Positions 1 to 64,000 of a DNA stretch of 64,000 bases are shown here, piece after piece. The stretch is taken from positions 4,452,866 to 4,516,865 of the forward strand of contig JAJLRJ010000011.1 in assembly GCA_024195265.1 (NCBI GenBank), given 5' to 3'. The translations under genes were made by a program, and so were the position numbers. Positions within the stretch are counted from its first letter, which is position 1; the number at the start of each line of letters is the position of its first letter. The stretch comes from Dendrophyllia cribrosa. Lineage: Eukaryota; Cnidaria; Anthozoa; Scleractinia; Dendrophylliidae. The notes under the pieces were generated by a model. The model ran no database searches and was not told the origin of the DNA. It was given only the letters and a program-made list of their open reading frames with translations.

Positions 1-972
1 AAAAAATGTAGCTTATTTTTTTTAACTCCCCAGATCAATGTTTGCAGTTAAAATGCTTTTGATTCTCCTGCATAGGTTCAAGTTGGACACCCCTGGGGGA
101 CTCTCGTATAAAAAACAACGGGGGTGCTCGTTGTACCTTTAGGTGCTAAAATCCAAAATGACTGCTGTTTAGAGTTGTCATGGTAGCCTTTATAGGGGCA
201 TTTTTGTGCGGTCACCTTTTTGTGCATCATCGGGTCATCCCCGGTGTAATATAATTTATGATTTTCTTTTGTTCATCCTATTCTTATTTAGATTGTGCAG
301 TTCCAGAAAATATCCATACTCCCCCCACGGAAGGTTTTTTGTTTAGCACCCCCCCGTCCCCCCAGGAAATTCCAGTTTAGCTTCATACTTTGCTTCTAAA
401 ATATTGGCTTTTAAGACCCCCCTCCCCCTAGGAATTTCCAATGACCTTCAATGGGGTGGGTATGGATTTTTTCTGGAACTACACATTTTGGATTGCATCA
501 TCAGTATTGTTTTGCTATTGTGATGTCAGCTGTGAGATATTACATCGGGGATGAGCCTCATCATCTTTTCAAAAATTGTCAATGCCAGTTACATGTAATT
601 TGTTGTTTTGGAATAATTTTTATTGGTACCACTCAGGCTAGGTCAAAATGAATTGAGTCATGCCCACAAAACAAAATTTTGTTACCTTTTGTGGGTGTTA
701 TGAAAATTTCTGATGAGCACCACCTTTAACTTTTATCGTGTATAAATAAAGGATGTTGTTTGTTTGTTTGAGTACACATATCTGTTCAAGGGACTTTTTA
801 AGTATCAGAATGATAGTAAACACTCTATATTGCAAATAAATATTTCAAATGAAACTAAGCAATTTCAAAATCCCAAACTGGTAGGAGGAAAGCCAATTAT
901 TATTGGCTAATAAATACAAACGTGATGAAGGAGTTGAATTCACTGTTGTTATTTCTGTTTTGTGAAAGCAAG
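1..972. other. Non-coding; upstream intron or flank of the first gene
   Basis: No convincing exon is seen. The stretch has C-runs near 320-430 and an ATAAATAAAGG-type tail followed by TTTG repeats at about 740-770, which resembles the 3' end of a short retroelement. It is probably intron of the gene whose exons follow. Confidence 0.4.
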
Positions 973-1045
973 AAACAGAGGTGAAAGAATTACAAAAACT
1001 GTGCAAGAAGAAGGAGGAAGAGGAGGAAGCCTTTCAAATGTTGAA
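973..1045 (+). CDS. Candidate coiled-coil exon of unidentified gene
   Basis: The stretch reads openly as a Lys/Glu-rich helix containing a KKKEEEEEAF run, typical of a coiled coil. It is bounded by an AG at 971-972 and a good donor GTATGT at 1046. It ends with two bases of a codon (phase 2), which joins in frame to the exon at 2267 that begins with one base. I do not recognise the family. The 5' part of the gene lies outside the window or in exons I cannot identify. The acceptor is the weakest point because another AG lies a few bases away. Confidence 0.45.
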
Positions 1046-1403
1046 GTATGTTAAATTATTGTTTGTTATTTTTCACTTCATTTTAGTTCTAAAATAGGTG
1101 TGACTCAAAAGTAAGGAAGTGGTGAGGTAAATCCTTCAAGGCCAGGAAAAAGTCTTGAGGAATATATATTTTGGGAAAGAATGAAAAAGAGTCAGGTAAT
1201 TTAAATCAAATCTAAAACACCAACAGTAAAGTCACTGACTGAATAAGGCTGCTCTGCAAAGAAGCTTTTCATTTCTTTTCATAAATGTGTATTTTATGTC
1301 ACTATGTAAAATGTTGAAACAAATGCCCACAATAGAATTAATAAAAAAAAACGTTTTTATATAACCATAAAACATATGTACTCTTTACATAATGTACATG
1401 CTT

Positions 1404-1604
1404 TATTAAAGAAATAAAAAACGTGCCGAGTGCATTATTGAGTTATATAAGCACGCGGGAATTTTTAAGAACACGAGAGAAGTGCAGAGAAGCATGAGCC
1501 CAAGGCGAGTGCTTCTTGCACTTCTCGAGTGTTCTTAAAAATTCCCAAGTGCTTATATAACTCAACAATGCACAAGGAACAAGTTTTTTTATTTCTTTTA
1601 TAAA
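1404..1604. mobile_element. Palindromic MITE
   Basis: The two halves are inverted copies: TGCATTATTGAGTTATATAA near 1431 is matched in reverse near 1553-1572, and the inner arms share GGGAATTTTTAAGAACAC. The arms extend outward into an AAAGAAATAAAAAA motif on both sides. There is no ORF. It lies in the intron between the first two exons of the first gene. Confidence 0.75.
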
Positions 1605-2266
1605 ATAAAAACGGTTATAATGAACCTTACGTCACGCGCGCGCTTTATCGAGTTATAATGAACTTGGTTTAACCAATCATAGCGTGCGCATTTCCTTGAG
1701 CATTTTATAACAAGAAATAATGCATACTGTGAGCACAAGCTTGCAAAAATTTGAAACAGTTTGTTGATGAAAACAAGAAATAATAAAAAAATTGTTTGGA
1801 CACCATGAAATGCTAAAATAATTCTTGGCAAGAAAAGTTCTGTGCACAAAGTAAGATAATTGAAAGGATACGTTTTGCATATGGTAAAATAATGATGGAA
1901 AAGACAGCTTGAGGAAGCGACCAGTTGGGGGAATTTGAACTTTAAAAGTCAGGGAATCTCTGATTTCTTTGGAAGCCATATATAAAATATACAGTGTTAT
2001 CCTTATGATTATTATGTTCACCCTTGGCCTTGAGGAAAACAGATGTTTTGGATTTACACTTTTCCTTTTACTTCCTTAAGATTGTGAAGTCTACCTCAGG
2101 GGTGGGGCTAAAAGTAAATGTGATTATTAGAGGATTGTTCATGTTTCTTGTCTTCTTTTCTAATTATTGCCTGAAACTTGCGTACACCCTTTTTTTGTTA
2201 CATGCATATGTTCAGTGTAATAACAAGACCATACTTCTGTTGTTATTAATAATATATTTTATGCAG

Positions 2267-2466
2267 GGAAAGGAGCCAGGGGAATTTCTTCAGACTTATG
2301 AGGGATAGGCTAAAACAATGCAACCCAGTGAAGTACTCGCATAGGCCAACTCTTGATAATGATCTCAGAGTTCTTGCTGCTGCTTGCAAACACATTCAAC
2401 CATCTGATGAAACTGATCTGTGTGCTTTAATAAATGACTACCGCAACACCATACGTCAAAAGACAG
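2267..2466 (+). CDS. Second candidate exon of unidentified gene
   Basis: The exon opens after a TTTTATGCAG acceptor and reads about 66 residues of a compact, probably helical segment rich in Leu, Arg and Asn (contains LINDYRNTIRQKTG near its end). The start phase (1 base) fits the donor of the exon at 973-1045. The donor at 2467 is CAG|GTCTTT, weak after the GT, but it is the only GT giving the phase needed for the terminal exon. If the donor is not used, the frame continues 12 more codons to a stop at 2502-2504, giving a shorter alternative C-terminus. Family not recognised. Confidence 0.5.
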
Positions 2467-2888
2467 GTCTTTCACTTCATCTTGTAGAGATTAAAAATGT
2501 TTAGTGTTATTTGATTGATGTTGATTTTATCATATGCCTTGCATTTTATGAAGTGGCGTTTTGCATCAGAATGTTCTGACATAATTCCTGTGGCTTTTCA
2601 AACCAGATTACTGGAAAATTTTTATTATCTCTTTTCCTGGTTACATTACCATAATCCAAGACAATGAAAGGAAAACATGAATTAAAATGGCTGTAAAATA
2701 AGAATACAGTGTTTGGTTATGAGACAAGAAGTAAGATACCGTAACTAATGTCCACAAATAGGATAGGTCAAACTTAACAAAAGTTACTAGACTTGTAATC
2801 TGAAGAAACACATGAAGTCAACTTCTCTGACCATATAGTGATTTTTTTTAGTCAAGTGAATGATTGACTGATATTGATTGATTTGCAG

Positions 2889-3652
2889 GAAATACATGTG
2901 CAAGTGTGTTCAACAGCAACAGTCCGCAATATTATCCATATCATGTTGGGCAGGTCCAAAGTTATCACCCTCAAAGAGCTCCAATTCCCTCACTGATGAG
3001 CCAACTTTCACCCTCTCCTACTGGGCTGAGAATGGGAAGCCCTGGTGCTAACAGTGATTCCTGGAATGCATTTGGACCTTACCCAAGATTTGCTGACAGT
3101 ACTGGAAGTATCTTTAGTCCAAGAAGTTCAGTAGGTAGTCATTCAAATGTCCGAACACCTTGTCCTGTTCAGTGGTCTCCTTGGAATGGTCAAACAGTAA
3201 ATGCACCACAGGGTGACTTCCATGGAATGAGACCCACTCAAAGACAGGCACTACAGATTAGTCGTCCAGATTATCGGTTTCCATTCAGTTCACCCATTAG
3301 AGCTTATCACACAAACCAGAGGCGTGAAAATCGATACAGCCCAGTAGCACATCAGCATCATGATCACCGAAAAGGAAAATCAAGAAGGGAATTAAGTTAC
3401 AATTCCAAATCATCCAAGTTTTCAAAAGGCGAGATATGGAGACAGTCACTGAAAACGCGCACAGTTGTAGCAGAAAAACAACAATCACTGCAAGATAAAC
3501 GAAGTACTACATCCCAACCTCCCCCTTTAGTACCCCAAGCAACATCCACCCCAAATGATGAAAACAGTGATTCTCAAGTGAATGTTGTGGACGTAGATGT
3601 GGAGTCACCCAACAAGGATTCCAGTGGCTTGACTGAAGCAAAAAATAAATGA
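2889..3652 (+). CDS. Terminal exon: Ser/Pro/Gln-rich tail of unidentified protein
   Basis: A long open frame starts right after a TTTGCAG acceptor and runs about 254 codons to a TGA. It joins in frame to the exon ending at 2466. Composition is disordered: an N-terminal Tyr/Pro/Gln/Ser part with SPSPTG and SPR motifs, a middle basic His/Arg/Lys part (HHDHRKGKSRR), and an acidic end with a VDVDVESP motif. SP and TP sites suggest phosphorylation by proline-directed kinases. The order coiled coil, helical segment, disordered tail suggests a nuclear or cytoskeletal scaffold protein, but the family is not recognised. Confidence 0.7.
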
Positions 3653-4171
3653 AAAGTGACACTGATATTGAGAACTAATATTATGAATTGTTTGGTTCCA
3701 GTTGACCATACTTTTGTAGCAGTTGGTCATGTAAATATGACAACATGATAGCACATGTGAAATAATTTTTTTTACCAAAACAAAACAAAAACATACACAG
3801 ATACACAAAACAAAACTGACACTTAGTTTGGCTGAAACAAAAGAAAAGGAAGAAAGAAAAAGCAGGTGGAACTGTGAGAAAAATCTTATGCCACTACTGT
3901 ACATGTTATTACAAAACAAAAAGGATTTGTGAGAAGAATCACTTGATCCAAGGAGCAGAGGGAAGCTTTATTTCACAACAGTAAGCTTACAATGACCAGT
4001 ATTGCTGCAAACGTTTGTTGAGTTCATCTAAACTACAATTAACAAGAAACATACAGTGTACTAGAAGAGTTTTTTTTAACTCTTCTTGCATTATGAAGTC
4101 CTTTTTTAAGTTTACATTTCAATAGTTTTAAATTACTCTTTATCACAAATTAATCTTAACTTGCAGGAACT
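3653..4171. other. 3' flank of first gene
   Basis: A-rich, low-complexity DNA including several AAAACAAAAC runs near 3776-3815; probably 3' UTR and spacer. An AATAAA overlaps the stop codon region, so the true poly(A) signal is not clear. No ORF of interest. Confidence 0.4.
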
Positions 4172-4173
4172 TA

Positions 4174-4525
4174 CAGCCATGCTCCATCACGCGTGACCAG
4201 TATTTTTGAAAATTTGAATGGATTTTTCAAGTTTACACGTCCGTTTTGTAAATTCATTCCGAGATTCGGAATTCCCGTAAGAATTTTACCGCATTTTCGG
4301 AAACAAAGAGCAACGAAATATCATTTTGTTTGAAATGTTACATATCCGAACAATATTAGTTTTTTTTCTGCGTGCAGCGAAGTTATTTTCCGTTAATTCG
4401 TGACTGTCAAAGTGTTTTCCACAGAGATCTTCAAGGTTTCAGTCAAATCTCTGACGTTACAAAGAAATATTCAAATGTTCATTTCATTCTCTAGACTACC
4501 GGTCACGCGTGAAGGAGCATGGCTG
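4174..4525. mobile_element. TA-flanked MITE, CAGCCATGCTCC family, copy 1
   Basis: About 30-bp terminal inverted repeats begin CAGCCATGCTCCATCACG on the left and are matched on the right around 4497-4525. Both ends are flanked by TA (4172-4173 and 4526-4527), the target duplication of Tc1/mariner elements. No coding capacity. The same TIR closes the transposase remnant at 6677-7431. Confidence 0.8.
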
Positions 4526-4973
4526 TAAGGGCTGGGGCAAAACCATCCACATCAAATTTGGCATTTGTCACTCAGAGGTAACTAATTGCTTTAATTGCTG
4601 CCATGGTAGGAAAATAACAAGATTAGGCAAGACCAAAAAGGAGAACATCTTCCAAAAAGAGTACTTAAGTTTTGTCCTAAAGAGTTACACTAAAGTGATT
4701 ATGGGCAAAAATGCAATGTCTTTTGGGGTTTAGGTTTGGCCCCACTAGCACCCCTTTACAGGACACCTGTCAGTTTAACGTTGAAATTGCTAACATTCTG
4801 TGCACCAGTACTTGTACGTAACTCCTTACCCCTGAAATTGACTTTGAATGCTACAACTGTGGTCACCATTTCAGTTTCAGTATGGTAACATAAAGGGCAG
4901 AGACTGATTAATTATTGGAATTCTGTGTGATGCTCTGAATTGTTTCCTTTTTTATGTCTGGTAAAACAGCTTA

Positions 4974-5134
4974 CAGCCATGCTCCCTCACGCGTGACCAG
5001 TATTTTTGAAAATTTGAATGGAGTTTTCAAGTTTACACGTCAGTTTTGAAAATTCATTCCAAGATTCGGAATTCCTGTGAGAATATTCACTTCAGTCTTG
5101 TGGATTACTGGTCAGGCGTGACGGAGCATGGCTG
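4974..5134. mobile_element. TA-flanked MITE, CAGCCATGCTCC family, copy 2
   Basis: A shorter copy of the element at 4174-4525. The first about 90 bases are nearly identical to copy 1, and the right TIR ends GGAGCATGGCTG before TA. The interior is deleted relative to copy 1. Confidence 0.78.
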
Positions 5135-5506
5135 TAACTAGAAGAAATGATACAAGGAACAGTTGGCTATGATAAGCCTACCATTTGCAGCTTTAAATCT
5201 ACTACAGGCCAGGGATTGTATTGGTTGGGTTGTATTGAGAAACAATAAAAGCATTTTGTTTTCTTTCAGTGGACTCTTGTATAAAAATATTCATTTGTTC
5301 ATCATAACAAGTTTTAAACATGAATCATGGTGAAGAAAATCTTTATTTTACCACTGAAACCAATTCAAAGTTATTGGTACATGGATTGGATCTAGCAATG
5401 TGGAGTGAAAATTCCAACCAAAATTAGTTCAGATGTTATCATACCCTACTGACTGGAGATGACACGAGAGTAATTTTTTATGACTGTCATGTCATCTCTA
5501 CAGGCT

Positions 5507-5738
5507 AATAGACTATTTTACAGTTGTGTGCTTAGTACCCTGGCCTTTGAGTGAAAGCAAGGCTGGAGTTGACTTTGTTTTGATAAAAACCTTCCTACTT
5601 TTTATATGTAAATCATGTTAGCATAATAACATTATTTACATATGAAAAGGTTTGTATCAAAACAAGGTCAACTCCAGCCTCGTTTCCACACAAAGGGCAG
5701 GTTTAACTAAGTAGGCAACTGTAAATTGGTCTATTATA
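5507..5738. mobile_element. Palindromic MITE
   Basis: Nested inverted repeats: outer arms around TAGACTATTTTACAGTTG (5509 onward) and its inverse near 5717-5737; inner arms around AAGGCTGGAGTTGAC near 5560 and its inverse near 5667-5682. Low-complexity centre. No ORF. Confidence 0.65.
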
Positions 5739-6035
5739 AGCTTTGGTTGTAAAAAGTATTTTTAACACTTGTAACTATGAAATTCTTATTTACTCATTTA
5801 ACATGTTTGTGCATGCTAGATCTAAATGAAATGTGGAAGTGTTGGTTTTTGAGGAGGGAAACAGGAAAACCCAGAGAAAGGCCTCTTAGACCAAGGATGA
5901 AAACCAACAGCAAACTAAACCCACTTACGACATTGCTTCTAGGGATAGCAACTTAAGATTACATGTTAGTGGGACTTCTTTGCAACCATTCCTTGTGTTC
6001 TGAAGGGTTCACTTGTGCACTCTTGTGTTTCACAC

Positions 6036-6237
6036 CAGGGGCATAGCTTGGGGGGGGGGGGGGGGGGGGGGGCTTGGGGTGCCTGTGACCCCCCCCACCC
6101 CCCCCCCCCCCCCCCCCCCCCCCCCTTTGTGAGATAAATGTAGCAAAACAGCGTGGATGTCAACATGGCAATCTGGTAAGTACCCTGGGTGTGACACTTC
6201 CCCCCCCCCCCCTTGAACAATCCTAGCTACGCCCTGC
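6036..6237. repeat. Inverted repeat element with long G and C homopolymers
   Basis: The outer arms are GGGGCATAGCTTGG on the left and CCTAGCTACGCCC on the right. Inside are a G-run of about 22 at 6051-6072, a C-tract at about 6090-6125, and another C-run at about 6200-6212. Homopolymer lengths in assemblies are unreliable. Open frames across it are artefacts of Gly and Pro runs. Confidence 0.55.
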
Positions 6238-6676
6238 ACACACTTGTGATCCATCTTCTGCTGAGTTATCCGTGATACCATGCTAGAAAATCCTCTGGGA
6301 CAAAGTTAATGGTTGCAGAAAAATCACACTTAATACTTATCTGATATCTTAAGTTGCTTTATGCAACCACTAGGCCCAGGGCCAGCCATATTGGTGGGAG
6401 ACAAATGCTTGCTCCACTGCACCACCCTTGCTCTCCATTCTGTATTTCATTTTTTTTTTCGCTAAAAGGATGACAATGAACATCAATGAACTGACAATTA
6501 AGTCATAAAAAATCAAAAATTCAATATTGTTTGTTAAATAGTGAAACATGATTAATTCAATAGTAATAAGCTGAACTTTCACTTGCTACTTCTATAATAT
6601 TTTGCTAGCAAAATTCCCTATGATCTTCCCTTTTGACAAAGAGAAATCTGCTTGTGGCACCTAAACAGAAACTAAA

Positions 6677-7431
6677 TTAAAGCAAGTATCCACAATGCTT
6701 AAAGTAATTGATGCAGTCTCTTATATTTATCATACTTAATGCCTGCATGCTAGGTTTCATCAATTTGAACAATTCTATGGATTCTAGAACGTTGTCTGAA
6801 AGTTTAGAAGGATAAATTCGTCCTCCTTGACTAAAGGGAGCATATGTACCGTACGTTTGATAATAGGACAATCACATGACTTTTGGAGGGCACAAATAAA
6901 CTATATGCCCGACAAAAGTCATGTGATTATCATTATTATCAATACACAAGGCCAAATCGTACAAATTCATTTAATAAGAAAAAAATGTTTAACAGAAACA
7001 GGGCCGTAAATGCGTTTGTAGCCCGTCAAATTCAATATCGCCCGCCACTCACGCGTGTTTTCTCGAAAGCAGTTTCTTATTTGGCCGCGTATATTGATAA
7101 TAATGGCGAATAATGCCACATACGCCGCCATGAGTAACACGAACAACTCTTGAGATTGCCCTCGGTCCTTCTCCGTTCAAATACATGCCAACTATCCGTC
7201 TTATTTCCTTACTGAGAGGTCTACCTGGCCTGAACTCCCGACCTAGAGCATTATAACCAATCGGTCTGAACATTGGTAAAATGCGTTGAAATTTTCAAAT
7301 CTCCCTTTGAACTTTGCAATCTCTCTTCAAATTTCCCAGAACACACTAAAATGCCCAAATATGGTAAACAAAACTTGACACATTGTTTGAAATCTCGGAA
7401 TTTACTGGTCACGCGTGACGGAGCACCGCTG
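6677..7431 (-). pseudogene. Decayed Tc1/mariner-like transposase with paired-type HTH
   Basis: On the minus strand, 7049-7273 encodes about 74 residues with a paired-box-like helix-turn-helix (GRPLSKEIRR motif followed by a Gly-x-Ser-rich second helix), the N-terminal DNA-binding module of Tc1-type transposases. Downstream, 6677-6740 encodes a C-terminus ending HCGYLL, very like the HCGYIL end of the intact transposase at 26137-27192. The catalytic middle is absent, so this is an internally deleted relic. Just beyond the N-terminal end lies a TIR finishing at 7431 that matches the MITEs at 4174 and 4974, so those MITEs were probably moved by this kind of enzyme. No left TIR was found. Confidence 0.6.
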
Positions 7432-9904
7432 TAATTCTCGGGAAAACAGCAGCGATCACGTTTCTCGAGCTCAATTTTAAGGTAAGAAAAAAGTATTGAC
7501 GATCAGTACCAAGAAATCAGCTAGAAGTATTATTTCCATGAGCGATGGGAGTAAAAAGCGATGGACTAAAAGCGAACATAAGCCCAGACATGGGAAAAAT
7601 AACGGAATATTCATCCTTCCCCAGTTTTATAGTTTAATATGAGCTACGAGGTGTTTAATATTAAACAATCTTTGTCATCTATATTACGGGAAATGAGACT
7701 AGCAATTCAGAATTGAGAGACACCGCCGTATCCTTTGTCATTTTAGATCCTTTATATCATCCTAGCACCCCTATTTAATTTCTATATTGCTTCCATTTAG
7801 TTTGATTCACTCTATTAATATGAGTGAACACACTCATATTAATAGAAGCTGTGAGCTACGAGGTGTTTTACTAATACCAATAAAGGTAAAACATCCTCTG
7901 TCTTATCTTGGGTATTGTGCCGTGTATGAGATAGAGTACAGGGCTATAGTTGTTAAACAGGTCTGAACGCCAGCCACGTATACGTAATCCTAAATTTGCG
8001 AAGGATCCTCCGGATGTACTCAGTTGTTGGGTTGTGACAGCCAGTAGCAATTAGCCTTCCTCTCGGTGCACAAGATTCACGCCCGGAAATAAGAAATGAA
8101 ATATTCAAACTGCGCAGAAATTAATGGGAAATCTGAGCAATGATAAACAGGGTAGATTAATGAATATTCTACTAGGCGAGCACAGTATTCAGTTTTGTCA
8201 ATTATTGACCGTCCGCACGTTCTATGAAGTATGTTTTCTGGCTGCTATTTTGTGTTTCTACTGTCGTTTCAAATCTTTATTTATAACTTGCGATCGTTTC
8301 CCGCGCAAGTGGTTGACCAAGCGAAACCAAAATAGAGCTTGACGGCAGGTTACTTTATTATATTGAGAGCTGTTGCGTTCGATGTATAAACCCGTATAAA
8401 CAGAATTTGGTGACTGTACTAGCCTTTTACTTCAGCGTCGCGTTTGATTCTGTAGGTAGGGGCAATTGGGATCTTTTAGTATCATTTATTTTTAAGGCTG
8501 AATCGAAAGACAGCTGAGGAGAGCGATATCATAGCAAGCTTTCTAAGACAAAACACAAGCCATGCACTATTGTTGATTTTTTTCTTCACTTGATAATGTC
8601 GAGCAAAGCCTTGTTCCTTGGCACGCGTCACGCAAATGCCTCGTGTAGCATGCATGTTGCAAATGCTGTTTCTCTGTCGGGTGACGACGAGGACAAACAA
8701 TATTGGACGACACAAAGTCCGATTTTCATTAATCATAACCATTACAATTTCCGAGAACAAATAAACATGAAAAAAAAAAGAGAAATGAGAGGAAATTCAA
8801 GAGATAACTTGAACGAAAGCTTTTTATCAATCGAAAGCGAAAAAAAATGTACCAAGATTGGTAACCGCCACAGGTGCTATAAATGTAAAGAAAAAGCCAT
8901 CTGAGGGGGACACATTATTGCGCTATGAATCCCTCTAACCCAAGTACAGATGCTGATAAAGTTCAATGTGTCAACCTTGGGAACACTCTTGCCAGAATTT
9001 TTTTTCCAGCCCACTGTACTTGCATGAATATTTTTTGGGACGATGGCCTTGTGCAGGAATTTTTTTTTTACGCATATGCGCTTGAAAGATATATATTTTT
9101 TCAAAATAACCCAACCCCCCCCTCAGAAGTAAAATGGTCGGCCCCTAAATAATATTATTTCATCACTGCAAAACTAGCATTGAAATATGCAGAAAAAACT
9201 ATAACAATTGGATGCTTAGTAAGTTGCCGTAGTGATTCTATTAAATGATGTGATTGTTCATTTAGCCTTTAACTTTAAATGTGATTGGCTCAGGAGACTG
9301 TTCGATTACATTGTCCGATTACAACAAACTGTCCGATAACAACAAACTGTCCTATTACATTGTCCGATTACCACTTTGCAAGTAAGTTAGAGGGAAATAC
9401 AGAGATTTATCAACCAATTACATTAGAGTAAATTGTAATTAGTTATCAGTGATTAATTATCAAATACGTCTGGCATTTTCATTGGTAAGATAACATTTTG
9501 TTTTTCGTTACTAATAGTTCAATTAAATGGAGAAAGAAAGAATTGTCTCACTGGCCTTGCTTACCCTGGCTCTCTGTAAGTATTTAATTTTGCACTAATT
9601 CAATTTGGACAATTAGTAATTGTCCAAATTGAATTGATTTAATAATGACGTACGTATTTTTATCACACGGGTTTTTTTTCGCAATGCTTTAAAACAAGAT
9701 CGTGCAAATTATGAATATCCGCTAAATTTGTGCAATATTCGATTTGCCCAAAGATGCCTTAAGGTGGTCTTATACCCAAAATACGTGTCTAGCTTGCAAC
9801 GTTGGTTTTTTTGAAAATGGAAAAATTGTAATCTTAAAACACTTGAGAATACCATTTTGAAAGAATTTCACTAAATTTGCAGCACTAAACAAGTGAACTA
9901 TAAG
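7432..9904. other. Non-coding spacer with hairpin and short tandem repeat
   Basis: No gene is recognised. A hairpin at 7808-7847 has arms CTATTAATATGAGTG. The phrase GAGCTACGAGGTGTTT occurs twice (7640 and 7854). At 9300-9372 an irregular TGTCCGATTACA-type repeat occurs several times. Repeat-derived T- and C-rich motifs lie at 9060-9150. Short ORFs here look random. Confidence 0.4.
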
Positions 9905-10240
9905 ATAAGAATTTGGTTTTATCGACTGAGTCGATAAGGTAAATTAGCCACCGTAAAAAGATTCGAGAAAGCTGACGTTTCGAGCGCTAGCCCTTCGTCG
10001 GAGCGAATCAAGGGATTGTGGGTAGTGGTGGTTTTATATAGTAAGCGGTGGAGCTACGCTATTGGTGGAAATTTGGTGACGTGAAAAACAAATGTAAATT
10101 AGTTGAATGAAAAGCGTTCGTTGATTCCGTGGGGTTTAAGAGTGCCGATTTGAAAGATGATTTTTTGTTCTAAGGCTTTCTGTGTTACTCTGGTGTAGGG
10201 AAAGGCCGCAGATTGTCATGTGTTGTTTAGAATGGTTAGT
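9905..10240 (-). pseudogene. 3' end of a Penelope-like element (PLE), truncated
   Basis: Read on the minus strand, the stretch gives the C-terminal tail of a PLE GIY-YIG ORF (a basic segment with LKPHGIN-like residues) broken by stops, followed by a region with a hammerhead-like core. The 5' part is missing and the copy abuts a LINE fragment at about 10240. Assignment rests on resemblance to PLE 3' ends and on the ribozyme-like motif. Confidence 0.5.
9960..10020 (-). ncRNA. Hammerhead-like ribozyme motif, family A
   Basis: On the minus strand the order is CCGACGA, a stem II of GGGC/GCTC closing a TAGC loop, then GAAAC followed by GTC. The hammerhead consensus is CUGANGA, stem II, GAAA; one core base differs here (CC for CU), so this copy may be inactive. 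It sits in a PLE fragment, where hammerhead motifs are established features of the terminal repeats. Confidence 0.5.
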
Positions 10241-10249
10241 AAGATACAA

Positions 10250-10660
10250 TGCGTGCTCTCCGCATTGAATTTAGGGAAAAATCTGCCACATATGAAGAAC
10301 TCCTCAAGAAAGCTGGACTAACTACTCTATACAACCGGACACTTCAAGATATATAGCTATAATGATGTATAAAGTGAAAAACAAACTATTGCCTAGTTAT
10401 GTAGTGGATGTTTTTGAAGAAAATGAAACCAGATATCAGCTTCGTAATGAAAATGACTTTAAGATACCAAGATTTCAATGTGTGAGATATGGGAAGCACT
10501 CTTTAAGATACCAGGGTCCATATCTGTGGTCTAAATTATCTCGTGCAGATAAATGTAGTAATAACTTGAATATTTTTATCAGAAATATAAGACGAAAAGA
10601 CTTATCAAACGTACTTGAGGACAGTTGTGAAATTGTCATTTATGTTCAGTTTGATTTTGA
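10250..10660 (+). pseudogene. 3' end of a LINE reverse transcriptase ORF
   Basis: The C-terminal tail of a non-LTR retrotransposon ORF2: a segment with YEELLKKAGL and LYNRTLQDI at 10252-10350, then after a 2-base frameshift the MYKVKNKLLPSYV block and YGKHSLRYQGPYLWSKL. This arrangement (Y-K-hydrophobic-NKL, later GP-LWSKL) is typical of LINE tails in marine invertebrates. The RT catalytic domain is absent: a 5'-truncated insertion ending in an (AT)n tract. Confidence 0.7.
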
Positions 10661-10664
10661 TATA

Positions 10665-10708
<44 letters not shown>

Positions 10709-10725
10709 TTATATATTTATATATA

Positions 10726-10780
<55 letters not shown>
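10661..10780. repeat. (AT)n / (TATATT)n microsatellite
   Basis: About 120 bases of alternating AT with occasional TTT interruptions, directly after the LINE tail. The Ile/Tyr open frame through it is spurious. Confidence 0.9.
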
Positions 10781-10781
<1 letters not shown>

Positions 10782-10807
10782 CTGAATAAATGTTTGAAAG
10801 AAAATTT

Positions 10808-10882
10808 GCCCTGAGTGGCCGGATTTGAACCCACGTCCTCCTGCATACTAGTTAGGCGTGATAACCACTACACCATCCGGAC
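10808..10882 (-). repeat. tRNA-like sequence, inverted copy
   Basis: Reverse complement of the tRNA-like stretch at 11278-11350, with the same A-box (TGGTGTAGTGG) and B-box (GGTTCAAATCC), but the TΨC stem is disrupted by an insertion, so it cannot fold as a normal tRNA. Confidence 0.6.
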
Positions 10883-11277
10883 AACCATTCTGGCAACATG
10901 GCAATCTAAGATGTGATTTATGTGATTTCGGACGTGGGCCTCCCGGGATTTTTTCTTTCAAGGTGACAGGGTAGGGGAAGCCTATAACTCGATTTGAAAC
11001 CCAACTAAGGATCAAATTCATGATACACGACCGAAGTCAACTTAGCGAGTGACAAGGGAGGATCCACAAGGGATACAGGCTATTTTTATATATATGAACA
11101 GTATATGAGAGAACCCCTAACCCTGCACACCCCAAATAATCATATTTTTACTGAATAAATGTTTGAAAGAAAATTTGCCCTGAGTGGACCCTGTCACCTT
11201 GAAAGAAAAAATCCCGGGAGGCCCACGTCCGAAATTACATAAATCACATCTTAGATTGCCATGTTGCCAGCATGGTT

Positions 11278-11350
11278 ATCCTGATGGTGTAGTGGTTATC
11301 ACGCCTAACTAGTATGCAGGAGGACGTGGGTTCAAATCCCACTCAGGGCA
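11278..11350 (+). tRNA. tRNA-like sequence, possible tRNA-Thr(AGT) pseudogene
   Basis: A 73-base stretch contains an internal A-box TGGTGTAGTGG, a B-box GGTTCAAATCC, a perfect TΨC stem (GTGGG/CCCAC) and an acceptor stem matched in five Watson-Crick pairs plus one wobble. The anticodon loop reads CT-AGT-AT, which would be threonine. The anticodon stem is poor (three of five pairs) and the first base is mismatched. It lies inside a fold-back repeat, so it is more likely a mobile-element promoter or tRNA relic than a working gene. Confidence 0.45.
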
Positions 11351-11413
11351 AATTTTCTTTCAAACATTTATTCAGTAAAAATATGATTATTTGGGGTGTG
11401 CAGGGTTAGGGGT

Positions 11414-11419
<6 letters not shown>

Positions 11420-11490
<71 letters not shown>
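11420..11490. repeat. (AT)n microsatellite
   Basis: About 68 bases of pure TA repeat at the outer end of the fold-back element. Tyr-Ile open frames on both strands are artefacts. Confidence 0.95.
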
Positions 11491-11492
<2 letters not shown>

Positions 11493-11644
11493 TATGTATA
11501 CAATGTGCCCTCCCGGTTGTTACCATAATGGCTTTATGGCAACTCCTGAACTTGGGCACAGGATGTACGGTTATATATATATATAAAACTAGTTAAAAAG
11601 ACCGAAAATGGACAACTTTTGGTATAAAAAGATGTAAAAATTTA

Positions 11645-11700
11645 GTTAAAAAACGTTTCGGTCTCTCGACCTTCATCAGTTGTACAGCCGGACGGTTACA
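11645..11700 (-). ncRNA. Hammerhead ribozyme motif, family B
   Basis: On the minus strand the core is complete: CTGATGA, then stem II GGTC-GAGA-GACC (four perfect pairs with a GAGA tetraloop), then GAAAC and GTT. This matches the CUGANGA...GAAA hammerhead consensus exactly. It lies in the PLE terminal region, where such ribozymes are known to occur. Confidence 0.75.
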
Positions 11701-12191
11701 CATGAGACTTAAATACGGTTACAACAATGACTTAACAATAAACTACTGATAAATTACGTAACAAAAATAATAAAAGCAAAAATACAACAGTAATACAATA
11801 ATAGAAGTGATAACGAAACTAGACTAAAGGAAAACCACAAATATACTAATGAGCTACGGTAACATAACAATAGAAGGTATAATTACTAAGAAAGACAATC
11901 AAAAATAGATGTAAAAAGTTATGCAATTGCCCTAACGTAATACGTTTCCCATTCAGGGCTTTGAATAATCATACAAGCCAAGGTCACAACAAAATCCCTG
12001 AGCAGGGTCCTTAAACAGAGTAATAAATTCCGCACTCAGAGCCTTTGAGTGACGAGGCCAGCACAAAAATAACATTCCCCGAACGAGGCCCTTGAACGCT
12101 AAGACAATTACAAAAGGCGATAAAAATATAAAAATTAATGCTAAAAGTCAACTATAAGAAAATCGCAACCCAGTGATAAAACCCCCTGAAT

Positions 12192-12339
12192 TTAATTGTA
12201 ATGAATACGATTTTTTGAATGAAATTCCTGTCTTTTATTTAGCCCAAAAGGCGAAAGGGAAAATAGCTGCGCACTCCAGTACGCTTCTTTCGTGACAAGT
12301 AATTTTTCTGTGTCTTGATTTGTGTTTGTATAAATTTGA
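12192..12339 (-). pseudogene. Duplicated C-terminal end of the PLE GIY-YIG ORF
   Basis: Encodes the last about 46 residues of the ORF at 12782-13440, nearly identical, as part of the 590-bp tandem duplication. The frame runs into unrelated sequence at the duplication junction near 12340, so it has no start of its own. Confidence 0.8.
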
Positions 12340-12781
12340 TAAATTACGTAACAAAAATAATAAAAGCAAAAATACAACAGTAATACAATAATAGAAGTGA
12401 TAACGAAACTAGACTAAAGGAAAACCACAAATATACTAATGAGCTACGGTAACATAACAATAGAAGGTATAATTACTAAGAAAGACAATCAAAAATAGAT
12501 GTAAAAAGTTAAGCAATTGCCCTAACGTAATACGTTTCCCATTCAGGGCTTTGAATAATCATACCGGCCAAGGTCACAACAAAATCCCTGAGCAGGGTCC
12601 TTAAACAGAGTAATAAATTCCGCACTCAGAGCCTTTGAGTGACGAGGCCAGCACAAAAATAACATTCCCCGAACGAGGCCCTTGAACGCTAAAACAATTA
12701 CAAAAGGCGATAAAAATATAAAAATTAATGCTAAAAGTCAACTATAAGAAAATCGCAACCCAGTGATAAAACCCCCTGAAT

Positions 12782-13440
12782 TTAATTGTAATGAATACGA
12801 TTTTTTGAATGAAATTCCTGTCTTTTATTTAGCCCAAAAGGCGAAAGGGAAAAAAGCTGCGCACTCCAGTACGCTTCTTTCGTGACAAGTAATTTTTCTG
12901 TGTCTTGATTTGTGTTTGTATAAATTTGGTCTATGCATTGAAAAGTAAAATCTGATAGAATGTGTGGCGTTCTGTTGAAGTGTATGGCGACCTCGCAGAT
13001 TTTCTTGTTTGTTTTCATAGTAGATTTGTGGTTCCTAAATCTAACTTTAAATTCTGTAGTGGTAGATCCAACATATTGGAGATTGCATTTCTTGCAATGA
13101 ACCAAATAAATTACATTATTGGAGTTGCACGAAAGTCTTTGTCGAACACTATATGTTTTGCCAGTTTGGACGCTGAAAAAAGTTTTAGAACTGACAAGGA
13201 AATTCTCGCAAAGGTCACATCTGGTCTTATCGCATTTGTAACAGCCGGGTGCTTGTGCATCCGTTGTCGGCCGCGGGCTGTTTCTGCACTTTGAAGGTGC
13301 TAAAATTTCTTTTAGGTTCTTAGGTCTGCGATAAGATGATATAATAGAACTAGGTGGAAAAAGCTCTTTAAGTTTGGGGGATGACTCCAAGAGATGGAAA
13401 TGTTTTCTAATCAACCCATTTATGAATGGTAAATTCGGAT
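12782..13440 (-). CDS. Penelope-like element GIY-YIG endonuclease domain, partial ORF
   Basis: About 210-219 residues, C-terminal part of a PLE polyprotein. A Cys-rich linker (CYKCDKTRCDLCENF) is followed by the GIY-YIG core: VIYLVHC in the GIY position, then NLQYVGST in the YIG position and an R-x3-HK helix. In PLEs this endonuclease nicks target DNA for target-primed reverse transcription. The frame stays open upstream of the first Met at 13412-13414 to about 13440, where it meets AT-rich DNA, so the RT domain has been lost and the protein is probably not functional. The C-terminal 46 residues are duplicated at 12192-12339. Confidence 0.75.
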
Positions 13441-14324
13441 TATATGTTATATATTGATAAATATAGATTATATGTTATATATTATATATTATATATAAGC
13501 AAGTCACTTCTAGGAATTTCTTTTTAGGAATATTTTTTAAGTACTTTTATTAGTGTCCCCAATTAGCTACTAAGCTAAATACTTTAGACCATATAATAAA
13601 GGTTTTGTTGTTGTTGTCTGGCTTGCCACATTTCAAGTATCTGTTAGTTAAAAATGTTATATACTTTATATATCTAGAGCACTTCGCCTCAACTTACATG
13701 TTTATATTGTTTTTTAGTTGTAACTGTTGGAGCGCTGGCTCAGTCCGCTGGTAAGTAATACAGTACGCATTATACTTTTTGAACCAGCGGTTGTTGGGTT
13801 CGTTGTTGTTGCCGTTCTTTGACGTGATAATTGCACCCTGGAACAAGGCTTAAAACCATCGAGCAGCTTTTTCTTGTAGTACTGTTTATACTCTGCAAGA
13901 TGGCTCTAACATTTGGGTCTGTGGATGAAATCTTAATGTGACCATTTAAATGAAAGCTACTGAGCCCAGCTGGGCTACTGAGCAGTATTTTTCTGTTACT
14001 GTTTATTATGCTGTACAAGATTGTTCTAACTTTTGAATCTGTTGATGAAAGCCAAAAGTGGGACTATTCGGGCAAATCAAAAGCTTTCGAGCTCGTGTTT
14101 AATTCAAATTAGTCAAATTAAAGTTACTGAGCAGCACATTTGTTTTGGTGCTGTTTATTATGATTTGTAAATCGGTGAATGAAATATCATAATGTGACAA
14201 TTCAAATACTGTTCAAATGCAAAGTATCGATAAAGTATGGTGAAGTGTTTCCAGCGATGTCTGTGGTTTATTTGTCGCGGTCCTCTATTAAATATGGATC
14301 GGATTCACTTCTCCACTAGCGTCA
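13441..14324. other. Non-coding spacer
   Basis: AT-rich repeats at 13440-13500, then an AATAAAGGTTTTGTTGTTG motif at about 13597-13617 resembling a retroelement 3' tail. Near-repeats (ACTGTTTAT-A-TGCA-AAGAT motifs with AACTTTTGAATCTG) occur at 13880, 14000 and 14150, suggesting a degraded about 120-bp tandem repeat. No gene is seen. Confidence 0.4.
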
Positions 14325-17300
14325 CTTAAGGTTACCGTGTACCTTCGGGGGTGTCTCCAGTATAACAGCTCTAGCGTCTTAAGATTACGCTTAATATACC
14401 TAAACCCAGATATCAAATTAAAGTTTATAAAGCTGGCTATGTAAATATGGAAACCGTTTGGTAATAAAATGAATTGTCGATTTTTTTACGACGTCTAAAT
14501 TCGAAGGTCCGAATCAGCTTTACTGCGCTTTTCAATAACATGCGGAATCTGAAATCAAATCACCACCAACGGTTGCGTTTTTCCCTGCCGTCAATCAAAT
14601 TTTTGGCGGTTTCCGATTACTTTCGAGCGTTTTCGTATCGTTGGGTGAAAGTTGACATGGTTCGTTCTTAAGTGAAAGTGAAACATGGTTCGTAAATACA
14701 AAACATCACTGCGTTGGAGATTCGTTTTTCTACGCGTGAGTCATCATTTCTTGCTGCAGGAAATTGCCCGGCTTCTGAACGACGAGCAAAATATTTGTAT
14801 ACTACGTAATATAGAGAGACGAAAGGAGTTGATTATTCGGAAAATCATGACAGCGGCAAGCGACCATCAGTACAGTAGTGTCGTTGGTATGATATTTTTG
14901 TCTCTAATCGTTCTGTGCACGTTTACTGAACATCTATCCTTTGTTTACATGATTTTTTACTTATTTCGATTTCATCGCCAACTATTCCGGCCAAGCGCCC
15001 GCGTAGCTTAAGCGGTTTATTATAAAGTAACTCTCAAAATGGCGTCAAATTTTACAAAGAAATGTATGGAGAGGTTTCGAATATTTCGAAATAGTCGGTT
15101 GAAAATTACAGATGGAACATTTGCCGGACCGGGATGTCATTGTAACGACTACTGTCTGTGTACAGCTGTAAATAATAAGACTGTAGTTTAAAAAAAAAAC
15201 GTCCTTTTTTCCTCGCTTTGTATCGAGGTGAGCGGCCCATTAAGCCTTTACAGTAGCAGGCAAATGCACACAAAAGCCTAAAATTAAAGACACATACTTG
15301 TGTTCCTGTGCTTGGTACTTCATTTGCCGGAGTGGAGATCCATAGTTGACTCTGTTCTCAGCTGTATTCTAAAATATCAAGCCCACAGCGAAATGTTTGA
15401 TCCGTCCTTTTCCTTTGCAAAAACGCTAGAAAATTGATAATCCAAGGCTCACGCTAAAATTCTAAAATTCGCTGTCTTCGAATGACGATATCTCGTCCGT
15501 CTTTCATCCAAATTTCTCGCAAAAACCATCGTTTAAAAGCTATAAACTTTGTTGTCTCTTTTCTTCCTATCACAGTATATTTGTCAGCGGAATTTGTGTG
15601 GGCTAAAACTTAGATCATGTAAACAACATTTTCGGTCCTTCGCGCCGCGGGAATACGAGCCCGCTAATACGCAGCGGTATGTCACTCATCATGTAAGGCG
15701 CGCGAAATGTCGTGACCGGAATAGTTGCCGATGTTTTTCAGGGAGAGATATGTGCTCGTTCGTGGACTTATGAGACAATTTTCAGAATTATATTTAGGCG
15801 AATTGCGTGACTGGATTGAATTCCTAACTGGAGAAGTGTACTCAAAACAAAGAAAGTAGAGGGAATGTGGCTTGGTTGCTGGAAAAATAACGCCGAAACG
15901 CCATTTGACTTTCGTTGGCCTCGGAACCCAATAAAAGCTCTCTTGGCGTTTTCTTTTCTTACGACTCAAACAAAACCAATGAGTTAAATTTTGCAGAAAA
16001 AATCCGAAACTTAGAAAAGACACTAAATAGTTGGAAGAGAAGAAACCTCACACTTTACGGGAAAATAAACATTGTTAAAACGTTCGGACTTTCTAAATTA
16101 ATTTACAACGCATCTGTTCTCGTTATCCCAGAAAATTTTATCCGAAGAAATCGAGAAACTAATTTTCAATTTCATTTGGGATGGAAAACCCGCAAAGATA
16201 AACTATTATAGGTGAGAAAAAACACGGCGGACTCAAGATGACAGACTTTAACATGATGAATAAAGCTTTAAAGGTTGCTTGGATACCACGTTTGCAAACC
16301 AGGACTGATGCATCCTGGAAGATCATCCCTGAAGCTGCGTTGGAAAACCTCGGAGGACTGTCATTTATGACACGCTGCAACTACGACATTAATTCCCTGG
16401 AAATTAACCACCTCCCAGACTTCTACCGTGAAGTCTTGAAACATTGGCAAAGCACAAAACATGCCTTTCAAAAGGACACTTCTCCCCATAACGAAATAAT
16501 TTGGAATAACTGCAACATAAAAATTAATGGTGAAGCACCCTTTTATAAAAGCTGGTTTGAAAAAAATATTGTATGTTTCAACAATATCACAATTAACACC
16601 TTTCTGCATACCTTGCCGTTAGGTTGCCTAGTTCTTACTAGGACCATTACTTAATGTCCTAAGGATTTACAAAACAGATTTATGCTTTAGGCTTTTTAAA
16701 TATTTTTTTGCGACGAGTGCGAGTCGTGTTCAGCCTGTCTATTTTTAAACTACTTTATAAAACGCTCGGAAGTAATCGGAAACCGCCGAAAATTTGATTG
16801 ACAGCAGGGAAAAACGCAACCGTTGGTGGTGATTTGAATTTCAGATTCCGCATGTTATTGAAAAGCGCAGTAAAACGCTATAACTCAAAGCGATTATTGT
16901 ATTTTGCTAATTTGATTTGTTTTCGGGTTTCCGGACAAGAAGCGCTAAAAAACGTGTCGGCCATTTTCCATATTCAATTGTAGTGAAAAGTTACAGAATA
17001 TTTTCGAAAAAGGGAGAAAAAAATTGGAGTGATCGCACGGAAATGGCTCGTGACAAAAAAGTTTTCGGAAATAAGAATTTCGCCGACAAGTGTTTGTTGA
17101 TTATATGTTAGCCTAGCTTCTGTCCAAATTTGAGGAAAATCGAACAAATTCCCTTTGAGTTGTAGCTCTTTAAAGTGTCCCCTACAAGCGAAAAATTAAC
17201 TTTGAGAAAACAGCGCCGCTAAATCAATCAAAAGAGAAACTTTTACTTCCGTTCAAAACGTTATACCATCATTTCTCCGTCAATTTTCGCTATATTTCGA

Positions 17301-17396
17301 TTTTTTTTGGATGAAAGTTCATTCTGTAAACTTTATTTTGACGCCCGAAAAAAAATTTCAATAAAATGGTTGATCTGAAGGTACACGGTAACCTTA
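14325..17396. mobile_element. About 3-kb DNA element with discontinuous terminal inverted repeats
   Basis: The outer 22 bases CTTAAGGTTACCGTGTACCT at 14325 are inverted at 17375-17396. A second inverted pair lies further in: 14497-14660 versus about 16740-16890 (sharing CAACGGTTGCGTTTTTCCCT). No transposase is recognised; the middle holds a broken LINE. The small palindrome at 45553-45712 shares the GACGGCAGGGAAAAACGCAA motif, so this is a dispersed family. Confidence 0.6.
15930..16640 (+). pseudogene. LINE reverse transcriptase C-terminal fragment
   Basis: Three frame segments together give the post-RT thumb region of a LINE ORF2: NLEKTLNSWKRRNLTLYGKI then LSKLIYNASVL, a shifted segment with FNFIWDGKPAKINY (about 16155-16210), and after a second shift EKKHGGLKMTDFN at 16213 onward. 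The LTL-GK-I and FIWDGK motifs are characteristic of L1/Tx1-type elements. At least two frameshifts and both ends missing, so it is dead. It lies inside the 14325-17396 element. Confidence 0.75.
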
Positions 17397-17875
17397 AGGA
17401 CTGTTTTTTGGTCCCCTGTGAATGAAACAAACGTCGCGACGGTCAATATTTCTCACTGGCAAATGCCACGAACCGAGCTGAATTCGACATTAAGCCAGTA
17501 TCAGGCTCCTAAATATGTGAATACAGAGGTAATCTTTATCCTTATGCTTTATTTTATGCTAAATTTTTACTGTCAGACGGCCAATTAGCCGAAAAACCTA
17601 ACTTAACTCAGAGAATAGGCGACCGATCGAAATCTATTCACCGAGTTGTTGACAAGATCAATTAAGATATTACATTGGGCAACACTATACAGATTATATT
17701 TTACATTTTATCTGCAAGCTAAGATTTAGACACGAATGCAGGCCACAAACTACAAGAATTATTACATTCTGGTCAATAAAAGCATCATTTTATAAAGCAA
17801 ACGATTTGCTGATGTGTGTGACGTTATATTTTGTTTAGGCAATATCGAATTCAAGTCTGGATGAATAAACATCTG

Positions 17876-18004
17876 GGGCCAGTTGCATAAAACTTAACGC
17901 CTGACGTAACATCTAACGTCGGGCGTTCAGCCCAGTTAAAGTTACTATTTTAACGTCAGACGTTAGCATTTACGTCCGACGTTAAGCTTTATGCAACTGG
18001 CCCC
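17876..18004. mobile_element. Palindromic MITE
   Basis: Arms GGGGCCAGTTGCATAAA at the left and TTTATGCAACTGGCCCC at the right, with further inner palindromy around AACGTC(A/G)GACGTTA. About 129 bp, no ORF. Confidence 0.85.
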
Positions 18005-18315
18005 TGGCTCTTTTTATCTTTGTTGAATTTAGAAGGTGACTGGAGGCTTTCAAAGGTGTACATATTAAAATGTTAAATGCCTGTGTGTTTGAACGAATGA
18101 GCCCCTTGACAGGCATTTCTTTCGTTTTGTGTTCGTTCGAGAAGATCAACGAAAGTAGTTATTGACCCAACCCCGATGGAAAATATTTTGTCACAGGGTG
18201 GCACGTGACCAGCCGCAACCAGGGTCTCTCCCGATGATGACGTAGCTGAAGAGAGAGAGGCCCTGGGAACGAGGTTGTGTGAATAACTGATGTAAGGCTG
18301 AAGATTAATGTTGTA

Positions 18316-18684
18316 ATGTTCGGTAAACTTGTGAGTGCAATAATTATTAGTGAAGTATCCATAAAACTTAAATTGTGCAACATAGCTTCTTTACAACAGG
18401 TCAGAGATTTACTGCTGATAAGTCGTTATAAAGGATTTATTAACTATGAAAAGTGTTTGTTGTTTTACTACTTGAACAAGTCAAAACATCTTGATCTGCC
18501 GTACATGTACGATTCGTGGAAGAAGACAAGTGCTTGTCTGAGTTTCGGTTTCGACGACATGACATCCCACTACTTGCAGACTGAAGTTCTTGATGTTCCT
18601 GATGGTTTTAAATGCAATCAAAGAAGCATCGCCGACGGAATACAGGAGCTTTGTGTTCTTCTAAAGAAAGGAAATAAAAATTAA
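18316..18684 (+). pseudogene. N-terminal fragment of a Harbinger-like (DDE_4) transposase
   Basis: A 122-codon open frame. From about residue 35 it reads GFINYEKCLLFYYLNKSK, then LDLPY, then a segment ending IADGIQELCVLLKK. This order (aromatic/Leu helix, N-LDLPY, FD-M, E-LDVPD-F-C, DG-E-LC-LLKR) is that of the N-terminal region of PIF/Harbinger-type transposases in marine invertebrates. No downstream DDE catalytic part is found in the following kilobase, so it is a truncated copy. The assignment is from remembered family pattern and would need a search. Confidence 0.45.
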
Positions 18685-19690
18685 ACATTCAACGACAATA
18701 AAAGTACTAGAAATGGCGAAACTATATTTAAAATTAAGGTTTGTTTGGTATTTACAATTTATACGGGGAACAAATTTTAACACGTAATCTCTTCTTTTGT
18801 TTGTTTCTTTGCTTGCCTTTTTATGATTCATACAAATCATGTATGAGAACCAATTTTTAACTCTTTCTACCGTGATCTTTGTATTGAAAAGATCAAGCTT
18901 TGAAAACATTAATTATAAATAGAAATAGTTAACATAAACAAGCTACCAGTCAACTCAGTTTTTTTTTCGCTGATGAATTATTTGAACTGGAGTAAGTCTC
19001 GCTCAAATATAAACTATTAATAGGTTTAAAAGCAGTTTTGATGGCTATAAAGCCTACAGGTTATTGATATAAGCTTAACTTCTGTAAATTACACTGCATA
19101 GCACAGCGTGGACAGAAAGATCCAAATTTCACACGGCAGAATCGTAACTCGTCAATACAATTCATCGAGCTAGCGGTTTCTCCGATGAGTAAAGGTCAGT
19201 GACATGAATATGAAGCATTAATTTTTCAATAAATATTTCAATGAACGAGGAAGAAGAAATCAAGAAAGTTCACTTCTGTACTCACATGTTTATTTTCTCC
19301 GCCGTCGTGAATAAATTCGTAATTTTCTTCTCTGCAGTTCATGAAAGAAAAAAAAATATAATAGTTGTCCCAATCTCTGATCAAACAACAAGCCCAAAAT
19401 ATCGACATTTTCAAAAGTAACACTTTAAGTAATTCGAAAATTCGATTTTATGGATTTAGAAACAATAAAGCTACAATTTAGAAGAAGGTAAATACTCGCG
19501 TTGTGTGGAAACGGCAAAATGAGCAATTTCAGGTCGGTTCCGTGAAGAGAACGAGAGAGAGAAACGCGAGATATTTTCCCTCCAGTCATGCGTAGTCGAT
19601 AATTTGGATATTCCCTGAGTCTCTCACGTCGCCGTTGCCGTTGCCGTTCCACTGTCGTTCCCGTTCCCGGTGCTTAAAGTCCCTAATAAT
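18685..19690. other. Non-coding spacer
   Basis: AT-rich DNA with short random ORFs. GA-rich DNA lies around 19545-19560 and a CCGTTGCCGTTGCCG-type stretch at about 19628-19665. Nothing recognisable. Confidence 0.4.
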
Positions 19691-19691
19691 A

Positions 19692-20741
19692 CAGTGGAAC
19701 CTCGATTTAACGAACCTCTATATAACAAAGTCCTCGGCATAACGAACACAATCCGGCAACCCAAACGTAAAATCTATCCCGATACAACAAATAAATGTCA
19801 ACGCGTGACAATAGATGAATGCGGAACAGACCAACAGTGTGTGCTATAGGGCAAAGGTAAAATCCGCACAGTTGTCCAATGCCGTAGTTATGTTTACAGT
19901 GCACTGTAACTTCCTACAGGCATTAAAGTACAAATGTTATTTGCTAACCCTCGGGCGTACACAAAGGTGGGGGGGGGGGGGGGGGGTGGTTGGGTTTTTC
20001 TCCATTACTTTCAAGACCATTTACGATTAGCATATGCCGTTTTAAGTAGCTGTTCATTTATCCTTAAGACACATTTCGGTAAAGTTTGGCATCGACCGGT
20101 TGCTATGGTAACGAGATATGACGTCATAAGTAACATGTGGTGACGCCATTTTTGAATTAAAATGCGTGTTTTTCGTTTTTTTTTTCAGTGAAAAAACATA
20201 AAATGCTACAAAAGGCATCAAAATTTTTAATTGCACGTTATTTTGCAACTCTAGCAAACAATATTTGCAATTTCCACATTTTCCCGATAAATTTGAATTT
20301 TTAGTGAAATCTAAGATGGCGGCCGTCGTGGCGGCCATTTTGAATGACGTCACGGACCCCCAGCAGCGTCACAACCCATAATATTTACCTTATCTTGTAG
20401 AGCACATCGCGGGCTATCTATTAGATGTAAAATATTTCCGAAATATTGCAACATCGCAAAAACCCAAGGGGGAACAACCCCCCCCACCCCCCCCCCCCCC
20501 CCCTTGTACAACGGTGGGGATATAAGTTTGCGTGTACGTCCGAGGGTTAAGATCCGGAAATACGTAACACCGTTACAAAATTATTAACTATATTTCGATA
20601 TAACGAACATTTTGGTTGTTTTTTCGCGAATTCGTTATAAAGAGGTTTTCGATATAACGAACCCTCGATATAACGAACCCTCGATATAACGAATCAATTT
20701 TCCCACTCCCTTTGGCACTTTGTTAAATCGAGGTTCCACTG
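19692..20741. mobile_element. Tigger/pogo-like non-autonomous element
   Basis: The ends are CAGTGGAACCTCGATTTAAC on the left and its inverse on the right, both flanked by TA. The interior is rich in the CGATATAACGAA / AACGAAC motifs typical of pogo/Tigger termini. No transposase is present. A TTAA-type element (19948-20546) is inserted inside, so the pogo-like element is the older one. Confidence 0.85.
19948..20546. mobile_element. piggyBac-like (TTAA) non-autonomous element, family P1, complete copy
   Basis: Ends CCCTCGGGCGTACAC and GTGTACGTCCGAGGG, flanked by a TTAA-like site (CTAA left, TTAA right). Subterminal G-run (about 18) and C-run. Interior contains the recurrent AAGATGGCGGCC and TGACGTCACGGACCCCCAGC motifs shared with copies at 21305, 29690, 30295, 38327 and 60880. 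Confidence 0.75.
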
Positions 20742-21300
20742 TAATAATAATAATAGTAGTAATAATAATAATAACACTTTATTGAAATACTCCCCTCAGG
20801 GCTTTTCAGTATCAAATTACAATAAAAACCTCTTTTTAAAAAAATAATAATAATAATAATCAGTAACTGTAAAACTAGATATGAAAAACTATTATAAAAT
20901 TGATTAATAATTCATAAGGAAAGTACAAAAGAAATGAAAATTTAATGAAGGTTTGTAAACCCCAATACAAATCAACTGAGTTGATGAATTATTAAACAGT
21001 AGCGTTAACGTTTGATACAGACAACTGCTCAGCTAATTAGTATGCATTAATTTTTCATACAGATCTCTACTCATTGTTTCATTTCATAAGTACGATAAAA
21101 TATTCGCGTCCGATCTGTATGGGCGTTTACAATGGCGAGCCGAAGGCGAGCCATTGTAAACGCCCATACAGATCTCTCGCTCATATTCTACTACTTAAAA
21201 CTACTGATAAAATTCTAATTGCATGCAGTTGAAAGTTATTCAAGGTAAAAAAATCCATTTTTCGATATGGATATCATCCTTCTTTGTACATTTTGTACAA
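20742..21300. other. Spacer with (AAT)n and retroelement-like tail
   Basis: (AAT)n microsatellites at about 20743-20775 and 20845-20865 flank CACTTTATTGAAATACTCCC, which resembles an inverted retroelement 3' end. A strong hairpin follows at 21112-21175. Confidence 0.5.
21112..21175. repeat. Perfect hairpin, 25-bp arms
   Basis: GATCTGTATGGGCGTTTACA and its continuation are exactly inverted after a 14-base loop. Either a minimal MITE or a strong cruciform; the loop GAGCCGAAGGCGAG is itself quasi-palindromic. Confidence 0.85.
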
Positions 21301-21304
21301 ATTA

Positions 21305-21466
21305 ACCCTCGGACGTACACGCAAACTTATACTCCCACCGTAGTACAAGGGGGGGGGGGGGGGGGTGTTTTTTGTAACCCCTCCTCTGGATTTTTGCGGT
21401 GTTACAATATATCGGAAATATTTCACCTATAATAGATAGCCTGTGATGTACTCTGCAAGATAAGGT
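21305..21466. mobile_element. piggyBac-like element P1, left part (interrupted)
   Basis: Starts at TTAA (21303) with CCCTCGGACGTACACGCAAA, a G-run and the subterminal TAGATAGCCTGTGATGT motif, and breaks off at AAGATAAGGTAA. The sequence resumes at about 29690 (AAGATAAAGTAAATATTATG), so 8.2 kb has inserted in it. Confidence 0.7.
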
Positions 21467-21541
21467 AAGAAATAAAACACAAAAAACACAAACAGCGGTG
21501 ATAAACATGGTAAACCAACGCATTTTTATAAAAAAACATGA

Positions 21542-21582
21542 CGTTTCGTATGCTAAGCGACATACATTTTCAAAAGTAACCG
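21542..21582 (-). ncRNA. Degenerate hammerhead-like motif, family C
   Basis: On the minus strand: TTGAAAA in place of CTGANGA, stem II GTATG/CATAC around an 8-base loop, then GAAAC-GTC. Stem II and the GAAA core are kept, but the first core strand is altered in both copies (here and at 29572), so activity is doubtful. Confidence 0.4.
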
Positions 21583-21869
21583 TTACATTGTTTGAAAACT
21601 GTTTATATAGTTAAAAATAAGGGGTCTGGAACCAAGATTAAGAAAAACAATCTCAACAGTAATTTAATAGTACGGACTTTCAGTCCTACGACAGCTTCGA
21701 AGCTATAGCTAATAAAACATTAGTTTCTCACTGCTGACGTTGACCTTTAAGGAAGGCTGTAGTTCTTGAATTAACAAAGTCTCCTTGATTTTGCAGTGAA
21801 AGTCCGTTTTGCCGGACGCTAAAATATCGAAATGATCCCAATTAATTAATTTTGTTATCCCATAATCCA

Positions 21870-21997
21870 ACTAAATCCAGAGAAGACAATCTCTCCACCT
21901 ATCTCCGTAAACTAAGGAATGATAAAATTATTGATGACGTGACATTCCACAAGATTTTACCCAGCGGATCTTCTCCTGGCTCTGGTTGTTCAAAACG

Positions 21998-22030
<33 letters not shown>

Positions 22031-23380
22031 CAGTAGATAAGTATCAACAAAATCCATTGTGTTATCCGCTGGATAGTGATTTATTCGCTGGATAGCTGGA
22101 TACCTGGTGTTTTGTATGGCCTGCCAAAGGTTCACAAGACCGGATGCCCTTTCCGCCCTATTGTTTCCTCGGTTAACACCTACAACTACAATTTTGCTTC
22201 TTACCTTGTTAGCATACTTCAGCCGATTTCCACCAACCAACATACTGTTAAGGACTCTTTTAGTTTTGCAGATTGGGCCAAAACGTACAGACATAACAAT
22301 GAAATAATGTGCTCTTTGAATGTCAGTTCACTCTTTACAATGTACCACTTCACGAAATATTGTCTTCCTGTTCCTCCGTCATTGCCTCGTTCTGTTTTAC
22401 AAAAATTATTAGAATTTGCCACTAAGAGGAGCCATTTTATATTCGACGGCCAATACTACGACCAGATTGATGGTGTAGCCATGGGTCGCCATAAGGCCCA
22501 GTTTTGGCTAACATTTTCATGTGCCACTTCGAAGAAAAATAGGTAATGAACGGTAGAGTCTGTCCTTCACTTTGGTATAGATATGTTGATGACACGTTCA
22601 CCATGTTTGACAGTAAAGACACTGCTAATGAGTTTTTACGATATTAAAACAGTCGTCACAACAGTATCAAATTTACTATTGAATTTAAAGCCGTTTTTAG
22701 ACATCCTTGTCAAACGACGCCCCAACAAAACTTTCATGACATCCATTTACCGGAAGAAGACATTAACAGGCCTCTACACTAAATGGGATTCATTTACACC
22801 TTGCAAGTACAAAATTAATCTCATCCGCACACTCACCTATCGTTGCCTCCGAATTTTCTCATCGGCTTCTTTACTGCAATCCGCTCTTAATGATCTTAAG
22901 AAACTGCTACAAAATGGTTACCCTCAAGGCATTATCAAGTACAACATTAAAGATGTTTTGAACAGAAATAAAAACAAGCCAAACAACCCCGTTCCTACAG
23001 TTCCCAAGAAGGATATCATTATCCTTTTACCTTACTTAGGTCTTCACAGCAACCACGTCACCAAATGTCTTCAATTCTGTGTATGCAAATTCTATTCTTG
23101 CATCAATCTCAAAATTATATTTCAGAACACAAGCCGCGTCAAATCCTTCTTTCCATACAAGGACCGCCTGAACCGCTCTCAAATGTCTAAAGTTGTCTAC
23201 AAAGCTGGTTGCTGGGATTGCGATCAATTCTACATAGGGAAAACAAAACGACGACTTCATGACAGAAAAACTGAACATTTCGAGGCCCTCACTAAAAGTG
23301 ACCATACCATAGATCAGCCATTGCTGATAATATCAAAATTACTGGTCACAACATTAATTGGGATCATTTTGATATTTTAG
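21870..23380 (+). pseudogene. Penelope-like reverse transcriptase/GIY-YIG ORF, broken
   Basis: Reading frames in order: about 21880-21977, an N-terminal RT part (LRKLRNDKII) ending at a MITE; 22109-22546, GLPKVHKTGCPFRPIVSSVN (RT motif with palm entry) through DGVAMG; at 22573-22640 in another frame RYVDDTFTMFDS, with the YVDD catalytic motif at 22582-22593; then 22680-23330 with LDILVKR, FMTSIYRKKT, the thumb, and the endonuclease segment containing VVYKAGC and QFYIGKTKRR, matching GIY and YIG. At least two frameshifts and one insertion make it inactive, yet catalytic motifs are preserved, so the loss is fairly recent. Confidence 0.75.
21978..22108. mobile_element. MITE inserted within the PLE RT frame
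   Basis: Palindromic GGATAGCGCTATCC-rich stretch with an inverted GGTTGTTCAAAACGTGGATA-like end. Removing it joins a frame ending in SGSSPG to one beginning VLYGLPKVHK, the expected RT continuity; CTGG occurs on both sides as a possible duplication. Confidence 0.6.
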
Positions 23381-23784
23381 CGTCCGGCAAAACGGACTTT
23401 CACTGCAAAATCAAGGAGACTTTGTTGATTTAAGAACTACAGCCTTCCTTAAATGTCAACGTCAGCAGTGACAAGCTGATGCTTTATTAGTTGCAGCTTC
23501 GTAGAACTGACAGTCCGTACTATTAAATTACTGTTACAGTGGAACCATTCGAACCGGGACACCCTGAACATTTTTAACCAATCAGAACGTTATTTGAGAA
23601 CAAAGGATAGCAACCTTTTTCGCCAACGGACCAATGACATCGACGAACGCGAACAATAGTTTTCAACAATATTTGAAAACGCGGCAACCGTCACGACTAG
23701 ATGCGGACCTCTCAGAAAACATATCCTTGTTTTGATTGGTTACTTTTCTGTACTTTCGATCCTAAATTTTGAAGCAAACATCAA

Positions 23785-24232
23785 AAGCTATGGACGTGGA
23801 TCGTTCTCAAACACTTATATTTTTTTTGAATTGAAAAAAGTTATTCCTCGCTATAGAAATTATAAAGAAGGTATAGGAAACGTAAAGACAAAAATTGAAA
23901 CACAACAAACCTTTATTTTCCCTAATTTATACAAATATAAAACATGAACTGTTCAGCGCACGTAGACGCAATACTGAAGTACAATATACATCGATACGCT
24001 AAAATCTTCCAAAAACAAACGACAGCTCCCAATCAGGAGATTTATACATAAGGATTTCTACAATGAGAAATAAAAAGACGATCTGTTCGGCGCCAGGACA
24101 CTACAAGAACACATTTACATTTGCGCGCCTAAATCTTTCGATAACAAACGGTAGCTCGTAATCACGATCTTCATCCATTGGAACTTTGTTGCCGAGTGCT
24201 TTCTTTAGAAGCATCAGATCTTTGTCTAGGGC
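23785..24232. other. Left non-coding part of the 4-kb transposon
   Basis: AT-rich DNA between the left TIR and the stop of the SAM/zinc-knuckle gene. Two related stretches (CGCTAAAATCTTCCAAAAACAAACG near 23997, CCTAAATCTTTCGATAACAA near 24128) suggest an old internal duplication. No ORF. Confidence 0.5.
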
Positions 24233-25096
24233 TTAACGATCAATGTATTTGATCTGATTTTGCTTTCGTAGGCGCGGCCTCATGACTGCAAAAAATCTTG
24301 AGGTGGCTCTCTGCCGTGCACTTGTGAAAACTTCTAGGTCATTGTTGGCTTTTGTAACTTTTTTTTCTAAACCTTTTATTAGAGCCTTCAACTCTGACAG
24401 TTCTTTACTGAGTTCAGGATGTTTTGCTGGCAGTTTACAAGAATGAACTCCCTGACATGGTCCGTTTTTACATTTCGGCTTGGTATGCCCAGGTTGATGA
24501 CAAATTGAGCATAATTTGGCGCGCTTGTCTGCAATTGCATCAAAGTCGTCTATTTCCTTTTTACGGAGGGCCAGCTGATTCTTTGCACTTTCTAACTGCA
24601 CCTGTACTAGTTGGACATCCTCGGTAAGCTGAACTTGATGTTTCTCCAGATAACCCGTAGCAGGTGGCACAGTCGCTGTAGGTAAATTCGCACTTGATGT
24701 AACCAGTGCCGAAAGCGCGCCGTTACACCGTTCATCGTTGTAATTGTTACTCTGTGTTGCCGTAAATGGAGTAAAAGCCCGTCTTTCAACTGTAGGGAAA
24801 AGCTCGCGTGGTGGCAAACTAGCCTGTGTACATCCACCTGATTCCTTCGCTTCTTTGAGATTATTTAGCTCTGCCAGCAGAATACGTTTCTCCGCCAGCA
24901 AAAGCTTCTGCGGGGTTGGGAAAAACGCGTCCAAATCCTCTTTTTGAATGTACTTTAAGGACTGTTGTGTCATGAAACCCCTGACCTCAAATTCTTTCGC
25001 TAGCCGTTCCAAATTTAAACCATTAGATATGCTCTTTAGCCATTCAAAAACTTCAGAGGACATTTTTGACAAGAAAACAGCACAACTCACGGTCAA
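24233..25096 (-). CDS. SAM-like, coiled-coil, CCHC zinc-knuckle protein (transposon cargo or accessory factor)
   Basis: Intact, intronless, 287 residues, or 276 if translation starts at Met12. Residues about 14-80 read as a SAM-like helical domain (VFEWLKS, LAKEF, DLDAFF with following helix LLLAEKRILL). A Ser/Thr/Pro linker follows, then a coiled coil (about 150-182), a perfect zinc knuckle C196-x2-C199-x4-H204-x4-C209, a second coiled coil (about 227-262) and a basic C-terminus (RPRLRKQNQ). Zinc knuckles bind single-stranded nucleic acid; SAM domains self-associate. Lying between the TIRs beside the transposase, it is probably an accessory DNA/RNA-binding factor, but a captured host gene is possible. 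The protein family as a whole is not recognised. Confidence 0.7.
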   Translation of the reverse strand: MTVSCAVFLSKMSSEVFEWLKSISNGLNLERLAKEFEVRGFMTQQSLKYIQKEDLDAFFPTPQKLLLAEKRILLAELNNLKEAKESGGCTQASLPPRELFPTVERRAFTPFTATQSNNYNDERCNGALSALVTSSANLPTATVPPATGYLEKHQVQLTEDVQLVQVQLESAKNQLALRKKEIDDFDAIADKRAKLCSICHQPGHTKPKCKNGPCQGVHSCKLPAKHPELSKELSELKALIKGLEKKVTKANNDLEVFTSARQRATSRFFAVMRPRLRKQNQIKYIDR

Positions 25097-25313
25097 CTCA
25101 CACCAGTCAAATGACGGACTAAAAATAGCGTAAGGTCAACAAAAAAGCGTGAGATATGTACACTATTATGTAAATACGGTGATCCAATTAGCGTTTGAGC
25201 GCGCGCGACCGATTTTTGACAGCTGTCTGTTTTGCACGCACGGATCAGCTCTTCAGCTGAACAACAAAGTCGCCAATTTTCATGAATTTTTATTTGCAAA
25301 AACGTGTCTAAGA
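25097..25313. promoter_or_regulatory. Divergent intergenic region in the transposon
   Basis: Only about 217 bp separate the start of the minus-strand SAM/zinc-knuckle gene and the plus-strand HIRAN-like gene, so both promoters must lie here or in overlapping leader DNA. It has a GC-rich GCGCGCGCGACC motif near 25199-25210 and no clear TATA box that I can assign. Confidence 0.45.
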
Positions 25314-25495
25314 ATGTCTCACTTTACTGTTCATAACGCGGTTGTAAAAGGACATCATGTGTATGGTTACCACGTCGATGTTGGGGATATCTATGTTTGC
25401 AAGTGCGAATTTGATAACATTCGTGACCGCACAGCAGTCGCTATTTGCAGCTTGTTGGGCACGTTCCCGCTGGATTTTGTAGTGCGTTATTCCAG
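25314..25495 (+). CDS. HIRAN-like protein, exon 1
   Basis: The ATG at 25314 opens a frame reading HNAVVKGHHVYGYHVDVGDI, then FDNIRDRTAVAI, then TFPLDFV. The order G-x-x-[HY], acidic turn, E/D-N-x-D-R-x-A-V-A-I, V/L-G-x-x-P is the HIRAN fold signature (N-terminal domain of HLTF/Rad5, which binds DNA 3'-OH ends) as found in small stand-alone proteins of marine invertebrates. The stop two codons later overlaps a donor AG|GTGATA; splicing to 25662 stays in frame. It is oriented opposite to the other two transposon genes. Frame is open upstream of the ATG to 25149 but without homology. Confidence 0.6.
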
Positions 25496-25661
25496 GTGAT
25501 AAACCGATATTCAGGCAAGATACAAATCTTCTGGTGAGTTCCTCTTCACAAAACATGCTTCATAGCTTCATAGCTTCATAGATGAAATTCAGTTACGCTC
25601 AGTAGTTTCATTTGACTGAAAGATCATACTCACATGCAACAACCCAATAATTTTTTTTCAG

Positions 25662-25863
25662 CGAAATAACATCATTGCCTGAACCTAGTCGACCACCCTG
25701 GCCATCCACCTGGTCCCAAGGAGGAGGAATCATTATTCCTTGCAAGTACCATGTTTACTGTGCCCGTGAAGATGAACGCGAAGTTCAACAGATTTTGCAA
25801 GCAGATATATTTTCTATAGGTGGTTTTCATGTTACGTCATCGCCGCCATGCTGGTGGACATAA
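25662..25863 (+). CDS. HIRAN-like protein, exon 2 (end overlaps a MITE)
   Basis: Begins after a polypyrimidine TTTTTTTTCAG acceptor; phase 2 joins exon 1 in frame. It reads a Pro/Trp linker then GGGIIIPCKYHVYC and a charged helix REDEREVQQILQ, the expected strand and closing helix of the HIRAN-like family (usually I/V-P-C-x-Y). Compared with relatives the stretch between the G-x-x-P block and the I-P-C strand seems short. The last about 16 residues are encoded by the MITE at 25816, so the native C-terminus was probably displaced. Confidence 0.55.
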
Positions 25864-25962
25864 ACAATAGTTCTCTCATTAGCTCCTTTTGTTCGTCCAC
25901 CAGCATTTGTTCGTTTCACTATTGTTATCTATGTCTCTAGAGATTGGTTGCAAACCACCTAT
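25816..25962. mobile_element. MITE, ATAGGTGGTTTTCA family, copy 1
   Basis: Starts ATAGGTGGTTTTCATGTTAC and ends GCAAACCACCTAT; the inner arms are ATGCTGGTGGAC and GTCCACCAGCAT. Nested in the 4-kb transposon at the end of the HIRAN-like gene. The same family occurs at 50674-50832. Confidence 0.75.
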
Positions 25963-26136
25963 TCCCAACGGATACATTCAGTTGAACTAGTACACAGACG
26001 TACATAGACAGAAGAAAGCTTGTTGTCATTAACTTTATTTTACCGAAATTACAATGTAAAATCGTCAACAGCATTTATACATGTACCATAGGCATAAAAG
26101 TATTTTTATTACACACAGCTCAGTTAGTGAGACGCA
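25963..26136. other. 3' region between HIRAN-like gene and transposase stop
   Basis: Short convergent intergenic region. It contains a TTTATTTTACCG stretch on + (an AATAAA reading on the minus strand) downstream of the transposase stop, suitable as poly(A) signal for the minus-strand gene. Confidence 0.4.
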
Positions 26137-27192
26137 TCACAATATGTAACCACAATGTCTGAAAATATTGATTGAATTACGGGCGGTAATTTGTTCACAT
26201 GCTAAGAAAATGGAATACTCTGTTTGATTGCCCGCTAGTTCTTGATGGCAGTTCAAGAAAGCTTTGATTTCTCGAAAACAATACTCGCACGTATTAAAAT
26301 GAGGGGAATATGGCGGTTGAAACAATAAATGCACTCCGCATTCCGCCAACATATTTCTCAGAACTGGTTCGGTGAAGTGGCCGTGATGGAAACCACAGTT
26401 GTCCATAATAACAGTGTCGCCGCGTTCCAGAAGCACTGACCCGTCTGCTTTGGTGATATTTAGCGCTTCCTCGAAGAAAAACAACAATTCATTTCCGTTT
26501 GATGCGCCCTCTATGACATTTACATAGTCTATTCCTTGCAATGAGTGCAACAGGTTAATTGTATAATTAGCGTTTGACGCGTACCTTTGAACTTCGTACG
26601 CTGGCTGACCAAGTGGAGCATTTCCATAACGTCGGTTCATGGTTGTTTTTGTAACACTACTTTCGTCAAAAAAATGAATTGATGTGGGAGGCAAATCGCT
26701 TACTTGATCAAGATAAAAATTAGTGTGTTCAACATTCAATGCTGTTTTTGCTTCAAGCGGCACCTGCTGAATCTTTTTTTTTGTCATGAAAAGGTCTTCT
26801 CTTAAACATTTTGAAATCGCTGGCTTTGATGGCAAGTCAACAGGATGAACAATTCCATCAAGGAGAAGTCTTTGCCGCAGTTCTGAGCTAGTTATACTGG
26901 GCTTACATAGTTTTTCGTTCTCTAAATATTGAATCACATCTCCCACTATTTTCGATCGCGGAGGTGCTGCTCTTGTGGCCGGCAGCGATGAGTTGTTTAC
27001 ATCGTAGTCCCTCAAAACGTTTCGCACAAAGTGCCGACTACTTTTCACTTCAGTTGCGATCCTCTTTTGGCTCATTCCGGTGTGATGCAAATCTAAAACA
27101 TGTTCTCGAAGCAGTTGAGAATGTCTGCGTCCATTATCGTATATTCCACCTTCATGATTCACTCTTACTTGTATATTTTGATAAAAAGCCAT
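26137..27192 (-). CDS. Tc1/mariner-superfamily DDE transposase (D-38-E)
   Basis: Intact 351-residue intronless ORF. N-terminal HTH at about 21-64 (GRRHSQLLREHVLDLHHTGM, then a second helix with SQKRIATEV), a linker, then the RNase H-like catalytic core: D176 in IHFFDES, D264 in VIMDNCGFHHG, E303 in PPYSPHFNTCEYCF. The DNCGFHH and YSP-x-x-N-x-x-E motifs are classic for Tc1/IS630 enzymes. Thirty-eight residues separate D264 and E303, versus 34 in Tc1. It cuts and pastes the element at TA targets. Its start lies about 140 bp inside the right TIR. Ends HCGYIL, like the relic at 6677. Confidence 0.9.
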   Translation of the reverse strand: MAFYQNIQVRVNHEGGIYDNGRRHSQLLREHVLDLHHTGMSQKRIATEVKSSRHFVRNVLRDYDVNNSSLPATRAAPPRSKIVGDVIQYLENEKLCKPSITSSELRQRLLLDGIVHPVDLPSKPAISKCLREDLFMTKKKIQQVPLEAKTALNVEHTNFYLDQVSDLPPTSIHFFDESSVTKTTMNRRYGNAPLGQPAYEVQRYASNANYTINLLHSLQGIDYVNVIEGASNGNELLFFFEEALNITKADGSVLLERGDTVIMDNCGFHHGHFTEPVLRNMLAECGVHLLFQPPYSPHFNTCEYCFREIKAFLNCHQELAGNQTEYSIFLACEQITARNSINIFRHCGYIL

Positions 27193-27331
27193 AGCAGAGC
27201 GGAAACTGTCGCAGTGCAGGTGATTCTGTTTACTTTGCTGTTTACGTCTCTTATACTTTCTTTATAATACCGCTGAATAATATGTGTTCAATTATAAAAA
27301 AAATTCAGTGTTTGGAAAAGATCTACGTGTA
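27193..27331. promoter_or_regulatory. Leader region of the transposase gene
   Basis: A short stretch between the transposase ATG (minus strand) and the right TIR. A TTTATAATACC on + near 27260 and AATTATAAAAAAAATTC near 27291 give A/T-rich candidates for a core promoter on the minus strand; none is a clear TATA box. Confidence 0.3.
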
Positions 27332-27581
27332 TTGATGTTTGCTTCAAAATTTAGGATCGAAAGTACAGAAAAGTAACCAATCAAAACAAGGATATGTTTT
27401 CTGAGAGGTCCGCATCTAGTCGTGACGGTTGCCGCGTTTTCAAATATTGTTGAAAACTATTGTTCGCGTTCGTCGATGTCATTGGTCCGTTGGCGAAAAA
27501 GGTTGCTATCCTTTGTTCTCAAATAACGTTCTGATTGGTTAAAAATGTTCAGGGTGTCCCGGTTCGAATGGTTCCACTGTA

Positions 27582-27623
27582 AAATTGTTTTTCTTAATCT
27601 TGGTTGCAGACCACTAATTTTTA
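27582..27623 (+). mobile_element. PLE terminal repeat, middle piece
   Basis: Continues the PLE right terminal repeat interrupted by the 4-kb transposon: TTGTTTTTCTTAATCTTGGT matches the inverse of 21627-21655. It stops where the next insertion starts. Confidence 0.7.
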
Positions 27624-29525
27624 GAGGAGCACTGCGGGCCGAAGGCCCACGCGGAGTCCCATACTCATAGAACTAGTCTACCTATTGGCAGTGAATGCTG
27701 ACGTGCAATGTATGGCGAAAGGGATTGAGATTGAAACCAGACGACTATTTGTTGTGCATTTGTGCAGCCTCCTTTCCAGCAGTTGTTGTATGTTACGCAA
27801 TGGTTTAAAATTTATGTTGCGTTCTAGATATCATGAGGGCTGCTGCTATGCAGCAACTTTTAATTGCATGGGAAAGAGGTTGTCAGTGCTACAAATGTTT
27901 CTTGCTGAATGAAAAGGAATCTGAATTGGTTTTATGAGGTAAATTGAGTAAAAGAAATGCATAAAATGTAAATGAACATAACAAGTTAAAGCTCAACGCA
28001 ACTGAATCAACTTTACTTCAAGACAAACGTTTCAGCATGAACATGTGTAGAAACCAATACAATCCTAACAAAGATAACATTACAGCTATTCTAAAATTTC
28101 GTGGCAATAATTTCCTTGCCTTGTTGGAGGAAATATGCTTCGCGGCGATCACTATTAATCATTAGAAAACTTCTCAAATAATCAAAAGTTCTTATCTCGC
28201 TATAGGTAAAAAGGTAGGCTATAGGTGTTCTAAAAAGAAAGAAATTTGGTCAGAAATCCAACAAACTTGCATGAGCCGCCATTTTGTGATGTCTTGCTTG
28301 TTTACTCGAACATTCAAATGAGGAAATAAGATTTTCTTTTATGAAACATTCAGGCAAAACTACGCAAAAGCTTTGTCAGAGCCTTTTAAAGCACTATAGT
28401 ATGCGTTGATGCCTTAATAGTTAAATTTTAGTTTATAAAACAAACATTTATCAAGCAAAAGCTGAACTTACCTAGTCGAGCACAGAAGAAAAGCACATGG
28501 CAAGAAACACGGCGTGCAAGGCATTGTGGTTGAATTTGTGGGTAGAGCGCAATGCATTGTGGTAGAAATGTTTGAGGCTCGATTCCCTTGCCGATTATAT
28601 CTGCTGACTTCGCTTAGTCGCTTCAGGCTCCTTCGCTGCGTCAGCAACTAAACCTATGCCCGTCATTTTTCATGGTCATGACTAGCGGGATGTTTCGCGG
28701 GCGCGTGCGTGTGTTGCCCGTGTTGGACAGGGCTATTTCGCGGGCGCGTATGACGTCGCAAAACATGCGCGTATGACGCCACACAACATCCGAGATGTTT
28801 GTTTTCATTATGGATTTCACAACCAAAGAGGCGGAGATTTAAAGAATATCCATACAAGCGAGGGACTTAAAGGTAAAACAGATTATATTTTTCGATGGGA
28901 ATTAATGTTGATATGATTTTTTTCTTTGTGTTGTCGCTAGTTTGGGAGAATTGTTAAAAAAACGTGCTCAATTAAATTCAGTTGTTTTGATTTCTTTCAT
29001 CGGAGACATCTCAGCCTCGATGAGCTATAAATGGTTCTCGTTTTGCTTTTAAACAAAAACTTATGGAGATTTAAATAAAACTTTTCGAAAGAAGATTGTG
29101 TTGTCCATTTTTATGTGTTTGTTCATTCATTACATAGGTTGAAAAGCGATTTTATGTAAACAAAACAAGACTTGGATTTTCACTCGCGTGGTCTTATGCA
29201 AATATGTTTGTGTATTGTTTGCAATTTTGATTTCCAAATCAGTTTCTCGGACAATTTTTTATAAGCAACAGGTGTATTTTATTTGGAAATTAGTCGTACT
29301 AGTCATTCTAGACGGAGAAAAAGTTGTTTTTGTGAACTTTTGTACGGTCTAAATGTACTGTGCAAACGGTCGCGTAAGTCTGTTTTTGAGAATTGCTAAA
29401 ATTATAAAATAGCCCGGTCGTCAATTTTATTCTTGTGCTTCCGACCTTTCACCTCAGTTAAGTTTATCATCGGCTTTCTGTTCAAAGAGCGACGCTGTTA
29501 GGCTCAGCCTATCTATATATATATT
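27624..29525 (-). mobile_element. 1.9-kb element without TIRs, subterminal hairpin (Helitron-like?)
   Basis: Splits the PLE terminal repeat between 27623 and 29526. It lacks inverted repeats. Read on the minus strand it begins with an (AT)n run and ATAGATAGGCT and ends with hairpin GCGTGGGCC-TTCG-GGCCCGC about 12 bases before CTCCTCTA. A 129-bp relative with the same two ends lies at 53119-53247. A near-terminal hairpin with no TIR recalls Helitrons, but no Rep/helicase is encoded and target and end bases do not fit canonical rules. Only short random ORFs inside; 28500-28700 is GC-richer. Confidence 0.45.
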
Positions 29526-29668
29526 AACTATATAAACAGTTTTCAAACACTGTAACGGTAACTTTTGAAAATGTATGTCGCGAAGCATACGAAACGTCAA
29601 GTTTAGTATAAAAATGCGTTGGTTTACCATGTTTATCAACGCTGTTTGTGTTTTATTTTTTTATCAAG
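29526..29668 (+). mobile_element. PLE terminal repeat, right end
   Basis: Inverse of 21467-21612, sharing ACTATATAAACAGTTTTCAA and GCGTTGGTTTACCATGTTTA. Contains the second family C hammerhead-like motif at 29572-29600 (stem II GTATG/CATAC, GAAAC-GTC). Confidence 0.75.
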
Positions 29669-29689
29669 TTACTATGGCCTAAGAACAAG

Positions 29690-30150
29690 AGTCTATAAGA
29701 TAAAGTAAATATTATGGATCATGGCACTGCTGGGAGTCCGTGACGTCATCTAAAATGGCCGCCAAGGCGGTCGCCTTCTTGGATTTAAAAAAAATAAACT
29801 TTATCGGGAAAATGCGAACATTTCGAAAACATTTTTCTACAGCTGTAAAATATGATACAGTTAAACATTTTCCTGCTTCTGGTAGCGATTTATACGTTTT
29901 CACCAAAAAAGGTGAAAAACACGTATTTTTTGTTCAAAAATAGCTTGGTCTCATACTATTCGTGACGTCATATCTCGTTACCATACTGAAACCGATGGAC
30001 GCCAAACTAAACTAAAATGTGTCCAAAGGATAAACAAACAGCTACTAAAGAAGACATGCTAATGATAAATGCTCTTGAAAAAAATCGAAGAAAAACCTTA
30101 AGGGGGGATGGCATCCAACCTCCTCCCCCCCCCCCCCCCCCTCACACCTG
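29690..30150. mobile_element. piggyBac-like element P1, right part
   Basis: Resumes the P1 consensus after the PLE insertion: GATAAAGTAAATATTATGG, AGTCCGTGACGTCATC, AATGGCCGCC, then CAGCTACT-type motif (as rc) and GATGGCATCC followed by C-runs. The terminal TTAA end is not clear; it decays in C-rich DNA near 30120-30170. Confidence 0.55.
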
Positions 30151-30401
30151 CGTCCACCCCCATACCTTTCCCCCCAACAATGGTTAAAGCTGGTGACTAT
30201 TACATATCATCGAAGGGCTCAATGTTTACAGCCCATCAAGCGAGCGATCGAGTGAAATTAGATTATTTTAGAGTACAGCGTGGCACTTAACCCTTGGACG
30301 TACAGTGGAGGGAGGGGAGGGGGGGGGGGGGGGCGGGGTGGATGCCATCCCCTTTAAGGTTTTTCTTCGATTTTTTGTCAAGAGCATGTATCATTAGCAT
30401 A

Positions 30402-30895
30402 CCGTAGAGTTCCGATAGAAGCGACCCTCGTTACTTTCGGAATTAGCAGCCTTTGGGGGTCGCTACTTTCGGGGGGTCGTTACTTTCGGGGAACAAAAAT
30501 CGTTTACAAATAAAGCTGGCGCGAGCTTTTTTTCGAAATAATAAAACTATACAACATAAAATTAAAAAAGAATAACATTTTATTGTCAGTGGTCGGGACG
30601 AGTTGTATTAGTTTGTCTCTCAGTTCTTTCTTAGACTTCTAAGTCCTTTCTTAACGCCAATTTTTATAAACGCAAGGAATCTCGATGCCTCCTCCTTGAA
30701 CCCATACACCTTCAGGCGCACTGCTGCTTTGGCCAGATACACGGCAAATCATCTTGACGTCCTTTTCCAGCAATAGCTTGTACTTGTACTTTCGGGGGGT
30801 CGCTACTTTCGGGATTTACTAGCGGCCACAAAAAATTGACGTTACTTACGGGGGATCGCTACTTTCGGGGGGTCGTTACTATTGGAACTCTACGG
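30402..30895. mobile_element. TA-flanked MITE, CCGTAGAGTTCC family
   Basis: Ends CCGTAGAGTTCCGATAG and CTATTGGAACTCTACGG, flanked by TA. Subterminal repeats of GGGGGTCG(C/T)TACTTTCGG. The empty target ATTAGCATATG is seen in the P1 copy at about 20028. Confidence 0.85.
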
Positions 30896-31079
30896 TATGT
30901 CTTCTTCAGTAGCTGTTCGTTTATCCTTTAGGCACATTTTGGTTAAGTTTAGCGATCATCGGTTGCAATGCTAACGAGATATGACGTCACAAATAGCATG
31001 AAGTCATGAGCATGAGCATGAACAGAGGGGAGGGTCCGGAAGTTTGAATCTTTTATTTAGAGCGTTTTGCCACGCCCCT

Positions 31080-31296
31080 AAAGGTGATGTTACACGGGAC
31101 AATTCGCAACCTTACGACGATTTTTAGCGAAACAATGTTGCGCGAAAAGTTGCGCTAAAGTTGATGCCGTGTAACATGGGTGTGCGGACGATTTTCTTCA
31201 CAATTTTTGCGTTGCGAGTTTTTGAATTATTTTGAGCTAAAATTATTTTGAGCTAAAAATCGTCGTTGCGAATCGCCTCGTGTAACATCACCCTTA
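31080..31296. mobile_element. MITE, AAAGGTGATGTTACACG family
   Basis: Inverted ends AAGGTGATGTTACACG and CGTGTAACATCACCCTT, with inner ATTCGCAAC/GTTGCGAAT arms. No ORF. Confidence 0.85.
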
Positions 31297-31495
31297 AGGT
31301 AGTTCAACGCGATTTTTCAAGAGAATGTTTAACTGTATCATATTTTACAACAATAGCAAAAAAGTTAATTTTTTGTAAAATACAAGATTTTGGATGACGT
31401 CACGGACCCCAGCAGAGCTATAACGCATAATATTTACATTATATTGTAGAGCACATCACAAGCTATCTATTAGATATAAAATATTTCTGATATAA

Positions 31496-31995
31496 NNNNN
31501 NNNNNNNNNNNNNNNNNNNNNNNNNNNNNNNNNNNNNNNNNNNNNNNNNNNNNNNNNNNNNNNNNNNNNNNNNNNNNNNNNNNNNNNNNNNNNNNNNNNN
31601 NNNNNNNNNNNNNNNNNNNNNNNNNNNNNNNNNNNNNNNNNNNNNNNNNNNNNNNNNNNNNNNNNNNNNNNNNNNNNNNNNNNNNNNNNNNNNNNNNNNN
31701 NNNNNNNNNNNNNNNNNNNNNNNNNNNNNNNNNNNNNNNNNNNNNNNNNNNNNNNNNNNNNNNNNNNNNNNNNNNNNNNNNNNNNNNNNNNNNNNNNNNN
31801 NNNNNNNNNNNNNNNNNNNNNNNNNNNNNNNNNNNNNNNNNNNNNNNNNNNNNNNNNNNNNNNNNNNNNNNNNNNNNNNNNNNNNNNNNNNNNNNNNNNN
31901 NNNNNNNNNNNNNNNNNNNNNNNNNNNNNNNNNNNNNNNNNNNNNNNNNNNNNNNNNNNNNNNNNNNNNNNNNNNNNNNNNNNNNNNNNNNNNNN
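31496..31995. other. Assembly gap, 500 N
   Basis: Exactly 500 N, the conventional placeholder for a scaffold gap of unknown length. Apparent ORFs across it are meaningless. Confidence 1.
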
Positions 31996-32269
31996 TTTTT
32001 GACTGTAGTGCGACCTGGCCCTAAGTCTAAACCCATTGTTCATGCTTATATGTTTCAATTTTTACAGAAAGCCAGCACAACAAGAAGTTGTAAAGCATTT
32101 TTTTTCCACGGGCACGGATCAAAAACGTCTAATCTTCATGCTTTTGTCTCACATACCACAAATACGTGTGTGAAAAGCTGCCACCTGCTTTTTGATAAAC
32201 AAATAATTAGGTTTTACAATTTTTAACAAAACGTTGTGACAAAATCAATAATCAGCCTTGTGGGGCTTA
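31996..32269. other. Non-coding
   Basis: Short unannotated stretch after the gap; no repeat or gene recognised. Confidence 0.4.
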
Positions 32270-32842
32270 AAGTGCATATGAAGTAATTTTTTATTTTGTC
32301 ATGTTTTGGAGGCTATTATGTCTTTATTTCGAAATGATAAAAGAAATTTGGCAGAAAAAATTTAAGGCCTCTTTTTTTGCCGTCTAAAGTAGCACAATTT
32401 GTAGAAATCAGTGTCCCGGAGACTGGGAACGAGTTGTCGATATCCATTGTGTTGATGACGTAGAAAATACTTGAGATTCGTTCTTTTGTATGCTCACATT
32501 GTGTTTCGTTCCATTTCTTCAAAAGAATGTCAGACTGTGATGAAATTACGTCTTCTACAGAGTCTCTGTCAGACAGACAGAAAGTTGCCGAGGTCGAAGA
32601 CTTCTCCTTTGCCGCCATGATAATCGTGAGTTGAAGTATTTTCTACGTCACAGCGTGGTAATACAATAGCTTTGGCCGCGCGCTCGATAGAGACACTTTC
32701 TGGCGGAAAATTCCAAACTTTCAAGCCGAATAATTTCACAATGGGAAGGATCTTTTCGATGAAACCCACAAATTTAGATAAAGAAAGTAAAGCACTATCA
32801 AACCATGGAAATTCTTTTTTTACTTCATATGCACTTTAATTA
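32270..32842. mobile_element. Inverted-repeat element, AAAGTGCATATGAAGTAA family
   Basis: AAAGTGCATATGAAGTAA at the left and TTACTTCATATGCACTTTA at the right enclose about 570 bp. Two overlapping short open frames on the minus strand (32316-32618, 32569-32769) have no recognisable domain; they may be random or a remnant of a captured 5' exon (GAAGTCTTCGACCTCGGCAAC-like region near an ATGGCGGCAAAG start on the minus strand). Confidence 0.65.
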
Positions 32843-34149
32843 TAGATAGATTTTCAAAGTTTACTGCACAATTGCAGAGCTGTTGTGGACCATGGAGGAA
32901 TTCGATCGAATTCGAGCAGCTTTCAGTGGAAAAATAGTGAGTCGATCGACATCGACATGTTTGTTGAATACATCATTTATTGTCGGGATTGGATTGGGGC
33001 TTTAAATGAACCAAAGCTTCCCAAGATGGCGCGTACTTAACTGACGTGAAATTCCTGTATGCGCATGACTGAGTACAGCGAAATACACTCTTTTGTTTTG
33101 AAATGAGTGGCTATATCACAAAACAAATAAGCGATGTTTTCCGGACTTGATGTACTGTTGAAAAATTTACCAGTAGTTTTTCATCAGGTTTAAAACTCGA
33201 CGCGTTATCAGGTTTAATATAAAACTTGAGGTGAAGCCGAGAGTTTTCAACCTGATAAAACACGTCCTGCAAGTTTTAAGAACGACTTCAAAAACATTCC
33301 ACAAAAAGCGTGTCTCGAAGGAGAATAAGCAACTGCGCTTTTGTGCAAAGAGGAAATTAGCATACAAGGAAAACAAGTAGATTGATTAGCATACAACACA
33401 TGTGCCACATAACATACCGACTGGCTTCGACGAAGTGAGCATGGCTTTCCGGCAACTATCGAAAGTTTTGGTATTTCTAAGTTCTCAGGAAAATACAATC
33501 TACTGAAAAATGTTATACTAAAGTTGACAGGTATCGTGGATAAATAAGTAGCTTGAATCTTATGCGCTGTTGTTTTTCTTTAGCCCTTCTATTGTTTTGG
33601 CGTTTGTTTCAGTTTTTAGAACTGTATGCATAACTAATGTTGGGGTTATACGGAAATCTTTCCATTAAAGTCACCATTTGTTGTGCTAAGAATCCTGAAC
33701 AATTACTACCCATATTAGAATTCTTTATATAAAGATCATGGTGGTCATTTTAAAATCATTCTCTTTGATCAGTTCAGTGATAATTGTATTGTTTGCACAT
33801 TCAACCCCACTTTCTCCCGAAACTGAAATCAAATCCCTCTCCGGGCTTTTCAGAATGACCATGGATTGCCAGGTATAAAGGTTCATTCACGTGATCAATT
33901 AGACGTCTCTGATAGGCTCATGTGCTTTTGAATTATCGGTGAGTTTTTGAAAGTATTATAAAGCACCAAATTGACTTCACAACATTAAGACTGTATCTTC
34001 CACTTCCGCGGATTCTCCGCTAAATCAGAAAACCCTGCAGTTCACAGCTTAAGGATAATCAATTTAAGAAATACTAAATAAAAACTGTGAATAGTCAATT
34101 GATTTGTAAAAACAATATTAACGGGAGGTGGAAACAAGTAGTTGTTTAA
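32843..34149. other. Non-coding spacer
   Basis: No gene recognised. Two ATCAGGTTTAA motifs at 33182 and 33208 and their inverse near 33250 suggest a degraded inverted repeat at 33160-33270. Confidence 0.35.
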
Positions 34150-34722
34150 CCCTATTCGGCCTGGGAGGGGGCGGGGGGCACAAAGTGCCCGCGCTAACTT
34201 TCAACATTCATAACTTTTTTAATATACATTCAAACGCCATCAAACTTTGTGACTTTTCCTAAAATTTATCTGGCAACAATTTCATATGACAATTTTTTGA
34301 TCACGTGACTTGATATTTCCATGGCAACAAGATTTTGACAGCCATGTTTTTTGAAATTTGCATATTTGTACCTTTGAATGAAGAAAAACAATGTTTATTG
34401 GTATAACTTTTATATTTTTTACGTCATTTAGTGTTTATTTATTGGTTTTGATTAATTTTGCGTCAATTTGGACGGTTTTTAAGAGGTTATGAAGAATTTC
34501 AGAAATCCAAGATGGCGGCCGTATAACTAATAACCTAATAACTACGTCATATGACGTCATCGTTCCATTGTGCGGACCGCAAAGGGGACATTTTTGGACG
34601 TACTATGTACCCTCTAGGTTTCATTGTCATAGTCTTAATGTTCTTGAAGTTACGAAGGGGGGGCACAATGTGCCCCCCCCCCCCAGGCTCAGGAACTCAA
34701 AAAAAGCCCAGGCTGAATAGGG
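34150..34722. mobile_element. piggyBac-like (TTAA) non-autonomous element, family P2
   Basis: TTAA at 34146-34149 and 34723-34726 flank ends CCCTATTCGGCCTGGG and CCCAGGCTGAATAGGG. Subterminal inverted GGGGGGCACAAAGTGCCC-type motifs on both sides. TTAA duplications and CCC...GGG ends are diagnostic of piggyBac-type transposition. No transposase. Confidence 0.85.
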
Positions 34723-34726
34723 TTAA

Positions 34727-35432
34727 TAAACGAGTCTTGATTTGACGTCATCTTATTAACATTTTGTAAATTTAGACCTCTATGCAACGTTAAAAACAAG
34801 AAATATTTAATTATTCAACTTTTCAACGTACATAGAGTTGATTAGGAGAAAAAACAACTTCGGGGTTAGGTGCACTTTAAGATCACGTTTATGACTAATT
34901 GAACCTATTTGTTGTGCCCAAAACACACCCTGCTCATACAAAGCCTTTGAGCTGACTGCAAGCTTTGTCAGAGTCACCTATACTATACTATACTAGGGGG
35001 TCTACCTATTTTGAGTAACCGCGCGCAGCGCTATTTCTCTCAAAACGGAATCCCGGGGCCCCCCGAGAACGGAATTAGGTACTTGAACGCTTTTATAAGA
35101 TGCTATACACAATTAGCTAAGAGAAACGAAAATAATTAACTTTAAAACTATTACATTGAATGTTAGTAACGAATAAGGAACTCCTGAGATTTAAAATAAA
35201 AGTGATAATGAGTTCTTTCAATGCCAGAACACTGACGCGTAAGAGCATACCATTAGAGTGGTTCAACCAGTTGAATAAAACAGAAATAGATATATCGAAT
35301 GAGCAAATATTATTTTAAACCTGTCACACACCTCCTTCCTCACTACACGATCGTTTAAAAATACAGTTTATTAGTCTTTTCATTGATGTTCATTTGTTGA
35401 AATGTAAAATATTGATTTATATTGCCATATAG
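34727..35432. other. Upstream intron or flank of the mosaic gene
   Basis: No exon is recognised. A TATACTATACTATACTAG short repeat at 34978-34996 and GAGAACGGAATTAGG-type repeat motif at about 35065. The CUB exon begins with an incomplete codon, so at least one exon, including the signal peptide, must lie upstream. Confidence 0.4.
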
Positions 35433-35822
35433 TTTGTCCAAATCTGATAACCTTGAATGAGACATCAGGAGCCATCACCAGTCCTTACTACCCCAGAAAT
35501 TACGGAGATAACCAGGCTTGCACCTGGGAGTTCACAGCAAGGAAAGGAAAACGCATTGTGTTGATGATTAAAGACATGTACTTTGAAAACCAGTATCCGG
35601 CAAGGTGTGCTGTGTCCTGCACTTGTGATTATCTGGAAATTCAAACTGGATCCCTTTCTGGTGATGGTGCTTTAAGAAGTAAAAGAATGTGTGGAAGGCT
35701 CATGCATGTTGTGACACTTGTTTCCTTTAACGAGACCCTGAAGGTGCAGTTTGTCTCTGACGGTGCACATAGGTACCGTGGATTCAAGGCAGCTTACACA
35801 CAAGTAAACTACCCTTTTTCCG
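35433..35822 (+). CDS. Mosaic gene exon: CUB domain
   Basis: A 390-nt phase 1-1 exon between acceptor CATATAG and donor GTATGT encodes one whole CUB domain: Cys at the start, SGAITSPYYPRNYGDNQACTW with the typical G-x-I-x-SP-x-YP-x-x-Y and C-x-W, a CDYLEI block (Ca-site region), a conserved FVSD and final GFKAAY. Six Cys besides the first include an extra CAVSCTC cluster. CUB domains are extracellular protein- or glycan-binding modules, here the N-terminal recognised module of a secreted or surface protein. Splices in phase to the D8C exon at 36604. Confidence 0.85.
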
Positions 35823-35982
35823 GTATGTAAAAACGTGAAATGTTATCTTGTACTGGCCATAGTTCTGAAAATAAACGCAGCAAATAAAAAAGAAAGTTAA
35901 GGAAATGTCGATCAAGAAAGGTAGATGACAAATTCTACAAAAGAATAATATCTCAAAAACAGATTGCCCGAGAGACCACTGA

Positions 35983-36223
35983 GGGCCGGGTTGTTCGAAA
36001 GCCGATTAACACTAACCCAGGATTAAAAGTTGATCAACGGTTCATTTTCTCTTGTATAAAAGTGTTTTCAGTGCTTTTGTTTTGTGGAGTTTAAGGTTAG
36101 TTGACGTCAAAACTGGAGGACAGAAAGCATAAACAGAAAACATCACTGAAAAGTTAAAAAAACTGAAACCAAAATCCACGCTAATCCTGGATTAGCTTAA
36201 TCGTGCTTTGAACAACCCGGCCC
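35983..36223. mobile_element. MITE, GGGCCGGGTTGTTCGAAAGC family
   Basis: Ends GGCCGGGTTGTTCGAAAGC and GCTTTGAACAACCCGGCC, with subterminal TTAACACTAA.CC.GGATTA arms. Lies in the CUB-D8C intron. A lone related end occurs at 37945-37978. Confidence 0.8.
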
Positions 36224-36603
36224 AGAGATGAAAGAAATTGTATTAAAACATATTTTTTAGAATTTGATTAAAAAGGTACATATCTCAAATAAACATTTTA
36301 AACTGGCTAATTGGCATAAAAACAGACGTCCATGAATCACATCATATTTCGCATGGGTTGATTTTGTTGACTTTTAATATGTTGATATAGATGCCTCAAA
36401 CGTTAAAGCACTGTGAAAAGAAAAATTATGTTGCACGAATTTTGACTTCCTGGCATAACTTTCCTGGACTAGAGGTATGATGACAAATACACCTAGTGAT
36501 GAGTTACTTGACTCTCCACTGGATTAACAGCATCTTTAGATATAATGACTTTCAAAAGTAGTAAACAAGTTAATAATTAATGTAGTTATGAAATATTTCC
36601 TAG

Positions 36604-36978
36604 GATGTTCCAACTACATATTCCTTAAAGAGTCTAACAGAGCAATAACATATTATAACAGAAGCATTCATTTCCTATGCGATGCAAACCTAACTGGCTG
36701 GTACAGATTCGGTGAAGAGGCTGGAAGTCAAATAGCTGATTCCTGTGTCGATGTGTATCATTGTAGTACAGAAGGGGCTGGATGGCTCAACGGAAGCCAC
36801 CCAGCAGTGGCTGATGGGGCGGTTCAACGCCAAGTATGTTACAGTCATTTGGGCGACTGTTGTGAATATTCAAATTACATCAGCGTCCTTAACTGTGGAG
36901 GATTTTACATTTACAAACTGAATCGGCCACCTCAATATTATCTGCGTTACTGTGGCAACGGATTACCACAGGCCCCAG
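36604..36978 (+). CDS. Mosaic gene exon: D8C (uromodulin-type) domain 1
   Basis: A 375-nt phase 1-1 exon (acceptor TTTCCTAG, donor GTATGA). It encodes the eight-cysteine D8C module: GWYRFGEEAGSQIADSCV, then GWLNGSHPAVADG, VC, DCC, NCGGFYIYKL and RYCGNG. The same order (W-RF...C, W-LNG-HP, VC, CC, C-GGYYVY, YC) is found in uromodulin, GP2 and OIT3, where it precedes the ZP domain. Extracellular; disulfide-rich. Preceded by an about 25-residue lead with one extra Cys. Two N-glycosylation sites are visible (NLT, NGS). Confidence 0.88.
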
Positions 36979-38326
36979 GTATGATAGCATGTTTTGTTTC
37001 AGTGGCACCTCTCTTTTTGCACAACACATCGCCTCACGCTAACATAGTTTACGATATCTTACCATTTCTATGATAGACGCTATAACTAAGGAACTTGAAG
37101 TGCATCGTTGAGCAATGTTAAGGTAGCAGGGGAAAGGAAACAATGCGCAAGGAAAGTGTTATTTCTGACGATTGAACCTGCGAATTAGGCTGAAATAGAA
37201 ATGTTGTCGACACTAGATACAGCAAGGCCGGGGCCTGAGGCCCGAGCATCATGGGTAATGATGCAGTGGTAAGGAGTATAGCACATGGAATTTCATCTGG
37301 ACCTTAGAACCAACCGTTCCCACTTGATTTATGCCAAATGTATTTCAGTGTAAAAAAAATTGTTTCGTTTTAACCGTATAAGCCTCGTATGTACTCCTGA
37401 CATTAGCATTTACATTTATCTGATACAGTCTTTGCGCTAGAAGGAGGTTCTTGGAAATTTCTGTTGTATTTTTACTGAAAATATACCACGAAAGTTTGTT
37501 ACCCATGCGCATGAATATAGGCTACTTGGAGCCTCTTGTTATTTATTCTGAATCGCGATGGTCAATTGGCGTAGTGTGTGGTTTCGTGGTCGAACGGTCC
37601 GTGTTCAAATCAGCGTAAAGTGCGCTTTGTTTTGTTATGTTCTTTTTCTTTCTCTGTTTCTATTTTCTGTTTATTATTTGTACATTATTGTAATAGAGTC
37701 ATTCATTTGTCAAAAATGGCGACGTTATTTTAAGTTTTGACATTTTTTCTTTATTTTAAAGTTTGTGTAGCGGGCTCTGCTACGCAGCTATATTAAACGC
37801 TTATAAATTAAGAAAGATGGCAGATGTTAAGCTCGGTAAAGAAATGAGAAAGATGCAATGTTCATCATGTCACGAGCGTGGAAAAAATAAAAAAAAAACC
37901 TTTTTAACAAGTAAATTAAATCTTCGGTTAGTTTTAATCATGGGTTAATAGCGTTAATCGGCTTTCGAACAACTGGGTCCTGACATATACTAGGGTTTCT
38001 TTGGCTCAGACTCGTGTTCCAAGGTAAATAGTAATCGTCTTCAATAAAGTTTATGTTATCGCTGCGGAAATGTTAGGGTCAGAAATTTCTTAGGCGTCAT
38101 AATTACGTTGAAACGCGCCCTTGTCTGTGCCCGCCTCGAATAGCCCTTGCTAATTGCGGGCAAAACCTTTGTGAACTTATAATTCGACTTGAAATAAAAC
38201 TTGTTGTTGTTGTTGTTGAGCGGTGTGTGATGCGGAGCGAGACTGGGTCGGACGCGCTCGACAGGGCCCGAGTTCAAGATATGTTATACATAATTAAAAC
38301 AAATGTCAGGAACCTCTTCATTGTGA
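36979..38326. other. First part of the 9.9-kb intron
   Basis: No exon. 37560-37625 has a weak tRNA-like GTGGTCGAACGGTCCG...GTTCAAATC stretch, possibly a SINE head. A MITE end with TTCGAACAACTGGGTCC is at 37962-37978. (TTG)n at 38203-38218 looks like a SINE tail. Confidence 0.4.
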
Positions 38327-38706
38327 TCAAGCCATTTTTGAATAAAAATGCGTGTTTTTTACCTTTTCTCAGTGAAAAAAAAAAACATATAAAATGCTAC
38401 CAAAAGCATCAAAATGTTAAATTGTATGTTATTTTGCAACTCTAGCAAACAATATTTGCAATTTCCGCATGTTTCCAAAAATATTGAATTTTAAGTAAAA
38501 TCCAAGATGGCGGCCATCTTGGCGGCCATTTTGGATGACGTTACGGACCCCCAGCAGCGCCATAACCCATAATGTTTACCTCATCTTGTAGAGCACATCG
38601 CGGGCTATCTTTTAGATGTTAAATATTTCCGAAATATTGCAACATCGCAAAAAACCACCTTGTACCACGGCGGGGGTATAAGTTTGCGTGTACGTCCGAG
38701 GGTTAA
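38327..38706. mobile_element. piggyBac-like element P1, right half
   Basis: Nearly identical to 20147-20546: ATTTTTGAATAAAAATGCGT, AAGATGGCGGCCATCTTGG, TTACGGACCCCCAGCAGC, ending GCGTGTACGTCCGAGGG then TTAA at 38703. The left half is replaced by a (TTG)n-tailed short repeat. Confidence 0.75.
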
Positions 38707-39290
38707 AGGCAAGCAAAGTGGCTTTGACAGCCTTAACAAAAACAGCAGCTCTGTTATTTTAATTAAAATAGTTATTTTAAATAGTTAATTGAAATAAACT
38801 ATATTAATATTATATATTGGTTCATGCACTTCGTTTGGAAGGGATGAGAAGTAAGTTTACAGTTTGCACCTGAAACAGGAGTAACGAAACTTGTTCGCAG
38901 AATGAAATCTAAAATCATTCGTTTAGTTAGGTTTAATAAAAAAAGATTCTGAAACTTATTCCAGAGAGCATTACATTACATTATATTCCTTGGAAAAATG
39001 AAAGCAAAGATTTAATTCGAAATTGTGAAACTTACCAAGAAAGATTTCAGAAAAGAAAACATGTTATATTCAAAAGAAAACAGCCTATGAAACGAATGGA
39101 AAACTCTTAGAAAAAGCTATGGAAGATCTTCAAAATAAGGAACTACTCAATATAGTGATGGTCGAACACAATCTTAGTGAAGGAACGCAAAACAGTAAGC
39201 TGTTTAGGAAAAATGCACGCACTTTTGAATTTGACAGACATGTTTCGGATACAACCGTATCCATCGTCAGTTTCTGGATGTTACAAGTTG
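38707..39290. other. Non-coding intron
   Basis: AT-rich; an open stretch with ENSLEK-like residues at 39020-39240 has no recognised homology. Ends in an (AT)n tract at 39296-39315. Confidence 0.35.
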
Positions 39291-39319
39291 TGGAAATATA
39301 TATATATATATATATACAA

Positions 39320-39539
39320 ATACAAATTAGTGTGAGAAGGGAGATATGGACAACTAATTGCCCCATAATCTTTGGATCACCAACCTATTCTCGTTAGGAA
39401 GGCGATTCACAGCGATTTCTGAAATATATACATAGACAGTTAAAGTGAGAACAGAAATTTTCACAACAAAGATTATGAGTGAGGCACTTTTTCACTCATA
39501 ATCTTTGTTGTGAAAATTTCTGTTCTCACTTTAACTGTC

Positions 39540-39593
<54 letters not shown>

Positions 39594-39790
39594 AATTAGT
39601 GTGGGAAGGGAGATATGGACAACTAATTGCCTCATAATCTTTGGTTCACCAACCTATTCTCGTTAGGAAGGCGATTCACAGCGATTTCTGAAATATATAC
39701 ATAGACAGTTAAAGTGAGAACAGAAATTCTCACAACAAAGATTATGATGAAAAAGTGCCTCAGCCGGGAGTTGAACCCCACTTATGGCCA
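39320..39790. repeat. Dispersed repeat block R (two copies) with long perfect palindrome
   Basis: The tract ACAAATTAGTGTG(A/G)GAAGGG through CAACAAAGATTATGA is present at 39322-39478 and again at 39589-39745; a third copy is at 43812-43960. Between the first two, 39431-39546 is a perfect palindrome with about 50-bp arms, and 39543-39589 is (AT)n. A partial tRNA-like tail (GCCGGGAGTTGAACCC) follows at 39761. Confidence 0.75.
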
Positions 39791-39794
39791 GGAT

Positions 39795-40425
39795 TGCACG
39801 CAGCTACGAAATTTACTAATTTTACGATTTTTCGTTACAGCTTGCGAATTTTACGAAATTTACTATTTTTACGATTTTTCGTTACAGCTTGCGAATTTTA
39901 CAAAATTTACGATTTTTCGTTACAGATCTTGCGAATTTTGCGAATTTTACAAAATTTGCGAAAATTACGAAACTCGCTACCTCAACGATTTTTCGGTAGT
40001 GTGATGCTAATTAACTCGCAATCCCACACCCAGCTTGCATAATTTACGATTTTTCGTTACAGATCTTGCGAATTTTGCGAATTTTACAAAATTTGCGAAA
40101 ATTACGAAAACTCGCTACCTCAACGATTTTTCGGTAGTGTGTGATGCTAATTAACTCGCAATCCCACACCCAGCTTGCGGATTTTACAAAATTTGCGAAA
40201 TTTGCGAAAAATCGCTAGCTCCACGATTTTTCGGCGGCGTGTTGCGAAATTTTGCATTTCTTTGTGATGCTAATGAACACACAACCCCACACTCAGCTTG
40301 CGGATTTTACAAAATTTGCGAAATTTGCGAAAAATCGCTAGCTCCACGATTTTTCGGCGGCGTGTTGCGAAATTTTGCACTTCTTTGTGATGCTAATGAA
40401 CTCACAACCCCAAGTCACTGCCAGC
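39795..40425. repeat. Tandem repeats of GCGAATTTTACGAAA type, then about 122-bp units
   Basis: Irregular 6-18 bp units (GCGAATTTT, TACGAAATT, ACGATTTTTCG) cover 39800-40010. From about 40033 larger units appear that start CAGCTTGC and end with AACTCACAATCCCACACC; clear copies begin near 40034, 40171 and 40295. The inverted version of the short motif occurs at 43280-43590. Confidence 0.7.
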
Positions 40426-40429
40426 TTGA

Positions 40430-41420
40430 AAGGACCGAGACGCATGTATACTTCGTTCTTAAAACGTATTCCCATAAAAATACACGAAGCTGGACACACA
40501 AATTAACACACGACAACAAACAAGGACCGTACACGCATGTATACTTCGTTCTTAAAACGTGTTCCGATAAAAATACACGAAGCTGAACACACAAATTAAC
40601 ACACGACAACAAACAAGGACCGTACACGCATGTATACTTCGTTCTTAAAACGTGTTCCGATAAAAATACACAAAGCTGGACACACAAATTAACACACGAC
40701 AACAAACAAGGACCGTAGACGCATGTATACCTCGTTCTTAAAACGTGTTCCGATAAAAATACACGAAGCTGGACACACAAATTAACACACGACAACAAAC
40801 AAGGACCGTACACGTATGTATACTTCGTTCTTAAAACGTGTTTCGATAAAAATACACGAAGCTGGACACACAAATTAACACACGACAACAAACAAGGACC
40901 GTAGACGCATGTATACTTCGTTCTTAAAACGTGTTCCGATAAAAATACACGAAGCTGGACACACAAATTAACACACGACAACAAACAAGGACCGTAGACG
41001 TATGTATACTTCGTTCTTAAAACGTGTTCCTATAAAAATACACGAAGCTGGACACACAAATTAACACCGACAACAAACAAGGACCGTAGACGCATGTATA
41101 CTTCGTTCTTAAAACGTGTTCCGATAAAAATACACGAAGCTGGACGACAACAAACAAGGACCGTACACGTTTGTATACTGGACACACAAATTAACACCGA
41201 CAACAAATAAGGACCGTACACACATGTATACTTCGTTCTTAAAACGTGTTCCGATAAAAATACACGAAGCTGGACGACAACAAACAAGGACCGTACACGT
41301 ATGTATACTTCATTCTTAAAACGTGTTCCGATAAAAGTACACGAAGCTGGACACACAATTCAAATTATCACACGTCAACAAACAAGGACCGTACACGCAT
41401 GTATACTTCGTTCTTAAATT
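40430..41420. repeat. 93-bp minisatellite, about ten units
   Basis: Units starting AAGGACCGTACACGCATGTA recur at 40522, 40615, 40708, 40801, 40894 and 40987, exactly 93 bp apart; flanking units are diverged and later ones carry deletions (41151, 41205, 41286, 41390). Because 93 is divisible by three, one minus-strand frame is open for 189 codons as a 31-residue repeat. This is a by-product of the period, not evidence for a gene. Confidence 0.9.
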
Positions 41421-42023
41421 GGTTCGCCTGACCAATCAACTACCACGGATGTTTTCAGACATAAATAATCATTGGTCAATGAGTAATCAAGAAACTAAAA
41501 GAACCATAACATTTTGCAACCTAATTAGCCATTGAGTATTGACAATTAATGTACAATAGTACTCAACTTATTGCTTTTTGATTTAGTTGGTTTCACAGTT
41601 CTGTGCATGAATCAAAGTACCTTTTTACCCTGTCCTGTGCACGCTATGATGCAAGTCCATTATATTTGTCAGGGGTGGATCCAGGATTTTTCTAAGGAGG
41701 GGGTGCACCTCTAAGGAATGACGTAACCATGTAGTTGCTTTACTTTTCTTTGCAGAATACTAGTTATATTAGAACGATGCAGGTCATCTCAGGGGAATTA
41801 ATCAGTGTATTTAGGGTTAAGCACTGATTCGAAAATGGTTACCTTTTATTTACTGTTATGGTATAAGAACATTGTCCTGTGCCCTGCGACCGTCGTTTTG
41901 TACCAACCGTAATGGTATCCATACCCCTCAGGAAATTCCAGTTAAGCTACATGATTGCCATTAAGAAGAGTGGATTTTGAGTCTCCCCCCCCCCCCCTCC
42001 CCTCTTGGAATTTCACGGATATG
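41421..42023. other. Non-coding intron
   Basis: Repeat-derived motif GGGGTGGATCCAGGATTTTT at 41674 and a C-run at 41984-41998. No exon. Confidence 0.4.
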
Positions 42024-42158
42024 CTGTGGTTCATATTTTTCTTTGGTTTAAAAATTTTCAAACCAGTTTGATTTTTATTTTCCTTCGCCCAGATTCATTA
42101 ATATAAAAACCAAGCTGGTTTGAAAATTTTTAAACAAAAGAAAAATTTGAACCACAAC
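42024..42158. mobile_element. Palindromic MITE
   Basis: GTGGTTCATATTTTTCTTTG on the left and its inverse CAAAAGAAAAATTTGAACCAC on the right, with inner AAAATTTTCAAACCAG arms. Confidence 0.8.
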
Positions 42159-42563
42159 AGATACATAGGCTTATTTATGAGTGAAGCTTCCCATAACACC
42201 CTGCCTACCTCACTTCACTCATATACAGTCTCCCTCACTCCAAAATAAACAAAACACAGTTTTAGAGTGTGTTCCATCATTTTATTTTACTGGAATGTAA
42301 ATATACTACAATAAAAAATATGTTGTTAATCTGGTATCTCTGGTTATTCTTGAATAGCAGCCAATTGAACACACCAGCACAGTGTATTCCCTATTTTAAC
42401 TTACAACAATTCTGACTTAGTGACTTTGCTTAATAGGGGGCTAAATGTTGCCAGACAAACATTAACTTATGTTGTAAAAATTCCCCTACTAACATAATAA
42501 ATCAAATTAAAACGCAACTCAAAGATGTCTAATATTTTTTTATATAATTTTTGTTTTTTTCAG

Positions 42564-42632
42564 GTAGTCCATTTTAGGTAGTCCATTTGGTAGTCCATTT
42601 TAGGTAGTCCATATAGGGGTAGTCCATGGACC
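42564..42632. repeat. Short tandem repeat GGTAGTCCATTTTA
   Basis: Five copies of TAGTCCAT with variable spacing, followed by GGACCGGGGGTCAGTG. Intronic. Confidence 0.85.
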
Positions 42633-43267
42633 GGGGGTCAGTGAAATGTACCGACCCCTTTAAACGTGTGCGATAAAAATACACCAAACTGGACATGCAA
42701 ATTAACTTTGTCAGCCAAGCAACAAGTTTATTACCATGATCATTTTTGACTGATTATTGCATTAATTATTCTGAAGGGTCAAAAAGGTTTATATTTAAAC
42801 AAATACTTGAGGTTTCACTATGTACCTTAGCATACAAATATCCCCCCCCCCCACCCCCCCCCCCCAAAAAAAAAAAAAAATTTCAATTATTTAGTCCATA
42901 AAGTGTTTGTTCCACATACGGTAGTTTTCTGAAAATAAAAGTGCAATTGACAAAAACAAATGTAAGTTACCAAAGGTGGCTTTTAACAGTTAATGAGCAT
43001 ACAACAAAACAAACTTTATCACTTAAGACACTTTTAAATTAATAATAATATATTCATAGCATTGGGGATGGGATCATCAAAAGGCCACTTTGAAAAATAC
43101 CATAATAATCTTTTATGTGCAGGCTCAGCCTCACTGGGCTATAATTATTCAAGTCTCCTTTGTTAGAATGACACAATGGAATCCAGAATAGGAACACAAG
43201 GATGTAACAGTGTGTGTACCATACAAATGTGCACAGTATACAAATTGCCAAGAAGTTGAAGCATAGT
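42633..43267. other. Non-coding intron
   Basis: A remnant of the 93-bp unit (AACGTGTGCGATAAAAATAC) at 42665-42710 shows that minisatellite once extended or spread here. C-run and A-run at 42841-42880. Confidence 0.5.
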
Positions 43268-43590
43268 CCCTTTTTGTGGGAATGACGAATTTTACTATTT
43301 TTCGCAGTTTTCGTAATTTTCGCAGTATTCGTAGTTTTCGCAGTTTTCGTCGCTACCTCCTCTCTCGTCCCCTTTTTGTGGGAATGACGAATTTTACTAT
43401 TTTTCGCAGTTTTCGTAATTTTCGCAGTTTTCGCAGTATTCGTAGTTTTCGCAGTTTTCGTCGCTGCCTCCTCTCTCGTCCCCTTTTTGTGGGAATGACG
43501 AATTTTACTATTTTTCGCATTTTTTGTAATTTTCGCAGTTTTTGCAATACCATAGCAAAAATTAGTGAATTTAGTAATTTTCGTAGCTGC
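43268..43590. repeat. About 102-121 bp tandem repeat
   Basis: Three units begin CCTTTTTGTGGGAATGACGA at 43269, 43371 and 43492. Inside each is the TTCGCAGTTTTCGTAATTTT minirepeat, the inverse of the 39.8-kb array. Lys/Thr- or Phe/Arg-rich frames across it are artefacts. Confidence 0.8.
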
Positions 43591-43599
43591 GTGCAATCC

Positions 43600-44255
43600 T
43601 GGACATTACTCTTGAACCCGGGTCTTCTGATGACCGGACAGATGCCTTAACCACTAGGCCACTTACACAAACACAAACAACACATTTGTGGCTTCATAGT
43701 GGAAAGCTGTTGGGAGACATTTACACAAATTCTGCAATTAGGATCGCGTCTGCGACTCACTTTACTTAGTCGTTCAGCGATTCACAGTCCACTCCCCAAG
43801 GAAATTAAATTACAAATTAGTGTGGGAAGGGAGATATGGACAACTAATTGCCTCATAATCTTTGGATCACCAACCTATTCTCGTTAGGAAGGCGATTCAC
43901 AGCGATTTCTGAAATACATACATAGACAGTTAAAGTGAGAACAGAAATTTTTACAACAAAGATGAAAAAGTGCCTCAGCCGGGAGTTGAACCCGGGTCTC
44001 CTGATGACCGGACAGATGCCTTAACCACTAGGCCACTGAGACAACCACACTTACACAAACACAAACAACACATTTGTGGCTTCATAGTGGAAAGCTGTTT
44101 GGAGACATTTACACAAATTCTGCAATTAGGATCACGTCACTTTACCCAGTCGTTCAGCGATTCACAGTCCACTCCCCAAGGAAATTAATTAGTTGTCCAT
44201 ATCTCCCTTCCCACGCTAATTTGTAATTTAATTTCCTTGGGGAGTGGACTGTGAA
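43600..44255. mobile_element. tRNA-derived SINE-like repeats, repeat block R copies
   Basis: Two tandem units (about 43600-43800 and 43960-44190) share ACACTTACACAAACACAAAC, CATTTGTGGCTTCATAGTGG and GATTCACAGTCCACTCCCCA. Each begins with a minus-strand tRNA-like segment. 44187-44255 is an inverted copy of the edge (AATTTCCTTGGGGAGTGGAC). Confidence 0.65.
43972..44042 (-). repeat. tRNA-like head of SINE
   Basis: On the minus strand: A-box TGGCCTAGTGG, B-box GGTTCAACTCC, acceptor pairs GTCTCAG/CTGAGGC and a TΨC stem CCGGG/CCCGG. D-stem pairs well; the anticodon loop lacks the usual U33. These look like polymerase III promoter elements of a SINE rather than a working tRNA. Confidence 0.55.
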
Positions 44256-44530
44256 TCGCTGAAAAAGAGACTCAAAAGACACTGAGCAATACCCACACCA
44301 CAACGCAAAAGCTAACCAACAATGGCTTCCGCAACACCAAGAAACACCCTAAAAATCACTAAGGGACGGACCATTATTTTTCTGGAGGGGGGGGACAAAT
44401 TTTTTCATTGTGATCTTGTAAGGTTCCAAAAAAATATTAAGGTACTTTTTCCAAAAGTCACTAACAGTGCTATATACTGGTCATGTAACGCTTTCGAGTG
44501 GTATATCACGAGAAAGTGTTGCATAACTAT

Positions 44531-44677
44531 TTTATACCATGCCGTAGAAAATACAGTAGGAAGCACCATCAATGCGACATACGCGCAGCGCACGATGGGA
44601 AGGTTGGGTGTAATACGGTCGAACAACGGCTTTCCTGTTTTCTGATTGGTTGTATTTTCTATGGCATGGTATAAATG
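44531..44677. mobile_element. Inverted-repeat element
   Basis: TTTATACCATGCCGTAGAAA at 44532 is inverted at about 44655-44674 (TTTCTATGGCATGGTATAAA). About 147 bp, no ORF of its own. Confidence 0.65.
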
Positions 44678-44849
44678 CATTTAAATTGCCTATTTTTCTA
44701 AATAGTTTCTGTAAATAAATTTATGCAGTAGTCACTTATATTTGTTGTGGTTTCTTTATACATCACTTACCATTCTTGACTTGACTTGACTTATCTTATG
44801 CATCTCCTAATCTGTTTCCATTTAATAATAAGTGCTGATTTATGATAAA

Positions 44850-44961
44850 AATATTTGTTATGAAAAAAGTGCTCAGTCAAACCGACTACAAACTGTTAAG
44901 GGATTTTCCCTAAAAATCCTGTACATCGAGACAATATTGGGCACTTTTGTCATAACAAATA
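44850..44961. mobile_element. Palindromic MITE
   Basis: TATTTGTTATGAAAAAAGTGC at one end is inverted as GCACTTTTGTCATAACAAATA at the other. Confidence 0.8.
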
Positions 44962-45552
44962 GTTAATTGCTGATTTATGATGATAAAATATATTATGATT
45001 AATTATTATCTGATCACAGGTAAACCACTAGAGATTGTGGAATACGAGCGTTGTTGTTTTAGTTGCTTTAGTTGTTAGTCATCGCATGAACATTAATTGA
45101 AGGCGTGCGCGGAATAAGGCCCTAAGTGACTTTTGATGTCATGTCAATTCTTCTTGTGTTTCACAAAGGAATACAAGGAAATTTGAAAGGAGAATCTAAC
45201 AGTTTATCAGAAGTAACTTTGGGCTTTTTTCCAGGCACCACTTCAATTGGTAAGGATTGATGCTTTCCTATTAAGAATGTAAGCTGGTGCAGCAAGTGGG
45301 AACATAGTGATCTAACCTTAATTTTTACCAGATGCTAAACTTTATTCCTGCCACGAACAAAGGAATCATTTGTGAAACTATACAAAAATACAGTCCTTGT
45401 TTGTATGACTAATGAATAAATAGAGAGTTCTTGTTTGTATTACAGCTGTTTAATATTAAACAATGTTCAGTGTTTTTCCATGTAAGTGACTGGCTTCTCA
45501 CAAGAGATTACTCTCTTGTTTATGAAACATCATGCATTTACTGCGCCTTTCA

Positions 45553-45712
45553 ATAACGGTTGAGTTTTACACTGCCGTCAATCACTGTAGCAGAAGCTTA
45601 AGAAACAAAGTAGCTTAGTTCAACACGGTCAAAAGGTCGCATTCGTACACAGTGATTGGTGAATTTCGTGGACTTTGTTTGATTGACGGCAGGGAAAAAC
45701 GCAACCGTTATG
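45553..45712. mobile_element. Small inverted-repeat element related to 14325-17396
   Basis: CACTGCCGTCAATCA at 45571 inverted as TGATTGACGGCAGGG at 45679, followed by AAAACGCAACCGTTA shared with the 3-kb element. Confidence 0.6.
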
Positions 45713-45924
45713 CTGGAATTTTTCCTGCAGCAAATGATAATAAAAAGCTGGTAATTAATTGTATTATGATGAATGATAACAGTTTTAGAAAACGTGTTCA
45801 ATCTCTGATAAGACAACAAATGGAGATTTTATTACCATGAACATGTGTTACACTCTGTTAAAAATGACAAGAATGCCAATATTTCTTCAGTGGTGGTGCA
45901 TGCGTAGGGAAGACAACAGTAACA

Positions 45925-46497
45925 TATTGAGCGCTTACCATTTGAATGGAATTTTCGGTTAGAATTTCCGACAAATGGTATTTGACTTTCCTTACTGAAG
46001 GAAACGGAACAGGAATGACCTTGTACCATTTGTATTTTACCAAATGCCGAGAGGCATTGGAGGTGAAAAACAAAATGACGGCGGGAAAAATGAACAGGCA
46101 AATACTTTTATAAGCTCACCCTAAAACGCGATTGTACGCTTTCAAGCCGTGCTACAATTCATCCTGTAGGTTTTTAAATCTTTAGGTTTTTATATGCGGG
46201 TTTTTACTGTAGCCGATGAAAAGTGGCAATTTTCACACCAATAAATTCGGGGTAAATTTCCTTCTTCAAAGTGATCCACCATCTTCGAGCTTCCTTATTT
46301 CGTGAAGAAGCCTGGTACTAGTGATGCAAACAAATGGTACAGAAAATTCCGATCGTTCGGTGAAAGCGAGAAAAAGGTAATACCTTGAAAGGTATTACCT
46401 TATCCCCGGAAAATTTCCGTTGGGATGAACCGTTCCATGTTTTTTTCCACCGCAACAACTGGTTTTTTTTTTCATACAAATGGTAAACGCTCATTGT
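45925..46497. mobile_element. Inverted-repeat element, TTGAGCGCTTACCATTTG family
   Basis: TGAGCGCTTACCATTTGAAT at the left, CAAATGGTAAACGCTCA at the right. Inner palindromes include AAGGTAATACCTTGAAAGGTATTACCTT (46374-46401, two perfect 12-13 bp arms). Confidence 0.65.
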
Positions 46498-46855
46498 TTG
46501 TTTGGGGCTCTTGTTAGATATTTTGATTATAAACCAGGTGGAAATCCAGACCAGTTGAAACTACTAAAACTTGCTCCAGAACGAGAAAAGAGGACCGCAA
46601 CACTATTTTCAATGCTACTATATCCAAAAATAAATTGACGAAAGAGAAATTTGCTCAAGAAACCACACACTTTAAACAAAAACAACACAACAAAACACAA
46701 TATTCGGACATAATATGACCCACTGCATGGTGGGAAAAACTTACAGGAAATAGCCTAAATGGCACTTTGATTTTACTGATGTTGCATGCAGATACATCAG
46801 CACTATGCGAAGGATATGCATAGTACTTTTTACTACAGTTTCCAATTTCTCGTAG

Positions 46856-47230
46856 AATGTTACAACTACAGATTCCTTATTGAGTCGAACAGGGCAAGAA
46901 CATATGGATATCATTACCTATGCGATAATAGACTGTCAGGCTGGTACAGATTCAGTCGAGGTGCTGGGAATCAAATGGCTGAGTCCTGTGTCGACAGGTT
47001 TCACTGTGGTACTTACACGCCTGGGTGGCTCAATGGGAGTCATCCTGCAGTGGATGCTGGAGCTGTTCAACGCAGAGTCTGTTTCAATTACGGTAGCTGC
47101 TGTGATTATTCAACTTACATCAGTGTTCGTAACTGTGGCGGATTCTACGTTTACAAACTCAAGCCGGTAACTTGGTGCTATTTCCGTTACTGTGGCACCG
47201 GATTTATACCACCAACACCAGTGACACCAG
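46856..47230 (+). CDS. Mosaic gene exon: D8C domain 2
   Basis: Same 375-nt length and phase 1-1 as the first D8C exon, and clearly a paralogue: GWYRFSRGAGNQMAESCV, CGTYTPGWLNGSHPAVDAG, VC, SCC, NCGGFYVYKL, RYCGTG. It is followed by a short Pro/Thr linker (IPPTPVTPG). One extra Cys (TWC) lies before the last conserved Cys. It splices in frame into the first FN3 exon at 47643. The 9.9 kb between the two D8C exons holds only repeats, so the pair arose by duplication and the intron was later inflated. Confidence 0.88.
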
Positions 47231-47642
47231 GTGCGAACAATGTTCATTTCTATCTCACCCTGCACAACGCATCACTCCACGTAAAGATGCGACAAATGCA
47301 CTGCCTGAAATCATTAAGAAGGTTTTTACCATTTTGCATTCAAAATCGATACCAATCGGATCCTTGTTGATAAACATAAAATAATGTTTCGCCTCGAGGT
47401 TTACGTTTTTGATACATTTGAGAAACACACTCCAGGCCCTACCGGCGTATTTCGCTCTTGCACAACAAACTTTCTTTGCATTTTCTTTTTACAAACGATG
47501 CTGGTTTTGCACGCATTAGGCAGCCGCTCTCTTGATTCCAGTCATAGCATATCAAAGGAAAAGTGTCCTAAAGGTACACCTGCAAGGGGTTGGTCTATAA
47601 CGTTTTCAATAATAAGTCTTTTTGTTTAAAATTCTTCTCCAG

Positions 47643-47921
47643 CTAATGTTCAGGGACACAACACAAGCTCTACCAGTATTTTGGTTCAGTGGGAAGCAGC
47701 TGCAGCATTTCAGCAAAATGCTACTATTCTGAATTACACAGTTACCTACAAGTCATTACCTGATGGCAATCTACAAATCAAGGTAGTGCGTGCTCCAGCA
47801 ACTCAAGTAACACTAACAGGGCTGAAAGAATACACCAAATACAACATCACAATGTTTGCCTCTAATGTATATGGGGATGGAAACATAAGTGCGCCTATCG
47901 TTGTTACCACTGATGAAGACA
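47643..47921 (+). CDS. Mosaic gene exon: FN3 domain 1
   Basis: A 279-nt phase 1-1 exon with a complete FN3 core (W in SILVQWEAAAAF, YTVTYK, LTGLKEYTKYNITMFA) and donor GTAAGT. It is 18 nt shorter at its 5' end than the other FN3 exons because its acceptor (TTCTCCAG) lies at the place where the others read CTCCAACT. It is the most diverged copy (ASNVYGDGNIS). The codon split over the junction with D8C 2 becomes Ala. Confidence 0.85.
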
Positions 47922-50303
47922 GTAAGTGTTCAAGTGCCATTGAATATTTTTATAGTATTGTGTGATAGAAAACAGAAACAAACAATAGTCCAACGAAAAA
48001 TGCTACCAAGCTGCCTATTCGTCTACATCTTTACCTCTGTTTGCAAAAAAGTACGATCAAAACTATATTATCGTTTTCTTTTTTAATCATACTACTAAGC
48101 TGCCTAGGTCTTCACCTCCGTCACATCTATATTGTTGTTTATATATTTCGTAATCGTCGTGGATAACTTGTTCGTGCCGTACACATTCTAGGCCAGAAGG
48201 AGTCTTCCACCGTGCAACCTTTCCCTTCGCTACGTTTACATTCCTTAATTTCTACCGATAGCTGTCCCATTCAATCTCTACTATTGTTTGTCAAGTTAGA
48301 TTGATCGAACATTTTTCCTTCTTCTTTTTCGTCATCATCTCAAATCAGTTATTTAATGCCTGAAGCTCATTATAAATTCACAGACTGAAAAAGCCCAATC
48401 CTTCCCCAGCAGGGTATTACGACCACGTATTTTATCTTCATTGTTATTATGCGTCTCATATGGAAATAATATATACGACCACTTAAGGTGGCCCGCGCCT
48501 ATTTATTTTGAAGATTTTCATAATTATCATGACAAAGTTTCAAGTGAATCCGCACCTTAGATTTTGCTGCACAAATGCGCGATGAATTTTAGTCACAAAT
48601 TTACTCCATGGCAAACGTGGGACAGAATTTCGACAAATACCAAAATACAAGGAAAACCTTACCCGGTTCTCGAAAGGCCAGAGTCACTTGTATCTTTCGT
48701 GAAAAATGCAGAAACATCGGATACAAACAGACAACATTATCTTCAATGTAAATGGGGTGACAATTTTCATCTCTGTGATGCAAAAGTTATAAAATTATAA
48801 TATTTCATTTTGCACAAAATTTCTCGATTTGTTTTTCCTACTTTGCTCAGTATTCTCTGAAATTTATATCAATTTAATGAAAAAGTATGGCACTCTTCTG
48901 TACATTATTTTGTATGCCGGTATGCTTCTGTAAAAAAGTTATACAAAACCCATGACACAGTTTTAAGGTAATCATAGAAGCAAGGCACCTGTATAAAAAG
49001 CTGGTGCGACAATATACGTTTATAAAACAATCTGTGCAGAATTATACAGAATCACTGAGAGAAACCGAGACATTTCACTCCCCTTCTTAAAATCGTCTTT
49101 TTCTTCGGCCACTGCTGTAAAAAAGGGGTTATTATAAAAAGCACAAACCATGTTAAACAGCTTACCAGTTGTCTCATGACAACATACATTCATAACCTTC
49201 CGGAGGCTCGTTATTATAAAAGTAATCTGACGCATTTAGAAGTGTAGTCGAGCCTCCATGTGCGAGCAATCGACTACCTCTCCAAAGCGACCCCTTTTCC
49301 TAAATACCAATATTTTTTTAGTCAAATCATTATAGTTTAAACCTCTCATGAGTGACCGCGACTTCTTTCAACGCTGGTGATTTGAATTTTTATATTTCGG
49401 TGCCACTTCTGACGCAAAATGAATAATGTGTTACAGTGCAACACCAATACAACGGAAATCTTGCCGTTCCTTGCATCAAAACGTCCATACGATAAAACAG
49501 TTTTAGCTGATAGATACTTTATACATTGAAATTACTACAGGTTCATATGATTCAGTTAAGAACCCCTGTGGTCTGGCCTCCCGTAAGCGATAACCTACCG
49601 TCAGCGATCACCTTAGCTTTGCATTTTGGGTGGTCTCTTACGGAAGGTTCGACTGTGTACGAAATTAATATAACACGAGGCAGTGGTTTATCTGTTTTAT
49701 TTTTCTGGATCTCAGAAGGCCACCAAGACGTGTTGCATTGTAAGTCACAGAAAAAAACTACGAAGCCCATTACTCTCTATTATCTTATAGAATGTATTCT
49801 TGTTATGATTTAATAATACTTATTTGTTTGCAAAGAAAGAAAATTAAGATTGTTGTTGTTGATTAATTTACACTTTCAGTCTGAAACGTTCTACATTACC
49901 CAAACCGTGATCCGGAGGCCAATCGATTTTCGGTAATTCGAAGCTGATTAAATCGCTCATTTCTCTCCGCCTTCGTTAAATCACTAAATCACTAAATCAC
50001 TACAGAAAACTAACAGCTTCTTGCTTGTGTCTTCGGACCTCTTATTCGCAATTATTTATTTTTAAAAGTGACCCGGAGGCGGTAAACACTTGGTTATTAA
50101 GATGATTTACCTGTAAAGTTTGAGCAACCGAAAGCTCCGACACGTGTTGCATTGCAAGTCACAGAAAAAAATTACCAAGCCCATCTTTCTCTAGTATATT
50201 GTGTTTTATACGATGTCTTCTTGTTATGATTTAATAATACTTGTTTGTTTGCAAAGCTTGTCTTAGTTTGCTGGTTTTTAATTTTAATAACGGAATTTTA
50301 CAG
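47922..50303. other. Intron FN3-1 to FN3-2
   Basis: 2.4 kb without a recognised exon or repeat family. TCACTAAATCACTAAATCAC short repeat at 49978-50000. GAATTTTACAG acceptor at the end. Confidence 0.45.
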
Positions 50304-50600
50304 AGCCATACATTTCCCCAACTGATGTACAGGGACACAACACAAGCTCTACCAGTTTGTTAGTTCGATGGGGCAGTGTTCCAGCAGCTGATCAAAATGG
50401 CGTTATACTGAGTTACACTGTTACCTACAAGGCGTTACCTGATGGCAGTCTGCAAACTAAAATGGTGAGTGCTCCAGCAAATCAAGCAACACTGACTGGT
50501 CTGAATGAATACACCAACTACAGCATCACAGTGTTTGCGTCTACCATGAAGGGAGGTGGAATGATAAGTGCGCCTATCTTTATCATCACAGACGATGACA
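50304..50600 (+). CDS. Mosaic gene exon: FN3 domain 2
   Basis: 297 nt, phase 1-1, donor GTAAGT. Begins with a split Lys codon then PYISPTDVQGHN; core VRWGSVPAADQNGVILSY, LTGLNEYTNYSITVFA and ends ITDDD. Carries the acidic D-D/E-D linker before the split Lys that joins successive FN3 modules. Variant TMKGGGMIS is unique to this copy. Confidence 0.88.
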
Positions 50601-50673
50601 GTAAGTTTTTGGATGCAATGTACATGATCGTATGTATATGATCTAATGTTTATTGCATATGCAACTGAACACT

Positions 50674-50832
50674 ATAGGTGGTTTTCACGTTACGTCACGG
50701 CGGCCATGTTGGTGCACATCTACAAAGGAATTTTAATGAACTTCTTTTGTTATGTGCACCAACATGGCCGCCATGGCCTTTGTCATTTGAATCCCACAGG
50801 ACTGAAGGTCACGTGAGTGAAAACCATCAATA
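50674..50832. mobile_element. MITE, ATAGGTGGTTTTCA family, copy 2
   Basis: Arms ATAGGTGGTTTTCACGTTAC and TGAAAACCATCAATAG; inner arms ATGTTGGTGCACAT/ATGTGCACCAACAT with GGCGGCC/GGCCGCC. Same family as 25816-25962. Confidence 0.8.
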
Positions 50833-51630
50833 GTCGTGGTTATGCGATACAACTTTAACCCAGATAAGTTCCAAATTACAATAGCCGCGGCACGCTTAAA
50901 TTTGAATTTTCTTAGGAACGTAGTTTCTACGTTAACCGATTTTACCCAGGTAAAATTTACCTCCTTGGCACGTACTGAAAACAATAGCACCATTGTTACA
51001 CTGCACCCTTAGATTTAAAATTAGCTAGGAAAATGTACTTTTACGTGTAGCCGATGTTATAATTCAACACATTGATACACTGCCCAAATATGGTCAAAAA
51101 GTTATCGATATACGTTATGTCTACATGACGTATAACCAGCGATGACGGTAAATTTCGCATTTTGAAAGAAAGTGAAAATGACTGCTGCCTGCAATTTTGG
51201 GCGAGAAAGTGCGCGAACTATTAGTTAAAAAAAGGAAAAGAAAGAAAAAAAAAAGAAAAGAAAAGAGAAAAATTATTGATCACATGATTGGACAAAAAAG
51301 GCTCGAAATTTTCGCGTTGTCGCGGTCGCAGTGTTTCTTTTCTTGGCGTAGCTGAATGAAAGCTGGTTCAAAGTTTAACCGCTCGACAAGGAGTGAATGA
51401 AGGAGCACAATTTTCGAAAAATTCCTTTAGTAATAACCTCTGGAATATGATATAGACTTGATGCTTCCTCAGAAAAGTTTCTGATCTCGTCATTACGGCT
51501 GAAGGAGCTAAAAAACGAGCAAGTTTGTAAACAGCATTGATCGACTCAGCTCGTACTTCGATGTTTGAAAATTTGGTGTTTGGTGCTGATGGAAGGGACT
51601 AAAAAGCCAAATCAACTACAGGGGTCAATT

Positions 51631-51737
51631 CAATAAAACCTTTACAAGTGTAATTTACAAGTGTAGCCTTTGTTTCAGAGGTTGAAAACAATAGCTACAC
51701 TTGTAAATTACACTTGCAAAAGTTTTATTAAATTGAC
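51631..51737. mobile_element. Palindromic MITE
   Basis: GTCAATTCAATAAAACCTTT on the left and AAAGTTTTATTAAATTGAC on the right; inner arms ACACTTGTAAATTACACTTG inverted. Confidence 0.85.
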
Positions 51738-52192
51738 AACTGGTATGATGTTTTAACCGTTTCTTGTATCCTTTAGCTGTGAATTTTTAGAAGACATACT
51801 GACCACGCTGCAGTTCTTTCTGACTTTTCGCCGCTATGTTTAGGTAGCCGTGTGTTTGTTCAATTTGTTTTGATTCTGAATTAAACTTTTTAAGATACGA
51901 AAAACTTGTAACTAAGACATTCTATGCCATTTTACTGTGTTTTTATTCGTTTAGTCACTACTCTGTCCCGTTCTTTAAGTCGACGAATGCTCTTCGTAGA
52001 AACTCTCAACTGATTGTGTACGCTAAATTAATTTTAGCTTGGCAAAAGTTTCGGCATTCGCTGCTTGTTGTTTAAGAAATGGCGCGAGGTAAAATATTGT
52101 TGTAAGTCTTTTTACTTAATAAACGGTTGTATATCTCAATGAATTTTTTTTTTTTGGAAACTGTGATTCGTTATCAGCGTGTTGAATTATAA

Positions 52193-52306
52193 AACAGTTA
52201 TAGTGCTCAAGCTTGCGCAATATCGCCTGTTTTTAGCCGACTCGGCCTACGACCTCGTCGGCTAAGTATCCGGCGATATAGCGCTTCGCTTTCGCACTAT
52301 AACTGT
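52193..52306. mobile_element. Palindromic MITE
   Basis: AACAGTTATAGTGCTCAAGC at one end, GCACTATAACTGTT at the other, with inner GCGATAT and TAGCCGAC arms. Confidence 0.8.
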
Positions 52307-52811
52307 TGATTATCTTGGTAAATTTTACCAAGGTAAATTTTAATCGTCACGCGATGGAAAACAAATGAATATAATTTTTCCTAAGTAAAAGCCTAGATGG
52401 ATCGTAAGATCGATTGGTTTTCCCAGGTAAACCAACCAATGAAATGTTGCGTTTTGACAGTGATTTGCTAACGGCACGCTCTGCACGCCCTCGTAAGCAA
52501 CGACATGGAATATTTAACTATTTTAACTATTTTTCTTTTTTAAATCAAAAGGAAATAGGGTGAAGGAGTTTGAAAACCCGAGTCTGCACACAGCACTGAA
52601 ATAGGTTGTAAAAGATATGAATGAAGATATCTCTCTCGAGATGTTTAGGAAACCATATCAACAAATCAATCTTTCGATGCGGCTCGTACAATTAGAAAAT
52701 TAGATCATATGCACCTCGCAACTCATGTTAGCCGCGCTGGTATAAGTTATTCTATTCTCGTATTATGTAAGTTGCCGATTTTTACCTAGTATATATTATG
52801 TTTCCTTCCAG

Positions 52812-53108
52812 AGCCAAATGGTTCTCCAACTAATGTTCAGGGACACAACACAAGCTCTACCAGCATTCTGGTTCAATGGGGCAATGTTCCAGCAGTTGAT
52901 CAAAATGGTATTATACAGAGTTACACAGTCACCTACAAGGCGTTACCTGATGGGAGTCTACAAACAAAGGTAGTGAGTGCCCCAACAAGTCAAATAACAC
53001 TGACGGGTCTGAATGAATACACCAACTACAGCATCACAGTATTTGCCTCAACTCTGAAAGGAGATGGAAATGTTAGCGTGCCCATTGTTGTCATCACAGA
53101 TGCAGATA
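52812..53108 (+). CDS. Mosaic gene exon: FN3 domain 3
   Basis: 297 nt, phase 1-1, donor GTATGT. N-terminal PNGSPTNVQGHN; core with VPAVDQNGIIQSYTVTY and PTSQITLTGL; ends ITDAD. Closest to FN3-7 (shared NGIIQSY, TLKGDGNVSVPIVVITDAD). Confidence 0.88.
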
Positions 53109-53118
53109 GTATGTATAA

Positions 53119-53247
53119 TATATATATAGATAGGCTTTTACCCGCGAAACATTCCGCAAGCCATGACCATTAAAAATGACGGACATAGGTTCTATGAGTA
53201 TGGACCTCCACGTGCAGACTTTCGGCCCGCGAGATCTTGAGCTCCGC
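53119..53247 (-). mobile_element. 129-bp insertion related to the 27624-29525 element
   Basis: Starts (AT)n-ATAGATAGGCT and ends with CGGCCCGCGAG...GAGCTCCGC, as in the 1.9-kb element. The paralogous introns after FN3-6, FN3-9 and at 57170-57196 (AGTATGTATATAAACTACTT) lack it, giving a direct empty-site comparison. No TIR. Confidence 0.6.
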
Positions 53248-53491
53248 TATAAACTACTTTTGAATGGAAAATTCAGTTTTTATTGTTACGAGAATTATCG
53301 TTTTTGTACAAAATTAAACAGTAGTCAAGCATCAGTTTCTTTGAGGAATAGAGAAAATCAAAAGATGATTATTTCTCTTAATTTCTATTCTAATGGTTTA
53401 AAACATTTGCAGCATATTTGTTAATGGTAGGATGTTATTATTATAGGAGTATGGCTTATTAATATTTCACTGCTATTCAATGTCTCTGCAG

Positions 53492-53788
53492 AGCCAAATG
53501 CATCCCCAACTAATGTCCAGGGACACAACACAAGCTCTACAAGTATTTTAGTTGAATGGGGAAATGTTTCAGCAGCAGATCGAAATGGTTTTATACTGAG
53601 TTACACAGTCACCTACAAGGCTTTACCTGATGGAAAACTAGAAACCAAGGTAGTGAGTGCTCCAACAACTCAAGTAACACTGACGGGTCTAAATGAATAC
53701 ACCAACTACAGCATCACAGTGTTTGCCTCGACTTTGAAGGGAGATGGAAATATTAGCGTACCCATCATTGTTATCACAGATGAAGATA
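53492..53788 (+). CDS. Mosaic gene exon: FN3 domain 4
   Basis: 297 nt, phase 1-1, donor GTAAGT. Distinctive VEWGNVSAADRNGFILSY and GKLETK; ends ITDED. The intron after it is the empty-site counterpart of the mariner-type MITE insertion in the intron after FN3-10. Confidence 0.88.
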
Positions 53789-54171
53789 GTAAGTATTGAA
53801 AGTACTCCCGGTTAGAAAAGTCAGTTATTATTGTTTTGTTTATGGACAAACGGATACGCCATGCAGTCGAGCATGGTTAGCAAATTGCAACATTTATTGG
53901 TTCTCGGTTTCTTTTTGTATTCGTTCCGGTATAATGTATGACATCTTTAACTTCCCTATCGGTGTTCCGATGAGCAATGTTTTTACTATCCACTATTTAA
54001 AATTAAACTATGTCAATATCTTAGAGGAATAGACACAATTGCACTTGGTTACGTTTTTTATTCTTATTGTTTTAAACATAAACAACACATTACTCACCAA
54101 TACTATTATGATGCTTTTCATAAGTATGTCTTTATATCAATTTTTCACTACTATTCAATGTCTCTTGGCAG

Positions 54172-54468
54172 AGCCAAATGCTTACCCAACTAATGTCCAA
54201 GGACACAACACAAGCTCGACCAGCATTCTCGTTGAATGGAAAAATGTTCCAGCAGCAGATCAAAATGGTATTATACTGAGTTACACAGTTACCTACAAGG
54301 CGGTACCTGATGGCAGTCCACACACCAAGGTGGTGAGAGCTCCAACAACTCAAGCAATACTGACAGGTCTGAATAAATACACCAACTACAGCATCATGGT
54401 GTTTGCCTCTACTGTAAAAGGAAATGGAAATGTTAGTGTTCCCGTTAGTATCATCACAGACGAAGATA
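54172..54468 (+). CDS. Mosaic gene exon: FN3 domain 5
   Basis: 297 nt, phase 1-1, donor GTAAGT, acceptor CTTGGCAG. Belongs to a subtype with VEWKNVPAADQNG, PDGSPHTKVVRAP, AILTGLNKYTNYSIMVFA and GNGNVSVPVSIIT; FN3-8 and FN3-11 are the other members. With its flanking introns it is almost identical to FN3-8, 1824 bp downstream. Confidence 0.9.
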
Positions 54469-54787
54469 GTAAGTAATAATTCTTCCCTGATGTATATTGT
54501 ACAAAACTGGTGACGCATGGTTAGCAAAAGGCTCGATTTCCACCGCTTTCTCTCGTCCGGTCTCTGAGGCTCCCCCTCTCTTGTACGTGCGAGGGTTAAA
54601 GGAGAAAATAACTTTAATGATTCACAATCAATTTTAAGTGGAAATCCAGAATCTCATATGCGAAATATGTAACCACAAACATGAATGTGCAAGGAAAGTC
54701 TATTGTTTTAACAAATCAGTATCTCAATTATTTAAAAAAACTATATATTTTAAGCATATTTTAATACCATGTTATGTATCTTTGCAG

Positions 54788-55084
54788 AACCAGAAGCTCC
54801 CCCAACTAATGTCCAGGGACACAACACAAGCTCTACCAGCATTCTGGTTCAATGGGGCAATGTTCCAGCAGCTGATCAAAATGGTATTATACTGAGTTAC
54901 ACAGTCACCTACAAGGCGTTACCTGATGGGAGTATAGAAACCAAGGTAGTGAGTGCTCCAACAACACAAGTACCACTGACGGGACTGAATGAGTACACCA
55001 ACTACAGCATCACAGTGTTTGCCGTAACAGCGAAGGGAGGTGGAAATATTAGCGCGCCCATCATTGTCATCTCCGATGAAGATA
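54788..55084 (+). CDS. Mosaic gene exon: FN3 domain 6
   Basis: 297 nt, phase 1-1, donor GTATGT, acceptor CTTTGCAG. Subtype with PEAPPTNVQ, GSIETK, TQVPLTGLNEYTNYSI and VFAVTAKGGGNISAPIIVISDED; FN3-9 and FN3-12 share it. The upstream intron retains the end of a P1 element (TTGTACGTGCGAGGGTTAA at 54579). Confidence 0.9.
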
Positions 55085-55337
55085 GTATGTGTATAAACTA
55101 TTTTTGAATAGAAACTTCGTTATTATTGTTATAAGAACTATTATTTTCGCACAAAATTAAACAGTATTCAAGCATCAGTTTCTCTGAGGAATAAACAAAT
55201 TTAACAGGCAATAATTTTTCAGTTATATTCTTTTGTTTGACACAGTTTATTTTTGCAGCATATTTGTCAATGATCGGATATTATAATCATGAGAATTTCT
55301 TATTTATATTTCACTTCTTTTGAATGTCTATTTTTAG

Positions 55338-55634
55338 AACCAAATGCATCCCCAACTAATGTCCGAGGACACAACACCAGTTCCACCAGCATTTTGGTTC
55401 AATGGGGCAATGTTCCAGTAGTTGATCAAAATGGTATTATACAGAGTTACACAGTCACCTACAAGGCGTTACCTGGTGGGAGTCTACAAACCAAGGTAGT
55501 GAGTGCTCCAGCAACTCAAACAACACTGACACGTCTGAATGAATACACCAACTACAGCATCACAGTGTTTGCCTCAACTCTGAAAGGAGATGGAAATGTT
55601 AGCGTGCCCATTGTTGTCATCACAGATGCAGATA
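55338..55634 (+). CDS. Mosaic gene exon: FN3 domain 7
   Basis: 297 nt, phase 1-1, donor GTATGT. PNASPTNVRGHN, VPVVDQNGIIQSY, PGGSLQTK, and TTLTRLNEY (Arg for the usual Gly in TLTGL). The intron after it is fused to the sequence that follows FN3-4, marking a duplication breakpoint near 55640. Confidence 0.88.
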
Positions 55635-55995
55635 GTATGTAAAGTCAGTTATTATTGTTTTGTTTGTGGACAAACGGATACGCCATGCAGTCAAGCATGG
55701 TTAGCAAATTGCAACATTTATTGGTTCTCGTTTTTCTTTTGTATTCGTTCCGGTATAATGTATGACATCTTAAACTTCCCTATCGGTGTTCCGATGAGCA
55801 ATGTTTTTACTATCCACTATTTAAAATTAAACTATGTCAATATCTTAGAGGAATAGACACAATTGCACTTGGTTACGTTTTTTATTCTTATTGTTTTAAA
55901 CATAAACAACACATTACTCACCAATACTATTATGATGCTTTTCATAAGTATGTCTTTATATCAATTTTTCACTACTATTCAATGTCTCTTGGCAG

Positions 55996-56292
55996 AGCCA
56001 AATGCTTACCCAACTAATGTCCAAGGACACAACACAAGCTCGACCAGCATTCTCGTTGAATGGAAAAATGTTCCAGCAGCAGATCAAAATGGTGTTATAG
56101 TGAGTTACACAGTTGCCTACAAGGCGTTACCAGATGGCATTCCACACACCAAGGTGGTGAGAGCTCCAACAACTCAAGCAATACTGACAGGTCTGAATAA
56201 ATACACCAACTACAGCATCATGGTGTTTGCCTCTACTGTAAAAGGAAATGGAAATGTTAGTGTTCCCGTTAGTATCATCACAGACGAAGATA
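55996..56292 (+). CDS. Mosaic gene exon: FN3 domain 8
   Basis: 297 nt, phase 1-1, donor GTAAGT. Near-copy of FN3-5, differing at NGVIVSYTVAYKALPDGIPH. Flanking introns (55640-55995, 56293-56611) are also near-identical to those of FN3-5. Confidence 0.9.
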
Positions 56293-56611
56293 GTAAGTAA
56301 TAATTCTTCCCCGATGTATATTGTACAAAACTGGTGACGCATGGTTAGCAAAAGGCTCGATTTCCACCGCTTTCTCTCGTCCGGTCTCTGAGGCTTCCCC
56401 TCCCTTGTACGTGCGAGGGTAAAAGGAGAAAATAACTTTAATGATTCACAATCAATTTTAAGTGGAAATCCAGAATGTCATATGCGAAATATGTAACCAT
56501 AAACCTGAATGTGCAAGGAAAGTCTATTGTTTTTACAAATCAGTCTCTCAATTATTTAAAAAAACTATATATTTTAAGCATATTTTAATACCATGTTATG
56601 TATCTTTGCAG

Positions 56612-56908
56612 AACCAGAAGCTCCCCCAACTAATGTCCAGGGACACAACATAAGCTCTACCAGCATTTTGGTTCAATGGGGCAATGTTCCAGCAGCTGAT
56701 CAAAATGGTATTATACTGAGTTACACAGTCACCTACAAGGCGTTACCTAATGGGAGTCTACAAACAAAGGTAGTGAGTGCTCCAACAACTCAAATAACAC
56801 TGACGGGTTTGAATGAATACACCAACTACAGCATCACAGTGTTTGCTTCAACGGCGAAGGGAGGTGGAAATGTTAGTGCGCCCATCATTGTCATCTCCGA
56901 TGAAGATA
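56612..56908 (+). CDS. Mosaic gene exon: FN3 domain 9
   Basis: 297 nt, phase 1-1, donor GTATGT. As FN3-6 but HNISSTS, LPNGSLQTK and TQITLTGL. Almost identical to FN3-12, including the surrounding intron. The NIS replaces NTS at the same potential N-glycosylation site. Confidence 0.9.
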
Positions 56909-57396
56909 GTATGTATTTAAACTACTTTTGGATAGAAATTTCCGTTATCATTATTATAAGAATTATTTTTTGTCCCACAAAATTAAACAATATTCAAGCA
57001 TCAGTTTCTCTGAGGAATAAACAAATTTAACATGTGATAATTTTTCAGTTGTATTATTTTTGTTTGACACATTTTATTTTTGCAGCATATTTGTCAATGA
57101 TAGGATATTATTATCATAAGAACGTCTTATTTATATTTCACTACTTTTCGATGTCTCCTTTTGAAGATAGTATGTATATAAACTACTTTTGAATAGGAAT
57201 TTCCGTTATCATTATTATAAGAATTATTATTTTCGCACAAAATTAAACAGTATTCAAGCATCAGTTTCTTTGAGGAACAAAATTAACAAACAAAATAATT
57301 TTTCAGTTATATTCTTATTGTTTGACACATTTAATTTTTTCAGCATATTTGTCATTGATAGGATACCATTCACTACTATGCAATGTCTCTTTGTAG
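56909..57396. other. Intron FN3-9 to FN3-10 with exon-end fragment
   Basis: At 57163-57174 the sequence TGAAGATAGTATG is an orphan exon end and donor, followed by a second copy of the intron start (AAACTACTTTTGAATAG). An FN3 exon was lost here by unequal exchange, leaving its last bases. Confidence 0.6.
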
Positions 57397-57693
57397 AACC
57401 AAATGCATCCCCAACTAATGTCCAAGGACACAACACAAGCTCTACCAGCATTCTGGTTCAATGGGGCAATGTTCCAGTAGTTGATCAAAATGGTTTTATA
57501 CTGAGTTACACAGTCACCTACAAGGCGTTACCTGATGGGAGTCTACAAACCAAGGTAGTGAGTGCTCCAACTACTCAAATAACACTGACAGGTCTGAATG
57601 AATACACCAACTACAGCATCACAGTGTTTGCCTCGACTGTGAAGGGAGATGGAAATGTTAGCGTGCCCATCTTTGTTATCACAGATGAAGATA
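57397..57693 (+). CDS. Mosaic gene exon: FN3 domain 10
   Basis: 297 nt, phase 1-1, donor GTAAGT. VPVVDQNGFILSY, TQITLTGL, TVKGDGNVSVPIFVITDED. A hybrid of the FN3-7 type (start) and FN3-4 type (end), consistent with gene conversion between units. Confidence 0.88.
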
Positions 57694-57709
57694 GTAAGTA
57701 TTGAAACTA

Positions 57710-58340
57710 CAGGGTGTCCCAAAACTTCGTTCCTCTTCTTTACAGGCCTGTATTTTATTCTGTATTGACACATGTTATAGCCTTATAATAAAAACTTTCA
57801 CAAAAACAATCTATTTTAATGTCCTTATTACTTACGGGTTAAATACAGCAGGCCTTTTATTCATTTTCCCGTAAAAATATGAGATTATAAATCACGCGCG
57901 CGAAAATTTCCCGCCATTTTACGGCATTTCACAGCCGCGAGTTGCTCTGAATTAATTGTCAGTGTTTTGCTGAGCGGCTTATAAAATGAATCTTCCCAAA
58001 GCCAAAAAAATCTCCTATTTACGAACACAAACATCTATACTTAGATCTTCTGGTCTTTCTGTTTAACAAATCCCGAAGGTCATGAAGGAACTGAAACTGC
58101 GGCTCAAACTAGCAAGGGCAAACGTCCCGTTTTCCACGCTACAAAAATTATCACACTCCATGCCGGAGCGGCTAGGAAATGTGATAAAAAATAATGGAGG
58201 CCACTCAGGCTACTGAAACTACGCATGAAAATGGTGTACATAACAGTTAAGAACTGTTGGTATTTTTATGCATATATCGCTAATGTGAATCAAAACTTAT
58301 TTTAATATAAATCAGAGGAACGAACTTTTGGGACACCCTG
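57710..58340. mobile_element. TA-flanked mariner-type MITE, CAGGGTGTCCC family
   Basis: Ends CAGGGTGTCCCAAAACTTCG and its inverse (25 of 26 terminal bases match), flanked by TA. The paralogous intron after FN3-4 (53796-53815) is the empty site with a single TA. It also contains the CACGCGCGCG motif at 57893. No ORF. Confidence 0.9.
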
Positions 58341-58714
58341 TATTCCCGGTTAGAAACGTCAGTTGTTATTGTTTTATTTGTGGACAAACGGATACGCCGT
58401 GCAATCAAGCATGGTTAGCGAATTGCAACATTTATTAGTTCTCACTTTTGTTTGTATTCGTTCCGGAATAATGTATGACATCTTAAACTTTCCTATCGGC
58501 GTTCCGATGAGCAATGTTCTTACTATCCACTATTTAAAATTACACTCTGTCAATATCTTAGAGGAATAGACACAATTGCACTTGGTTACGTTTTTTATTC
58601 TTATCGTTTAATTTGAACATAAACAACACATTACTCACCAATACTGTTATGATGCCTTTGATAAGTATATTTCTGTCTATCAATTTTTCACTACTATTCA
58701 ATATCTCTTTGTAG

Positions 58715-59011
58715 AGCCAAATGCTTCCCCAACTAATGTCCAAGGACACAACACAAGCTCCACCAGCATTCTCGTTGAATGGGGAAATGTTCCAGCAGCT
58801 GATCAAAATGGTATTATACTGAATTACATAGTTACCTACAAGGCGGTACATGATGGCAGTCCACACACCAAGGTGGTGAAAGCTCCAACAACTCAAGCAA
58901 TACTGACAGGTCTGAATAAATACACCAACTACAGCATTATGGTGTTTGCCTCTACTGTAAAAGGAAATGGAAATGTTAGTGTTCCCGTTAGTGTCATCAC
59001 AGACGAAGATA
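58715..59011 (+). CDS. Mosaic gene exon: FN3 domain 11
   Basis: 297 nt, phase 1-1, donor GTAAGT. FN3-5/8 subtype with VEWGNVPAADQNGIILNYIV, KAVHDGSPHTKVVKAP and VSVITDED. Several private substitutions make it an older copy than FN3-5 and FN3-8. Confidence 0.88.
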
Positions 59012-59169
59012 GTAAGTACTAATCCTTCTCTTATGTATATTGTACAAAAGTGGTTACGCATGGTTAGAAATAGGCTGGATTTCCGCCTCTTTCTCGCGTC
59101 TGGTCTCTGAGGCTTTTTGAGAAGAACGACTGGACTCATGGGCCACCGATCGTGTCTGTGACGTAAATT

Positions 59170-59746
59170 CAAAATTTTATTTAGGCATCGCTACTGATCA
59201 CCGGGTATGTCAAATACACGTGATGTCGCGCCAGATCTTTTCAATATGTCTATATCTATATAACTGTAAAATACAGTGAGCTTCATCCACAGCAATGAGG
59301 CACAATAACCTCTTCATAGACTTCACTCGACAACATCTTCCTCCATCGATCAGAACACAATAGTGACTCCGGTGATCCAAGGACGATCTCGCAGTCACCC
59401 CGTCCAACGGCTTTATACGCCTCCTCGTCCTATTGATCTTCGCCAATAAACTGGGCAGCAATGCCTATTGACTTTAGGAATTTTACTTGATCTTTCATTG
59501 GCGAAGTCAGTAGTGAAATAACGACAGCAATGGACTTAAAACTCGTCTCTTTCACAATATCGAAAATCATCGGTGCGTATTGGAAAAAAGGGATTTTGCT
59601 GATCCCGTAGGTTTAATTACGAAAACATCTTCACCGTCAACCAGCTTTTCCAGCGCTTTCCGTTGCAAAACTTTGAGATTTTCAAATTTAAATCTCTCTA
59701 GAACACAATCGCACGCCAAATCAAACAACTCCTTCGCATCCGCCAT
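59170..59746 (-). pseudogene. RecQ-like helicase N-terminal fragment
   Basis: On the minus strand from the ATG at 59746: MADAKELFDLAC, FENLKVLQRKALEKL, DVFVIKPTGSAKSLF (motif I), then MKDQVKFLKSIGI (motif Ia region), a stop, EIVLGSPESLL, and in another frame IAVDEAHCI (motif II, DEAH). This is the RecQ order. The Walker A reads GSAKS in place of GSGKS. One stop and at least one frameshift, and nothing after motif II, so it is a dead fragment, lying antisense in the FN3-11 to FN3-12 intron. Confidence 0.75.
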
Positions 59747-60879
59747 TTTGAAATTATGCTCTAGAAAAATAATTTATTCGCCTGCTCGATTTGAGTAGGC
59801 AAGCTTCTGATTGGAGGAAATTAACAATAACAAGTTCATGCGTCCAGCTGTCTTTTCTTTTCGTCGGCACAAAATATTCAAAAGCTTAACATTTGCATCT
59901 ATATAAGCTTAAAAAGGCTTTTCATGTCTTGGAAAAAAGTGGAGCTAAAATACATGGAGTACTTAAAGATATAAAGCAAGTTTTTAAACAGAGTCAGTAT
60001 TCGCATTCTCTTCCACTTTCTTTCGGTTTGAGTGATTGAGTTTTCGGTTTGCATTGTTGGTGAGGTGGTAGGAGTGTTGACCGAAATTTGGCAAATTGCA
60101 CGAGATGGTTCTTAGAGCCCGTTGATTAGACGGTCCACCGGCTAGATCGAGTTGGGCCTCCTTTGCAAGGTCTGTAGCTTAATATTTAAAATGTTTATTT
60201 TTGCCAGTGATCCACCCAGCCATTCTTGTCAATTGTTGAAACGTAATGTTTCTTTAACTGTAATTTTTATTATCAGTTATTGTAATATGTAATTTGTTGC
60301 ATTTAGTACTCTGCTTTAGTCTCTATCTATCTTTATACAGGTATATGTATATCTTTCTTTGCAAATAATAATAAAAAAAGTGTCGGGAAACTAAAAAAAG
60401 AGTCAGAATAGTTTACACAAAGTATATTACCGCCGTGAACTTCCTAAAATTTACCATGAATATTATTGTCATTATTAACTAATTATTATTTTAATTATTG
60501 CTTGAAACATTTCCGGTAAATCACATTTGTCAACGTTACCTAAAGCGTATGTTTAATTTTCTTAAGCAATATGCCGCATTTTCTAATAGTCTACTGGCGT
60601 GTTAGTCCCGCGTTGGATTTCCGGAGAACATTCGAAAGCTTGCGGCCTATTGCTTCTCTAAAAAAGAATATGGAAAACGCTCGTTTAAAGAGAGCTCTTA
60701 TATTAATTTCGTGTTGATTATGTTGTTTAATCTTAGAATATCCATCACATGATGGATAACTAACCAAAGCGGTTAGAATTTTGATTAAACTTGAAATGCC
60801 ACCACTGGGGAAGCACAAAACCACCTATTCGACAAAAGTGACCAAAAGCTTAAGCGCTGTGAAACTCATATTTGGGAAA
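59747..60879. other. Non-coding intron
   Basis: AT-rich. TCTATCTATCTTTATACAGG followed by GCAAATAATAATAAAAAAAG at 60322-60379 looks like a retroelement 3' tail. No exon. Confidence 0.4.
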
Positions 60880-61216
60880 TATTTTACGTCTAATAGGTAG
60901 GCTGTGATGTGCTCTACAAGATAAGATATATATTATGGGTTGTTGCGCAACTGGAGTCCGTGACGTCATCCAAAATGGCCGCCAACACGCATTTTAATTC
61001 AAAAATGGCTCGACGTCAAGTTACTTATGACGTCATATCTCGTTACCATAGCAACCAGTTGTCGCCAAACTTTAACAAAATGTGTCTCAAGGATAACCGA
61101 ACAGCTACTGAAGGCGGCATATGATAATCTAAAATGGTCTTGTACATATGGGAGAAAAATCTTAATGGGGGTGGGGGGTAGTATCGTTTCCCCCTTGTAC
61201 TTGCGAGGGTTAAAGG
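60880..61216. mobile_element. piggyBac-like element P1, partial
   Basis: Shares TAATAGGTAGGCTGTGATGT, GAGTCCGTGACGTCATCC, AAAATGGCCGCC, CGTCATATCTCGTTACCATA and the end CTTGTACTTGCGAGGGTTAA with the other P1 copies. It supplies the left flank of the duplicated FN3-12 segment. Confidence 0.7.
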
Positions 61217-61401
61217 AGAAAATAACTTTAATGATTCACAATCAATTTTAAGTGGAAATCCAGAATGTCATATGCGAAATATGTAACCATAAACCTGAAT
61301 GTGCAAGGAAAGTCTATTGTTTTTACAAATCAGTTTCTCAATTATTTAAAAAAACTATATATTTTAAGCATATTTTAATACCATGTTATGTATCTTTGCA
61401 G

Positions 61402-61698
61402 AACCAGGAGCTCCCCCAACTAATGTCCAGGGACACAACATAAGCTCTACCAGCATTCTGGTTCAATGGGGCAATGTTCCAGCAGCTGATCAAAATGGCA
61501 TTATACTGAGTTACACAGTCACCTACAAGGCGTTACCTAATGGGAGTCTACAAACAAAGGTAGTGAGTGCTCCAACAACTCAAATAACACTGACGGGTTT
61601 GAATGAATACACCAACTACAGCATCACAGTGTTTGCTTCAACGGCGAAGGGAGGTGGAAATGTTAGTGCGCCCATCATTGTCATCTCCGATGAAGATA
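61402..61698 (+). CDS. Mosaic gene exon: FN3 domain 12 (last recognised)
   Basis: 297 nt, phase 1-1, donor GTATGT. Only one amino acid differs from FN3-9 that I can see (PGAPP for PEAPP), and the introns match from about 61205 into 61840. Because it ends in phase 1 with a good donor, the gene must continue. No transmembrane or terminal exon is recognised in the last 2.3 kb. Confidence 0.9.
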
Positions 61699-61845
61699 GT
61701 ATGTATTTAAACTACTTTTGGATAGAAATTTCCGTTATCATTATTATAAGAATTATTTTTTTCCCACAAAATTAAACAATATTCAAGCATCAGTTTCTCT
61801 GAGGAATAAACAAATTTGACATGCGATAATTTTTCAGTTGTAAGT

Positions 61846-61915
61846 AGTATAGGAGTTGGGGGTACCAAAGCATTTTTGTAAAAATGCGTTGTTACCAAAA
61901 CCCAACTCATATCCT
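61846..61915. mobile_element. Short palindromic element
   Basis: GTAGTATAGGAGTTGGGGGT inverted as AACCCAACTCATATCCTAC, with inner GCATTTTT/AAAAATGC arms. Confidence 0.75.
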
Positions 61916-62260
61916 ACTTTTCCATTTAATGGAAAAACTATATGTTTTCAATTTCTGATTTCCACTTTTTGGTTTTCAGTTTTTTGAAAATTATATGTTT
62001 TCAGATTTCTGGTTTCCACTTTCCGATTTCTGGTTTTTGGAAATCTATATGTTGATTAAAACAAAGTGCGTTTATTTCATTGCGTGATACAATTCTCGGA
62101 AACACAGGATGTAATACCCAGAAACAGAGAACGGGGAATCCCCCGCTTACAAGTCTGAACATGTTTTGATAAAAAGGAAATGAGTCATCACTAATAGTTA
62201 TTGTTTCAGATCACGAGACGGTCGTGTGATATTTTTAACCAATCAGAGGCTTCACACTTT

Positions 62261-62304
62261 GATTCACAATTGTGAACTTTTTCAGTGAAAAAGTTCACAA
62301 TTGT
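62261..62304. promoter_or_regulatory. Strong hairpin upstream of small ORF
   Basis: CACAATTGTGAACTTTTTCA followed by GTG and the exact inverse of the arm (19-20 bp arms, 3-base loop). It ends 21 bases before the ATG at 62326, so a transcript reading through would carry a stable stem in its leader. CACAATTGTG is itself a palindrome and could be a protein-binding site. Confidence 0.65.
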
Positions 62305-62325
62305 GAAGTTGCTTGTGAAGTTAAG

Positions 62326-62706
62326 ATGCCTTACTCTCTAAAACAGCTCGATCAGCGATATGAGAATGTTTGCCACAATATAAAGAATGCCAAGGATTAC
62401 ACCTTAGAACACCTGAAGACAACTATTGGAATTGATTTGAAAGATTTTTTCAATAATCTTGATACTCAAAACTTGGAGGAATGCGAAGGGGAGTTTGATG
62501 CAATTGAAGAGAGCATTCATCAATGCCGAGTGGCTATACGAAATGAAAAGTCTCGACGCTTACTGCAGAATGATATTACGAGGTTGACTGAGCAAGATAC
62601 TAAGAAAATGATGCGGAAACATGTATTTAAGCTAAAGAGGAGAAAGTCAGTTTTGGATTCTGCTACACCTTATGCCATGAAGTCGGAGGGGTCAATTGAA
62701 CATTAA
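62326..62706 (+). CDS. Unidentified 126-residue helical protein
   Basis: The ATG at 62326 opens an intronless 126-residue ORF. It starts MPYSLKQLDQRYENVCHNIK and is mostly charged helix (NLEECEGEFDAIEE, CRVAIRNEKSRRLLQND), with a basic stretch HVFKLKRRKS near the C-terminus that could be a nuclear localisation signal. The frame extends upstream through the hairpin to 62272 with a GTG, but the ATG is the better start. Family not recognised. Its position between inverted repeats and next to virus-like genes suggests it belongs to a mobile or viral element, not to the FN3 gene. Confidence 0.55.
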   Translation: MPYSLKQLDQRYENVCHNIKNAKDYTLEHLKTTIGIDLKDFFNNLDTQNLEECEGEFDAIEESIHQCRVAIRNEKSRRLLQNDITRLTEQDTKKMMRKHVFKLKRRKSVLDSATPYAMKSEGSIEH

Positions 62707-63038
62707 AATGGAAAATGCAGCACTACCATGGAACTGTGAACTGAACTTTTTAGTTTTATATTGTTTAAATTTTGTAGTGGCCATAAGCGAAAGTTGTACT
62801 ACCATTCTCATGAATATACCGCTTGTCATCGAAACAACTGAGTGAAACTTTATTAATCTCATAACTGCCTAAAAAATTACAGACAAATGTATTGGAAACA
62901 AAAACATTAATTCTGACCATCTATGATGACTCATTTCCTGTTATTAAAACATGTTCGCTATTTTTGTTTTCTGGGAATTTAGACACGCACCGCTTATAGC
63001 TATTGTTTTAAAAATATAATGTCATATAATAGTATAGA
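62707..63038. other. Spacer
   Basis: Right inverted repeat (62925-62956) and A+T-rich leader of the next ORF; TTAAAAATATAATG at 63008-63022 is a candidate late-type A/T-rich promoter. Confidence 0.35.
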
Positions 63039-63617
63039 ATGAATTGTAATTTGGAAATTCATGATGAATTTGAGAATATGGGAGAGTTGACCTGTCCCTT
63101 TTGTGATGAGCAATTGGCAGAAGTTGACAGAAGTGTGATAGTGGTCAAGTCATGCTGTAGTGAACAAGATATAAATAGTATAGATGGCATGAGTGTTTGT
63201 CTAAATTGTGGTTCCGTACATGGATATAATTATGTTAAAGAGTATGTTAATTTTTATGAGAGTATGTATAAAATACGGCGAAAATCGGTATATCATCGGA
63301 AATATCATATCCAAAACACAATAAATAACATCTGTAGCCAACACAAATTACAGATATCAAACAATTACAATAATAGAACTAAAATCATGAAAATTTTTGA
63401 GGAGATAGATAAAATTTTGCCACAGATAAATGGAAACCGAAAACGTATGATAAATATTGATTACATTTTAAAACAATTATTTAAGATGTTAAAATTACCA
63501 ATTGAAAATGATATACCTTTATCTAAATCGAAAAGAACATTAACTTGCTATAAACAATATTGGGATAATATCCTATTGTTAATAGGTGATCAAATACAAA
63601 CAATTATTAATAAATGA
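63039..63617 (+). CDS. VLTF3-like late transcription factor family protein (virus-derived)
   Basis: Intronless, 192 residues. The N-terminal third carries zinc-ribbon type cysteines: CPFC near residue 20, CC near 39, CLNC near 55 followed by G-x-x-x-G-Y. The middle has a RRKSVYHRKYH segment, and the C-terminal half has NRKRMINIDYILKQLFKML and a final K-x-x-W-x-x-I-hydrophobic helix. Zn ribbon, R-K-x-x-Y-x-R-x-x-H, R-K-x-hydrophobic-Y-hydrophobic-L-x-K-L-x-x-hydrophobic-L, then LSKSK and a terminal W motif is the arrangement of the poxvirus VLTF3-like family, conserved in large nucleocytoplasmic DNA viruses and in some virus-like elements of animal genomes. Expected role: activation of late viral promoters. 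It is intact and in very A+T-rich DNA. Confidence 0.6.
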   Translation: MNCNLEIHDEFENMGELTCPFCDEQLAEVDRSVIVVKSCCSEQDINSIDGMSVCLNCGSVHGYNYVKEYVNFYESMYKIRRKSVYHRKYHIQNTINNICSQHKLQISNNYNNRTKIMKIFEEIDKILPQINGNRKRMINIDYILKQLFKMLKLPIENDIPLSKSKRTLTCYKQYWDNILLLIGDQIQTIINK

Positions 63618-63700
63618 TCCAATATCGTCATGCAAAGGGGGTTTTCCCTATGAATGAGTTATTGAATGAAAAGTTTGTTAGTAAAATTTACTCTAAAAGT

Positions 63701-63979
63701 TTACTCGGAAGTGAATTTTTTATCATATTGTTTCTCAAATTTTTCATCAAGAGTACAAAGATCAATTATCGTTTCGTCTAGCAACCTCATATTATTGATA
63801 AAATTGATATGGTTAAATTGCATTCCTCTTAAAAAAGACCGTAAATCAACGAGTACCTTCTCATATGTTGTGTATGCAAATTTAGACATTTCTATTTTTC
63901 TTTTATAGTTTTTAATTTCGCTGTATGTCTTAATCAATAAACCACTACCACTAATTACTCCTAAAATAATAGGGTTCAA
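63701..63979 (-). CDS. Small membrane-anchor protein, convergent to the VLTF3-like gene
   Basis: 92 residues, intact, minus strand. It starts with NPIILGVISGSGLLI, a probable single N-terminal membrane segment (about residues 2-16), followed by a basic turn (KNYKRKIEM) and two charged helices (YEKVLVDLRSFLRG, LLDETIIDLC). No catalytic motif. The 83-bp gap to the convergent gene and equal A+T richness indicate one compact gene block. Family not recognised with confidence; a virion or membrane-associated protein of the same viral element is plausible. Confidence 0.5.
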   Translation of the reverse strand: MNPIILGVISGSGLLIKTYSEIKNYKRKIEMSKFAYTTYEKVLVDLRSFLRGMQFNHINFINNMRLLDETIIDLCTLDEKFEKQYDKKFTSE

Positions 63980-64000
63980 TGTTATTGAACCAGCTATTGT

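Follow-up and report, generated by a model that had tools for sequence, protein, structure and literature searches.

The element at 23537-27579 of the window (the whole 64,000-nucleotide stretch of Dendrophyllia cribrosa DNA that was analysed) belongs to the Tc1/mariner group of cut-and-paste DNA transposons. Such elements are usually portrayed as carrying a single gene, the enzyme of which suffices. We consider it probable that the complete form of this one has three genes, with a SAM/zinc-knuckle protein and a HIRAN-type protein as partners that aid transposition. The kind of element is partly known already, three-gene Mariner elements existing in viruses; the partners found here differ.

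The predicted coordinates of the element (Table 1) proved exact, and the near-identical long inverted ends of the original prediction were borne out with all 248 bases the same and TA on either side. The Tc1/mariner hallmark of a TA target-site duplication was present at both ends in 15/15 complete copies found in the organism's own genome, all 15 of which were inserted in TTA...TAA. A paralogous site at 21612-21846, whose own bases at the junction are TG, aligned without gaps over the insertion junction if one TA was retained, and a 2-bp target duplication appears to fit with this site. Three-gene copies without nested inserts measured 3906-4043 bp. Chance origin of the reading frames was ruled out because the transposase frame has 374 residues, compared to a maximum of 209 among the stop-to-stop frames of 300 composition-matched first-order Markov sequences.

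Table 1 Features of the element, in window positions
Feature	Position	Strand	Remarks
TA target duplication, left copy	23535..23536	n/a	inside TTA...TAA
Left terminal inverted repeat (TIR)	23537..23784	+	248 bp, begins CAGTGGAACC; 248/248 bases match right end
SAM / coiled-coil / CCHC zinc-knuckle gene	24104..25063	-	full frame 320 codons; stop at 24233-24235 leaves 276 codons here
HIRAN-type gene, exon 1	25314..25533	+	frame broken here by 10-nt deletion at ~25442/25443
HIRAN-type gene, exon 2 up to insert	25662..25817	+	
MITE-like insert in HIRAN exon 2	~25819..25959	n/a	145 nt in all compared to sister copies; borders ambiguous
Pax-type DD38E transposase	26138..27192	-	351 aa, open; D176, D264, E303
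Right terminal inverted repeat (TIR)	27332..27579	-	248 bp
TA target duplication, right copy	27580..27581	n/a	

The open DDE transposase of 351 residues was also present as predicted. It matched PF13358 (DDE_3-type) above the cut-off with the triad D176, D264 and E303; among 86 aligned transposases the first D was found in 84, the second D in 83 and the E in 85, and the second D to E spacing was 38 residues in all 86. A PF00292 (paired domain) match also exceeded the cut-off in the window transposase, one of 19 family members scanned, all of which matched this bipartite paired-like domain. The transposase profile aligned to both subdomains of Pax-8 with an E value of 2.3e-25, compared to 1.9e-5 for Sleeping Beauty. 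Identity to Pax-8 was about 39-41% in the best relatives and 32/124 residues in the window transposase. The likeness to the Pax paired domain (PDB 2k27, 1k78, 6pax, 1pdn) lies in a match across both subdomains, and the difference is that the domain is here fused to a DDE enzyme; according to PMC4901127, paired-like transposases have previously served as outgroup of a Pax tree. These profile matches and the 38-residue spacing identify the window enzyme as a Tc1/mariner transposase of the DD38E kind, its bipartite paired domain resembling that of Pax.

Among known systems, Intruder (DD38E/IT), as described in PMC7731502, is likewise Tc1/mariner with 38 residues from the second D to the E, has TIRs of 100-272 bp in its long form, similar in length to the 248-bp ends here, and was found in one cnidarian. 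It is given there as a single ORF of mostly 1.5-1.7 kb, whereas the element here is about 3.9 kb with three genes, and it bears a GRPR motif, a string which is absent from the transposase here. The virus-borne three-gene Mariner elements of PMC3627910 share a transposase with two extra proteins, TIRs and TA duplications; these elements are single-copy and carried by viruses, and their unrelated partners are described as an endonuclease accompanied by either a methyltransferase or Fanzor1, in contrast to SAM/zinc-knuckle and HIRAN in a multi-copy element of an animal genome. Kolobok lineages are, in the account of PMC9587614, also animal DDE transposons that retain distinct accessory proteins (nucleases, a helicase or KolX), but they duplicate TTAA rather than TA and belong to another transposase superfamily.

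Searching the organism's own genome with the TIR, which gives a lower bound on copies, recovered at least 15 complete copies and one single end. As predicted for full-length copies, the three genes were present in a single order in 4/4 long copies, and in one of these (C3:10497771-10501677) all three frames are open; the remaining 11 complete copies are short deletion or foldback derivatives. A test for purifying selection on the ORFs had been proposed, and amino-acid changes were in deficit among the four long copies, on the strength of 26 changes (18 in the SAM gene) and a small control. A search with the HIRAN protein alone returned six loci beyond the TIR-found copies. Three of the six also hold the SAM/zinc-knuckle gene and a Pax-type transposase in the same order and orientation, with HIRAN proteins only 36-41% identical to the query relative. 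A fourth (L061) has a transposase and no SAM match within the 9.9 kb examined, and at L062 and L063 HIRAN was found without either SAM/zinc-knuckle or transposase. The refuting outcome named in the original prediction did not appear among the long copies and HIRAN loci covered; what counts against the proposed tie is that a HIRAN-type gene lies outside the element at 2/6 loci. An earlier reading of HIRAN as a recent gain of one subfamily, drawn from a 4-protein result, was overturned by these loci.

Protein searches yielded 429 transposase and 35 SAM matches. On contigs >20 kb, 1/37 of the listed transposases was on a contig size-matched to one with a SAM protein, and 5/6 SAM proteins had no size-matched contig of any listed transposase. 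When the 120 listed of the 429 transposases were set against the SAM proteins, four contig-size coincidences were found, compared to a chance mean of 0.58 (null from 118 of the 120 transposases; at least 4 in 41/19999 runs). These matches do not establish the trio as universal, most of the listed Pax-type transposases having no detected partner. Because 4/4 long copies and 3/6 further HIRAN loci hold it in one order, the trio looks like a conserved unit rather than chance cargo.

The SAM/zinc-knuckle protein has a predicted five-helix SAM fold and a complete CX2CX4HX4C knuckle, putatively zinc binding, which is also complete in 21 of the 23 SAM relatives that are 285 aa or longer. A host-like gene inside the window has the same C-terminal domain as this partner. 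The 250-bp stretch at 25064-25313 is common to both partner genes, which diverge from it. A divergent, spliced HIRAN-type gene was present as predicted, with a different putative splice: the site first proposed, between CCAG and GTGATA, falls within coding sequence of the sister copies and was rejected as an artefact. The donor predicted from sequence in the sister copies corresponds to window position 25533/25534, for a predicted product of 137 aa. One of four HIRAN relatives exceeded the PF08797 cut-off of 24.7 bits (P0161, 30.9 bits); the other three scored 20.3-23.1, and the window gene read with its damage masked scored 17.2. Structure prediction for the HIRAN protein gave no usable fold (pLDDT 47), and a PDB sequence search with it gave no HIRAN match. 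The likeness to the HLTF HIRAN domain described in PMC4666394 lies in these PF08797 matches; the gene here differs in encoding a small stand-alone protein, a putative DNA binder.

Sister copies retain the three-gene layout, as do some distant relatives, a pattern suggesting that the element moves with the aid of its partners. We infer the functions of the proteins as follows. The transposase would bind the long ends via its paired domain, pair them and cut. The SAM/zinc-knuckle protein, for which a SAM head is predicted together with a coiled-coil hairpin bearing the CCHC knuckle, could be an oligomeric nucleic-acid-binding scaffold that brings the two ends together, and the HIRAN protein may bind exposed 3' ends and steer joining or repair.

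SAM domains are frequent mediators of protein contacts in chromatin and signalling, and one or both partners might instead act against the host, by countering silencing or regulating transcription of the element. Divergence of the two genes from a common 250-bp stretch would suit a regulator, and nothing found favours a DNA-joining fold. The zinc knuckle and HIRAN, however, both indicate nucleic acid, and the Pfam matches include no chromatin-targeting domain; we regard an anti-host role as possible but rather unlikely. It is considerably more doubtful that the partners are passengers, host genes captured by one element and carried without a role. The many listed transposases without partners, the host-like gene in the window and the element-free HIRAN-type genes at L062 and L063 would agree with capture, but order and orientation are kept at three further loci despite HIRAN divergence, the knuckle persists among the SAM relatives and amino-acid changes are in deficit.

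That the window element is itself intact and self-sufficient, as in the original prediction, has its identical TIRs and open transposase in its favour but is hardly credible and was ruled out once the remaining long copies were compared: the window copy is not intact, both partner genes being damaged by a stop, a 10-nt deletion and an insertion. The SAM/zinc-knuckle frame does lie on the transposase strand as predicted, but it is closed by a premature stop at codon 277; conservation continues past this stop, and the frame is open over 320 codons in a sister copy. All three remaining long copies retain the 10 nt lost from HIRAN exon 1. The MITE-like insert is missing from the C21 and C3 copies and has a related sequence at 50672-50765 of the window. 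In the preferred reading of helper partners, the window copy could still encode its transposase and would depend on other copies for the partner proteins.

A lineage with two partner genes in fixed layout, whose HIRAN proteins are only about 40% identical between loci, offers a direct way to test whether Tc1/mariner enzymes can depend on element-coded helpers. More speculatively, and with the odds against it, a three-protein transposition machine may have evolved in this lineage, combining a Pax-type DDE enzyme, an end-synapsing SAM/coiled-coil/zinc-knuckle scaffold and a HIRAN 3'-end binder with TTAA-restricted insertion, and the host gene with the scaffold's C-terminal domain may be of the same origin. 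Pax-type transposases, a strict TTAA choice and partners with host-like relatives together bear on the origin of animal paired-domain genes. Should that host gene likewise stem from the lineage, animals may owe to these transposons a second host protein in addition to the Pax paired domain.

The ends of the element were identical at 248/248 bases with TA on either side, bearing out the long inverted ends of the original prediction. Its transposase gave DDE_3 and PAX Pfam matches, both over the curated cut-offs, and carried the catalytic residues D176, D264 and E303, with a 38-residue spacing between D264 and E303 that was common to all 86 aligned transposases of at least 320 residues. A profile built from 19 transposases, the window's among them, matched the Pax-8 paired domain at 2.3e-25, versus 1.9e-5 for Sleeping Beauty. 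Oculina and Porites, both stony corals, supplied the named transposase relatives. The paired domains of two other transposases, P0155 and P0077, were approximately 39-41% identical to Pax-8, nearer than that of the window transposase itself. The window also held a relic of a further Pax-type transposase, recognized by a PAX match of 33.5 bits in one piece plus profile matches.

Coordinates of the element, its long copies and other features of the window
Feature	Position	Strand	Length	Remarks
Element (long copy, window)	23537-27579		4043 bp	
SAM/zinc-knuckle gene	leftmost of three genes	-		
HIRAN-type gene	middle	+		two exons (predicted splice)
Transposase	rightmost	-	351 residues	
Long copy	C21:27872104-27876009		3906 bp	stop in SAM gene; invariant transposase residue changed
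Long copy	C3:10497771-10501677		3907 bp	three open frames of 320 (SAM), 137 (HIRAN, as spliced) and 351 (transposase) residues
Long copy	C17:21464432-21474091		9660 bp	other inserts interrupt copy; one cuts SAM gene start
Host-like spliced gene	961-3652	+		coiled coil, then stretch matching C-terminal domain of SAM/zinc-knuckle proteins, then proline-rich exon (exons by eye)
Pax-type transposase relic	6680-7294	-		decayed; more distant family
Paralog of insertion site	21612-21846			88.5% identical; one 9-nt gap elsewhere
Retroelement-like 3' region, two copies	~21600-23480			reverse-transcriptase + GIY-YIG-like reading by eye

A search of the 627-Mb genome with the inverted end yielded at least 40 matches (40 scored among 63 candidates), 31 of them listed at 96% identity or above and 9 partial at 74-76%. 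The 31 close matches paired up as 15 complete copies, likewise a lower bound, plus a lone end that is part of a truncated deletion derivative. The window, C21 and C3 copies were 99.5-99.7% identical pairwise. Eleven copies were short (909-1532 bp) and comprised three derivatives with internal deletions and eight foldback-like elements (L038-L045), in which both ends best matched the transposase-side end. The interiors of these eight consisted of units of approximately 120-230 bp repeated in both orientations.

The proposed association of the three genes was supported in part: they occurred in the same order in 4/4 long copies and again at three loci, L058, L059 and L060, outside them. These loci emerged from a genome search in which a relative's HIRAN exon served as query (22/22 candidates scored). 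Of its 11 matches, the four long copies accounted for five, since the window match was split in two, and the other six were at separate loci. When 9.9-kb regions around these six were scanned with profiles from the three families, L058, L059 and L060 contained all three genes in the window-like arrangement, with HIRAN and SAM pointing away from each other and the transposase sharing the strand of SAM, and all three trios were decayed, with fragmented frames and missing parts. An inverted pair of 152 bp (93%) surrounded the trio at L060; no clear inverted ends resembling the window's were seen at L058, L059 or L061. Within the scanned regions, L061 had a transposase and no SAM match, and L062 and L063, which we read by eye as host HIRAN genes, matched neither. 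HIRAN was found in 0/10 control tiles of 9.9 kb, a small set at round-number positions (four drawn from other parts of the genome and six from the remainder of the window, with two overlapping). One tile alone, W0, gave a SAM-type match, from the host-like gene, and transposase matches, from the relic. At 6e-11, the stretch within the host-like gene matched the SAM/zinc-knuckle family in its C-terminal domain, which the transposon partner and the host-like gene have in common.

The window copy had been described as intact; judged on its reading frames, it is damaged. Its SAM/zinc-knuckle gene stops at codon 277, relatives extend approximately 45 residues past the end of the protein, and the frame beyond still matches the family profile at 63 bits. 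HIRAN relatives align to the window in two frames: exon 1 lacks 10 nt that are present in 3/3 other long copies, and a MITE-like insert makes exon 2 longer by 145 nt than in C21 and C3. The HIRAN splice first proposed was rejected, its GT falling inside exon 1; the predicted donor in the sister copies lies farther downstream and would yield a 137-residue protein.

Across the coding sequence of the four long copies, 26 departures from the majority were counted; 13/26 were amino-acid or stop changes, versus 78% expected by chance (P = 0.0016, or 0.0036 with one shared change counted once). The SAM gene contributed 9/18 such changes (P = 0.008) and the transposase 3/6; HIRAN had 2 changes, too few for a separate test.

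All 15 complete copies lay in a TTA...TAA context, a preference far from chance since only 501/4858 TA dinucleotides in the window lie within TTAA. The paralog of the window insertion site aligned gap-free across the junction if one TA was retained, a length that fits a 2-bp duplication; because its own bases there are TG, it falls short of a perfect empty site. Of the two retroelement-like copies, one carries the transposon and the other forms this near-empty site; one frame scanned from the region had no Pfam match. Joined flanks with one TA kept gave long continuous frames in 2/15 cases, the C3 copy and L038 (112 and 126 residues). By eye, the frame interrupted by the C3 copy shows a P-loop-like motif; this frame might be part of a virus-like or Polinton-type element.

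Pax-like transposases are already known (PMC4901127). Three-gene Mariner elements are described in algal viruses, with different partners (PMC3627910), and Intruder shares the DD38E spacing but carries a single gene (PMC7731502). Under the search terms used, our literature search found no paper on the combination of a Pax-type DD38E transposase with SAM/zinc-knuckle and HIRAN genes.

In other genomes, 4/35 SAM proteins shared a longest-contig size with one of 120 listed transposases (429 found) and 1/35 with a HIRAN protein, from which we infer a common contig. On contigs above 20 kb, only 1/37 listed transposases matched the contig size of a SAM protein and 5/6 SAM proteins matched that of no listed transposase; the partner genes may therefore be absent or undetected in many transposase relatives. 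One SAM protein, P0031, had an antisense HIRAN upstream of its start and shared a contig size of 3,496,128 with transposase P0069. Across the five linked pairs, identities ran in parallel (r 0.89; 4/120 permutations as high).
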